The position numbers and the translations under genes were made by a program. From assembly GCA_930367215.1 (NCBI GenBank), contig OV884060.1, positions 99,844,151 through 99,908,150 on the forward strand: a stretch of 64,000 nt of DNA, in the 5' to 3' direction. This document shows, one piece after another, positions 1-64,000 of this stretch. Numbering within the stretch: the first letter of the stretch is position 1; the number at the start of each line of letters is the position of its first letter. The notes below the pieces were generated by a model, which saw only the letters and a list, made by a program, of their open reading frames with translations, had not been told where the DNA came from and searched no databases. The stretch comes from Pollenia angustigena (lineage: Eukaryota > Arthropoda > Insecta > Diptera > Polleniidae).

Positions 1-1407
1 CAACAAAATGCTTTTGGAGCTACCCAGCATAGCAAAGAAAATTATTCTTTTAATTTTTAATGCTTTTTTACGCCTTGAATACTATCCTCAAAAGTGGAAG
101 GTTTCCTTAGTCACCATGATACCTAAATCAGGAAAGGATCTCACAAAAGTTGAGTCATATAGGCCTATAAGCTTACTTTCTAATATATCAAAGCTGTTTG
201 AGAAGCTGTTAACGTCAAAATTAACCACAATTTTAAATGAAAATTGATGTATTCCTAACCACCAATTCAGTTCAATTGATCAAACCCATCGTATAGTAAA
301 CGCAAAAAGAAAAGCCTTTGAAGAAAGAAAATATTGTTCCGCTCTCTTCATCGATGTTTCTCAAGCTTTTGATAAAGTCTGGCATGAAGGCTTATTACAT
401 AAATTGAAGCTAAACTTACCAGTAAACACACACAAGCTGTTAGAAAGCTACTACGAAAGTTTATTATTAAAGAAGGTTATTATTTAAGTTCTCACCAGCA
501 AATTGACGCTGGAGTCCCTCAGGGAAGCAGCCTGGGCCCACTTTTATACTTAATATATACCTCTGACATGCCAACAAACAACTACATCCAAACTTCAACA
601 TTTCCTGATGATACAGCTTTTCTAAGCGTGCACGAAAACAGTCAAGAAGCATCTCGATACCTACAGGATCATATATGTATTTCAACTCGAACTATGGTTA
701 AAGCAATGGAGGATAAAGGTCAATGAGCAAAAATGCGTACATATAACATTCGCCTTGGGTCGGGAATCATGCCGCCCTATTAAAATCAATTATCAAATAA
801 TACCTCAAAATTCGCATGTAAAATACCTCGGTATTCATCTAGATCGCTGTTTAACGTGGAAAAGCCATATAGAGGCAAAATTAACTCAAATGAAACTAAA
901 AGTCATCCAAATTCATTGGCTTATTGGAAGAAACTCTGTCCTTAGTCTCGATTGCAAACTTCTTCTTTACAACTCCATCTTAAAGCCAATCTGGTGCTAT
1001 GGTATTCAGTTATGGGGAACTGCCTCGGCCTCTAATATCGAAAAAATTTAAAGGCGCAAAAATAAACTACTTCGAATAATCACAGCTGACCCTTGGTATG
1101 TTAAAAACTCAAATATTCACAAGGATCTCAAAGTTCCATTAGTTAAAACTATGATTATGAAATATGCAGTAAAATACTGAAAAAGGCTCGAATTGCACCA
1201 GAACCCACTAGCACGAAAGAAGAAGAGACACTGCAGCACTTATCCAATTAGATGAGCGATAACCACCTATATAAGTGAACAGAACCCGTGATGAAGAAAA
1301 TTTTTGTCTGGCACTGGCAGGACATAAAATAACGTATTAGGTTAAGATTTGATTTCATATTTAATTTATTAAGATTCAATAAATAAATAATGCAAAAAAA
1401 AAAAAAA
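1..1407 (+). pseudogene. Jockey-clade non-LTR retrotransposon, 3' part, broken reverse transcriptase
   Basis: Remnant of a LINE ORF2 that would have reverse-transcribed its own RNA. Pieces in order: the RT fingers region at 8-247 (motif ESYRPISLLS), stop TGA at 245, then in the same frame SQAFDKVWHEG near 359-390, then after a frameshift near 470 GVPQGSSLGP near 508-540 and FPDD at 601 in place of the catalytic (F/Y)ADD box. After another shift, KYLGIHLDRCLTWKSHI follows at 755-1051. The element closes with AATAAATAAATAATG and an A-run ending about 1407, the expected LINE 3' end. The Ala-to-Pro change in the catalytic box, the stops and the shifts make it dead. The 5' end lies outside the window. 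Clade assignment is from motif wording only. Confidence 0.85.
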
Positions 1408-1489
1408 ATTTCAATATGTATCTTTTTGGGAAAAAGTGTATCTTTTTGGCAACTAAAATGTATCTTTCTCGAAATTTCACTGGCAACAC

Positions 1490-2315
1490 TGCACTGTACA
1501 CATCGACCATTACGGGCCATTGCTGTCGATGAAGTCAAAGAGGAAATATATCCTAGTGGTTGTCGACGCTTTTACAAAATTTGTAAAACTGTTCTCAGTA
1601 AACTCTGCAACGACAAAAGAGGTCTTATGTGCGTTGGAGAAATATTAAAAAAAAAAAAAAAAAACAGCAGGCCCAGACGAATAATAAGTGACATTTAATG
1701 AATTTGGGAAATTTGTATCTGATCGTAATATAATTCATGTTAAATGCCATCGAGCATTGCCACAATCTAGTGGTCAAGTGGAGATGGTAAATAGGGATCT
1801 AAGTGCAATGCTAGCTAAAATAACTAAACCAATCAAACACAGCGATTGGGTGGAAAAATTATCTAAGGTAGAATTCGCTATTAACAACACCCTCCACCGT
1901 TCGATAGGGCAAACCCCGAGCATGATGCTATTTGGGGTTGAACAACGCGGCGAGACATTGGACGAGTTGACTGAATATTTGCAGGACGTTTATGGCGACA
2001 CTAATAGGGATTAGAGAACGGGCTTCTCAGACTATTAAGAAGTCTCAATCATACAACCTGAAATATTTTAACGAGCATTATAAAAAGCCAAAAACCTTCA
2101 GTGTGGGGGATTTGGTAGTTTTAAAAAATGTTGATACAGTGACCGGTGTAAACAAGAAGCTCATACCAAAATATAGAGGGCCATATATTGTTCAGAAGCA
2201 ACTGGGTAACGACCGGTATGAAATAACGGATGTTGAGAATTGTCAAGTAACGCAAATGCCATATGTTGGCATAGTAGATTCAAGTTGTTTGAAAAATTGG
2301 TTGGAACTTATGTAG
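1490..2315 (+). pseudogene. Ty3/gypsy pol remnant: integrase core and C-terminal domain
   Basis: Integrase piece of an LTR retrotransposon. HIDHYGPL near 1500 carries the first catalytic Asp, followed by YILVVVDAFTKF. RPRRIISD near 1672-1695 carries the second Asp, and SGQVEMVNRD near 1770-1800 the Glu, so the D,D,E set is readable although split by frameshifts around an A-run near 1650. The C-terminal piece (1992-2315) has GDLVVLKN and YRGPYIV, typical of the gypsy integrase tail. No env or gag is visible. It starts right after the LINE poly-A, so the LINE may have landed in it or truncated it. Several shifts; not functional. Confidence 0.85.
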
Positions 2316-2653
2316 GAATGTTAATAGTAGCATTTTAGAGAACTCTAAAGGCAACACTTACGAAAGCAAGGATTATGAATATTTGTATAAGGGTAGTAGT
2401 GATTTTGAATATGAGGATTACGAATTTTTAGATGAGGAATTTTAATGAATTAGTGTCAATTGAGGTCGATTGAATTGCCAGGTCGGCCGAGATTGTAGTA
2501 ACATAGGATCTGCTAAAATTATTACATAAGTTCTGGTAACACTAGCATATAAGATTTGGTAACACTAAGCCTGCGGCCACATGTTCAGTTTGTTCTTGAT
2601 AGTCTTTTACATATACTGCTTGTCAAAATTTACATAAATTGAAACCTGTGACG
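2316..2653 (+). repeat. Possible 3' LTR start of the gypsy remnant
   Basis: After the integrase reading frame comes a short tail, then a purine-rich, GGTCGGCCGAGAT-like stretch, then TGTAGTAACATAGG at 2494. TGTAGT is a common LTR start in the mdg1/412 group (family knowledge). The LTR would then be cut by the Transib element at 2654 and continue after 6590. An end near 7147 (AACTACAG) is possible but unproven, since no second LTR copy is in the window. Confidence 0.3.
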
Positions 2654-4203
2654 CACTGTGTCACGAGGGTGGCCAAAAATGGTTAAAGTCAATGTTAGAA
2701 TTTGAACGTTTTTTTTTATTTATTTTTTTTTAACACTCTGGTTAGATGATATCTAAAATATCATCTTAAAATGTTTACAAATTGTAAAGTTATAGTGGTT
2801 CAAAGTTAAGATTTTTTTACAGCATACGAAATTTATGGAAAAATCCCAAATTTAATGTTCATTTATAATACTAAGAATTTAAGTATTTGAATATAACGGC
2901 TACCAAAATTTGTAACAGGGTTGTAAGTGATGCTTCTAGTTATAATTACAACACTGTGTTTGTTTACAAATATTGATCATATGTCAGATACCGTTAGAAA
3001 AAAATAGTGGTGAGGCATTGTCAAGATTTTTCAGCAACCGTGAACTTTCGTAGAGAATTTAAAAGAAAGTAGAAATAACACTTTTCCTGTTTTTTTGTAT
3101 TTTTTAGCTGCAAGTATGTATTTTAATATATTTAAAGTTCAGCTGCCCGATATTACCCGAATTCTTTTTGTGATTGTTTTTTAGTGTCAACCTCGTTGCG
3201 GATTCGTACTATTTTTCAACTGTGGCTAGAGATAAGCCAAAACAGACCCTGCGATGTTATGCGTTATGTTAAAGATTTTGTAGAAAATCATTTTAAACGA
3301 GTATTATTAGAAAGGGAACAACAGAAAATAAGGCTTACTCTTTTAAAATTTTCTAACAATTGGTCTAAATATCATCGCATGAGAGATAGATTTGAAACTG
3401 AGTTGAGGGACTGGCTAGATAGAGAATTATTTGGTGAATTCATTTGTAATGTAAGTTTTCGTATAAAGTTTTGGTTTTGCAATAAAACTGAATTGTGTTA
3501 TACTATATTAGGAAGCAAATACAAGTGGTAGAGGCCGGCCGAATGTTTCCTACGAGGAGGGTTCAATGGGAACAAAAAGGAGGCGAGTGGAAGAACTTGT
3601 CGCTTCTACTTCATCTGAAGCTCTTAAAAAAGCCGCAGAAAGGGTAACAGGTTCAAATACTAATAAGAAAATTTCTGTTGAAAGTGCTCTAGCATTATAC
3701 ATTGATATGGATTTATCTATGAGGCAGTACAATATGATGAGAAAAGTAGTTAATGCTCTTCACGAAGATTGCTTTCCGTCATACTACAGTATTTATCGGA
3801 TATAAGAACATCTCATATAAGAACAAAACGCTTATAAGAAAAATTTTCAAAAACACCATGTCTTTTTTATGATTTTTCTTACAAAAAAGGTTTCATATAA
3901 GAAAAACGCTTATAAGAAAAAAACTGATAAAAGAACATTTTTCTTAAACATCAAAATCACAAAATGTATAGAAAAAGAATTTATATAAGAAACTTCCAAC
4001 GGCAACACAGAATTTATGTAGTTTGCATGGACAACTCTGTTTTCTGACAGTTTTACAACAAGAACAAAGTTTTTTTTTACTTTTAGTTTTAGATAAGCGA
4101 CTGGTACTCATTAAGCTTTGTGTTTTTTGACAATAAAAACAAAAGTTAAAATTTTAAAAGAAATACAAAACGGGATAAAAAGAAGCGAAATTGCAAAAAA
4201 ATA

Positions 4204-4452
4204 TGGAGGGTTCAAAGATGAACCGAACCAAGTCATAAAATAAAATTAATATATGTATTTCAAAACTGTTGTGAAATTCTTCGCAAAGTTTAACTCTATC
4301 GAGTTCTGTAACGGACTAAATCAAAGAGATTTTCGTTCCAAAGGTAACGGTAATAAACCCATGTCAATGGCTCCAGAAATTCACTTACTCAAACTCAAAA
4401 TATTATCGAATTTTCATTTTTGACTTGGTTCGCTTCAGCTCTGAGCCCTCCA
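4204..4452. mobile_element. MITE with TIR TGGAGGGTTCA, TA duplication
   Basis: About 31 bp of imperfect inverted repeat (TGGAGGGTTCAAAGATGAA at the left, its mirrored form at the right) flanked by TA. Removing it restores the pogo reading frame AKKY-NIG-LSTL, which fixes the boundaries. Confidence 0.8.
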
Positions 4453-4538
4453 TATAATATTGGACTTTCAACGTTATCTAAAATAGTGAAAAACTCAAAA
4501 GACATAGACAATAATTATTTAAAAGTAAAAAACGTTAA

Positions 4539-4689
4539 CATGGGGTCTTCACCTGACAATTTTTTGTCATACCTACCAAACGTCAAAGTCCATATAAAAA
4601 TAACTTTAAAATTTTTGTCAGCGTTTTTTTTTTTTTATATGAAGTTTGACGTTTATTATAACAAAAAATTGTCAGGTGAAGACCTTATG
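4539..4689. mobile_element. Harbinger-type MITE, copy 1 (TIR CATGGGGTCTTCACCTGAC)
   Basis: A near-complete palindrome of about 151 bp, with TAA duplicated at 4536-4538 and 4690-4692. The second copy at 7365 lies in the opposite orientation and has TTA duplicated. Three-base TWA duplications point to PIF/Harbinger. Confidence 0.75.
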
Positions 4690-6239
4690 TAACAAAAAAG
4701 AGACAGAAAACCAAAATATGAAAGTCTTATGGCCATAGCTACTTTTATAAGAAATAAGTTTCTTATATAAAATAGTTGTATATAAGAAAGAAACGCTTAT
4801 AAGAAACTTTTTTCCTGGATTTTTTAAGTTTCTTATATCCGATAAATACTGTATATGATTGCAGATGCTAAAAAAAAAGATTTTGCCTGATGACATTCAA
4901 GTAACAGAAACTTCTGCAGAGGTTCCCTTACAAAAAATTTTAGACAAAGCTGTAAGAAGCAGTTTAGATGTTCATGATATTGATACCGAAAATGATATAG
5001 TTTTGGAATGCAAGTGGGGAGTTGAAGGCAGCAGTGGTCATAGTGTATACAAACAAAAATTTGAAAATGAGGAAGCTAGTGATGAATTTATGTTTGTTAC
5101 TTCTTTCGTTCCTTTACGCTTGTTGGATTGGGCAGATGATCAAGTAGTTTGGGAAAATGAAAAACACTCATCTTGGAGGTTATGTAGACCACTTAAAATT
5201 ATTTTTAGCATAAATTCAGAAATTGAAGGTCTAGATACATATAAATACATTTCAAAAAACAAAAATCTTAACGTTCATTATAAAATGCAGTTGACGATGA
5301 TAGATGGTGCAGTTTTAAATGTATTAAGTGGAAACAGTAGTAGTTCAACTTGTGCTTTATGTCGAGCTAAGCCATCTGAAATGAACAGCTTATCGGTTTT
5401 CGAAAGGCCTGTGAATGAGCAGTGCTATCAGTATGGATTGTCGACATTACATGCATGGATCAAATGTTTTGAATGCATTTTGCATATTTCTTACAAACAG
5501 CATATAAAGAAATGGAAAGTGGTAGGAAAAGAAAATAAAGATCAGGTTGCTGAGCAAAAGAGAAATATTCAAGCCAAATTTAAGTCTGAAATGGGTCTTA
5601 TAGTTGATAAGGTTAATAAAAAAATTTTCCATTATTTTAAGAACACTTTCAAGTGGTCATTATATACATATATCAAGTTTTGAAAAGCTTTTAAAATATA
5701 CTGCACTTTTATACTTCGAATTATATTCTTGGTACTATATGCCTTCAACTGTGCACAAAATTTTAGTTCATGGTATAGATTTTATTAAATATTCTACCAT
5801 TCCCATTGGAATGTTATCAGAAGAAGCAATAGAATCAAGTCACAAAATTATAAGAAATGCAAGATTAAGACATACGAGAAAAATAAGTAGGATTGCCTCC
5901 ATGAGAGACCTCATAAATTATCTTATTTTGCAGTCAGAGCCATCAATTTCGATGCATAGTAAGAAAATACTTTTAAGAAAAAGTGATTTAAATGATCTGA
6001 AAGGATATTAAGTTGAAAAGAAAAGATTTAACGACATAAAAACAGCGAATGAATCATTGGTAGAATCTGAAAGTGATTACAGTGATAATTGTTAATATAC
6101 TTTGATTGCCTGTAATACTTATATATATTTTATGTCTGTATGTTAAATATGTTATGTTAAATAAATAAAATTTATGTTTCTAAATTTGTTTTTACTGAGC
6201 GGCAAGGACTTACGTACTAAATTTACTTTTGTAAAATTT

Positions 6240-6458
6240 TGCTCTTATCTGATCACTTATTTACAAATTATAATAATTTTTTTATTTGGGTTGTATGGGA
6301 GGTGGGCGTGGCGCTTGCCCGATTTTTTTGAAAATTGGAAATATGTTAAAATATTAATAAATATATTCACATGCAAACTGTCGCTCTTATCTGATTACTA
6401 ATTTCCAAGTTTTAACAATTTTTAAATTTAGGTTGTATGGGAGGTGGGCGTGGCACTT
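6240..6458 (+). repeat. Two diverged tandem units with GGGAGGTGGGCGTGG
   Basis: The stretch from GCTCTTATCTGAT to TATGGGAGGTGGGCGTGG occurs at 6240-6312 and again at 6383-6455, diverged. It lies in the 3' noncoding part of the Transib element. GGGCGTGG motifs recur in the satellites at 25.9-26.5 kb and 37.8-38.8 kb. Confidence 0.65.
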
Positions 6459-6590
6459 GTTACACTTTTTCCAAATTTCGCATAAATACTTCTTTTCCTA
6501 AGAAAAACATTCATGCCAAATTTCACCTCCCTACTCTAGCTGCTTCTATTTTTGGCCACCCGTTGTATGAAATCGCGACACAGTGTGACG

Positions 6591-7972
6591 TAGGCTGCAG
6601 TCAATTTGTTACCAATTTACTTCTAAGTTGTCAACAACAACACAATTTATAGAGACAAACTTGTACACAGCTGTTAAATTGAAATAAAATTGCCAAACAA
6701 ATGGAAAGGTGAAACTGAAAGCCATCTCGTGATCAATTTAAAAAGTGTGAGTGTGTTAGTAAAAAAGTAAGACTGTATTGCAAATTGAAAGGAATTGAAA
6801 GGCAAAACTTGATCGTGTGGACGCCAAGTTAGATAAGAATGAGCAGAGAGTTCACTTTGTATGTGGCGGTTTCCGAAAAAGGTAATAAAGGAAAAAATTT
6901 AAGAAACATAAAAAAGTCTACCTCGATTTATTTGTGTCCACAAACGAAGTTTGCCTTGGTAATTACTACAAATAAAAAAGTCATTTGTGATACATTTCTA
7001 AAAAATATTTGTGTTTTGGCAATTTTCGTGTACATTGAGAGTAAGTATTTTAATTAAGTGATTTTTTAATTTTAAAGTTACCAGACTAACAAAGTTTTAA
7101 AACGGGGGACGTTCACAGTTGGTAACTTTAACAAATTTACAAACTACAGAGTAACAAATTAACAAGTTCGGTGTGAATACCACTAATATAAAGTTTTATC
7201 AGTAAAAAGAGATATTAATAGAAATTAAGCGCGGTTTGAGAAGGGGACCAGCGCGTTTTGGCTATAAAAAGTTGCAACGCTGTTTAAAACGGGAAAAAGT
7301 ACAATTGTACTGACTTTATCATCCCTGTCAGGGATCATGTTGGACAATTTCTTTCCGTGCGTTACATAGGGTCTTCACCTCACCTGACAATTTTTTGTCA
7401 TACCAAACGTCAAACTTCATATAAAAAAAAAACGCTGACAAAAATTTTAAAGTTTTTTTATATGGACTTTGACGTTTGGTATGACTAAATATTGTCAGGT
7501 GAAGACCCCATGTTACGATACATGGTTAGGATCGTACCAATTATGGTTCCAATATATTCGCTTTACTGTCAGCCTTTGCTCTTGATTATCTTAGAAAATT
7601 TTTTTCTCTTCTGTCTTGTTTTCTTCTGTTCTTTTTATTTTTCTACTGAAGCCTGCAAATTACAATAAAGTTAGCTGTAGCCGATATAAAATTGAATTTA
7701 GCAAATAAATTACCTTCACCGTTGGCCGACGAGACAGGAGTCGGAAAGATTATTACATGCATGATAAACTTTTAAAACATGCAACATTGCGTTTGAAATC
7801 AAGGTTATTCGCAACAGAAACTAAGTTTCCTTGTGGGAAAATTCGATAACAAATACTACAAAAAAGTATTATCATGTACATAAGTTATGAAACAAAATAA
7901 ATTACATGTAAACAAATACAGTTTTAACACATTTTAATAGACTGGTTAAAAAAACAAAAATAAAAATTCAAT
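6591..7972. other. No gene seen; holds MITE copy 2 at 7365-7512
   Basis: Noncoding DNA between the Transib element and the PIG-O stop codon. 6591-7150 could be the rest of the LTR begun at 2494. A TATAAAAAG lies near 7264. On the minus strand an AATAAA near 7636-7641 or an ATTAAA near 7930 could serve as the PIG-O polyadenylation signal; neither is proven. Confidence 0.5.
7365..7512. mobile_element. Harbinger-type MITE, copy 2
   Basis: Same palindrome as the copy at 4539, reversed, with TTA at 7362-7364 and 7513-7515. It ends with CAGGTGAAGACCCCATG. One end has an extra CTCAC-like insertion in the repeat. Confidence 0.8.
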
Positions 7973-8167
7973 CTACTTCATTTTATTGATTTTGCAAATT
8001 AAAGTGTCAACTCCTTTGTGTATACGAATTATTAGTAGAAACCCCATAATAATGGCAGGCATACTAACAAATGTTGCAATGCCTTCGTAGATAAAACGAG
8101 GAGCAAAAATTTTCCAAACCATTAAATGACGAGCATGTATAGTACACGACAGCATAGAACAGAACAC
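7973..8167 (-). CDS. PIG-O: PIG-O (GPI ethanolamine phosphate transferase 3), last exon
   Basis: Encodes the final 64 residues and the stop TAG. It starts after a 3' splice site TTTTTTTTTAG (on the minus strand) and reads in phase from the previous exon across a 63-bp intron (8168-8230). HARHLMVWKIFAPRF is the signature of the PIG-O C-terminus, where the human protein has RRHLMVWKVFAPKF, followed by a last membrane helix. PIG-O adds ethanolamine phosphate to the third mannose of GPI anchors in the ER membrane. Confidence 0.93.
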   Translation of the reverse strand: MFCSMLSCTIHARHLMVWKIFAPRFIYEGIATFVSMPAIIMGFLLIIRIHKGVDTLICKINKMK

Positions 8168-8230
8168 CTAAAAAAAAAGATCAGTTTGATGTACTTGTTA
8201 CTGTTTTTTTTTGTTTTAAACACCACTTAC

Positions 8231-8727
8231 CTTTATCCCTTGCAACATATAAAATTGAGTAGCCAACTTGAAAGCAGTACCGATAAATGTAGCCTCGTGT
8301 TCATACAATACCAACTCCCCACGAGTCATGTCAAAGCCAACACATTCGTTAGAGATGTCATTTAGTGAACGTTCGTTTAAAGACGCAGCAGCACTAGGCG
8401 GTCGCGCAAAACCCGAACTTTCCGATTTTCGTTGTTCAGGATTGTAGTTAGTTTTTATGAGATTTGGAAAGAGTGCAAATACAGAAAATGTCTCAGTAGC
8501 TAATAAACCATACATGCAAAGAAATAGAACATGGCCACAGAATGTATTTAGTATTATCAATATGCCGGATATAAAATTCGAGTGACCTATGTAAGTAGCT
8601 CGGCCAACAAATGCAGCTCGCCAATCTATTTGCGATAATGTTGTTTGATGCGAAGTTGCGAAAAAGCAGAAATGAGCTAATAAAAACCAGGCGACCACTG
8701 CTGTAAATGTAGGTTGTATACAAGTTT
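8231..8727 (-). CDS. PIG-O: PIG-O, penultimate exon
   Basis: 497 bp, from TTTTTTTAG/AAACTTG to ATAAAG/GTAAGT on the minus strand. The first two bases complete a codon begun in the exon 21.7 kb upstream. The protein (about 165 residues) has FFATSHQTTLSQIDWRAAF near the start, matching the conserved ATGHQ...IHW..AF stretch of PIG-O, then membrane helices (ISGILIILNTFCGHVLFLCM) and a hydrophilic loop before LATQFYMLQGIK. No stop or shift, so it appears functional. Confidence 0.93.
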
Positions 8728-9207
8728 CTAAAAAAATAAGGATACAAATTAACACTATAAGGATTGAAATATAAGTAAAACTAATAAAAACTCTGTTAAT
8801 AATTAGATACAGATCAAGGATTAACTTTATTTGATTTTTAATATTATGTATGTTTCATACATAATCAACTAAGTTGATATACAGGTTATCTTATGAGCTT
8901 TGTCCCATATCTTATGGCTTCGTTAACGCAAAGTAAAGATGGGCAACTGTTAAGCTCGATTCACCCATGCGTTCCGAACAATATTTTTGACCGGACAATA
9001 ATTTTTTTACAGAGTGTTCTGCAGAACGATTCACCCATCTCGGAAAATTTGTCCGGACAAACAAAGCTACCATATGGTTTACAGATGTAAACTATTATAC
9101 AAAGTGGCAGCACAGTTAGCAAACTATTAGTTTTTTTTATAAAAGTGTGTGAAAATGGAAGAAAGAAGAAAATTAATTTTATTATTTTTAATTGAATTGC
9201 ATAAAAC

Positions 9208-12115
9208 TAGGGTATTCATTCGGTTAACCGATTAATTACTATTCGATTAACTGATCGGTTACTTTAAAATTGGCTTTTTTCGATTAACGATTAAACTGGT
9301 TAATTTCAGTCGATTAACCGTTGTAACAAAAATTATAATTTTTTGCAGTATTAAACCATATTTTTTTGTGTTTTAAACAATGGGTGAGTTCCAAAACGTC
9401 GGTTACGAAGCAACTCGCTTTTTAAAATACATTCTACAGTGCAACCATTAACAATTTCACAACGTTATCCGTACCAAAATTCTCCAAAACTCCACCAAAA
9501 TAGTTGTGTTCAGAATTATTTTTGTATACAATATATTTCCTTCTATGGGTGTGTGGCTCACACACATGATCTCAAAGTTTATTTTTTAATAAATACATAA
9601 TCGGCCTTGTTCTGGAATTCGAAATCACGTAAAATTGAAAATAAAAAAGTTTTTAATTTTATCCTGTGTTTAAAGTTGATGAAATTATTTCTTTTATTAC
9701 CTCATACTTTGAGCACCACATATATGTTTTTTTTTAACAAAAATGTTGAAATTGCCCTTGCTCCCGAGGCAAAACAATATCATGAGTGTATATCTCTTAT
9801 ATAAAAAATAAATAAATATAATAATATGCTTATAATTAAAGCTTATAAACTAAAATTTAAATATATATAAAAAAAAATATATTAACCGCGATGAGAGCCA
9901 GGTACAATTTTCTTAAAGAAATCCGATGAAGAATTAGCCATAGTAAAAGCAACAATTTCATTTTGTAAACCAAGAGGTGACAAATAAGAAGTGTTAGTCC
10001 AATTGAAATCAACTTGAGAATCTATTATTTCTTTAAGAATAGAGTTTTCATGAAATTGTAATCTAGTATTATACCTCCTTAAAATGTCCATTACATAATT
10101 ACTCATAGCTGTAACCTTAGACTCTTTATAAATTACAGAATTTGAAAATCGTTTCGTCCTTGAAACAAAATTTTTGCCTATGCACGATCGTAATATCTTT
10201 CTTTCAAACATTTCAAATTTGTTCATTAAAGAAGGTTAAATAAAAAACCAAACTGGAAAACCATACAATAATACCGGTCTTAAACATGTCTTATAAATTA
10301 ATAATTTTGTTTTAATAGGTAATGATTTATGAGATAAAATTCTTCCTAAAATTTGTTTGACTTTATTAACTTTATTAAACAAATCTTCCATGAACATTAA
10401 ATTTAAATAGCTGATTAAGTAATACCAAGGTATTTAATTTCATCTCGAAATGGAATTTCTATATTATTTAAAAATAATTTAAGTTTTTAACTTTCGGGAA
10501 CAACAAAATAAGGACATTTACCGGAGGCATTTCTTAAACAAATTGCCTCACTTTTTGAAGCATTTATAGTTATTCCCCAAAAATCATAAAAATCTTTAAC
10601 TTTATGCAAATGTCGAGATACAATATGAAGTGCTTGTGTAGGAGATTTGTGGTGAGCATATAATAAAGAATCATCCGCATACAAAATACCAGTTGAGTTT
10701 AAAAACTTATGGGGAAAATCGTTAATAAAAATGTTATATAAATGAGGTGCCAGAATTGAACCTTGAGGTACTCCACAAGAAACCTGTCCAAAGTCAGATA
10801 AAGATAAAGATTATAAATATTGAGTAAAATTAAAATGCGACACTGTAACAAGTGTGTTTATTAAGCAAAACACAACTAACTAAACAGTGTTTTGCCATTT
10901 GGCAATTGAAATTACAACAAAAAAAAGGCCGATCCATTTGGTCTGCGCCAAAACCAGATGTTTATTTCTTAAAGATGTCAAAAGTTGTTTACATTTTCTT
11001 ATACATGTACATTTTTGTTTACGTTGAATGTTGTATATAGCAGAGAACCTCAAAATTCACTATTTTTCTTGATTTATTCATACGCTAAAATTTACATTCA
11101 TTCTTTGCTTGCAAAACAAAGTTCAACGTTGGTAATTTTTACATCCTTTCGTACACATTTTATTTTTGCATTTATTCGTTTTTTATTGAAAGTGCTTTAT
11201 TTGCATTTTTGTTGCTCACGCAATATAACACAACTGAGTAAATTCAAAAGAACACATTCTTATACTTTTGTTTACATTAACAACAACAATAAACCAGTCG
11301 ATGAGACGCTTTTTCCAAATTAACAACAATAACAAGAATACATTGTACATACCTACTACTACTGTACTTTTTAAAATGAAAAAAAGTCTGTTTCTATGGA
11401 AATTGTGTGTACCTACATAAGTATGTGTGTTTAGTTTCATTTCAATTTTTTTTTCTTTTACTACATAGTTGCTGCTGAATATATTCATGAGTAATGATGG
11501 TTTCATTTCAAGCTTTTTTGTTTGTATTGTTTTTTCTTTACCAAAACAATCATTGTCGACCGAACACACAAACATCTTTATTAAATAACGAAGGTAACGT
11601 TTGTATAAATAACAAAGCACGATGTGCGTTATTTGAATGACTGCAAACCAGCAGCGAATATTTACGGTTGCGCAAGTTTGACTGTATGACCGTAAGCGAG
11701 TGTATTTGTTGTAGTTGATTAAATGCGATTTTTTTTCAATCGTATAAAGCTGTTCTCTGGTATGTAGTAGTAATATAAATTGAGTTAGCTTAATTGTGTA
11801 TATGTGAACAGAAAGATAATTATGTCAATTAACCAAATATTGACTCAATAAAAAAGTTATATCTGAACACGGTATTATGAATTATTTTTTTTTTTGCTCG
11901 TTTTAGTTCACGTATTGTTATGTTATTGTTTTTTTTTACTACTAAACTGCAAATAATAAATAATTTTTATTAATTGAAATTACATAATCAAAAAAAAATA
12001 CTTTATTAATCGGTTAACCGATCAATTACAAAACTAACCGATTAAACAAAACCCTCGGTTAATTAATCGAGCGATTAACCGATTAATTCAAAAGCCCGGT
12101 TAAATGAATACCCTA
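9208..12115. mobile_element. hAT element, TIR TAGGGTATTCATT, TSD CATAAAAC
   Basis: Ends TAGGGTATTCATTCGGTTAA and its mirror, 8-bp duplication at 9200-9207 and 12116-12123. Both ends carry many copies of CGGTTAACCG and ATTAATCGGTT, the subterminal repeat pattern of hAT transposase binding sites. No transposase is readable. A minus-strand LINE piece has inserted at about 9870-10830. Confidence 0.87.
9885..10830 (-). pseudogene. Jockey-type LINE 3' fragment with YADD reverse transcriptase
   Basis: Read on the minus strand: CGVPQGSILAPHLYNIFIND near 10780, then YADDSLLYAHHKS at 10684-10640 (catalytic box intact), KYLGI, and a C-terminal piece MNKFEMFERKILRSCIG to 9882. Several stops separate the pieces. 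An A-rich tail follows near 9870-9880. It is 5'-truncated, as usual for LINE copies, and sits inside the hAT. Confidence 0.85.
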
Positions 12116-12289
12116 CATAAAACCCATTTACTAGCAAAACAAATTTATCAAAAAAGGTTGAAAGTAAAAAGAATAGCAGTGTTTTCCACACACTTGTTCC
12201 TGAGATGCGCTTTCATGACGTGGAATCGTTTATAAATAATTAACATTCGCTTCCTACAATAACACTATGGAACATTTTTGGGATTATTG

Positions 12290-14360
12290 TCTGGGGGGTG
12301 AGAAATTCCAAGTCAGGGTGATGGTACTAGGTCAGTATAGTAAAACCCTCAAAGGGTTTGGCGTTCGTATGTGTCAGTTTTTTTTTTATGACATTTAAAA
12401 TTTTTTCCTTATCTTGATGTTTTTTTGTTTAACATAACTCGAGAACCACTTGTCCGATTTTGCTAAAACAAACTCAAAAAAATTTAGAATTACAATTTCT
12501 TTAATCCGTTCATATAATGTTTTCTTTATAATCAACAGTTTTGCCGGTAAAAATAAATTTGTGGAGAAAAAAAAAAATATTTTTTTGCCTAAAAATTTTT
12601 TTTTTTAAATTCATAAAAAATCCAAAACGGAAAAAAGGATCAAGTGTTATTAATTTCATGTAAAGTCACATAACCTATAAACAAAATGCGACATAGATCA
12701 TAGAAATCGATTCTATGATCGTTCTGCTTTTCTTTACAATTAAGTGTTTTTATTCAAACAAGTGTCATTTATCGCCTTTTTTATAAATTTTCCCCAATAA
12801 CTCCAGACTTCTGGCCATAAACTACTAAAAAAATTAAGTAAACATTTTTATAATTTTTTATTTTTATTTTATTTATTTATTTTTATTTATTTTAATAAAT
12901 ATTGCCTAGACTTTTTCGATGGTGGTTGTTCGGGACTAGTGGCATCGCATTAATCGCTATCATCAGTTTCTGAACCACACATAATGTCAATGTGTGACTC
13001 CACTGTTGGCCCTTCTGCATCTCCTGAAAATTCTTTATCATCAAGATCATCCTTGTCTTGCCACACAAGCTTACTCCACCAGCAAATTTCCGCAATTATT
13101 GCACTCGGCGACTTTTTGCCTCTATATCTATAAGTTTTTGTTTTATTAAAATGAGTTTGAAAAAATAAAAAATCAGTATTACCTCATTTCAAATGGCATA
13201 GCAACTTGATGATAGCGTTCACCTTGTTCATCAGATTCATATGGGGGATCATCACGTGCATGATATGTCGGAGCAGTCGTAGACGAGAAAATATCTGGGC
13301 TAGAAGCTTTTGGCACAGGAATGTGGTCCGAATGAGGCAATGGTGTTGCGGCACTTGCAACACCAACGTAATTATACGATTTTCTTATCCTTTTTGCGGC
13401 TTCTTTATTCGCACATGCATAGCAATTCAATGGATTGTGACCTTCGCCAGGATTAGTCCAAGTCATTGGGATACCGAATGGCATACTTTCAAGTCTTATA
13501 TTTTTCCAATCCATTAGACGGTTGGAGCAGCTTTTACACACCATATTTGGTACCCAATTTTCGTTCACTATAACATTTTGGTTGAAGTACATCTCGTATG
13601 TTTGAACAAAATCAGTACTGAAATTTCCCCTTTTTTATGTGTTAAGACATATTGACCACAACAGTAGCAAAAGCTATTTATATCTGCCTTGCACAGTTCC
13701 ATATTCTGTTCTCTTTTGTTCACTTTTAAAAAACTGGAGAAAAATCACTTTTACTGTTCGCGTTCGTCGGCACTTGTTGAATGACAAAAATCACAGAACC
13801 AGTGTGAGAAAGAGAAGAAGTATAATGACAATGCATGTTTTATGTGAACATTACAGAACCAGTGTTGCCACATTAATATTTCTCTTTTAGTACAGTAGAA
13901 AAACAAGAGAGAGAGTTCGGCCTGTGAGTGTCAATGTTTTCTCCAAATAATGTTGTGCATATCTGGAGCAAATTTTTGAAATTCATACATTTACCTAATT
14001 GTGAATAAATGAGAAACGCGTGCATCGATTCTCATGATCTATGCCTTTTTTTGCTCATGAGTTATGTGACTTTACGCGAAAGTAATTAGTTTTGACACTT
14101 TTTTCCATTTTGGATTTTTTATGAATTTAAAAAAAAAAAAAATATTTAAATTTTTAGGCAAAAAATACTTTTTTCCCTTCATACATTCATTTTTAACTTC
14201 GAAAGTGTTGCACATATAGGAAAACGGTATAGAAACGGATTAGAGAAATTGTAATTCTTAATTAAAAAAAAACTGACAAATACGAACGCCAAACCCTTTG
14301 AGGGTTTTACTATACTGACCTAGTAACATCACCCTGACTTGGAATTTCTCACCCCCCAGA
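12290..14360. mobile_element. DNA transposon with very long TIRs (TCTGGGGGGTGAGAAATTCC)
   Basis: The outer ~96 bp of the two ends differ at only a couple of sites. Weaker inverted similarity continues to about 12730 on the left and 14000 on the right, so each arm is about 0.4 kb. A TTG flanks both ends; a longer duplication is not clear. The only gene seen is the minus-strand Cys-rich ORF. I cannot place it in a superfamily. Confidence 0.75.
12893..13702 (-). pseudogene. Cys-rich protein of an insect transposon-associated family (unknown function)
   Basis: Starts at an ATG at 13702, with CYCCGQYVLTH. A frameshift near 13617 is needed to reach the long frame (13592-13179), which has NWVPNMVCKSCSNRLMDW, SMPFGIPMTW, LNCYACANK and PHSDHIPVP. 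The paired Cys motifs and the W-P...C..C...MPFG.PM.W pattern match a family of uncharacterised proteins I recall as abundant in insect, notably aphid, genomes. A donor GTAATA at 13182 leads to an acidic tail (12890-13080) with DDLDDKEF and a stop. Putative zinc-binding, perhaps DNA-binding; that is inference. Confidence 0.6.
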
Positions 14361-14404
14361 TTGGCTGTTGTACTGTGTAATTGGTAAACATTATGTTAAA
14401 AAAT

Positions 14405-14540
14405 ATTAAAATTTACCATTTAAAATTTACTTACGACCAATTCCAATAGATTTTTCTATTTTCGTCCATATATTTTGTTTAAGTAAGTATTTTTATATGA
14501 ACGATTTCCCATATAATAAATACATTCTCTTTCAACTTTT
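14405..14540 (-). pseudogene. MADF-like exon fragment of the PIF-like element
   Basis: Minus strand reads NIWTKIEKSIGI followed by a GTAAGT donor, similar to the W..IA..(L/I)G core of MADF/Myb-SANT DNA-binding proteins that accompany PIF/Harbinger transposases. Short, so tentative. Confidence 0.35.
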
Positions 14541-15335
14541 ATGTACAAATTGAAAAAAAGTGGCATCTCAGTTCATTTTGTTCGGCACAAGAATTAAAAT
14601 TAAACCAATTCAAGAAAAACGTTCCGAACAAATTCATTGCTCTCTCTCTCTCAAAAGTAAAACGTCAAACTCAATATAAAAAAAATTTTGTCCGGACAAA
14701 AATTTTGTTCGGTACGCATGGGTGAATCGAGCTTTAATGTAAGTTGAGTTGTTGAAAGCAATTAGTTTGTTTTAAATTTATTTTCTGTGTTGTGTGTCAG
14801 CAAAAATAAAATATAAAATAAAAAAAAAATAATTTTTGATATTCTTTAATTAGGCTTGAGTTCATCAAATTTAATTTTCATTAAAGTATTTTCCGTGGAA
14901 AATTCGTAATTGACCTTAATATTTTTAAAAAGAATGGCGTGAGCATGCAAGTGTTGACAATTTTACGCTTTTCGGGTATTTTATGAAGCTTTTTGGGTCT
15001 CGTTAACCTTTAATTTTTTTCGAATACCCTTTTTAGCACTTTTAGTGCTTTTTTTACAAACATATGATTTGGGTTTTTGTAATTTACGACTTTTTTGCAA
15101 AAAAAAAAAATTGCCCTTATTGTCTTTGGCGTTTTTGCGGCGTTAACTAGTCGTTTTTTAAAAACGGTACCGTGATTGGCGAAAAACGCCAATGAATACG
15201 ACACTTTTCAAATCTATTGCAAAAACGACGTCAAAACAGTACCGTGTTTGGCGTATTTGTCTGTCAAAAGTGTAAAAAATTGTCGTTAAACATTTTGATC
15301 ACGACGTTATTAAAATTATTTGAGAAATAATTTCA

Positions 15336-16352
15336 ATGGAAGGAAATAAAATGTAAACATGCAAAAAATTTAATATCATTGAAATATAATTTAGTTTTTA
15401 TGTGCTTGTGTACCTAACACTCAATTTACATGATGAATTTTATGACGTCCAATTTTAGACGTCATTTTTTGTTTGGGAGCAAGCGGTGTAGAGAAGAAAG
15501 AGGAAGAGAAAACAGAAATCATGTCATTTTTCTACCCCTCATTCTTCTCTACACCGCTTGCTGCCAAACAAAAAATGACGTCCAAAATTCGACGTCATAA
15601 AATTCATCATGTAAATTGAGTGTAACTCTGGTAATATTTTGGGATAAAGGTCACAACTGCCGCACAATTTGCGAAGAAAATAGCAATAATGGAGCAAAAA
15701 CCTATTTTGGCAAAGGCCTTCCAAAAAAGTTTAAGCAAAACGAATACTAAAGAGGAGTGGAACACCGTTTCCGAAGATTTAAATTGCATTGTTCCCCCAT
15801 CCCATTCCGACGAGAGTGAGATGAAGTTATAAGCCGATTTGAAATTTAAATTGAAGAAAAAACTCACTCATAACAAAGCTGAAAGCTATGCAACAGGTGG
15901 TGGGCGGTTTAAACAAAATAAATTTTCAGCTTTCGAAGAAGCAGCAATTGATCTATTAAAGATGCGTGCTATTGTCGAACATAAAGATCCATTTGGAATT
16001 AAGAGAAAGTGGTGAAATCCTACCACACCCCGAGCCAAATTTAGACACAATTACTGACATTACCGAAATTGAAAGCCCGTGTACTTCACCTGTTATACCT
16101 CCGCTTAGAAAAAATAAAAACCAAGCGAAACTAGGGCTTTTAGAACAACAAGTAAAACTGCAAAAAGAGTTATGCTTGCATTTGAAAAATAAATTATCGG
16201 AATTGGAACGTTACACACGAAGAATGCTAAAGAGGAGAAATCGGTTTATATAAGACGGAACTCTTAAGCAAAGAGAAAAATAGAAAAGCTCATTTAGAAA
16301 TACGCAAAACCGAACTAGAAATTAAAAAAAAAAACTTGAACTTTAAGAGTTA
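15336..16352 (+). pseudogene. Harbinger accessory Myb/SANT-like gene, copy A
   Basis: Begins MEGNK at 15336, then an intron holding a 205-bp MITE; the 3' splice AG appears changed to GG near 15650. The body reads MEQKPILAK, KEEWNTVSEDLN, then a stop in place of a Trp region near 15830, then NKAESYATGGG and FEEAAIDLL, a KDPFGIKRK motif and a frame change to a coiled-coil tail (LLEQQVKLQKELCLHLKNK). Such proteins bring the transposase to the nucleus and bind transposon ends (family knowledge). Parallel to copy B but degraded. Confidence 0.75.
15418..15622. mobile_element. 205-bp MITE, TIR CACTCAATTTACATGATG, TSD TAA
   Basis: Almost a perfect palindrome: arms of about 80 bp with ATGACGTC and GCAAGCGGTGTAGAG. 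TAA at 15415-15417 and 15623-15625. Sits in the intron of Myb-like gene A. Harbinger-type by its TSD. Confidence 0.88.
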
Positions 16353-16728
16353 ATAAAAAGTAAAATGATTTAATTTTTATGTTATTTTAATTAATCTAAT
16401 AATGATCATGTAAAAAGAACTATTAACATAAATGTTAATGTTAAAATAAATAAAAACGCAAAACTATCCTTTTAAAATTGTAGTTTCAGCTCATAGTGAA
16501 TAGAGATGAATAAAAACTTAACATTTTCACAAGTAAAATATTCACCCTTATCGTGGTTGGCATTTTTGTGGCCATAGTTATGCGTTTTTTAAATATGATG
16601 AATACGACACTGTTTGAAAATCTATTACAAAAACAGTATCGTGTTTGGCATATTTGCCTGTCAAAGCGGCGAAAATTGTCGCTAAGTTTTTTATAACCGC
16701 CAATTAAAAAACCTGGTACATAACTGAA

Positions 16729-17489
16729 ATGGATGGAAATAAATTGTAAGTATACCATTTATTTAGACTCTGAATATTTTATTTATATAATTTGGTAATT
16801 TTTTCGTTTGTTTCTTACATTTAAGGATAAAAATAACTACACCAGCACAGTTTGCAAAACTGGTCGAAATAATGGAGAGAAAACCCTACTTAGCAAAAGG
16901 CTACCATAAAACTTTAAATAAAATTATTATAAAGGAAGAATGGAACGAGATTGCTGATGAATCAAATAGCATTGGCCCTCCTTCACGCAATGGCGAAGGC
17001 TGGATAAAAGTGTGGTCTGACCTAAATCGCAAACTAAAAAGGAAACTAGCAAACAACAAAGCAGAGAGCCATGCAACGGGTGGAGGCTCCTTTAAGCAGT
17101 TTACTTTGTCACCAATCGAAGAGGCTGTTGTCAATCTTTTAGATATGAACTCTGTCGTTAGTCATAAAGACCCATTTGGACTTAAGAGACCTCGACGTAT
17201 TTCTCCAGAGCCAACAGTAACAACTAAAGAAAATGATGGAAAAGAAGTTACTGGTGATACTAGTTTAGATGAAAACGTGGAGCCCAATACCTCTGCTTTA
17301 GTGAAGAAGGCTAAACACAACAAGGAAAATCAAAAGATTTCTCTTTTAGAGAAGCAAGTAAAATTTCAAGGAGAATTATGCGCTGTATTAAATAAAAATT
17401 TGTCGGAAATAGAGATTTATTCTCGAAAATCATTCAAAATAAAAGAAGAAAAGTTGAAGCTATACAAAGCCGAATTAAAAAAAAGATGA
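16729..17489 (+). CDS. Harbinger accessory Myb/SANT-like protein, copy B
   Basis: ATG at 16729 gives MDGNK, then an 80-bp intron (16746-16825, GTAAGT to TTTAAG) and a second exon of about 220 codons: PAQFAKLVEIMERKPYLAK, KEEWNEIADESN, GWIKVWSDLNRKLKRKLA, SHATGGG. A Ser/Pro region and a basic KKAKHNKENQK follow, then a C-terminal coiled coil. Regular Trp spacing fits a Myb/SANT-type trihelix. The stop at 17487 comes from a small shift; the coiled coil would otherwise go on to about 17579. Likely role: nuclear import and DNA binding for the transposase. Confidence 0.75.
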
Positions 17490-17657
17490 ACATAGAAGAG
17501 CATTGCTAGAAATCTGAAAAGCGGAACTTGAAATAAAAAAACAAACAATCGAACTAGAATTATTCAAAAAGAATATGTAAAACGTTGTTATTTTATTGTT
17601 TTAAAACATTATTTTACTACATAAAAAATTTTTCTTTTGTTTTTTAAAAAATAAATT

Positions 17658-18910
17658 TTAATTAGTTAGTTGTTGCATTAATCTAAGTCTTATGTTTGAT
17701 GCATTTAAATTGTTATCATCACCATAGTCGGCTAAATTCACTTCCTCTTCCATGTGTGTTTCAGGCCATTCGAATTTGTAGTGCATACATATATTATGCA
17801 AAGCGGCACAAACTGAAGTAATTTTTCCAGCAAACTCAGCCGTATAGTGGAGCTGTCTTGCTCCCAGCAAACAACGAAATCTGTTTTTTAAAACCCCAAT
17901 GGTTCTGTCTGGTTTTGGAATGTATTTCGTTAAACTTACTCTCTGGTGAACTATCTTGTGCTGTCCGGAAAGGTGTTATGATGTATGGTTCCAAAGGATA
18001 ACCAGCATCTCCTGTCAATAAATATTAGTCCATTAAAAGAATTGAAGTTAAAAATGAAAATACCAAAGTTGAGGTGCATATTTACCTAACAGCCAGGTAT
18101 TCCTTTCGCCGTCATCATATTTCTCTTTGAGGTAATGTTTTAAATCACTAACATTCCAAATCAGAGAATCATGGGACTTTCCAGGGGAATGAGATTGAAT
18201 GTACCAAGTTTATTATCACACACCTACAACATTTTTTACATTTTAAAATTCGTACACATATGTATAAATTTTTTTGAGTTTTAACAGTTACCACCATTGC
18301 GTTCAAACTATAAAAACCCTTTCTATTTAGGTATTTAAAACGTTCATGGACAGCAGGTGGTATAATCGCAATATGCGTTCCGTCAATGCAGCCTATTACA
18401 CCGGGAAATCCTGTTTTTTTGTAGAAATGTTTTTTAATAGCATTTTTTTCTTCTTCGTGCATTTCAAACGATATCCATGTTGGACAAAGTTCGGTATACA
18501 TGGCTACAATGCATTCGTGGAACGCGTCACTAACCGAGGACTGGCAAAGATTTACAAAACCATCATTTCCTGCCCCTTTCTGGTAACTGTCTTCAGCAAG
18601 TATCCTCATTGTTACTGTTAATTTTAGCAGTTTTGATACACCAGTTTTTTTTTGGGGTTGTTTTAATTTGGCTGATATTCTGTTTAACACGTAATTAAAG
18701 GCGTCTTTGTTTAATCTAAAATAAGTAACAAATCTATAAAAAAAATAACTTAGGTTTTATTAAAACAAAAAATAAAAAAATGTGAACTTACTTTTTGTTA
18801 GATAACGAAAATATATTGCTTTGCTGTCTTAATTGTTTTTTTAAATGATTTATTTCTTGTTCATCATATGTCACTTCTTCAGAAGATGAATAAAAATAAA
18901 CACTTAACAT
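17658..18910 (-). pseudogene. Harbinger (HARBI1-like) DDE transposase, broken
   Basis: ATG at 18910 (MLSVYFYSSSEEV), intron 1 near 18730-18790, then VSDAFHECIVAMY and GVIGCIDGTHIAI with the first catalytic Asp. Intron 2 lies near 18215-18290. After a frame change comes SHDSLIWNVSDL with the second Asp, then a third intron ending before [15 protein letters not shown]. The segment that should read (I)IERTIGVLK has a deletion that removes the Glu, so the triad is incomplete. The last frame has [15 protein letters not shown] and CAALHNIC, ending at 17658. Confidence 0.85.
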
Positions 18911-19411
18911 TTTAAATGAAAAACCAACTTGAAAAGTAATTTTAATAAGTATTTATATCTATTGATGTATTTTAAATTTTCTAAAAACGATTGAATTTTT
19001 GACAGATTCCATTACAGGATGTTTCATAATTAAATAAAATAGGCCATCTGTTACAATATGACTTTTAAAAAATATTCCTAGGCGAAAATTTTACACGATA
19101 GTACAACTCAATTTTAAAATCGACTAGAAATAGCCAATAGTCGAAAAACGCCAATGCCAAACACGATAATGGTGAATACAAAAATTTTACCAACAATTTT
19201 ACTATGCGTATTATTTTTAATTCAAACACTTGTTTGGCAGAACTTTAACAGGGTGTTTCAAAATAATTTAATTAAGTGTATTCATTTACATTGTGATTCT
19301 TTTACAAAATTTTGCTAGTCTAAAATTTTAGACGGTAACATAAAATTGTAAATACGCCTGCAACTAAGACACCTGTCGTATTTTGACTACGCCAAACACA
19401 ATAAGGGTGAA

Positions 19412-20008
19412 TATCTCCTACTAGTTTTTTTAAATTTTTACAAAATTTCATTGATGATTCTATTCTTCTCTTATAAAAAAAACAGAAATTTCCCTAAAGA
19501 ATCTAACATTACAAAAAATGGAAAAATAAGGAAAGAACTGATAAGTTTTTGGATTGAAGTCTACATTTCCAAAATTCTTTGGGGGAAATCCATCTCAAAA
19601 ACCAGCTAGGTTTATGTTTAACAAGTAACTGTCTTGATACTTATTAAGAAAAATTGTGTACTTTAATCACCCTTATTATATTTAAAATACGCCAAACACA
19701 ATAAGGGTGAAAATTAGTAAGTATTGTATCCATAGACTTAATTAAATACATAAATAAATTAGAAGAATTATTAAGACTTTCACTAGCGATTTGACAATGT
19801 GAATATATAAAAGATTTCTCTATATTTTCTTGTAAATCCAATCGAGATTGACGTTATTAAAGATGGATTATCAATTCCCTAATTTTATTTTGAATGACGT
19901 TTCAAAGCAGAAATTGAATTATAATTCTAATAATTATAAGAACTTCAAGAGGATCACAGTCTTAAAATGCAACACAAGTCAACACAATCTGCGCAGGAGT
20001 TTTGGAAA
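19412..20008. other. No gene seen; a 50-bp Harbinger end-to-end remnant at 19665-19713
   Basis: AT-rich. At 19665-19713 the two Harbinger ends (TCACCCTTATTAT and CAATAAGGGTGA) lie only about 20 bp apart, like an extreme deletion derivative. Confidence 0.5.
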
Positions 20009-23000
20009 CAAAGTACCCCAATTAAAAAAGCTGTTTGCAGATTACTATCCATATTCGACACTTTATATTATTGAGAGTCAATTTCTAAAAGTTTAGAAAA
20101 CCTAATCACCAGGGAAACCAAAAATATGCAATTGCATGTTTTTCCTTGTGCGACTAATGAAGGCAAAACAATATATTTATCCGTTTTAGAGCTTTTTATG
20201 AATTTTGGCATCGATTTGTTAGTGCATATTTTTGCATATTTTACCATTTGCAGCATATTTTAGTTAAAAGAGCCTTTTTGCAGAATTTTTTAGGTTTATA
20301 GCGCATATTTTGCCTTTTTAATGCATATTTTGATACATATTCAATTTTTTTAGATGCCTACAATAGCTTTCGCAGCAAATAAAAAAAATTTTTTTTTTTC
20401 GAAAATCTGTTACTTTAATTTCGACATCTACATTCAATTTTTACTCTTAAATTGTAAGACAAAGCAGGTTGTCATTAAGAATAAATGTTATGCGATTTGT
20501 ATCTAGACCAATCTTTTAGTATTCCGATTGACTCAGAGTCACCTTTTAAAGTGATCTAACGATGTCCATCCATCCGCCTGGCTGGTTGTCTGTCCATGTT
20601 AGCCTTGTGCGCAGAGTACAATTTCCAATTTTGTAGATAATTTGATCAAATATGAACGAAGTCTATGCAAGTGGTGAGAATCGGTCTATAATTTCACATC
20701 CAAATAAGACTCTTTGTGTCCGCAAGCTATCTAATTAGGATGGTATTTAAATTAAATTCGTGCCAAAAATCTTTTACTTCAAATTAAATTATTTTCGAAT
20801 CGGTTCACATTTGCTCAAAGCTCCCGTCCTTAACTAGCTTTAAATTCCTTTTATATGTTAACATTTGTTAACAATTTAGCGACCGTACCTAAAATCCCTT
20901 TAAGACAAAAACCCATATGGATGTTAATATCTAGATAATATTCGGCGCAAACATCTCTTATATGAATTTTAACCTTTTTTAGGTTTTTTTTTTAGATTTT
21001 GTTATTAAATTATTGAATATTGTGTCTTAAAATGAGCAATTTTAATTTTTAGGGCATATTTTTAACATTTTTCAGGGCATATTTTCCAGTTTTTACTGCA
21101 TATTTAATGCGCATAAAACGTGTTTTTAGAGCATATTTCTGGTTTCCCTGCTAATCACACTTCCCAATACACAAATGAGCATTTAACGGAATTAATTCGT
21201 ACCGCGCAATCGAAATATAACCCGATTTCAGAAAACTCAAGGTCAAATTACAACCTAACCTCCACCACCTGGATAACTATTTTACCGCGATGTGGTGGAT
21301 TAAGTGTCGGCTGTAGTGTCTGCCTGGGAACTTGTATCTGAACAGTGCAGTCGGAACAAGTTAGAGGGCATATGATTTACGGCCAGAATGACTAAGGGTA
21401 ATCCATTCCTTATCCTATTCCCATCACCGATAATACTATCCACCCCCTCAATCCCATTTCCCCCACTTTTAAGGACAAGGGTGTTGACAGCAGTGCCGAG
21501 GACCTGCATAGCTAGCTAGTGGTTTAAGAAAGTAGTCGCTAACAGCTTCCCTGATGACAAAGGTTAGTTATAATTCTAGCCTAGTCCGTGCAAGCCGTAA
21601 CTTCACGAGATGGTCCTTTTTATACGTGCTTACTCTTTGGACTTAAAAATTCGACAACTTTAAAAAACCACAAGAAACGGACGTTGTGAAGTGAATATCA
21701 CTGAAAACTCAACAGGATCGTTGTCAGACTTAGACTCGGATCTGCTGGATATGCACAGGGATATTCTACTGCAGGAAACTTAGTTAGTGAAAGAACTGAC
21801 AGAGACCAACTGCGTGGACTCCCCATTGTTTGGCAGGATGCGACAGAACAGGTCACATCGGAGAGCCGATCGAATTTCGAAAAAGCCATGAGTGGTATGA
21901 GTCTCCTTAGCCTTTCTAGAAAATATAGCTAAGGAAGACTCCTCATTGCACGATGGGAGGAATAGGCATCTGCTGAGGAAGCACCAGAAAAACGTTGCGA
22001 ATCCACGGTTCTGAAAGAGGTTCAGATAAACCAACATCACTGTGAAGCAGCTTCAACAGAATTAGTAAGCCACCTAATCAATAACAACGTGGGCGTGGCT
22101 TTAATCCAAGAGCCCTGGTACAACAGAAACCGGGTAGTTGGATTAATGGTCACGGGGGTCACGGGGTACAAAGTACCCCAATTAAAAAAGAAGCTGCTTG
22201 CAGATTACTATCCATATTCGACACTTCATATTATTGTGAGTCAATTTCTAAAAGTTTATATAACCAAATCACCGTTCCCAATACACAAATGAGCATTTAA
22301 CGGAATTAATTCGTACTGCGCTATCGAAATATAACCCGATTTCAGAAAACTCAAGGTCAAATTACAACCTAACCTCCACCACCTGGATAACTATTTTACC
22401 GCGATGTGGTGGATTAAGTGTCGGCTGTAGTGTCTGCCTGGGAACTTGTATCTGAACAGTGCAGTCGGAACAAGTTAGAGGGCATATGATTTACGGCCAG
22501 AATGACTAAGGGTAATCCATTCCTTATCCTATTCCCATCACCGATAATACTATCCACCCCCTCAATCCCATTTCCCCCACTTTTAAGGACAAGGGTGTTG
22601 ACAGCAGTGCCGAGGACCTGCATAGCTAGCTAGTGGTTTAAGAAAGTAGTCGCTAACAGCTTCCCTGATGACAAAGGTTAGTTATAATTCTAGCCTAGTC
22701 CGTGCAAGCCGTAACTTCACGAGATGGTCCTTTTTATACGTGCTTACTCTTTGGACTTAAAAATTCGACAACTTTAAAAAACCACAAGAAACGGACGTTG
22801 TGAAGTGAATATCACTGAAAACTCAACAGGATCGTTGTCAGACTTAGACTCGGATCTGCTGGATATGCACAGGGATATTCTACTGCAGGAAACTTAGTTA
22901 GTGAAAGAACTGACAGAGACCAACTGCGTGGACTCCCCATTGTTTGGCAGGATGCGACAGAACAGGTCACATCGGAGAGCCGATCGAATTTCGAAAAAGC

Positions 23001-23127
23001 CATGAGTGGTATGAGTCTCCTTAGCCTTTCTAGAAAAGATAGCTAAAGAAGACTCATCATTGCACGATGGGAGGAATAGGCATCTGCTGAGGAAGCACCA
23101 GAAAAACGTTGCGAATCCACGGTTCTG
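20009..23127 (+). repeat. Tandem segmental duplication, unit about 1.1 kb
   Basis: The sequence from CAAAGTACCCCAATTAAAAA at 20009 recurs at 22169. The repeats are nearly identical through CCACGGTTCTG (22013 and 23127). The first unit is longer because a hAT element (20110-21150) sits in it. The second unit is then interrupted at 23128 and its tail resumes near 23957. Both are part of a degenerate LINE. Confidence 0.85.
20110..21150. mobile_element. hAT element with GCATATTT-rich ends, TSD CTAATCAC
   Basis: Ends CAGGGAAACCAAAAATATGC and mirror (one base differs), duplication CTAATCAC at 20102-20109 and 21151-21158. The terminal 200 bp on each side repeat GCATATTT many times in both orientations. 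No coding capacity. Confidence 0.9.
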
Positions 23128-25000
23128 TCAGTGCCATCCTAGGGCGTCCCTATCCTGCGGGACACACATCAAAGGCTGCTGGGGAATCAACAATTTTGAG
23201 TAAGGACAAAGATCCTCATTAGACTCTGCTGTCGTATCCTCAAACAAGGAAGTTGGCATACGGAAGGGGGGGGGGGGGGGGGGGGGGGTAACAGTTCAAG
23301 AGGGTCCGGACGAAGAAGCGTTCAAAGGGGCTGACGGGCAAAAGTTGTCAAAACTGTGAGTCGCGGCAATCAAAAAAGCTTTGAGTTTTTAAAGGCCGCC
23401 ATTGACAGGTGTGGCAGCGCTTGTCCTAAAGGCATATTGGACATTATACTTGTGTATGAGTTGCCACTGAAGCCGGTAGTCACGGTATGAATACCTCCAC
23501 CCCTAAAACCGGTGGAGATCATACTGGAGGTACTTGCCCATCAGAACGGGGACTCGATACGAGCCAGTGGAAGCTGCTAGATTCACTGGGTTGTTAAGAG
23601 AACCAGGGCAGAAACTTTCAACAAGTTTAAATCGCTGAGTGGGGTTGCGATATTTGGGCTGGGCTAATAAATAAGAGCAAGTTAAACTCTCTTTTTGGTT
23701 TAAAATGTGTCTTAACCAACAAATATATAAATCAGTAAACATATCCATCTTCAAACACATAAATTTGGGCGTTTAAACTACCAATGCAGACCACATGAAT
23801 TTTACAAGATTTATCGTAGTGCTGCCACATGTTATTTTTTTAACTATATATTATACATCGGACACTAATTTATAGTTATTGAGTTTTAATTGCATATAAG
23901 TTTAGTTCAACTAAACCAGCGTTTAAACATTCATTACTTTATTTGCCATAAGGGGCTGAAAGAGGTTCAGCTAAACCAGCATCACTGTGAAGCAGCTTCA
24001 ACAGAATAAGTAAGCCACCTCGATACCAATCGATAACAACGTGGGCGTGAGACCGGGTAGTTGGATTAAAGGTCACGGGGTATACATTGTACATAGGAGG
24101 CTACCGATCCGCCTGGTGTGAAAGGGCGTAATTGGTGGAGCACGAGGCTGGTTCTAGCTTGTTCAAAAATGTGTTCATGTAAGAATCCAAAAATAAAGAG
24201 CTGGGACTGGTGAATAGTAACCTTAGAGTTACACACGGAAATCCAAAAATAAATAACTGGGACTGGTGAATAGTTACCTTAGAATTACACACGATTTGGG
24301 CTCGACTTCGGCCATTGCGGTAAACGCTTCTCTTGGTCAGGCTCGGGAGTTGAGGTAAAGGAAGCGGTGGGGGATATTATCACCTTGGATAAGCGGTTAA
24401 TACTTTTGGGTCGTACAAATCTGCAGTAGAACTACTATTTAGGGTATGTTTGCTAAACTTCTACATTCCTAGCCAGTTTTTGCCGATAATTTGCGAAGTC
24501 ATGCAAGAGGCGCTGGGCGAACTGATAAGTGTCTGGAAGTCAATCCGGAGAACACAGAGTTAGTTATTTTAAGTACAATGTGGAGTATTTTGGGCTGCCG
24601 GTACTAGGGGAGTAGAGCTTATGCTATCTGATAGTGCAAAGTATCTAGGAGTTTTTCTGGATAGAAAGCTGTCCTAGAAGAGGAATGTTCAGGAGAAACT
24701 AAGGAGGGGTCTCAATGGGACCTTCTGTCTTAGGCTCAGAGGTGTGCCTTGATCGGCATAACAGGGGCCATGAGAATACGCCTCATGAGGCCCTGGATGT
24801 TATTCTACAAATTCTGCTTATAGAGCAGTATGTGATGGGAATTCACGGAGGGCCACTCGATTTTGGGCGTTTGACAGAGGTATTATTGCCATCTAGGGAG
24901 AGCCGTTCAGGTCAGCGCAGATCGTATGAAGATAAGCTATTTAAACTAATGGCTCGAAGAAGGACATAAAGACTTCCTGACGTCTGCAGTGTATTTCAGG
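21160..25000 (+). pseudogene. Degenerate LINE (LOA/R1-like): gag-like, endonuclease and RT traces
   Basis: Higher GC than the surroundings. Readable pieces: NNNVGVALIQEPWYNRNRV near 22085-22130, an AP-endonuclease start, repeated in diverged form near 24040; then CLEVNPENTELVIL near 24530 and LSDSAKYLGVFLDRKLS near 24625, an RT thumb region; and HEALDVILQILLIEQYV at 24780-24830. Stops and shifts are everywhere. 23128-23950 separates two homologous blocks and contains a run of 23 G. Clade is a guess from motif style. Confidence 0.6.
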
Positions 25001-25660
25001 CGGAAGTTTTGGGGAATTTCAGGGCCGCGGAGGTCATTATATATGTGGGCAGCCAGGTGGCTCTTAGGGCCTTGATGGGCTCTTATGTGAACTCCAAGCT
25101 AAAGGATGATTGCAGGAAGGCTCTCAATGCAAAACCACCGGCAACGGGATAGCTGCTGAGTTGGCGAATTCTTTTTCTAGCTAAGGCGTCACAATGGACC
25201 ATATTGGTCCATGGGTGAGGGTGTGAAGTTTACTTCGCAATAGCGGTTATGTAACAAAGTTTAAATTTATGTATGCATTTGCTTGAAGACGTACTAAAGA
25301 GAATAAAAATTCCATAACAACTTATATTTTATGTTGGCTGTCTTAACGATACATTGTGCTGAAACTTTTCTTTTTTTTCGCATTATGTTTCGTACATTGT
25401 ACAAAAATTTTCACAGTGTACGTATGAAATTTTTTATTTCTTTTTATAAGCATTTTATAGCCCATTTGCATTATGCAGAAATCTTGTAGAATTTATTAAA
25501 AACCTTCTTCGAAGTCTAGTGCGTTTACATTACAATTTTTTGACATAAGCTAGATTTTGTTTCCATAACCAAAACAGCTGACTGAAAGTTTTTTGTGTAA
25601 TACATACATACATGCATATGCAAAAATAGGCAAAAACTTTGGCGTTACTTTTTATTTATA
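25001..25660. other. LINE tail and AT-rich DNA, no gene seen
   Basis: 25001-25250 keeps the GC level of the LINE remnant (GTGGGCAGCCAGGTGG-type sequence). 25250-25660 is AT-rich without ORF or inverted ends that I could find. Confidence 0.4.
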
Positions 25661-26611
25661 ACTAGCTGACCCGGTCTACGTGGCTGGCCCTAAGTAAACA
25701 TTAGTTTTGTATTACCACACGATTTAAATTGAGTATTTAACGAAATTTACGGCCTTTAAAATAAAAATCCATGGAATACCTATCATAAATTTTTTTTAAA
25801 AAATAACTTACATATGGTGTGGATATGGGCTCAATCAAAAAAGAATAAGTTGGACCATGGCGATAATTTTAAAGAAAAAATCGTCCAAATCGGTCAAGCC
25901 GTTCTCAAATCATGCTCTTAATAGAAAAAGTGGGCGTAAAAGTAGGCGTGGTAATTTTTTCTTTCGATGAAAACGTAAAATAAATTAATACGAACAGTTA
26001 AAAGAAAAATTAGTCAAATCGATGGAGTAGTTTTTTGATTTTAGGTAAATCGAAAAAAGTGGGCGTAAAAGTGAGCGGGGCAAAATTTTCTTTCCGTAAA
26101 AACCTAAGTTAAACCATGGCGATCATTTTGAAGAAAAAATCGTCCAAATCGGTCAAGTCGTTCTCCAGTTATGCGCTTAATAGAAAAAGTGGGCGTAAAA
26201 GTAGGCGTGGTAAATTTTTCTATCGATGAAAACTTAAAACGGATTAATACGAACATTTGAAAGATAAATTAGTCAAATCAAAATCGTCCAAATCGGTCAA
26301 GCCGTTCTCAATTTATGCGCTTAATAGAAAAAGTGGGCGTAAAAGTAGGCGTGGTAAATTTTTATATCGATGAAAACTTAAAATGGATTAATACGAAGAT
26401 TTGAAAGAAAAATTAGTCAACTCGATGGAGCAGTTTTTTGATTTTAGGTAAATCGAAAAAAGTGGGCGTAAAAGTGGGCGGGGCAAAAGTATCCTATGTC
26501 CGTCTCCTGGCTCTAAGCTACCTCCCTACCAATTTTCAGCCAAATCTGTTCTGCCGTTCTGTAGTTATAAGTGGTGTAACTAACACGACTTTCTTTTATA
26601 TATATAGATTA
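25661..26611 (+). repeat. Interspersed repeat starting TAACTAGCTGACCCGG, with inner subrepeats
   Basis: Starts with ACTAGCTGACCCGGTCTAC and ends CTTTCTTTTATATATATAG, a start and end I associate with a widespread insect repeat. Inside, units with TCGGTCAAGCCGTTCTC and AAAAGTGGGCGTAAAAGTAGG recur at about 25.89, 26.15 and 26.29 kb. No protein coding. Confidence 0.55.
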
Positions 26612-26612
26612 A

Positions 26613-27813
26613 TGCCCCTATTGCGGTTCTCCACTTTTGTAACAGTTTGGTTGTCTTTGATAAATTCACATTGCCATTCTCAACTAAACTGTCAGTTGGC
26701 TATTCAGTTGTGTATCTGTTTGTTTCGTGGTATTGCCGTTTTCAACTTTGTAAAAGTTTGGTCGACAAAAATGCTAAATACACACAACTGCTAAAAAGTA
26801 GTTGTGTAATTGGCAGTTAAAGTTTATTTTATTTAATTTCGGTGAAAATCGAAAACAAAATGGAGAAATCGTATGTATAAATTTTTGTAATAACTATTTC
26901 GGTTTTTTTAAAAACTTTTATTAGTTTGAAAATAAAAACGAAAGCTCAATTTGAGCGTCTCGTCAAGAGAAACTTAGAAATTGTTCGCGGAAAACACCAG
27001 TTTGGTATGATGAAAAATTCATGTAAGCAGTTATGGGAAGAGTTTATAGTGGAGTTAAATAGTTTGGGACCACGACAAAAACTTCTTTTAAACACTTATA
27101 ATCTTCTTAATCTAATTATAATATTCTTGGCACAGGTTTGGATACACTACAAGGCAAGTATAAAGAAAAAACTTGCCAAAAATAAAAGAAACACTCAAGC
27201 GACGGGGGAGGGCTATCACAAGAAGTTTTATTAAATAGCCTTAAGGATACTGTTTCGCAGCTCTTGTATTGCAAGTCCGGCCAAGTATTTGGTGTTGAAA
27301 ATATTCCACCATTAAGTGACAATTTTACTGAGTCAGTTTAACCAATAATACAGCCAGAAGATTCGCCAACAGCTACCCCAACCAGAAGAGGAACTCATCC
27401 GGCACAAGAAAGTTTCGTTACTTATTAGGAATTCTTACTTGGCACTGGAAAGTTCAAGAGGGTTGGACTAATCACGAATTTGTCTTCTTGTATGTAGAGC
27501 ATTCATACAAGAGTTTTCTTTTTCATCAACATAAATACATAAATTGACACTAATATCAATTATAAATACTTTTTATTCAACACAACAATTAGAAATACTT
27601 TTAGTTTAAAAAATTATTTAATTTTATAAAATTTTCACTTGTCAAACGTTATATTTAAAGTTGGCAAATCGATATTTTAAGTTGGCAACTTTAAAGCAAA
27701 CTCAACTAAAAACAGTTGAGTATCACAATACCTAAAATGAGTTTGGTTGTGCATAAGTTGGGTTGACTCCAACACGACCAAACTGAGTTGAGTGGAGAAC
27801 CGCAATAGGGGCA
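26613..27813. mobile_element. Harbinger-type element with Myb-like gene, copy 1
   Basis: Ends TGCCCCTATTGCGGTTCTCC and mirror. 1,201 bp, nearly identical to the copy at 36425. The flanks TAA and TTA differ by one base from a clean 3-bp duplication. It carries only the Myb-like gene, no transposase, so mobility must have been supplied in trans. Confidence 0.85.
26860..27234 (+). CDS. Myb/SANT-like accessory gene in Harbinger-type element, copy 1
   Basis: ATG at 26860 (MEKS), 54-bp intron 26871-26924 (GTATGT to TTATTAG), then KIKTKAQFERLVKR, KQLWEEFIVELNSLGP, VWIHYKASIKKKLAKNK and TQATGEG. This is the same order as the Myb-like protein of element B, including the basic KKKLA.NK block and the ATG(G/E)G end. 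The stretch LLLNTYNLLNLIIIFLAQ before the AG/GTTTGG looks like an intron read through after loss of its donor. Stop at 27232; the coiled-coil end is lost. Confidence 0.6.
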
Positions 27814-28272
27814 TTACTTTATTTATTTTATAATTTTTATTAATCTTTTTAATTTTATTACCATTTCGTATTAACAAGCCGCCATATCAAAATCATCTAG
27901 ATTTGGCTCGAAATCTCGTAAGTACTAGATTTCGTTACTAGTGCAAACGGCCTATTAATAATTTTTAAATTTTTTATTTGTTTGGAAATTTTCAAATAAT
28001 ATGCGTTTTTAATGGTTTTAAAATTTGTCTCGCTGCTTCAAAAAATTAAACTGGCAACCCAATTTATTATGTACAAAAACGTTGTTGTTACACTTCAAAA
28101 AGTTTTGTGAATAATTAGATTCGATTCGAAAATAGACAAAATCTCTGAAAATTAAAAAAAAAAAAAACGACGACCACTGACAAAAGAATTTTTTGCTTCG
28201 AAAATTCTTAAAAGCACAAAAACGGCGTGACTGAACTGCCTACTTTAAACTGTTTATTTATAATATTTATAC
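27814..28272. other. No feature seen (AT-rich intron DNA)
   Basis: No ORF, inverted ends or tandem repeat recognised. A(13) run near 28157. Confidence 0.4.
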
Positions 28273-28280
28273 ATACAGCC

Positions 28281-29571
28281 CAGTGATGTTAACTTTTATT
28301 TTTGCATTACCTTCCGGACCTCTAAAAATTACCGTTTTTGAGACGAAATTACCGGACGCAAAGGTTTTTAATCAAAGCATTAATGTGATGTTTCCAAATG
28401 ACAGGCGATTGATTGTGTAGAAAAATTTATACGAAAAGCACTCAGTCCACCGCCTGTCATTTGGAAACAGCAGATAAGAAAAATTTATATGGAAATTAAT
28501 TCTGCAAATTAATTCTGAATAAAATAGGTATTTACATATATGTATGTATATTCATTCAACTGAAAATATTTTTATTTAATACTCTTAACGTACATATGGA
28601 TGTATGTGAAGAACATTAAACAAAAATTTTTTTTAATGTAATTTAATTTTTCATATGTATTTTGCACTTATCGGTGTTACGAAAACATTTGCAGAAATAT
28701 AATGTTCTTAACTTTTTGTTATATGAATATCTATAATCCCAGCTAGCATTTTGTATCACAATGTAATCATTTAGGAATCAGCTTCAAGGGCAAAGTACCC
28801 GTATATGAGCTCATCTCATTTTTCAATCATAAATGATACTCTCGTTGTGAGAAAATGGAACCCTACCGATGAATCACCTGAAAGAATCATTTGTGATACA
28901 ATTTTCTGATTCCTTTTTGATCATTTTTATGTTAGTTTTTCTAATCATTATTATATCGTTTTTGTCTCATTTTTTAATCGTTAATTATATAGTTTTTGAT
29001 TAAATGTACATTAGTATGTATTTCATATCATTTTTTAATTGTCATGTTTTTTTTAAATTTTCTCCGAAAAATCAGCTCCATTATAGCTTTTGAACTAAAC
29101 AAAAGTAATTGGTTTTTCGCAAAGAAGATAAGAAACAATTTGCACAAACATTTAAGTTTATAAATTGTCCATAATTGTTGGGCTTCTTTTTTAGCCAAGC
29201 TTTTTTTTTTGTTTGGCTGACACGAAAGTTTCCATTTTTATATTTTTTCATTTGGCAAAAACAAAAATTCAAAATATTTAAAAATCATTTTTTAAACATA
29301 TAAATGAATCATATATGAATCCTTTTTAATCACTCAGGTGATAAATCAGTTTTTAATCTACAAAACTGATCTGAAAAGAATCATTTGGGTGATTTTTACA
29401 AAAAATAATCAGCCAAATGCTAGCTGGGATAAAACCTACATATGTAAGTGTATGTATTTCAAAACTCCAAATTTCTTTAAATTACCGTATTTTAAATAAA
29501 ATTACCTTGCTACCTTTTGCGGCCCAAAATTACCGTAAAAAAGGGTAATTACCGTACGGTTAACATCACTG
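28281..29571. mobile_element. hAT element, TIR CAGTGATGTTAAC, 8-bp TSD
   Basis: Ends CAGTGATGTTAAC and mirror, with ATTACCGG/AATTACCGTA motifs inside both ends. Duplication ATACAGCC (28273-28280) and ATACAGAC (29572-29579), one mismatch. A 693-bp MITE is inserted in it. No coding. Confidence 0.83.
28737..29429. mobile_element. MITE with TIR TCCCAGCTAGCATTTKG, TSD TAA
   Basis: Ends TCCCAGCTAGCATTTTG and (mirrored) TCCCAGCTAGCATTTGG; TAA at 28734-28736 and 29430-29432. Inside are many AATCATTT/AAATGATT boxes. Nested in the hAT element. Confidence 0.78.
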
Positions 29572-29682
29572 ATACAGACATATTCTTGAAATCGAATTCG
29601 AGTGAAAACGAAAACTATCAAGTGTTCAAAGGTTATAAAAATATTCCCTGATACGCGGGGGAATTATTTTCTAAACAACCAG

Positions 29683-30250
29683 AAAATATAGCTTGAATCA
29701 AGAAAATTTTACATGATCTCGCCCAAACCAAAAATTACTTATTCTAAATTGTATATGTGTGGCTTGGTTTAAGCAAATTGTTGCTTTATTTAAGAAAATT
29801 TTACTAAATACGAACGAAATAAGTTAAAATCAAGAAAAATATTTTAGGATTTTGGACTTTCTTGTTTCAGGAAACGAAATTGGTTACTTTAGAATTATTA
29901 TTTGAATTATTTACTATGTACCGGTTCACACATGTCAAGTTTGACTCGGCAAGTCTTGAGCTTTTAGGAGAGAAGGGAAAAGAGAATGCCATTTATTTTT
30001 CCCTCTCTCCTAAAAACTCAAAACTTGATGAGTCAAACTTGACGTGTGTGAACCGGCACTAACACTAGAAAATATGGCTTCAAACTAGAAAATTTGCATG
30101 ATACCGCCCAAGCCAAAAGTTACCAATTCTAAATATATGTATGTGTGGATTGGTTTAAGCAAATTGTTAATTAAAGAAAATTTTACTAAATACGAACGAA
30201 ATAAGTTAAAATCAAGAAATTATTTTTGATTTTCTTGTTTTAAGAAACCA
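29683..30250. repeat. Diverged ~190-bp direct repeat pair flanking a MITE
   Basis: A stretch with AGAAAATTTTACTAAATACG, AAGTTAAAATCAAG and GGTTTAAGCAAATTG occurs at 29683-29878 and again at 30063-30250, about 10-15% diverged. Between them lies the MITE at 29919-30058. Confidence 0.7.
29919..30058. mobile_element. Palindromic MITE, TIR TRCCGGTTCACAC
   Basis: Arms of about 60 bp: CCGGTTCACACATGTCAAG and AGGAGAGA(A)GGGAAAA face each other around an AT centre. An ACTA lies at both flanks but the exact duplication is unclear. Confidence 0.75.
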
Positions 30251-30420
30251 CTTATCTTTACCAGAAATACTTTTGAGATAAGGAAAACCTACGTTTATTT
30301 TTGAAAAAAAAAAAAAATGGATTGAGTCTCCATTGATTTCAATTTCACATAATTTCGATTTCCAAAACATAGTTAATAATACATAAAAAAAATATATTTA
30401 TATAAAATAAGTACACTTAC

Positions 30421-32032
30421 CAAAATTTATTGCAGTCCTATATCGCAAAATAGCATGAAGCAAAAGTATAATAGCACCTACAGATATACACGTAACTATG
30501 CCCATGGAAGATCTCGGTTCTAATAAAACTATAAGAACCATTACTAAAAATGAGCCAAACGATATTATAACTGATGAGTACACTGTAGCTAATCCGTAAA
30601 CTACTGGAATTTCATTGCGACGTTCTTCATTATTTCCTTCATACATACGTTTCATTTTTTTGAAAATCTCTGGTATAACACTTTCTGTGCGACTGATAAC
30701 GATTCTAGAGGCACTTTTAGGGGGTAATACATAAACCATTAAAGGTGAAACTGTGACTATAATGATTTGAAGGATAAAAAGAGCGTAAATAACTATAGCC
30801 ATTGCGTCAATATGAGTTCTTTGTATATTCTTGATTGTACTGTTCGATAAAAGAATGTGACCCCCTGCACAAATACTTGCTACTGTAGGTCCATATCGTG
30901 CTACCAGGACGTTCACACAATTTCCAGTCAAATTTCCACAGGAACGCAGGTAGATACGACTTAGCGTAGTGTACAAAACTATCATGACAACTGATAATAT
31001 ATATGTTTTAGCACTTGCTGGTTTTTTAAGTGAAAACCCATCTAAGTTGCCGTTGTTCGTAAAGTCTGCACAATTGCCTTGCTCTTCGCGACAACGGAAC
31101 AGAGATGTTGCAAAGCGAATCAATGCAATAGCAAGAAAACTTGCCAAAAATAGTTTAAATGCAGTTGAATTTAAGAATGGTTGAAATTTAAATTTATTTC
31201 TAAAATCAACTCGAACACTTTTCTGCAAAAGTTCGTAAACCATAAGGAAAATTACAGCTACTAAAAGGTATGACAAAATCTTGCCTTCTTCAATGATGAA
31301 ACTATTTGAGAAAAACACACAAACTAAAATCACCAGTATTAACCGTGTGACAAAATTACCAGGCCTTTTAACCTTTGACAAATTATTCGCAATTGTTGGC
31401 CAGTTTTGTACAGTGTGAAATACCATAATTAAAGTACTTATTATGCTAGTACAAAATATTATTGCATGTTCTTCCGTTTTGAATGCAAAGTTTTTATAAT
31501 ACCGATATCCAAATACTCCTGCTGCAAAATTCAAAAGGTATGTGTAAGCAACTTCTTTTAAATAGAAAATTTTGTAAAAGTCTGTGGATTTCGTATTGTT
31601 GATTAAAATGAAAGAGAAAAATACGGGTAAGATCGTCGCAAGTAGCCCTTGCGACATTTGGGTTGCATCAAACCTCACCCATATCTCGCGGCAAGTACTT
31701 AATATTTGTCTCAGATTGTTATTTAAGTCTAAAACAAACGACTTAAAAGCAGCTTCATTGTAGATCGTTTTCACTCGATGTGTTAACACAATAAAGTCAG
31801 TGTCTATGCTCTCCATTCTGTCAACGCTAAACGTGCGTTTATTTTCTAACGCGTAATTGAAAAAGTAATTATATATTTGTTGTGCATTTTGCCAGGCGTG
31901 TAAAATTATAGTCTGAACTTTAGTTAAGTGCGGAATGGTTATATCAGGAATAATATTGAAATTAACCAAACCTAAATTAGAATATGGTATTGGTATTCCA
32001 AGAATTGTAGCAAGTGTTGGCACAAAGTCAAT
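30421..32032 (-). CDS. PIG-O: PIG-O, large central exon (multi-membrane region)
   Basis: 1,612 bp. On the minus strand it starts after TATTTTAG with IDFVPTLATILGIPIPYSN, the end of the alkaline-phosphatase-like catalytic domain, and ends TTTTG/GTAAGT in phase 1. HAWQNAQQIYNYFF and CREIWVRFD (about residues 114-122 of this exon) are typical of PIG-O. After that come about a dozen hydrophobic stretches that make the ER membrane domain. PIG-O transfers ethanolamine phosphate onto the third mannose of the GPI core, normally with PIG-F as partner. No stop or shift in 537 codons, so the gene looks active. The N-terminal 300-odd residues with the metal-binding catalytic residues are upstream, not in the window. 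Confidence 0.95.
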
Positions 32033-32211
32033 CTAAAATAAAAAGAAAAAAAAAAATTGTTGATATCTTTAACACTATTTAAACATTAAAAAAAAGAGAC
32101 ATAAGTATATATTTTAAAACATTGTACATTCATGTTAATATCAGGGACGTTTACTTTTTAATGATTTCTAATTCAACAATTTATCAAAGATGAAAAATAT
32201 GTTAGTCATAA

Positions 32212-32362
32212 GTCGCAATTTACACTATGGACATTTCTTCCCAGACAGAAAAAGTTTTTTGGTAAGGGGCGACGCTGTATGCTTGACAAACTTTACTTCT
32301 TGCCTCTCTCGCTCACAAACTTTTTCTGTCCGGCAAGAAATGCCCATATTGTAAATTGCGGC
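32212..32362. mobile_element. 151-bp MITE, TIR GYCGCAATTTACAMTATGG, TSD TAA
   Basis: Palindromic arms with CATTTCTTSCCRGACAG and AAAAAGTTT. TAA at 32209-32211 and 32363-32365. Confidence 0.85.
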
Positions 32363-32739
32363 TAAGCAAACGACGCGAATATGTTGTAAGAATACTCAAA
32401 AAATTAGAGCGTGCCGTGAGGAACCCGGCAGCAGTGTTCCACTATTGACGGAATCAAAAGCCGGCTAAAGTTAATATTTTGCAATACCATGAAATAGAAA
32501 ATATGTACACGTGTGAAATATATATGTGTCCCAAAAAAATTTTTTTTTTGATTTTCTTGGGTGCTCAAGCATAATTTTAAATCTTATAGATAGGGTCAAA
32601 TATTTTTGAGATTTTTCGGAAGAGGTTTAAAGGTCGCACAAGTCGAATTTTTGACAAAAATCGGGTTTGCCGGTCCGTTTTTAAGTTTTCTTAATAAATT
32701 TGTCAAAAACCACAATTTTCTTCAAAATTGAAATGAATA

Positions 32740-32883
32740 ATCACCCTTATCGTGGTTGGCGGTTTTAAAATACGCCTGCGACTGTTTGGTAATAGATTAA
32801 AGATAACTGAAAATTATTTCCTTTAATCTATTACCAAACAGTCGCAGACGTATTTTAAATTCGCCAACCACGATAAGGATGAA
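32740..32883. mobile_element. Palindromic MITE of the Harbinger A/B end family
   Basis: Ends TCACCCTTATCGTGGTTGGC, the same as element B (16541). Arms of about 70 bp are almost perfectly complementary (TGTTTGGTAATAGATTAAA in both). A fold-back derivative of that family. Confidence 0.85.
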
Positions 32884-33103
32884 TGACCAAACTTTTTTTT
32901 TATTTTTGCGTGCAAAAGCTATAAGTTTTTGCAATGAATTTGCTTATTTAGGTATCCTGCATTATAATTTTTCGTAATTTTTCCATAAATTTTGTAAATA
33001 ACGCTTTTAAATTTTAAAATGTTTATGAAAATGAAAAAAAAACTAACATTGCAGTTTAAAAGATCAATTAATTCTTAATAACACTGCTTTACAAATGATT
33101 AAT

Positions 33104-33212
33104 TTGGAAAAATACCAAGAACGCCACATGCCTAGATAAGTAATTTGGGACCTCCTGAACACGAAAAACGCTGTAATTTTTTTTCTAAGTACCGTTTTTT
33201 AGATAACGATAA
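33104..33212 (+). repeat. Repeat block, inverted copy at 38877-38985
   Basis: About 109 bp with AACGCCACATGCCTAGATAA, GGGACCTCCTGAACACGAAA and ACGCTGTAATTTTTTTT, found on the opposite strand at 38877-38985 with few changes. Confidence 0.8.
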
Positions 33213-33479
33213 TTTTTTTTTTTTGGTAAAATTCTTTTTTGACCGCCTTTTACTTAATGCAAATGGATGAAACTTTGCAGGCATGCATATTCCCGATGAC
33301 AATACACGAATACATGGGCGTAGCCAGGATAAAATCTAGGGGGAGGGCAAAATTTTTTTTAAATGTTCTTTTTAAAGAAAAGCGTTTCTTAAAAAATTTT
33401 TTTTAAATGTTCTTATTTACGTTTTTTTCAAAATTTTTCATTTTTATTTTGTTTTTTTTTCTACGTTATAGTAAAGAAC

Positions 33480-33918
33480 TGGAATGTTTTATTTTTTAAC
33501 CAAATAGTTTATTTAATAACCAACATTGTAAGCGTGATTTAAAAAAATCGGATGAAAAATAAAGTTTTTATTAAGGAATTAGTGGAACGACAATATTTTC
33601 ATACTCAACAAATGCAAAAAAGAAATCATGAATAAAATTGCTACGATAAATAGCACATGAAAGATCTGGAATGTGTTATTTTTTTACCAAATAGTTTATT
33701 TAATTACCAACATTTTAAGCGCGATTTAAAAAAAATCGGATGAAAAATAAAGTTTTTTTTAAGGATTTTGTGGAACGACAGTATTTTCATCTTATATACA
33801 ATTCCGTTTTTTGTTAAATAATGATGGACGCCGAATATAGTGTGTGTGCAATGAATATGAAAATATTGTTGTTCCACAAAATTCTTAATAAAAACTTTAT
33901 TTTTCAACCTTTCCAACG
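33480..33918. repeat. Direct and inverted copies of a ~125-bp repeat
   Basis: ACCAAATAGTTTATTTAAT with GATGAAAAATAAAGTTTTT occurs at about 33500-33605 and 33690-33790. Part of it (GTTCCACAAAATTCTTAATA) returns inverted at 33857-33918. No coding. Confidence 0.65.
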
Positions 33919-33989
33919 ATATGCCATTTATATTGATCGGACTTTTCGGTTGGCTCAACGAGGCACACTGGTTCAAGGGTGGCATTAAT

Positions 33990-34490
33990 TAATTTTTTTC
34001 ATGTCGGCTGATCTACCTCCACAGTTTGTAATAAACACTCTAATTATCATGTATCCAAAATATTAGGCTTATAGCTTTATTACTTTTTTGTCCAGAGACA
34101 TTCAAAGTTGACCTAAGTAAATGCGTTTGAAATGGCCGTATAATATATGCTACTTTATATCGCTTCATGCTTTTAAAATACTCTTGTAACAACACTACAA
34201 TAATTTTTTTTTTTACAATTGGATGTTATAAATTATATATATGCAAATAAAAAAAATTTTGGAAATTAAAAAAACAAATTCTTTTACTACTATAAATTGT
34301 CCAAAAATATTTATTTTCTCCAACTTCTATGGCTTGCATATATTGATCTCCAACGACCTCTAGCCTGAGACTTATATAAAATTAAAGCTTGAAGTCTCAG
34401 CTAACGATACTCAAAAGTTCAGCTGCCCATTTTTGTCCCTAAGCAACTCCGGTGTAAAAAACCAAAAAAATTAGGACAAATTTCATTCAC
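33990..34490. other. No feature seen
   Basis: AT-rich, without ORF or clear repeats. Confidence 0.35.
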
Positions 34491-34569
34491 AAGCATGGTA
34501 TTGCGCATAGGAATGGGCAAAAATATCAATATTTAAAAAAAATCGATAAATATCGCCGATATTTAAAAA

Positions 34570-36300
34570 AAAAACATGGTGAATACTTTGATGAATGTAT
34601 TGATGGCACAAATGATTACTGGCGAAAAACAAGGCCATCTTCAACAACTTTTTGTAGGCCAATAAAATTTGAATTTGTAAAAAAAAACGGCAAATGTTAT
34701 TTCTGAAGAAGTTGAAAGAGTGCAAAATGAAATTAAAGATTTGAAAAAAACTGTTGTTAACATTTATGACAAAAGTTTTGAAATTTGACATACTCCTGTT
34801 TTAACCTTGATTGATGGAAAAGTTTCGAATACAATCATACAAACATCAGGAATGGCTGTATGTTTTATATGTCAAGCTAAGCCAAGCGAAATGAACAATT
34901 TGGATGTATTAAGGACAAACCCAGTTTCGGAAGAAGAGCTTCAGTTTGGAGTTTCCCTTTACATGCGAGAATAAAATATATGGAGTGCATATTGCATATA
35001 GCATACAACAAAAGTTTTTCAAAGTGGAGAGTATCAAAAGATACAAAACATGAAAGAGAAGTATCAAAAGCGGAAATCCAAAGGAATTTGAAATTGGTTC
35101 TAGGCATAAATATGGACATATTTAAACAATGAATCGGCTCAACGAACGAAGGCAATACCTCTACACTCAAAAAAAAAATCAATCCAAACGTACTCAAATC
35201 AATCCGAAGCGGTATTGATAGTACGGTGAGTACGGATTTTCTTGAATCAAGTACAGAAAGATTGATTCAAGTACGGATTTTCAATCCCAAAATACTTAAA
35301 TTATCCATATTCAATCCCGATTTCGTACTTAAAGTAATCCGAAAATGAGATTGATTTAAGTAAAACTAAGATTGAATCAATCTCAAAATGCGCTTGATTC
35401 AAGAATTATAAAATTGTTTTAATCCGAACTTGTACTTAATATAATCCGAAAATGAGATAGATTTAGGTAAAAGTAAGTTTGAATTAATCTCAAAATGCGC
35501 TTGATTCAAGTATTATAAAGTTGATTTTATCTCCAATTTGTTCTTGAAAAAAACCAAAAAAGAGATTAGACAGAAAAAATTATTATGATTGATTTACTTA
35601 CCCGTTTTACACATTAAAGAATGATAAAACACCAACATCATGCCCGATATGGTTTTTACTTTAAAAATCTTATGTACATATTTAACTTAAAATATAAACT
35701 AAATGAGACGCAAATTTCAAATTTACTTTTTAACCGTTCGTGGTACACATGAGTCTGGCCGGGCCTTTGTTTAATGTGTATAGATAATCAAAGCATGCGT
35801 AAGCCGGAGGGTTAAACATAAAAATAATACATACATATATATGTATATGTTTTTCTTCTTGTTCTGTTGTTTTTGTTGTTACAACAAACAAAATAATTGT
35901 ACAACAAATTTTGAAAAACACACACGTAAGCACGCATAAAAAATGCAATGCTGAGAGATGAGACTAATAAGTTTTATGAGATAAAACCCTCATTTTGTAA
36001 TTTTACTCTCAGAGTGGCACTTTCAACAAAAAGTTTAATCTTTTTTGTACTTGATTTAAGCATTTTATACTTATTTCAATAAATATCGGGATTGATTTTT
36101 TAAAGTAATCCCATTTAGGTTTGATTTAAGTACGTTTTAGTGTTAATCGTACATGAATTTTTAAGTACGATTCGTGATTGAAGTAAGTATAAAAAGATTA
36201 ATTTATCTGGAGTGTTTTTCTTTCTGTGTAGACGATTGAAGATGTCATGCATATGTTACTTGCGAGAAGGATATATTGGAATTTCCTCATGAAGTAAAAA
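34570..36300 (+). pseudogene. Second Transib transposase remnant, different subfamily
   Basis: Pieces in several frames: RPSSTTFCRPIKFEFVKK near 34640, LTLIDGKVSNTI near 34805, CFICQAKPSEMNNLDV near 34870, ECILHIAYNKSFSKWRVS near 34985-35030, RNLKLVLGINMDI near 35090, GSTNEGNTS near 35140-35160. A MITE (35161-36231) cuts it here, and after it TIEDVMHMLLARR follows. The order matches the Transib protein at 3185-6011, but the residues differ much, so it is another subfamily. It keeps the GSTNEGNT segment the first copy has lost. Many stops and no ends found. Confidence 0.75.
35161..36231. mobile_element. MITE-like element, ends CTACAC...GTGTAG
   Basis: Ends CTACACTCAAAAAAAAAATC and (mirrored) CTACACAGAAAGAAAAACAC. 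Near both ends the words TTGATTCAAGTA, AATCCGAAAATGAGA and GTACTTAA repeat in both orientations, including a direct repeat at about 35310-35420 and 35425-35525. Target duplication not clear. Confidence 0.65.
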
Positions 36301-36424
36301 ATTTGTTATGTTAGTAAAGGTACACCAATTACGTTGTTTTTAAAATTTTGTTTTAATATTTTCTTTTATTTATTTACAGATATTTTCATTGAATATGGGC
36401 GTGCCTGTTGCTGCATTTTATTTA

Positions 36425-37621
36425 TGCCCCTATTGCGGTTCTCCACTTTTGTAACAGTTTGGTTGTCTTTGATAAATTCACATTGCCATTCTCAACTAAA
36501 CTGGCAGTTGGCTATTCAGTTGTGTATCTGTTTGTTTCGTGGTATTGCCGTTTTCAACTTTGTAAAAGTTTGGTCGACAAAAATGTTAAATACACACAAC
36601 TGCTAAAAAGTAGTTGTGTTATTGGCAGTTAAAGTTTATTTTATTTAATTTCGGTGAAAATCGAAAACAAAATGGAGAAATCGTATGTATAAATTTTTGT
36701 AATAATTATTTCGGTTTTTTTAAAAACTTTTATTAGTTTGAAAATAAAAACGAAAGCTCAATTTGAGCGTCTCGTCAAGAGAAAATTAGAAATTGGTCGC
36801 GGAAAACACCAGTGTGGTATGATGAAAAATTCATGTAAGCAGTTATGGGAAGAGTTTATAGTGGAGTTAAATAGTTTGGGACCACGACAAAAACTTCTTT
36901 TAAACACTTATAATGTTCTTAATCTAATTATAATATTCTTGGCACAGGTTTGGATACACTACAAGGCAAGTATAAAGAAAAAACTTGCCAAAAATAAAAG
37001 AAACACTCAAGCGACGGGGGAGGGCTATCACAAGAAGTTTTATTAAATAGCCTTAAGGATACTGTTTCGCAGCTCTTGTATTGCAAGTCCGGCCAAGTAT
37101 TTGGTGTTGAAAATACTCCACCATCAAGTGACAATTTTACTGAGTCAGTTTAACCAATAATACAGCCAGAAGATTCGCCAACAGCTACCCCAACCAGAAG
37201 AGGAACTCATCCGGCACAAGAAAGTTTCGTTACTTATTAGGAATTCTTACTTGGCACTGGAAAGTTCAAGAGGGTTGGACTAATCACGAATTTGTCTTCT
37301 TGTATGTAGAGCATTCATAGAACAGTTTTCTTTTTCATCAACATAAATAAGTTGACACTAATATCAATTATAAATACTTTTTATTCAACACAACAATTAG
37401 AAATACTTTTAGTTTAAAAAATTATTTAATTTTATAAAATTTTCACTTGTTAAACGTTATATTTAAAGTTGGCAAATCGATATTTTAAGTTGGCAACTTT
37501 AAAGCAAACTCAATCAAAAACAGTTGAGTATCACAATACCTAAAATGAGTTTGGTTGTGCATAAGTTGGGTTGACTCCAACACGACCAAACTGAGTTGAG
37601 TGGAGAACCGCAATAGGCGCA
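36425..37621. mobile_element. Harbinger-type element with Myb-like gene, copy 2, TSD TTA
   Basis: Same as 26613-27813, about 98% identical by eye. TTA at 36422-36424 and 37622-37624. One end has GGCGCA instead of GGGGCA. Confidence 0.88.
36672..37046 (+). CDS. Myb/SANT-like accessory gene, copy 2
   Basis: ATG at 36672, intron 36683-36736, second exon to a stop at 37044. Same exon plan as copy 1 with a handful of substitutions (for example KLEIGRGKHQCG against NLEIVRGKHQFG). Both copies stop at the same place, so the shortened protein predates their split. It may be a functional short protein or a shared defect. Confidence 0.6.
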
Positions 37622-37779
37622 TTATATTTAATCAAATAAAAAACACGAAAATTTAAACCTGTGTAGCTGTTTTAATCGATCTAGCTTTGCTAATAAGGAA
37701 AATATTGGATTTTTTGTGGTCATTTTGTGTGAGAGGTAGGCGTGGTTGTTAGCAGATTTTTGATAAAATTGCAATGAGC

Positions 37780-38770
37780 AAAAAATTGTGACTCAACAAT
37801 GTTTTTTAACTTTTGTGTTATATGGGAAGTAGGCGTCGTTGTGCTCGGATTTTCTTCATATTTGCAGTATTCTTTTATTACAACCAAATATTAGTCCATG
37901 CCGAAATTCAAGGCTCTGAACAAAAACTTGTGACTCTACAATGATTTTTAACTTTTGTGTTATATGGGAAGTAGGCGTGGTTGTGCTCGGATTTTCTTCA
38001 TATTTGCAGTATTATTTTATTACAACCAAATATTAGTCCATGCCGAAATTCAAGGCTCTGAACAAAAAATTGTGACTCTACAATGATTTTTAACGTTTGT
38101 GTTATATGGGAAGTAGGCGTGGTTGTGCTCGGATTTTCTTCATATTTGCAGTATTCTTTTATCACAACCAAATATTAGTCCATGCCGAAATTCAAGGCTC
38201 TGAACGAAAAATTGTGACTCTATAATGATTTTTAACTTTTGTGTTATATGGGAAGTAGGCGTGGTTGTGCTCGGATTTTCTTCATATATGCAGTGTTCTT
38301 TTATCACAACCAAATATTAGTCCATGCCGAAATTCAAGGCTCTGAACAAAAAAAAATTGTGACTCTACAATGATTTTTAACGTTTGTGTTATATGGGAAG
38401 TAGGCGTGGTTGTGCTCGGATTTTCTTCATATTTGCAGTATTCTTTTATCACAACCAAATATTAGTCCATGCCGAAATTCAAGGCTCTGAACGAAAAATT
38501 GTGACTCTATAATGATTTTTAACTTTTGTGTTATATGGGAAGTAGGCGTGGTTGTGCTCGGATTTTCTTCATATTTGCAGTGTTCTTTTATCACAACCAA
38601 ATATTAGTCCATGCCGAAATTCAAGGCTCTGAACGAAAAATTGTGACTCTATAATGATTTTTAACTTTTGTGTTATATGGGAAGTAGGCGTGGTTGTGCT
38701 CGGATTTTCTTCATTTTTGCAGCATTTTTTTATCAAAAGAAAATATTGTCCGTACCGAAATTCAAGGCTC
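37780..38770 (+). repeat. 142-bp satellite, about 7 units
   Basis: The motif TATGGGAAGTAGGCGTGG recurs at 37824, 37966, 38108, 38250, 38395, 38537 and 38679: 142-bp spacing, one unit of 145. Units include GACTCTACAATGATTTTTAAC, CTCGGATTTTCTTCATATTT and TTAGTCCATGCCGAAATTCAA, with little divergence. The last unit decays near 38750. Confidence 0.92.
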
Positions 38771-38876
38771 TACCATGTTTCCTTATATTTAATGCCGTCA
38801 ATCGTATGAAGCTGAACCACTGTGCGAGGGTTTGAGTGGGACCATACACGGAAAACACACAAAAGTACCGTTATTT

Positions 38877-38985
38877 AAAAAACGGTACATACTAAGAAAA
38901 AAAATTACAGCGTTTTCGTGTTCAGGAGGTCCCAATTAACTTATCTAGGCATGTGGCGTTCTTGGTATTTTTTGGCTGTAAACCA
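38877..38985 (-). repeat. Inverted partner of the block at 33104-33212
   Basis: Minus-strand copy of the 109-bp block; see 33104. Confidence 0.8.
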
Positions 38986-38989
38986 GTGT

Positions 38990-39950
38990 AATAAACAAAA
39001 GTTTTTGAATTGACTCTAACCGTTCCTGTGTTATACCGGTTTTTAGCTTTGTACCCAGTTAATATCATTATAAGCTGTTTGCCAGTTTACCACACATACC
39101 TAACTTACAAATAAAAATCAAACGTTTTATTTTGATTGCTTTAAAAATCATTTATTGGTGTTCTTATGATGTAGTCTATGCCCTGCAATAAGTTCTGAAC
39201 ATCAGTTTCAGAACCAGAAAATTGGGAAGCAAACAAGTAATTTCAAGATGTAAAGAACAAAGTTCAACATTTACTAGTGGTAAGCAAGTAAGAAAGTATA
39301 GTCGGTTAAGCCTGACCATATGATACCCTACACCACAGTAAACTTAGGTCTGTTAATATGCGGTAGATGTGTTCCAATGAAAACCGCATAAAGGAAATCC
39401 GCATAAAAAGACTCAATTTTAACCCAAAATGTTTGATTCATTCCGAAAAGTTTTAAAACCGCTTAATTTTTAGTTATCAAATAAAAAATTAACCAAAAAC
39501 AATTTATTTATTTAATATAAGCACATAACAAGGGGGGATGGGGGGTGGAGGCATATATTTTAACACATTTATCTGATTAAACCAGTTTTATAAAAGTTAA
39601 AAAATAAATAAAGTAATTGCAAGTGAGTTAAGTTAAAAAATACATATGAATAAACAAATAAAATACGAACTAGAAACAAACAAAAAAATATTTTTAAAAC
39701 ACATACATAAGTAAAATATTACATATAATGGGAATCACAAATTGATAAGCATCTGATCCGCTTATGAATTGTTGCGAAATTAGTCTCATCGCGAGAAAAC
39801 TAATCAAATAATCATGGCTGTCATCGCTATATGAAATAACATCAACATTAGCAGTTAGTACCGTAGAAGCATGCATATTTGGATTTGGATTTAAAAACTA
39901 ATTTAATAAAGGTTTTAAGAACAAATTTACTAAGAAAATTGTTCTTAATA
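38990..39950. other. No gene seen; a TATAGTCGGTTAAGCCTGAC-type repeat near 39296
   Basis: At 39288-39350 the string GTCGGTTAAGCCTGACCATA followed by GATACCCTACACCA resembles the common dipteran repeat with TATACCCT. The rest is AT-rich. Confidence 0.4.
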
Positions 39951-39979
39951 AACGTTTGTTAAATTTAATAATCGTTTAT

Positions 39980-40304
39980 GAATACGGGGGTAAGAGTTTA
40001 AGAGTCGACCAAATGAACGATGAATTAATTGATATGAAGAGAAAAATGCTGAGGCAAGAAAACTCTGTTGTTGCTAGTGGTATACGAATTGGTGGTGTAC
40101 CCTGCTATGAAAATGAAGACCTCAGCAAGATATTTAGTAACATATGTACATCTTTACAAATAAAAACACCAAGAATTGAAAATATTTACAGACTCAAAAA
40201 AATAAATAAAAAACAATAGACCATATGAACCAACGGATGAAGTCGCCGTTTGAGAAAAATTTTGTTCTCAAGTCAATTTCCAAATATCGACGGGATAATA
40301 AAAC
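39980..40304 (+). pseudogene. LINE ORF1, N-terminal part (Baculo_FP-like RNA-binding domain)
   Basis: IRIGGVPCYENEDLSKIF and SLQIKTPRIENIYRLKK match the RRM-like domain of ORF1 proteins of CR1/jockey-type LINEs, of the same fold family as baculovirus FP domains. After one shift, EKNFVLKSISKYRRDN follows. The gene is cut at 40304 by the hAT MITE and continues at 56937. Confidence 0.7.
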
Positions 40305-40780
40305 CAGCGTTTAAAAAGCTGCAGTTGAGATAGTAAAAGTCAGTGCTGTAACTTCGACATCTTCATTTGTCATTGGACAAAATAAACTGTTGCCTTTACT
40401 TCTGATTCATTAAATGAAAACAGTCGCAGTGAAGGCAAAAGCAAAAAACGAAATGTTGTACACAACAAAGAACATCGGCAGTCAACATGTTTGGAAGTGT
40501 TTGGTTTGACCGACTGAAACTTTTAATTTAATCCCGTAGTGAACGAAGATGGGACGTTGCGTTTGTGTTTTTGTTTTCCATATTTTTTTTAAATAATACA
40601 TGCGTACATAAATATGTACATACATATTTATTTTTAAGCTTAACAAATCTTTTTAATTTTTGAAATTAAATAAAACTTTAAATAACATTATCGCTTTCAT
40701 ATACATACAATGAATACAACGTCCCATCTTCGTTAACTTCGGGATTTATTAAAAGTTTCAGTCTGTTGTAACGTGACATT

Positions 40781-42361
40781 TAGGGTGATCGATCGAATAG
40801 TATTCGACCGGTTTTAACCGGTTATTTTAGTTTTGCCCAAGTCGAATATTTTAAAAAGTCCATTTTTCGAATATCGAATAAACCGGTTATTTTAGTAAAA
40901 TAAACCGGTTATTTTAGTAATGTATAATTTATATTCGTTTTCCTTATTTTTTTATAAATGTACCCGTAATTGAAGGATTTTTCTAATTGAATATTTGGCA
41001 AACTTAAACTTTTAATAAAGAATGTCAATACAAAATGTAACAAAAGACCAAAAAACATTATGAGCAATGTAAATACAAATCGCTTATTTAAGCGTGTGTT
41101 CTTGTAACAAAAACCAAAAACAATTCAGAGCACTACAAAAAAAGTTCAGCTGAAAAAGTAATCAGCAATTTGATATTTGAAAGATGTCATCTCTGGTGAT
41201 AATATCGAACTGATATAAAAGGCAATGGTGCTTAAACGGCCCTAAAATAATAAGTTGTAAACGTTCTTCAACGTCACGACTTATTAATTAATCACTTTTA
41301 ATTAGTCTACAATCTTGAGATAAATATATGCCAAATAAAACATGACTCTTTTTCAAGTAGTTTTTATGAGACTGGAAATAATACTTTACTAAAATATGCT
41401 GCCAATAATGAATGAAAAACTCTTCAGTAGTTCTAGCATATCTTCAGGCTTAAAACTACACCATACCGGCGAAATCAACGATATGGAAAAATTCTTCAGT
41501 TTTATTTTTTAAATTACTAAGAACTTAAAACAAAATTGAAGGAATCAAGCAATCTAATGGAAGGGTTTAAATAGTGATCGACGAATTGACAGATATGTCA
41601 CAAAAAGCATGTTCATATTAATATTCGTTTCTATAATGCTGAAACAAAAAAAATTTAAAAATATAATCCTGGATAACAGGTTTTGTTTGCAACTTTTCAA
41701 AAATATGGCTCAAGTTTACTGATTCGTATAGACATGCTTAACCATCAACAAATTAACTTATTTAAAATACATTTTTGTGAATATCTCTTATAATAAATTA
41801 ATTAAATTCCTATAATTTTTTAAAACCAAAGTTTTTCAAAATTTATACAGCTATGTTCACACCTATTAAATATTTGATGTCCTACACGTAACCACTAATT
41901 TTCTTAAAGAATTGTTTGCTTTTGCACAACGTTTGGCTAGAGCAAACATTATTTAACTTTTCTTAACTACATTATACATAAGTACAATTATCATATTTGA
42001 CATAAATATTAGCAAATAAATAGAAATTGTTAAAAATAAAGCTTAAGTATTATCAATTTACTGGTCACGCTTTTTTTGTTTTATCGTCAAATATTTTTTA
42101 GGTCTGAGCATACCTTAAGTCATATCTACTTATGTATGTATTTTGTAGGTTCCGTACCTTCGTGAATTGTTTTGTTTTTATTCAAATTAACTTTTTATTA
42201 AAAAAAATAATTTGATTTTTGTATTTTTATGAATTCGAATTAAAACCGGTTAACCGGTTATTTTCAAAATGATTAACCGAAAACCGGTTTTTTTAAAATA
42301 GCAACTATTCGGAATATTCGAAAACCGGTTATTGAAAAAAGTCGAATAATCGATCACCCTA
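40781..42361. mobile_element. hAT element, TIR TAGGGTGATCGAT, TSD GTGACATT
   Basis: Ends TAGGGTGATCGATCGAATAG and mirror; GTGACATT at 40773-40780 and 42362-42369. Near both ends are many AACCGGTT words. TIR and subterminal words resemble the hAT at 9208. No coding seen in 1,581 bp. Confidence 0.9.
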
Positions 42362-43289
42362 GTGACATTACAAACCTACCCTACATTTACATTTAATCCT
42401 TACATTTTAATACTTACATCATAAAGTATAAGTAACCCAACACCTTGAATACCCTTATTATTTTACTTACTACTATGAATACCCTTACTATTTACCTACA
42501 TAACCTTTTTACCGTATAATTCTCATTTAGTTCATTTTATTTTTTAATAAATAGACAAGGTTTGCCTCAGAACCAGCGTTACCGTTGTGATACTAAAGTA
42601 TCAATTTGACCCTTTTTCGACGGTGTTGATACCTTTTATGACCCTCTTTTTAAATTATACTTTTGTATCATTATCACCTATTTTGTGACACTTTTTGACC
42701 CTTTTTTGGAAATAGCTCTCACATTCAGGGTTGTCAGATGTGGCGATTTCTCGCCAAACGTGGCGATTTTCAAACTTGATTGGCGACCTAATTTTCGATT
42801 TGGCGACATGGCGATTTTTTGGCGATATTTTAAAATAGTTGGCGATTTTGTTGGCTATTTTTGGTGAGCCATGCATTTGTTTTAAAACTCGTTAAATTCA
42901 ATACGAAAAAATTATATTATTTTTATTCTAGTATTTTTATGTATGACATTTAAGGCTTTTATGGTCAGTATGTATTTGAAACTAAATTATGTTATGTTGA
43001 AATGGCTGATGAATATATTTAAAATCCAGGAGAAAATTGTTTTTCATATTTAAAAAAGAATTAATAAAGCATGAATATAGCGATTTCAAGTTTACGAACA
43101 TTTCTCCATTATAAAATGTTGCAAATTATTATCACAACCAAATTCGTTGTTATTAAAGATATTAATGAATCGTAACGTACTTTTGGATGTTTATAAAACA
43201 CAATGGACAAAATGACCGTTTGTAATTGGATGATACTTCATCTTATTTAAATCAGTTTTGGCCAAAATCTTATGCTATTAGGACACGTC

Positions 43290-43453
43290 AGGTATGTACC
43301 ATTTTAAAGAACTTGCTTTGGCTGTTCATTATATGGTGCTAAATCCAACTAGTAATGACTGTGCTAAAAATGTATTTTCAATAATGAACTTCACTAAAAC
43401 TCTCCTTCTAAGTAGAATGCAGTTCTTGACGCGTTGTTACGAGTTATAAATTA
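43290..43453 (+). pseudogene. hAT transposase C-terminal dimerisation domain remnant
   Basis: Reads KELALAVHYMVLNPTSNDCA, then KNVFSIMNFTKTLL and SRMQF, and after one shift LDALLRVIN. This fits the SNA..ER.FS.MN..K...R..M hAT dimerisation pattern. The pogo-like element at 43454 cuts it. Confidence 0.75.
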
Positions 43454-44573
43454 CAGTGGACGCTCGGTTATATGAATACCCAGTTATATGAACAGCCAGA
43501 ATAGTGAACAACAAAATTTTTACACATGAGGTTCTAAAGAGTAAACACGACCTATCTCTGCTTTATGAACAACTTGCAACCGTTGATTTTTTTGAAACTA
43601 TTTGTTGTAAAGGGTGTTTTTTTTTTAAGTAACACAACTTTGAGTTGGCATCACTGCTATATTTGAGCACCCATTTAACAGCTGATAGTTGCTTTTTGTT
43701 TAGTTTGCTTTGAAATTTCATTATGAATCGACTTATCGAGCAACGCGCAAATATTTGACATTTTTAATCAAATAATTCGGCGAATGGGCTGAAGTACAAA
43801 TTGATATTGATTTTGAATCTCCACTCAAAATTGTATTTTCCGACTAAGCCAATATCTGGTTGAATGGGTAAGTAAATAAGCAGAATTGACGCATTTGGAG
43901 TGAGTAGAATCTACAAGCTTTTGTCGAAAGACCATTAAATCCGCAAATATTACTGTTTGGTGCGCTTTATGGGCTGGCGGAGTCATTGGCCCACATGTCT
44001 TCAAAAACGATGATAATCAAAATGAGAAAAGTTGTTGAAAATTGGCGCCTTCTACACGCCAGCCATATGACAGGAATCATATTTAAATTTCATAAAATTT
44101 TCTTTCCAATAAAGCCCGTTTAATTGATATTAAAAATATATTTCCTTTTTTTATTTTGATTTAAACTTGTGTCACTCTATAAAAAACACTCTTTATTATA
44201 AATCTGTTCTTCCCCAAAAAAAAGCTAGTAAATGTGTTTATACGAATGCAAAGGAAAATTTATAAGATGGTTGGCATATGTAAAGTTATTGCTTGGAGTG
44301 AAAATAATATATCTGATAATGATATTTGGCATTGTGAAAATGCAGGGACAAGGCATTACAGAAATCTTTTAAAGCAAAAAAAATATAACCGACTACTTTC
44401 ATGTGCATTTATTATTAACAAACTAATATAAAATAAAAACTTAATAAAGGTTATGTATGTACACATATTAAAATTGATTTGAAATACTTATTTTATATTG
44501 TCTCGATTATGTGAACTTTTCCATTTACTGAACAGGCCCTGTCTAAATTAATCATATAAGCGAGCGTCTACTC
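43454..44573. mobile_element. Pogo/Tigger-like element, TIR CAGTGGACGCTCGGTTATA, TA TSD
   Basis: Left end CAGTGGACGCTCGGTTATAT, right end mirrored with two changes; TA at 43452-43453 and 44574-44575. A mariner remnant is inserted near its left end. 44230-44430 may be a decayed part of its own gene but no motif is clear. Confidence 0.75.
43610..44193 (+). mobile_element. Mariner remnant, deletion derivative, TA TSD
   Basis: Ends AAGGGTGTTTTTTTTTTAAG and (mirrored) AAGAGTGTTTTTTATAGAG; TA on both sides. The transposase pieces WAGGVIGPHVFKND, VENWRLLHA and a C-terminal IIFKFHK fit the mariner VWCGFWAGGIIGP..F and ENWR...C.ASRG tail. The catalytic middle is missing. It is the innermost layer of the nest. 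Confidence 0.8.
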
Positions 44574-46009
44574 TATATGAATGTTAATACTACATGATGC
44601 ACTTCTTTTGTACCTTCGTTGAAAAAATTTAATTCACTTACAATGTATTTCAAAAAAGAAGATCAAAGAGAGTTTTGGCGCTGAAGTGTAGATATATAGT
44701 AGAACTCCAACTTCATACATACATAAATCCAATATTTGTTTAAAACTAAACACAAAAATTCTTTCTTTGCTGCTTTTAGTTAACTACTATTAATTATTTA
44801 ATAGTGCAATTTCCTTTTTGTCTTCACTAATCATTTTTACTTTCTTCTAAAAAAAAAACTAAACAGAATATATATTATGGCGACTTTTTTTAAATTTTTG
44901 GCGGATTTTAGCGACTTGGAATAAAATTTATTTTATAAGATTTATAAAAAATATTTTTATTAATTTAAATTATCTATATTTTATTGTCAAAAAGGTAAAA
45001 ATAAAGGCTTTGGCGATTTTGGCGATTTTTGACATTGAATTTGGCGAAAAAGGTCAAAATCGATCTGACAACCCTGCTCACATTTTGTTTTTTGTCAACA
45101 CTACGGAACAGAAGTGCTAAACAAATGTTTTCGAAATAAGCATTGCTTGATATGGAACAGGCTCAAAGTATAAAATTACAATTCCATGCTTTCTTCTCAT
45201 TGATTTTTGATAGTAAAGTACAATTTCCCTAAAAGCAAACATAACTCATATACATATTTGTTATTTTTTACGATGGTTTCTTTTCAAAACAAAAATTTGT
45301 CATTTTATTAAAAATATGCAATTTGGTGTTTTGCTCTCTTAAAGAGTAGCATGTTTTATTCAAAAAAAATTCGCCCTTAATAATGGCAAAAGGTATTGAA
45401 CTTTTCGCCCCCTTTTGAATCGACAGTGTTGAGAGTGCCCTAACAGGCATGAAAACAAGAGGTTAAAATTGCTAAATTAGCGAAAATTCCCAAATATTTG
45501 GTAACAGCGGTATGAAAGCAAAGTCTCAAATTTATTAAAAATCGTAAAAGCTTAAAAAAATCTGACACTTACAGGAAAAAATCGCTTTAATCGAGAAGAT
45601 GGTTACAATTCGCGAACCGATTGCAAAATTTAAAACAAACACTAAAATTTATTTGAGATCGCTAAATCGGAAAATTACATAAAAAGTATTAAAAAATTTG
45701 CTATAATGATAAAGAATAAACTTTTTGTCAGGTGTTAAAAACAGGACAGAGCATTCCATAAAAAAATTAAGTTTTTTGAGCTCTTCCTACCTGAAATATT
45801 ATTTTTTTTGTTTGCTTAAAAAAAACCTTGGTCTTATTTTGTTAATTTAAATGGGAAATACTGCTTATAAAAAACTTGACCCTTTTTTTTATTGAAATAC
45901 CCTTTTTTTGACCCCTTTTTCTGGAAAATCCCCTTTTTGTGACCCTTTTCGAAAATTTCCAACGGTAACCCTGCTCAGAACAAACAGAGTAGATATTGCC
46001 CCAGTATTT

Positions 46010-47560
46010 ACTCTCGGTAGTTAGTAGTAACCGTAGTTAGTCGTTTTACCCGAACACCTCGCTCTCGAATTCCGTTAGTGCCCGAGTAAACCGAACCAGT
46101 ATTTAGTCGTATATTAGCCGAACACCTCGCTCTCGAATTCCGTTGGTGTCCGAGTAGTTTAACCTGTAGTTAGTCGTTTTACCCGAACACCTCGCTCTCG
46201 AATTCCGTTGGTGCCCGAGTAAACCGAACCAGTATTTAATCGTATATTAGCCGAACACCTCGCTCTCGAATTCCGTTGGTGTCCGAGTAGTCACAAAGTA
46301 TACAGAGATGAAAAAAGTGACGTATGAAAAATTCCAAAATCATTTGCGAGGGCAGCTTTCGAAGAAAGAGAAAGAAAACGTTTTTTGTTAGTGAAGTGAC
46401 AATGCGTAAAAACAGGCCGCTACTATCTACACAAATTGCATAATCAAAACAAAAAACGCAAAAAGGGCAGCTTTCGAAGAAAAAGACAGAAAAAAACACA
46501 ATATTTTCTGTCTCGTAACGCCTCTGTATACTCTGTGGAGTAGTTTAACCCGTAGTTAGTCGTTTTATCCGAACACCTCGCTCTCGAATTCCGTTGGTGC
46601 CCGAGTAATACCGAACCAGTATTTAGCCGTACACCACGCTCTCGCATTCCGTTGGTGCCCGAGTAGTTAAAACCAGTAGTTAGTCGTATTTACCCGAACA
46701 CCTCGCTTTCGAATTCCGTAAGTGCCCGAGTAAAACCGAACCAGTATTTAGTCGTACACCACGCTCTCGCATTCCGTTGGTGCCGAGTAGTTAAACCAGT
46801 AGTTAGTCGTATTTACCCGAACACCTCGCTCTCGAATTCCGTAGGTGCCCGAGTAAAACCGAACCAGTATTTAGTCGTACACCACGCTCTAGCATTCCGT
46901 TGGTGCCCGAGTAGTTAAACCAGTAGTCCACGCATTCTTACCAGTAGTGAATACGAACCAGCACTCAACCCGTAGTTAGTCGTATTAAGCCGACCGCCGA
47001 ATTCCATTCGGCAGCCGACTTAATACCAACCGTATTTAACCGAACCTGATAAACCAGAACCGTATTTAGTATGGTACCCGAAGTATTCTACCAGTATTTA
47101 ACCGAACCGTATTTAACCGAACCTGATAAACCAGAACCGTATTTAGTATGGTACCCGAAGTATTCTACCAGTATTTAACCGAACCGTATTTAACCGAACC
47201 TGATAAACCAGAACCGTACTTAGTATGGTCCCCGAAGTATTCTACCAGTATTTAACCGAACCTGATAAACCAGAACCGTATTTAGCATGGTACCCGCAGT
47301 ATTCTACCAGTATTTAACCGAACCGTATTTAACCGAACCTGATTAACCAGAACCGTAGTTAGCCGAACGCCAAGGCCTCCGAAATAACTTGGTGTCCGAA
47401 GTATTTTTAAGTAATTTTTAGTATTTAAGACCGTAGTTAGTCGCACCATGGCCAGACAACCGTCAGCCACCGACCTATGCGAGGCCGCAGTTAGCCGAGC
47501 ACCCGAGGTTGCGAGATCCTCTTGTGTTCGAAGCGCTCGGCCTAACTAGTCAAAGTAGTT
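46010..47560 (+). repeat. Minisatellite array inside the solo LTR
   Basis: Many copies of CCGAACACCTCGCTCTCGAA, TTCCGTTGGTGCCCGAGTA and GTAGTTAGTCGT alternate at about 60-70 bp spacing (46010-46960). A second array of about 60-bp units with AACCGAACCTGATAAACCAG and ATGGTACCCGAAGTATTC follows (47030-47350). GC is above that of the surroundings. Confidence 0.88.
46292..46537. mobile_element. 246-bp MITE in the LTR array, 7-bp flank repeat GAGTAGT
   Basis: Ends CACAAAGTATACAGAG and (mirrored) CACAGAGTATACAGAG; GAGTAGT at 46285-46291 and 46538-46544. It interrupts one minisatellite unit. The inner GGCAGCTTTCGAAGAAA occurs twice. Confidence 0.75.
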
Positions 47561-48142
47561 AGTCGTGTGTACAGCCAACTACGGGGCGCACCGAATGCTC
47601 CGTACACGGCATAGTTTCGATCGTAGATGTAGATACTAACAATCATAGCCGAAACCCGTTTATTATCTTCTCTGCCAGATCGAATACTCAGTAACTAAAC
47701 GATGCTCCACGGAACGCCACCGTACGTGCCTACTGGCAGCAACATCTAGCCGTTTCGTAACGTCATCAGCCGTACGTGCACGGAATTACGCTTCCTCAGC
47801 ACCCGTTCCCGTCTACAGCCACGCCGAATCAGTCGAAGGCCGTCGTAGTTCTAAGTGTTTAGAGTAGATTAAGATTTCATAAATAAAGCTTTGTTAAAAT
47901 TATTGTAAGCGAACATCCACGAAAACATCCCGTGTTTCATTTCAAAGGAAGCAGACCTTCGAATTGACCCTGGACAGACTGAGTCATACCTCAGCTGGGA
48001 AAGTAAACTGCGTTACACTGTCAAACCAAACATTTTCGAACATGTCGGCTGCCGATGTTCTTTGTTGTGTGCAACTTTTCGTTTTTTTCTTTTGCCTTCA
48101 CTGCAACTGTTTTCATTTAATGAATCAGAAGTAAAAGCAATG

Positions 48143-48367
48143 TGTTATGATCGAGTTGAAGTCTCTAAATATCCATACTCTTTACAAAGTGTTAATATGG
48201 CAATACCACCATATATATTTTTACATCATCATTCTTTTATATCCTTTTTCAATTGTCTTTTTCTTTTTAACATGAACGTGCTTTCATTAATAGATTTAAT
48301 TTAGTTATAATAAATAAGCATATTAATAATTGAAAAAGCGTGTATAATTATTCCGGGAAATACAACA
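48143..48367 (+). repeat. 5' LTR of the mag-like element
   Basis: 225 bp, uninterrupted, TG...CA ends. Matches 54979-55049 joined to 56698-56851 of the 3' LTR. Confidence 0.93.
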
Positions 48368-48369
48368 GT

Positions 48370-48390
48370 TGGCGACGAGGATGGGATTCG
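48370..48390 (+). promoter_or_regulatory. Primer binding site, complementary to tRNA-Ser 3' end
   Basis: TGGCGACGAGGATGGGATTC begins 2 bp after the LTR. It is complementary to a fly tRNA-Ser acceptor end with CCA, the primer used by mag-type elements (family knowledge). Confidence 0.8.
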
Positions 48391-48634
48391 TTTCAATTAT
48401 TAATTTTTTTTGTACAATTAATAATACTTTTTTTTTCTTGTTGAAGCAAGTGCAAGCTTACAAGACAAAATGGATGCCAAACAATTTTCACAGTATATGA
48501 AAGTTCAACAGGACTTAATAATACAAATGTCGAGGTTGTCTGCTGGTACTTCAAGTGCAGTGCAAGGCAATACCAACATCAACACGGCGCACTATGCTTC
48601 GTTCCCATATAACGAAGGGACAAAAATAGAAGGA

Positions 48635-50960
48635 GTTGTCAGATATTTTTGAAATTTGGTACACTAGCATAAAAAAGCTTAGTTAAGAAAAATTAGAATT
48701 TTTGGAAAAATCGGCCCAAGGACACGCCTACCTCCCATGTGTCCTGAAATTGAAAAATGTAATTTTAGCTTCAATAAAGCCCACAAAATTACAAAAAGTG
48801 GTCATGCTGATACAAACAAATGCAACTTGCAACGTGTGTGTAAATATTTATTTAAATCGGGCTAAGGATTCAAGGTCCTGTAATATATCCTCTTTCTTAA
48901 AAACGCTATCACTCCTACAAAAAAATTTGGGTAAAATCGGATTATCAATGTGGAAAATACAAGAACATCATTAATTGAAAAAAAGGCTAAAACGGTTAAA
49001 ATGCTCTTGCAAAAACAAAACTATAAGGATATTGGAAAGATAACATAAATGAAAAAATTAAAGAGGAAAACTAGCAATGTTAACGTCATTAAAAAATGAT
49101 AAAAAAATCATATCGCACTTGATCCATCAAAATTTTTATTTTTCCACTTTCCGCTGTAAAAATAGCGTGCTATTTTGCCTACTTTTTGGTAGTGAAATGG
49201 TTGGTTTAAAAATTAATTTTCATATGCCTTTAATATTAAATTTAAAATTGTTTTGCTTCTACTGAACATTTTGAGTTAATACCCTCCTGTTGATTAAGTG
49301 CATTATATATTCATAAACAAATTAAAATTTTGGATTTTGAAACACTGCCACTGCCACTGGAGCATGGGCGCCAAAATTTCATAATTTCTTAAAAATTATA
49401 ATAGCTTAACTTAATAATTATTTTTATCACTCCTAAAATAAAAAACGTTAAAAAAAACATATAAAGACAAACTTATAACAAAGCATCATCGCTACTTGAT
49501 TCTTCCCAAAACCAATTTTCGCTTAACGAAGAACTCATCTCGTCTTCTATTATCTCATCTTCGATTTCAACATTTTCTCCAAGAATATATTTCCCAATTT
49601 TAGCATCTATTATTTTATTTTTAATCTTAATGTTTCTCTTTGATGATAATACGGGATCTGAAGACAACAACAAATATGTCATTAAATTAAAAACACCGAA
49701 GGTTTTTAAAAACTTAGCTCGAGTTATTTTTTTATGGCCCACTGAACTTTTTAATTTTTTTAAAGGTGTTTGGAATGTGTAAAGAAAAACTATTTAATGT
49801 TTGTAGAACTTTTTAATCCTTTAAACACACGTTTTAAAGGTTTTCAATAAGAATATTTAAAAAAGAGACTTAAATGACTCCTAAAAATAGGAGTCATTTA
49901 ATCCTAAAAATGGGAGATAGAGGGTTAGATAATATGTTGAGCTCAGAAGTAGATTTATTACATTTTTTCGATTTATTTCATACGACTTTGCTGAAACACA
50001 ATTTGATAATAATATATGATAATTTACAACTTTACTGTTTTAAGCATTATGCTTATATCACACGAACTTACAACCCCTAGTGAAATTCGATGCAGAAAAT
50101 TGTTGTAGAATATTTTAACCCTTTAAACGTACGTGTTAGTGGTGTTCTATGAGGAGGGGCTGAAATGACCCCTAAAAATGGCTGATAGTTCTATGAAAAG
50201 AACCGTCATCAAATTTTATTAAAATTATCTATTAACCTTATTTAGCTCAGAATTAGATTTAATACATTTTTTTTGACTTACTCAAAACGCCTTTTAAAAA
50301 AAAATTAAAAACTTCAGTGGTTTTGGTCTTCTAATGATATAATTTATTTCTTTTATTTTTTAACATTCAAAATATAAATTCGTGTTGCGCAATGATATTA
50401 AACACTCTTAAATGCCTGATATTTGAGTAAAAATCATAAAATAAGGCATTTCAAAAAACGCATTTTTTTTAAGTTGTGGTAAAAAATAGGCACTAATTTT
50501 TGAATACCCTGTTAGCTAAGAGTATAAACTTACTAAAACAGAAATAAAAAAATATCTAATTTTATATAATTTTTTTTATACTCCATCAAACTTAAGTAAT
50601 TTTTGGATTTTCAACAAAAAAAAATGTGTTTTTCAGAGCAATATAAAAAGTTATTTTGTAAATAAATACTAAATACTAAATTATAAATTTTAATTTCATT
50701 GCAAATATATCAAAGTACTTGAAAACCAAATTTCGAGCGACTTTTTAAAAAAATGAATTTTTCAGAATTATTATTGTGAAACAACTAAAACTAATTTTTC
50801 TGTTAAATAATTTTTGCAAGAAATTATCTGCTTTTAACGCCCTCTCGTGGTGGCAAAAGCAATCAGAAAATTTTTTTTGTTAACATTTATTTGAGATACC
50901 TTATTATCTTTCAAAAAATCTGTATTTAAAAACAATTTGAGACAAAAATTTTTTTTTGAT
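48635..50960. mobile_element. Unclassified 2.3-kb insertion in gag
   Basis: Interrupts gag. Both borders show GACAAAAAT in inverted orientation (near 48620 and 50965), perhaps part of the ends. It contains a diverged direct repeat (TGTAGAAC/TTTTTAACCCTTTAAAC...GCTCAGAA.TAGATTTA) at about 49800-49970 and 50103-50270, and a minus-strand ORF (49742-49473) with an acidic tail (EIEDEIIEDEMSSSLSE) that I do not recognise. Confidence 0.5.
49473..49742 (-). CDS. Unknown ORF with acidic C-terminus in the gag insertion
   Basis: 89 codons from MGHKKITRAKFLKTFGVFNL to a Ser/Asp-rich end. A possible terminal exon of a transposase or accessory gene, but without a known motif. Coding status is uncertain. 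Confidence 0.25.
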   Translation of the reverse strand: MGHKKITRAKFLKTFGVFNLMTYLLLSSDPVLSSKRNIKIKNKIIDAKIGKYILGENVEIEDEIIEDEMSSSLSENWFWEESSSDDALL

Positions 50961-51722
50961 TTTTGTCTATGTGTCGAAGCATAGTGCGGCGTTGGTTCCT
51001 AATTTCGAAGCTTTTGATCCGGCAAAGGAGACGTACCATAATTACATTCAGCGGTTCCAAAATTACGTAAACATGAAAGGCGCTGATGGTAATAAGGAGT
51101 ACTGTACGAAGCTCCTTTTAAATTCGATTGGTGCTAAGCATTTTGATAGGGTGACCGCATTAGCGGCACCAAAAGTAGCAGCAGAGCTACAGTACGATGA
51201 GTTGTTGAAGCTGTTGGAAAATTATTTGGCCCCAAAAAGAAATGTGCTTGTGGCACAACACAGATTTCTATCAAGATATCAGGGTGAAGGACAGTCAGTG
51301 GCAGATTTTGTGGCGACACTTCGCACTGATATTATCGATTGCGAATTTGTGTCAGAGTGCAAGTGCAAAAGTTCAATTGCTGATGTGTTTTTGAGGGCAC
51401 AATTTATCCGTGGTATTATTGACAACGGAATGCGTGAGCAACTGCTTCAATCTGAATCTTCAAAATTCGAAGCAGCAAAATATGAAATATGAATTGTCAC
51501 ATGCTGCGACAAATTCATCCAGTGCAACTTTAAATAAAATTTTCAATAAAAGAAAAACTAATAATCGTACTAGACCTCAACAACCCCAACACAAACGAAA
51601 AATAAATTATGAGCAATTGGGTATTGCGGGGTTATGTTTATGATGTGGTAAAAATGATCATTTTGCGAAGGAGTGTCGCTCCAGTCCAAAACTAAAATGC
51701 GATTTGTGCGCAAAGCACGGGC

Positions 51723-54700
51723 ATGTACATAGCTAAAGTCTGCATTGCTTTTTTTTTGGCGGTTAGTCCTAATGCCGGACCTAAAAATAAACCCAGTACA
51801 CGGGGAAATTCAACAAATCAAGTGCGTGTCGATAATTCTAATTACGGAATTTACAAAATTGTTGATGTTTACCGCAATGATTACACAAATAGAAATTCTG
51901 AACGCTATTACGCCAACATTTCTATAGAGGGAAAAATTGTTAAATTTGAAGTGGACTCTGGCTATTCATTTTTGCCCCGAAGCGTATTTAAATCATTAAA
52001 GTTGTCTAACGAAATAACGCCTACAAATATAGTTTTCCGCTCCTATACACAAAACACATTTACAGCTGACGGCAAAGTACGGGTGCTCATTAAATTCAAC
52101 AATATTTCGATTTTTGATGACATTTATGTTGTACCAGACGGTTGTACAGCCTTAATAGGCCGAACCTGGATACGCCGCCTAAATATTAACCTAAATGAAT
52201 TAGATCAAATTAATTCAGATATGTCTGTTACCAATTCTATTACAGATTCGAACCAAATTCAAGATTTAATGATCGAATTTGCATCTGTCTTTGAACAGAA
52301 AATTGGGTGTATCCCTAACTACAAGGTTTCATTGCAATTGCGTGAAAATGTCAAACCTAGCTACACCAAAGACCACCAAATTCGATACGCGTTGGCAGAA
52401 CGTGTCAACAAAGATCTCGAAGATTTGGAAAAAGAGGGAATCATCACTAAAGTGGCAAACGGTGACTGGGGTTCACCCTTAGTGGTCATCCCTAAAGCTG
52501 ACGTAAATCAAAGGTTGGTAGACGCACATTACCCAATACGCAAAATAGATCAAATTTTCAACAGCCTCAAGGATTCGAGATTTTACTGTCGCCTCGATCT
52601 TTTCAAGGCTTATTTGCACGTTCCCGTTGATGAACTTTCATCTGAAATTCAAACAATTTCCACGCATAAAGGTACAATTCGTATGAACCGGTTGTCTTTC
52701 GGTATTAAAACGGCTCCTGCTGAATTCAATAGAATCGTAGATCAAATATTGCGTGAAATTCCAAAGACAGAATCCTATTTCGATGACATTGTGGTCCATG
52801 GTGAGTCTTTAGCCGAGTGCAAAGCTAATCTAAAATCTTGTTTGTCTCAACTCAAAAAGTACGACCTTCACTTGAATCTTACCAAATGTACGTTCTATCA
52901 AAAATAAATTGAATTTTTGGGTCATACCGTGGAGTATATAAAGTAAAGGCCATTGTTGAGATGCCACAACTAAAAAGTGTGGAGGATGTCCGTCGATTCC
53001 TTGGCATGGTCACATACTACTCCAGGTTTATACCCAATGCTTCTACGTTAACTACTCCGTTACATATGTTATTACGTAAAAATGCAATTTTTAAATGGAA
53101 CTTCAGTTGTCAAAAATCATTCAATGAACTGAAAAAAGAGATTGCCAGTGAGAGAGTGCTAATGCCGTTCAATCCGAATTTAAAGGTTCAACTTGCGTGT
53201 GACGCTAGTCCCACAGGGATAGCAGGCGTTTTGTCTCATATCGTGGAAGATGAGGAAAGGCCAATTGCGTTTACATCAAGGTCGTTAACTGCTGCCAAAC
53301 GGAATTACTCTCAACTTGACCGTGAGGCTTTGGCGATAGTGTATTCTGTGCAACATTTCCATGAATATGTCTATGGTAGACTTTTCAAACTTATTACGGA
53401 CAACCAGCCTCTATCCCGGATTTTTCACCAAAATTCAAAATTACCGCAAATGACTTCATCTAGGCTTCAAAGGTATGCTGCTTTCCTGACCGGCTACAAC
53501 TACGAGGTTACTACAAAAAAAAAACGAGGAAAATGTTAATGCCGATTCTTGTCAAGATCCCCTTTACCCACAGGTATGTCTTGTATCAATTTTATGGATG
53601 AGCAAATAGAGTGTTGCGATTCCACTTTGTTACAAATAAATTCGTTAGAATTAAATTACAATTCAATTCGCAATGCTACAAAAAGAGATGCACAACTTTC
53701 AAAAATCATGAAGGAATTGCGTAGTTCAGACGTAATCGATACGGAGTATACCATTGATTCCGATATTTTATTCAGGGGAAAAAGGGTCATGATTCCTAGT
53801 TCACTACAACAAGCGGTACTAAATGCACTCCATTACACACACATTGGTATAACCAAAATGAAGCAACTGGCAAGGAGGGTCGTATTCTGGTCTTCAATAG
53901 ACAAGGATATCGAGAGGTGGGTTCGTTCGTGTGCTACTTGTGCCTCTGTTCAAAATAATCCTCCAAAAGCTATTTTACATCCGTGGGATGAACCACAATA
54001 AAATTGGCAACGTTTACACATTGACTACGCAGGGCCCTATCAGGGACATCAATTTCTGGTAGTCATCGACTCTAAATCTAAATGGGCAGAAGTGGGCGTG
54101 TGCTCATCGGCACCAACGTCAGCATCAACCATCGAAATGTTATCTAACATCTTCGCTAGGAATGGATTTTCATATGTTATGGTATCTGACAACGCAACCA
54201 TCTTCAAAAGTGACGAGTTAATTCAATTTTGCCGCAACTCTGGTATTTTTCAAAAATTTATTGCTCCGGGTCATCCGGCAACAAACGGACTGGCCGTAAA
54301 GAATGTCCAGACTTTAAAGAAACGACTGGCAGCTATGTCAGACGATATATCCCCCATACCTAAAAAGGTTCCAGAGATACTTTTCCGATTCGGGGCGACA
54401 CCTCTGCAAAATGGGAAATCGCCATCAGAGCAGTGAGCGGAAGGCAAATTAGAATCCAACTAGATGCTTTAAAGCCTCCAAAGTATTGTAAAAATTCCAC
54501 TCCAGATATAACGGTCAGACAGCTAAGTGAGGGAGACCGCGTTTAAGCAAGATATTACAACGTTTATAACCCTGCATGGAAACTTGGTATCATCACTAAA
54601 AAACTTGGTGACATTACCTTGTTCGTCTTGACAATGGGTTCATATTTAAACGTCACTTCAACCAATTACGCGCCACTAATGTACATTTACCTGCAACAAG

Positions 54701-54962
54701 TCAACCGCCTGACACTGAGTCAGACAACGGTCCAATTATGGATCAACAAATTCTTCAATATGCTTTAGCGCATAAAATTCCGGCTCAGGTATTGCGCGAT
54801 GACTTGACATTGCCTTCTACTCCTACAACTACAGAACCACCGCAAGAGCAACCGCAGCCGTCCACTTCACAGAACACTGAAGCTGAATTGACACCAAGCC
54901 GACGAACATCTAGTCGACAAAAGAGACCACCCAGTTATTTTAGCAGTTATATGCGACATTGA
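51723..54962 (+). pseudogene. Pol of the mag-like element: protease, RT, RNase H, integrase
   Basis: The first frame (51723-52907) has protease FEVDSGYSFLP and ALIGRTWIRR, then RT FYCRLDLFKAYLHVPV and YFDDIVVHG (catalytic YxDD intact); the DG.YR..VDY part looks deleted near 52505. RNase H LACDASPTGIAGVLSH is at 53190-53240, YSQLDREALAIVYSV at 53305. Integrase zinc finger H-H-C-C ends with CATCASVQ near 53935. The core has HIDYAGP (54016) and MVSDNATIF (54180), but the Glu position reads GLAVKNVQ (54290), so the third catalytic residue is Val. The tail ends at 54960 in a Pro/Ser/Thr-rich stretch. Stops at 52905, 53537, 53999 and 54434 break it. Confidence 0.9.
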
Positions 54963-55051
54963 TTAAGTGAGGTAGAATTGTTATGATCGAGTTGAAGTCT
55001 CTAAATATCCATACTCTTTACAAAGTGTTAATATAGCAACACCACCATATA

Positions 55052-56697
55052 CAGTGCTGATCAAAAAAATAGACCTTTTTATTTTTTTTAATTTTTTTGA
55101 AATTGCTAAAGGAATTAATTTTATTTCTAGTTTAGTTTTAATACACAATCTAAATACTAAAGTTGAAGCAAAATTTTTTTCTTTTTAATATCTTTATTAA
55201 CATAAAAAAATAAATAATTCACTTTTTTGCTGCTCAAAGTAATAGACTTATTTTAATTATCGTAAGAGGTCTTACGTTTTTTTTTATTAGAGTAAAGTAC
55301 TAAATTAAAAGTATGTAATATAATATTTAAGACTTATTATTTTTTGCTATTTTAGTAACCAGAGTGACCACCATTGTTATCTAGCACAGCTCGAATCCGG
55401 TTGGGCATTGACTCAATTAATTTTCGACATTTTTCAATTGGAATGCCTTCCCAACTGCTTTTCACACTTTCCCAAAGTTGCGATTTATTCGTAAAAACTT
55501 TTCCCTATATGCTTCTCTTTAGTTCCGTCCACAAGTTCTCAATCGGGTTGAGATCAGGAGATTGAGAGGGCCATTCCAAAGAGGATACTTCGTGTTCACT
55601 CAGCCAAGATTTAACCAATTTTGACGAGTGTTTAGGATCATTGTCCTGTTGGAAGTACCAATTTGGTGGCATATGGTTGTTTGCATATGGTAGCATCACA
55701 TCCTTTAAAATATCGCAGTAGATTTTTTTATTCATGATTTCAGTGATCTGGTGTAAAGGTCCTACACCATACCATGAAAATGCGCCCCACACCATAATAT
55801 TGCCTCCACCATGTTTGACCGTTTTTTTGGTATACCGGTCATCCAGCTCTTTACCTTTTGGTCTTCTGACGTTACGGCGACTATCTGAGCCAAATAAATT
55901 TATTTTAGTTTCATCGCTCCACAAAATTTTCTTGAAATCATCAAGAGACCGATTTTGGTATTTTTTAGCAAATTGAATACGAGCTTTTTTGTTCTTGGCA
56001 CTTAATAGAGGAACCTTTCGGGCGACTCTTCCAGGCAAATTATTTTCAAGAAGTCTTCGGCGCACTGACGGAGCACTAATTTCATTATTAATTTCAGCAG
56101 AAATTTTTTTTGATGATATAAATGGATTTTTTTTTGCCAAGAGTACTATACGGAAATCAGTAGTTGACGACGTTTTTCGTGGTCTACCACGTGTTTCTTT
56201 GGTTTTTTTCCACTTTAAAGCATTTCTAATACAGTGTTCGGATCTTGCAAGTGCTCTAGCAATGAAATCTATACTTTTCCCTTCACTTCTTAGATTTTTA
56301 GCAACGCGGCGTTCCTCAATAGTGCAATGTTTTTTTCGCCCCATCTTAAGCAAATATTTTAAATAAATTTAAATGTGTTTTGTTAAATATTTGTTTACTT
56401 ACTTTTTATTAAGCTATCTTGCACAGAACAAGAAAAAAGTTATAAAAAATTCCTTGATACAAGAAAGTTGTTCCAAAAAGGTCTATTATATTGAACAGTT
56501 ACAATTGCACTAAATTATGTTTTTACCACCTACACTTGAAACTCAAAAAATAAATTCCACAAAAATGCAACAATTATTAGAGAAGACATATACAAATCTA
56601 ACGGTAATATTTGATCTCAAGAGAAAAAATGTAAATAAGAACAATTTAAGAACAAACTTTTTCTCTTAGTAACCGCCTATTATATTGATCAGCACTG
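55052..56697 (-). mobile_element. Tc1-like transposon, full length (1,646 bp), TA TSD
   Basis: Ends CAGTGCTGATCAAAAAAATA at the left and CAGTGCTGATCAATATAATA on the other strand at the right. TA at 55050-55051 and 56698-56699. A single gene fills the middle, on the minus strand. It is the youngest layer here: it cuts a gypsy LTR that is itself only about 3% diverged. Confidence 0.93.
55352..56353 (-). pseudogene. Tc1-like DD34E transposase, near intact, one internal stop
   Basis: ATG at 56353 (MLKMGRKKHCTIEERR; the second Met at 56344 is equally likely). N-terminal paired helix-turn-helix with RGRPRKTS as the linker, then WSDETKINLFGSD (first Asp), YFQQDNDPKHSS (second Asp) and SPDLNPIENLW (Glu), with 34 residues between the second Asp and the Glu. 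A TAG after WTELKRSI (near 55505) is the only break. The frame goes on for about 50 residues (EGIPIEKCRKLIESMP) to a TAA at 55352, so the gene is one substitution away from open, or an allele may be. Confidence 0.9.
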
Positions 56698-56936
56698 TAT
56701 ATTTTTGCATCATCATTCTTTTATATCCTTTTTCAATTGTCTTTTTCTTTTTAACATCAACGTGCTTTTATTAACAGATTTAATTTAGTTATAAAAAATA
56801 AGCATATTAATAATTGAAAAAGCGTGTATAATTATTCCGGGAAATACAACACAACGGTTTATTTTTGTCTATTGAAAAATCAGAAAGTGGAAGAAAAAGC
56901 AATTTTTTGATTTTGACTGCAGCTTTTTAAACCCTG

Positions 56937-57180
56937 AATAAAACTACATTATGATTAAAAAATGCTGGGTTTGACAGTAATCAGCAAATTTATGTCAACG
57001 AAAACCTTACACCACATAACCATCGTATATTCAAAGCAGCACTCAACATCAAGAAAAAAAAAAGATTAAATCTAGTTTCACACTGCGAGGTCCCGTATAC
57101 ATATATAAAGAAACACCAGTCTGATAAACCTATTTTAGTTGAATTTCCTGAAGAACTAACAAATCTTTTTCGTAAATAGT
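56937..57180 (+). pseudogene. LINE ORF1, C-terminal part
   Basis: Continues the ORF1 cut at 40304: KNAGFDSNQQIYVNENLTPH, NHRIFKAALNIKKKKRL and a stop after FPEELTNLFRK near 57177. IYVNENLTP is the hallmark of the ORF1 C-terminal domain. One stop near 56962. Confidence 0.75.
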
Positions 57181-57445
57181 ACTAGCTGTGCAATGTGTTG
57201 TATAATCGACAATCATAATTGCATTTTTCTATTTAATTTTATTATGTATCCCTAGTCTTTATTTTTTTATTCCTGTCTTATATTATCTGCCTTAAACATG
57301 TGTTTAATGATGATTTGTTTTTTCTGTCGTAACCATAAAATATTAAATGTAGATGATGGATGTATATTTAGTTGCGTTGCGCTAATAGGTATAAAAGTTA
57401 TATATCACGTATGAACAACTTGGTTCTAGAGATAGTAACTTTATT

Positions 57446-57735
57446 ATGCTTAGAATCTTAGCTAAACAAAAAAAGGGTTTTAGCATATGTCACATTAATG
57501 CCCAAAGCTTAGGCAATAAGTTGTATGAATTTCGTTATTTATTCGAAAACTCTGGAATTGATGCAATATATGTTTCCGAAACCTGGGTTTCTAACAAAAT
57601 GAGCGATAACTTTTATGGTGTTAACGGATACCGTGTTTTTCGGTCTGACAGATATAAACATACCGGTGGAATTGCTATATATGGTTGTAAGAAATAATAA
57701 ATCATGTAAAATTAATTCAATCTACAACTGAAACT
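57446..57735 (+). pseudogene. LINE ORF2 start: AP-type endonuclease, truncated
   Basis: MLRILAKQKKGFSICHINAQ begins the domain that nicks target DNA; IDAIYVSETW carries the catalytic Glu, then RVFRSDRYKHTGG. A one-base shift near 57675 is followed by RNNKSCKINS. After about 57735 the LINE is interrupted by repeats; its far end reappears at 60560. Confidence 0.8.
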
Positions 57736-58131
57736 GTTGTGCATTATTTATGCACAAGCTGTTCATAAATATAAAATGTTTAGGTACATTTTTGAATATA
57801 CAACTTTGCGCATAAATTATGCCTAATAATCATAAATTCTGCACAATCTATTAAAATTGTGCATAAGTTAACACAAAAAATGTGCACAGTTTGTGAACAT
57901 TGTTCATAGCTTAATTATTTGAAAATTAAACCCAATTGATCATAATATATGAACATTGTGCATGAACGACTATTAACACTTACTGTTCAGAGTTATACCT
58001 ACTTGTACATATTATCAAAAAGTAATTTCAATTTTTGGGAATACAAAATTTTAATTTCAAAAGATTTTGTTATTCGTGCTTAATTCCCAGTTTTTATTCT
58101 TGATAAAAACACTTGAAATTTATTGTTGATG

Positions 58132-58193
58132 GGATAAGCTATTCCTATGCATTTCACTGGTTGCTTAGGCCAGATCATCAGGAAACTTCATCC
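58132..58193 (-). ncRNA. Hammerhead ribozyme (type I), unit 1
   Basis: On the minus strand: helix I GUUUC with GGAAU (two wobble pairs), an inner loop, then GGAU with AUCC; core CUGAUGA; helix II CUGG/CCAG with loop CCUAAGCAA and a U-U at its base; GAA; helix III is the palindrome AUGCAU; predicted cut after A in the AUA triplet. The short palindromic helix III suggests cleavage as a dimer. Confidence 0.62.
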
Positions 58194-58601
58194 ATAAAGA
58201 TTTTAGACAAACTAAAGATATTAAACCAAATAAAACTGTTAAACGTATAAGACTTATAGCAACAGTTTTACTTGTAACAATATCAAAGCTTGAACAAAAT
58301 ACATCAACAATAAAAAAGTGGGTTTATCTTATCTTACACTCCCCACCACAATTAGTTGAAATTCTCTCAACATTAATTGTAGTTGTAAGTAGGTTAAGAA
58401 AAACAAAATAAAAAACAAACAACAACTTACAAAAGATGTTGTCAATTAAGTGTTTTTTTAGGCCGTGCACTTGCCTGTTTATTATCAAAAAGTAATTTCA
58501 ATTTTTGGGAATACAAAATTTTAATTTCAAAAGATTTTGTTATTCGTGCTTAATTCCCAGTTTTTATTCTTGATAAAAACACTTGAAATTTATTGTTGAT
58601 G

Positions 58602-58663
58602 GGATAAGCTATTCCTATGCATTTCACTGGTTGCTTAGGCCAGATCATCAGGAAACTTCATCC
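58602..58663 (-). ncRNA. Hammerhead ribozyme, unit 2
   Basis: Identical core to unit 1, exactly 470 bp further on. Confidence 0.62.
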
Positions 58664-59071
58664 ATAAAGATTTTAGACAAACTAAAGATATTAAACCAAA
58701 TAAAACTGTTAAACGTATAAGACTTATAGCAACAGTTTTACGTGTAACAATATCAAAGCTTGAACAAAATACATCAACAATAAAAAAGTGGGTTTATCTT
58801 ATCTTACAGTCCCCACCACAATTAGTTGAAATTCTCTCAACATTAATTGTAGTTGTAAGTAGGTTAAGAAAAACAAAATAAAAAACAAACAACAACTTAC
58901 AAAAGATGTTGTCAATTAAGTGTTTTTTTAGGCAGTGCACTTGCCTGTTTATTATCAAAAAGTAATTTCAATTTTTGGGAATACAAAATTTTAATTTCAA
59001 AAGATTTTGTTATTCGTGCTTAATTCCCAGTTTTTATTCTTGATAAAAACACTTGAAATTTATTGTTGATG

Positions 59072-59133
59072 GGATAAGCTATTCCTATGCATTTCACTGG
59101 TTGCTTAGGCCAGATCATCAGGAAACTTCATCC
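59072..59133 (-). ncRNA. Hammerhead ribozyme, unit 3
   Basis: Identical core to units 1 and 2, again 470 bp further on; this unit is cut short after 59200. Confidence 0.62.
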
Positions 59134-59487
59134 ATAAAGATTTTAGACAAACTAAAGATATTAAACCAAATAAAACTGTTAAACGTATAAGACTTATAGC
59201 AGGCAAGTGCACGGCCTAAAAAAACACTTAATTGACAACATCTTTTGTAAGTTGTTGTTTGTTTTTTATTTTGTTTTTCTTAACCTACTAACAACTACAA
59301 TTAATGTTGAGAGAATTTCAACTAATTGTGGTGGGGAGTGTAAGATAAGAAAGATAAACCCACTTTTTTATTGTTGATGTATTTTGTTCAAGCTTTGATA
59401 TTGTTACAAGTAAAACTGTTGCTATAAGTCTTATACGTTTAAACGTTTTATTTGGTTTAATATCTTTAGTTTGTCTAAAATCTTTAT

Positions 59488-59549
59488 GGATGAAGTTTCC
59501 TGATGATCTGGCCTAAGCAACCAGTGAAATGCATAGGAATAGCTTATCC
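59488..59549 (+). ncRNA. Hammerhead ribozyme, inverted unit 4
   Basis: Same sequence on the plus strand. The predicted cleavage is between 59535 and 59536. Confidence 0.62.
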
Positions 59550-59957
59550 CATCAACAATAAATTTCAAGTGTTTTTATCAAGAATAAAAACTGGGAATTA
59601 AGCACGAATAACAAAATCTTTTGAAATTAAAATTTTGTATTCCCAAAAATTGAAATTACTTTTTGATAATAAACAGGCAAGTGCACGGCCTAAAAAAACA
59701 CTTAATTGACAACATCTTTTGTAAGTTGTTGTTTGTTTTTTATTTTGTTTTTCTTAACCTACTTACAACTACAATTAATGTTGAGAGAATTTCAACTAAT
59801 TGTGGTGGGGAGTGTAAGATAAGATAAACCCACTTTTTTATTGTTGATGTATTTTGTTCAAGCTTTGATATTGTTACAAGTAAAACTGTTGCTATAAGTC
59901 TTATACGTTTAACAGTTTTATTTGGTTTAATATCTTTAGTTTGTCTAAAATCTTTAT

Positions 59958-60019
59958 GGATGAAGTTTCCTGATGATCTGGCCTAAGCAACCAGTGAAAT
60001 GCAAAGGAATAGCTTATCC
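59958..60019 (+). ncRNA. Hammerhead ribozyme, inverted unit 5, probably inactive
   Basis: Same fold, but AUGCAU is changed to AUGCAA. This removes the U of the NUH cleavage triplet and the A-U pair, so it should not cut. Confidence 0.55.
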
Positions 60020-60299
60020 CATCAAAAATAAATTTCAAGTGTTTTTATTAAGAATAAAAACTGGGAATTAAGCACGAATAACAAAATCTACTTGTACATA
60101 TTTTGATATGTGTGTATCTTGTTCATAAGTTGTGCCCATTTATGCATAGATTATGAACAATGCGTACACATATGGATAATGAGTATGCATTAATTGCAAG
60201 TTAGTTTCACTTACGTTCTTTGTTTTAAGAGTGCCGGTTGTGTTTAGAAGCGACAGTAGTTGAAGTGAAGTGAATATTATTTATAAATATATAATTGTA

Positions 60300-60563
60300 C
60301 GAATTAAGAAAACCAGAGGTAAGTATTGAGTTATTATCATATATTTATTATAGAACAAAGAAAACTGATACAGCCAATTGTTTTTCTGACTTGGTAGTTG
60401 CTTGACGAACTATTTTTGGCGTTCTGCTGCAGCTGATTTTGTTTACTTTTTGTTTGTGTTTTGCAGAAAAACATCCACTGAAGTGCAAAATATGGAAAAC
60501 TTCGCAGGTCAACAAAGCAGTGAATATACATATGTCTTCTACAAATTTAGAAGGTATTAATTG
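60300..60563 (+). other. Exon-like pieces with a short ORF of unknown origin
   Basis: A donor CAGAG/GTAAGT at about 60317 and an acceptor TGTTTTGCAG at about 60467 would splice to an exon with ATG at about 60492 (MENFAGQQSSEYTYVFYKFR). It ends in a stop within 25 codons. Could be the first exons of a transposon gene. No family recognised. Confidence 0.3.
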
Positions 60564-60780
60564 TTGAAAATTTTAATTTCTCTCGGTCAACAAGCAATCC
60601 TCAAATTATATTTCCTATTAGACTTTTGAACACTTTTGAACAATCTTATCAGATTCGGGTTTCAAAAATCTGGAATACTATGCCAAGAGCACTAATAAAA
60701 TTTTCATATTCGCTGCACTTCTTTAAATCTAAGTTGTTAGAATTTTCAGCGCTAAATAACTTGTCAATTCACTAAAACGA
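60560..60780 (+). pseudogene. LINE ORF2 C-terminal end
   Basis: NPQIIFPIRLLNTFEQSYQI followed by RVSKIWNTMPRALIKFS, SLHFFKSKLLEF and a stop. The R.S.IWN.(L/M)P pattern closes many CR1/jockey ORF2 proteins. Probably the same LINE as 39980-57735 with its middle deleted or replaced. Confidence 0.6.
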
Positions 60781-62700
60781 ATAATTGCTAATGTTCCAGC
60801 TTTCTTTCTGCGTAATATGGAAATAGAATATATCAGAATTCAGAGAAATTCAAATGTGATCGCTCATATTCAACCATTCTTGAATTTTTTTCATAAATGA
60901 AAAATGTAAAATATGTAACTTTTTTTCACAGTCATAAATGAATTGTTAATATTTCGCCAAATTCATTCATGTTTTTGAGGAAAAATCCAATTGTGCCTTT
61001 CTTCAGTCATGAAAAATGAGGAAAAAAAGTTTTAGAAATGATCCTCACTAGTAATGTTGTTGTTGCTTGACAGTTTGCATGACCACAGCTCGAAATGACT
61101 GTGTGTATTTGTTTGTGTAAAATATTTTTGGTATAGGCAACCAGCCAAAGTGTCTGTTGGATTTTTTGTAAGAAAACATTATTGAAAAAAATTAAAAAAA
61201 CTGCACATATCGTCCGTCATCTTTAATGCAGAATCACATTTCATAATTTTACATGCAAAGCAGAAAGCGTTGTAAAATGTTTGAGATTTATAAGCAATTT
61301 TAAATATGTGTAAACAATTCTTTGGTGCCTTTAAAAAAGGTCACTTTTTCTTTCGTTAAAAAGACGTACCTTTATGCAGAAATTATTGAGAAAAAACATA
61401 GACACAAGAAGTTGTTGGTATTTTGTGTTTGTAAAAATATTTTGGTTTCTGTTCCAATCTCGACGATGCGTTTTTATTGCTAAAAACACTTTTCTTACGT
61501 TGGTAAAGTTATTTGGAAAACACTAACAAATTCTTGTTTCGCCACAAGCAAAACGACAGTAAGTATGGTTGATGGGTAAGAAAATTTGTTTTATTGTTGC
61601 ATTAATGTAATTTTATTCTTTCGCGCCAAATTATGCTAGTTATTGTAAATTCAATGTAGTGTTTTCAACACCGTTGCGCTTGGTCCACAAACAAAATTTT
61701 TTTCACGAGACCAAATACATGTCTTCAATTCTTGCAGGTAGTAATTTTTTTCAATATTTTTTTGCCTTTATGTCTTTTAAAAGAAAAAAACAGACCCTTT
61801 TAGAGGCATCACAAAATATTTTACAAAAAAAAAAAAAAAAAAAAACACATTTTAGTTTACCAGCCAACAAATAATTTTACAAAACAGAAACAGGCTATCG
61901 TGCTGCCTAGCGGGAAAAATTGCGAGCGGTTTGACTTTTTAGGCCTTAAAGACGGTTAACAACTAGATTTTCAATAAACTTTTACTTATTCCGCTCTGCC
62001 TTCTTCGAAAAGGTCTTTTAGAATGGGTTTTATGAAATATTTTACAAATTCAAATTAACTTTTCTGAGATAAGGCCTGTCGAAATAGTTTTATTAGCAGT
62101 AATGTTGGAATGTGTAGCAAGTTAAGTTATTAATTTACTCACTTCGCGTTATTATCAACAACAATTTGCGACCTTAGGACAACAAGGATCTATATGCACC
62201 TAAACAACATGTAAGATAGAACCTTGTTGTTCTAATACAGTTGGAATGCGACTGGAAAACTTAATATGGGTAAAAAGGCCTTCTTTAAGGCCTCGTTACT
62301 ACTACATTTTCCCGCTGTTAATGGTCAGGCAAATCGCGTTTTTTTCATTGAGGAATTTGAAAGTGAATTTTTTTAAATTTTTCATATCTGACAAATTCAC
62401 ATGAATTTTTTTGTTTGCTCATTTTTCATGAATGAGGAAATTCAAAATATTTTTTTTAACTTAAGTTTTCTTTTTCGTTTGTAATATAGTTACGTTAAAT
62501 TTAATATACATAAGTAATATTCTTTTATTGTTTATTATACATTTTTTTTATTAATAACTGAAGTTTGTTGTCTAATTAGTAGCTTTTATTAACCATAAAA
62601 GGCCCTAAAGGCTCGGTTATGTAATTGACGAATATAAAATAATAATTTATATTTTAATTTAATTTGCTGTTATTTCTGTATACCTGTTGTATATTTGTTA
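60781..62700. other. AT-rich noncoding DNA, no gene seen
   Basis: Repeated CATTCATG/CATGAAAAATGAG words at 60860-61020 and 62340-62450 may be the two ends of a decayed element. A run of 21 A near 61829. A likely MITE at 61907-62321 is listed apart. Confidence 0.4.
61907..62321. mobile_element. Candidate MITE, ends AGCGGGAAAA
   Basis: TAGCGGGAAAAATTG at the left and (mirrored) CAGCGGGAAAATGTA at the right, both followed by AGGCCTTAAAGA. No duplication found. Confidence 0.45.
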
Positions 62701-62714
62701 TGTACGGGTTGGTT

Positions 62715-63600
62715 TTTATACCCTCCACCACAATTAGTTGTGAAGAGGGTATACAAAGTTTGTCATTCTGTGTGAAACTTTTTTTTTATTCATCTCAGAC
62801 CCCATAAAGTATATATATTCTGGGTCCTTGAGTAATTCTAAGTTGATTTAGCCATGTCCGTCTGTCTGTCCGTCTGTTGAAAACACGCTCACTTTCGAAA
62901 AACTCAAAAGAAAATTGGTGTCAAATTGCTTGTAGTTATCCTAAGCAGTTTAGGATTAAAATCCAGCAAAATCGGTAAGGTAGGATCAGAGCTGCGAATC
63001 AAAATGTGAAACCAGCACCTAAAAAAAATTGATAATTTGGTTACAAAAAGTAGCATAAATGGTGGAAAAATGCACGGAATGATATGAGATTTGGCAAAAA
63101 TTAATTTCATTCCACTGGAAATCTCGCTGTAGAGTTTCGCGAAGATCCGTCCATAATTTACCCCAGGGCCCATATACGCCCTACTCCCGGAAAACCGTAT
63201 AGAACGCCTAATCAATACAAATTTTGGCATTTCACAGTTTTATAGGACTAGAAATAAAACAGTAAAATTTCGTGAAGATCGGTCCATAATTTACCCTAGG
63301 CCCCATACAAACCCTACTACCGGAAAACAGTTTAGTACTCCTAAAATCATAATTAATAATGCTATCATAACAAAATTTGGCACATCACAGTTTTATAGGA
63401 CTAGAAACAAGTCTGTAAAATTTCGTGAAAGTTGGTCAATAATTTACCCTAGGCACCATATAAACCATACTACCGGAAAACAGTTTAGTGCGCCATAAAT
63501 CATAATTAATAATGCTATCATAACAAAATTTAATACATCACAGTTTTATAGGACTAGAAACAAGTCTGTAAAATTTCGTGAAGATCTGTTGTAGTATTTA
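62715..63600 (+). repeat. Dipteran TATACCCTCCACCA repeat with (GTCY)n and 153-bp tandem units
   Basis: Starts TTTATACCCTCCACCACAAT, includes GACCCCATAAAGTATATATA and a (GTCY)n block near 62856-62878. This order is common in fly mobile repeats and mini-me elements are known for (GTCY)n; identity is tentative. From about 63080 on, units with CACAGTTTTATAGGACTAGA recur at 63233, 63386 and 63539 (153 bp apart), preceded by a diverged one. Confidence 0.65.
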
Positions 63601-64000
63601 ATGAAAAATGTTTTTTGTGTCTTCTTGCGAGCAACCCGTGGTGTTATATAAATAATGATTAGCCTAACATTAAAATACTTACTAACTAATGCATGAGAAC
63701 CGTTAACGCAATATGATCCATGCATAATAATTGGTTCCCATGCAATATAAATATTTACCGTATGCCGCATAAACTCTGACAACAAGAGCCAGTTTCAAGT
63801 GTTTGTGTGCAGGTCTCTAAAATAATACAAACATGCAGAGTTTAATTGCATTACACCTCCATTTTCACAAGAATGTTCATATTTTTTTTTTTTGAACATT
63901 CTTTTACTTAAATTAACAATTTATTATTATTTTTATTATAGTTTAAAATTTTTAGTTTTATACAATATGATATCTTTTAAGCCTATTCTTATGTACTACT
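63601..64000. other. No feature seen
   Basis: AT-rich, without ORF or repeat that I could recognise. Confidence 0.4.

Follow-up and report, generated by a model that had tools for sequence, protein, structure and literature searches.

Several families of noncoding tandem repeats and retroelements resemble the locus described here. Metazoan non-LTR retrozymes, as described from coral, mussel and axolotl (Cervera and de la Pena 2020, PMC7229834), are short noncoding tandem repeats of low GC content, with repeats of 150-450 bp, type I hammerheads and target duplications of more than 4 bp, and they share their genomes with Penelope-like elements, which the same paper proposes as a strong candidate for retrozyme mobilisation; retrozyme-like repeats in insects are mentioned there in general terms. 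One of the axolotl hammerheads in that account has a U-U mismatch at the base of helix II and cleaves, another has a helix III of a single pair with a palindromic tetraloop; cleavage of either is poor in the monomer and far better in the dimer. Penelope elements of Adineta have head-to-head inverted pseudo-LTRs with a 31-bp optional tail at one end (PMC3846280). A Penelope-like protein from Anolis acts on both target strands, cutting and extending each of them, mostly at ATT, and its reverse transcriptase (RT) starts at two sites within the RNA that are not homologous to the cut DNA (PMC11167929); by arithmetic from the positions given in that paper, 85-92 nt separate the hammerhead cut from the main start downstream of it. 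Foldback transposons of flies, such as Tetris of Drosophila virilis, are noncoding and carry tandem repeats in inverted arms, flanked by 8-10 bp duplications (PMC4079207).

The DNA analysed here, referred to as the window, is a stretch of 64 kb from the genome of the fly Pollenia angustigena. The array that it contains probably arose in a single recent insertion event, as a noncoding and non-autonomous non-LTR retrozyme that was mobilised by a Penelope-like element, with priming from both strands of the target. Like the retrozymes of PMC7229834, it is a short, noncoding, AT-rich tandem repeat with many copies, duplications of more than 4 bp and Penelope-like elements in the same genome; the repeats of the fly families are a little longer, at 470-484 bp. 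Its type I hammerhead is predicted from sequence, and two traits of the prediction recall the axolotl hammerheads: the U-U mismatch at the foot of helix II, and a helix III of one pair with a palindromic tetraloop. With the Penelope-like elements described from Adineta, from Anolis (Poseidon) and in its own genome it shares head-to-head inverted arms in the manner of pseudo-LTRs, tandem units, short duplications, an optional tail at one end and a predicted minimal hammerhead about 74-101 nt before the (short) 3' end. This likeness is one of anatomy, no sequence homology having been found: the hammerhead and 3' sequences of the unit are unlike those of the Penelope-like elements examined in its own genome, and the array lacks the open frame for RT and GIY-YIG that marks an autonomous element. 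The duplications of the fly arrays (10-16 bp, shared nucleotides included) compare with 8-10 bp in Adineta (PMC3846280), and the microhomology at the fly borders differs from the start sites described for the Anolis element (PMC11167929). In the fly, the two arms of an insertion meet head to head and differ in their 3' ends, one being long and the other short, an anatomy for which no description was found in the available parts of PMC7229834; nor did the titles and abstract openings of open-licence papers yield one announcing it for retrozymes.

The array in the window and its surroundings

Repeat finding, TRF and unit alignment place five copies of an AT-rich 470-bp unit at 58010-60089, with three minus-strand units followed by two plus-strand units, head to head. 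Unit positions are numbered s1-470 in the hammerhead sense, the predicted cut falling after s334.

57999-58013, plus strand: left target-site duplication CTACTTGTACATATT, an exact repeat of 60088-60102; its last 4 nt are common to the unit
58010-58479, minus strand: complete unit U1, which carries the long outer 3' end (s470) of the minus arm
58480-58949, minus strand: unit U2, complete; three private substitutions
58950-59201, minus strand: unit U3, 252 bp, 5'-truncated, s219-470
59200-59201, no strand: head-to-head junction of both arms, with a 2-bp microhomology CA in the unit alignment
59200-59671, plus strand: unit U4, 472 bp, s3-470; a private 4-nt insertion and three private substitutions
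59672-60089, plus strand: unit U5, 418 bp, s1-418; it carries the short outer 3' end (s418) of the plus arm
60088-60102, plus strand: right target-site duplication CTACTTGTACATATT; its first 2 nt are common to the unit

The units are 97.9-100% identical to U2, and all differences among them are private to single units. Both arms point outward in the hammerhead sense, so that their 5' ends are central and their 3' ends lie at the borders (s470 on the left, s418 on the right). The preliminary description had recognised the array and its repeat, but had set its limits at 58014..60087, slightly inside the true span, and had spoken of a 470-bp unit throughout, whereas two of the five units (U3 and U5) are partial and only U1 and U2 are complete minus-strand units. 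The 15-bp direct repeat that it had placed at the borders is present exactly; the unit shares 4 nt of it at the left border and 2 nt at the right, which leaves an exclusive part of 9 nt. Its account of a noncoding array with tandem and inverted units agrees with the five units found, three minus and two plus, and with the absence of any stop-to-stop frame of at least 120 aa in the array. Further copies of the unit inside the 64-kb window were not found at E 0.001. The preliminary description had noted no RT nearby; a Pfam scan of 10 of the window's 20 stop-to-stop frames of at least 120 aa recognised no Penelope RT, and the single RT there pairs with an RNase H.

The flanks (57690-58009 and 60103-60180) are dense in the short motifs TGTGCAT and TTCATAA, which occur in either orientation and give the impression that the array sits within another small repeat. 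Elsewhere in the window there are an LTR-retrotransposon-like pol with Pfam matches to RT and RNase H (50941-54436), a 287-aa open frame with matches to Tc1/mariner-type transposases (55505-56368), a frame related to GPI ethanolamine phosphate transferase 3 (PIG-O; 30398-32032) and a 142-bp tandem repeat of seven copies found by TRF (37775-38771).

Hammerhead motif and sister family

The unit follows the plan of a minimal type I hammerhead, with CUGAUGA, a 4-bp helix II closed by a 9-nt loop, and GAAA. Helix III is a single A-U pair closing a palindromic UGCA, the site is AUA, and helix I is formed by two segments (5 + 6 pairs) flanking a small internal loop. At the foot of helix II, base 10.1/11.1 is U-U, as had been noted before. 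The predicted hammerheads are placed as follows.

58132-58193, minus strand: hammerhead of U1, predicted cut between 58146 and 58145
58602-58663, minus strand: predicted hammerhead of U2
59072-59133, minus strand: predicted hammerhead of U3
59488-59549, plus strand: hammerhead of U4, predicted cut between 59535 and 59536
59958-60019, plus strand: hammerhead of U5, with A for the conserved U before the predicted cut

U5 reads ATGCAAA and the others ATGCATA; with the conserved U replaced, the U5 hammerhead is probably without function. The earlier statement that all five units carry CTGATGA, the 4-bp helix II, GAAA and the helix I strands is right. A type I descriptor, composed after the motif was seen and allowing one helix II mismatch, matches this array alone in the window, in four of the five units (U5 fails). 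In 200 Mb of first-order Markov sequence, both strands included, it gave 30 matches, which corresponds to 0.0096 per 64 kb or 7e-5 per unit.

The covariance-model check proposed in the preliminary description went against the motif: Rfam returned no hammerhead match, even at E 10, for the window, the array, the single hammerhead or ten fetched loci. This test seems weak here, because Rfam is also blind to motifs in four loci of the same genome (L070, L071, L062 and L079), recognised by eye from CUGAAGA, helix II and GAAACG, which we take to be Penelope-type hammerheads; these pair in helix II only with one nucleotide after the core bulged, and so make no clean positive control. ViennaRNA prefers another register for the monomer (-13.7 kcal/mol, against -8.3 for the hammerhead without helix III and -2.8 with it) and another fold for the dimer (-33.6 against -22.3 kcal/mol), so that cleavage may be slow or need help, and the U-U mismatch should slow the predicted cleavage.

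A diverged copy about 79% identical to the unit (L039 1647-2036) led to a sister family with 3803 candidates; among the 40 scored, full-length matches are 94-100% identical to the query. Its tandem period is 484 bp (L099). In a sample of 21 rows, consisting of L039 and 20 fetched places (L080-L099), CTGATGA and the U-U are kept in 21/21 and GAA and the 11 helix I pairs each in 20/21, while helix III is AUGCGCAU, with 2 bp, as against AUGCAU in the unit. Helix I has diverged between the two families: 3 of the 12 positions of its 5' strand are altered (an alternative account being two indels plus one change), and its 3' strand shows three substitutions together with two indels. When the unit was mutated at random with an equal number of changes, the 11 pairs of the sister family were reached by 325 of 20000 mutants under a uniform scheme and by 641 under a transition-biased one, and its helix I energy by 1044 (uniform) or 1685 (transition-biased) of 20000, i.e. 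5-8%. Since the 21 copies are near-identical, they count as one comparison, and since random mutants match the sister helix I this often, its conservation is moderate evidence; to that degree, the retained core and helix I argue for the hammerhead reading. The fourth pair of helix II is A-C in 12 of the 21 copies, leaving three pairs, an argument against strong constraint on helix II; in one copy a further pair is lost. Placed by eye, the ends of the sister copies fall at the long site in 11 cases and at the short site in 6, and 4 copies continue into the next unit.

A second hammerhead-like motif (L041 5068-5567 and L062 682-1181) was rejected, as it lies within a repeat with a GGGTTCGAGCCC box, presumably a tRNA-derived SINE; the mimicry of a hammerhead by such a sequence means that the motif alone can mislead. 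A 67-bp piece of this SINE-like repeat also occurs in the window, at 14826-14892.

Copies, borders and templates across the genome

The search for other copies that had been suggested earlier shows the unit to be dispersed: the genome (1.37 Gb, 31 contigs) contains at least 179 matches, with 40 of 607 candidates scored. From the matches listed, 31 other loci were compared with the window, giving a set of 32; L058 and L059 cover opposite ends of a single array about 19 kb long. The hammerhead region is identical in 150 of 166 copies. Two arms are present at 22 of the 32 loci, in all 22 cases head to head, and the other ten are single-arm and 5'-truncated; the fetched arrays reach up to 28 units and pieces. 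Pattern searches of viral, bacterial and archaeal contigs and blastn against phages and plasmids yielded only 19 loci with a 16-base match, and in these the match to the unit does not extend further. One unit at L059 bears a 2.8-kb insertion inside its hammerhead (3205-6037), with a 10-bp duplication and no match to the Penelope protein of L071.

The borders of these insertions follow a regular pattern. Of the 22 loci with two arms, 20 show both of their outer ends, the other two (L047 and L057) extending beyond the fetched stretch, and 17 of the 20 arrays have one short end (s418-435) and one long end (s461-470), that is, 84-101 nt and 127-136 nt past the predicted cut, respectively. Each of the 17 is flanked by a target duplication, 10-16 bp long with a median of 14 when shared nucleotides are counted. 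A duplication of at least 10 nt is present in 18 of the 20 arrays, as against 12 of 1056 cross-locus pairings, and in only two of the ten single-arm loci. The exceptions to the end pattern are L046 (ends 469/372, with a 10-bp duplication), L040 (248/447) and L053 (459/467), which is taken as one array interrupted by an insertion and has no convincing duplication. Microhomology between target and element averages 3.4 and 4.1 nt at the two ends in 16 arrays, compared with 0.93 and 0.72 nt in 240 cross-pairs, these means being rough, as the array ends were placed by blastn.

Variation within arrays bears on the template. In the 26 arrays with at least three units or pieces, 264 of the varying alignment columns are single-unit, 38 are fixed within an array and 33 are intermediate, with 25 of these 33 in one array (L047). 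Such near-exclusively private variation fits one short template copied repeatedly, or else a young homogeneous source; the homogeneous arrays could also stem from long transcripts of a young homogeneous array. In L042 (1998-4314), five consecutive pieces alternate A-B-A-B-A with a period of 943 nt, and the two B pieces carry G335T, a change of the nucleotide directly after the predicted cut with which the first pair of helix I is lost. If cutting failed in B, a circle of two units would result, and the alternation may be read as a partial hint, and a hint only, of the ribozyme step, with the 5'-most piece of that arm discordant in having G at 335 where B is expected. L037 also alternates with a period of two, with the hammerhead unchanged and the fifth piece out of pattern.

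Penelope-like elements, rival readings and a proposed route to DNA

Penelope-like elements with open frames are abundant in the same genome; in those examined, no sequence homology to the unit was found. A search for GIY-YIG gave 19 loci. The Penelope RT/GIY-YIG protein of L071 has 120 matches in the genome, with several open frames of 823-840 aa, and its relatives in flies such as Haematobia, Rhagoletis, Calliphora and Stomoxys carry RVT_1, with a shorter match in Musca. L079 contains an open Penelope-like frame of 823 aa (778-3246), followed about 206 nt past the stop (at about 3452) by the Penelope-type hammerhead motif CTGAAGA..GACGAAACGTT; two other Penelope lineages of the genome carry similar motifs. 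In the L079 lineage, seven of eight copies end 74-79 nt past their own predicted cut and diverge from each other there; these seven represent six independent copies, as L078 and L068 share a flank, and the match of L077 stops before the motif. For six Penelope copies tested, no clear case of target duplication was obtained. The unit itself has no convincing similarity to the Penelope 3' ends or protein: blastn gave no match to L079, the 3'-end alignment shows no similarity to the Penelope elements examined, and the comparison with Penelope protein gave one antisense tblastn match of 28 aa (E 0.006).

The retrozyme reading has to be weighed against the rather unlikely case that the units are terminal repeats (pseudo-LTRs) of a Penelope-like element that lost its open frame, the ribozyme being a passenger and the templates linear read-through multimers. 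Tandem pseudo-LTRs, minimal hammerheads, inverted copies and an optional tail of 30-40 nt are all described for such elements (PMC3846280, PMC11167929, PMC7761336), hammerhead mutants had no effect on insertion in vitro (PMC11167929), and unit-like sequence occurs in three of the 19 GIY-YIG loci. At those three Penelope copies, however, the unit-like pieces look like nested or adjacent insertions, because homology among Penelope copies stops at a 3' site of their own and includes a hammerhead motif distinct from that of the unit, and the fetched loci contain no Penelope open frame between unit repeats. Arrays of up to 28 units or pieces in which nearly all variation is private are also explained most simply by a small circle, although a young homogeneous source would serve as well. 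The idea that the unit beside the GIY-YIG frame of L071 is the pseudo-LTR of that element was dropped, since L079 has no similarity to the unit and Penelope copies end at their own site. At L062 (577-591) and L070 (797 and 2632), Penelope copies adjoin unit-like sequence as if inserted into older copies of the unit; no clear duplication was found at the L070 copy.

Two further explanations are far less probable than the pseudo-LTR reading. That the array is ordinary satellite DNA with a local inversion, its likeness to a hammerhead being due to chance, is very unlikely, even though the motif by itself has a chance expectation of 0.0096 per 64 kb, Rfam is silent and a tRNA-like SINE has a similar hammerhead likeness: the insertions are dispersed with flanking duplications, the motif stands at set distances from their ends, and the core and helix I are kept in the sister family. 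Movement of tandem-repeat inverted arms by a transposase, as in a foldback or other TIR DNA transposon, is slightly less likely still. Tetris offers a precedent for such arms and for duplications of 8-10 bp (PMC4079207), but in 17 of the 20 arrays the tips of the two arms lie at different points of the unit, 26-52 nt apart, so that there is no terminal inverted repeat in register, and on this asymmetry a foldback identity was rejected. Single-arm 5'-truncated copies are moreover frequent (10 of 32 loci) and duplication length varies from 10 to 16 nt, features in which the fly arrays differ from Tetris as described in that paper.

A non-autonomous retrozyme related to Penelope, the identity first proposed, is therefore supported by the dispersed copies, the duplications, the head-to-head anatomy and the set 3' ends, with moderate support from the sister family. 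Its insertion might proceed as follows. Multimeric transcripts would be cut by the hammerhead, probably pairing as dimers via AUGCAU, and the monomers would be closed into circles. The RT/endonuclease of a Penelope-like element would then nick both target strands, and each target end would serve to prime cDNA, at one or other of two start sites. By running round the circle repeatedly, each RT would give tandem units, and the two cDNA arms would be joined at a short microhomology, which would leave the 5' ends in the centre. As a more tentative extension, a dimeric Penelope enzyme may hold both start sites of one RNA circle, each being used exactly once, which would account for one short and one long end, each arm having been rolled off the circle.

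For the return of animal retrozymes to DNA, this multicopy and partly recent family offers genomic evidence in the form of Penelope-like borders at set distances from the hammerhead. The model predicts one long and one short end for every two-armed insertion, one template for every array, and altered periods where the ribozyme is impaired.
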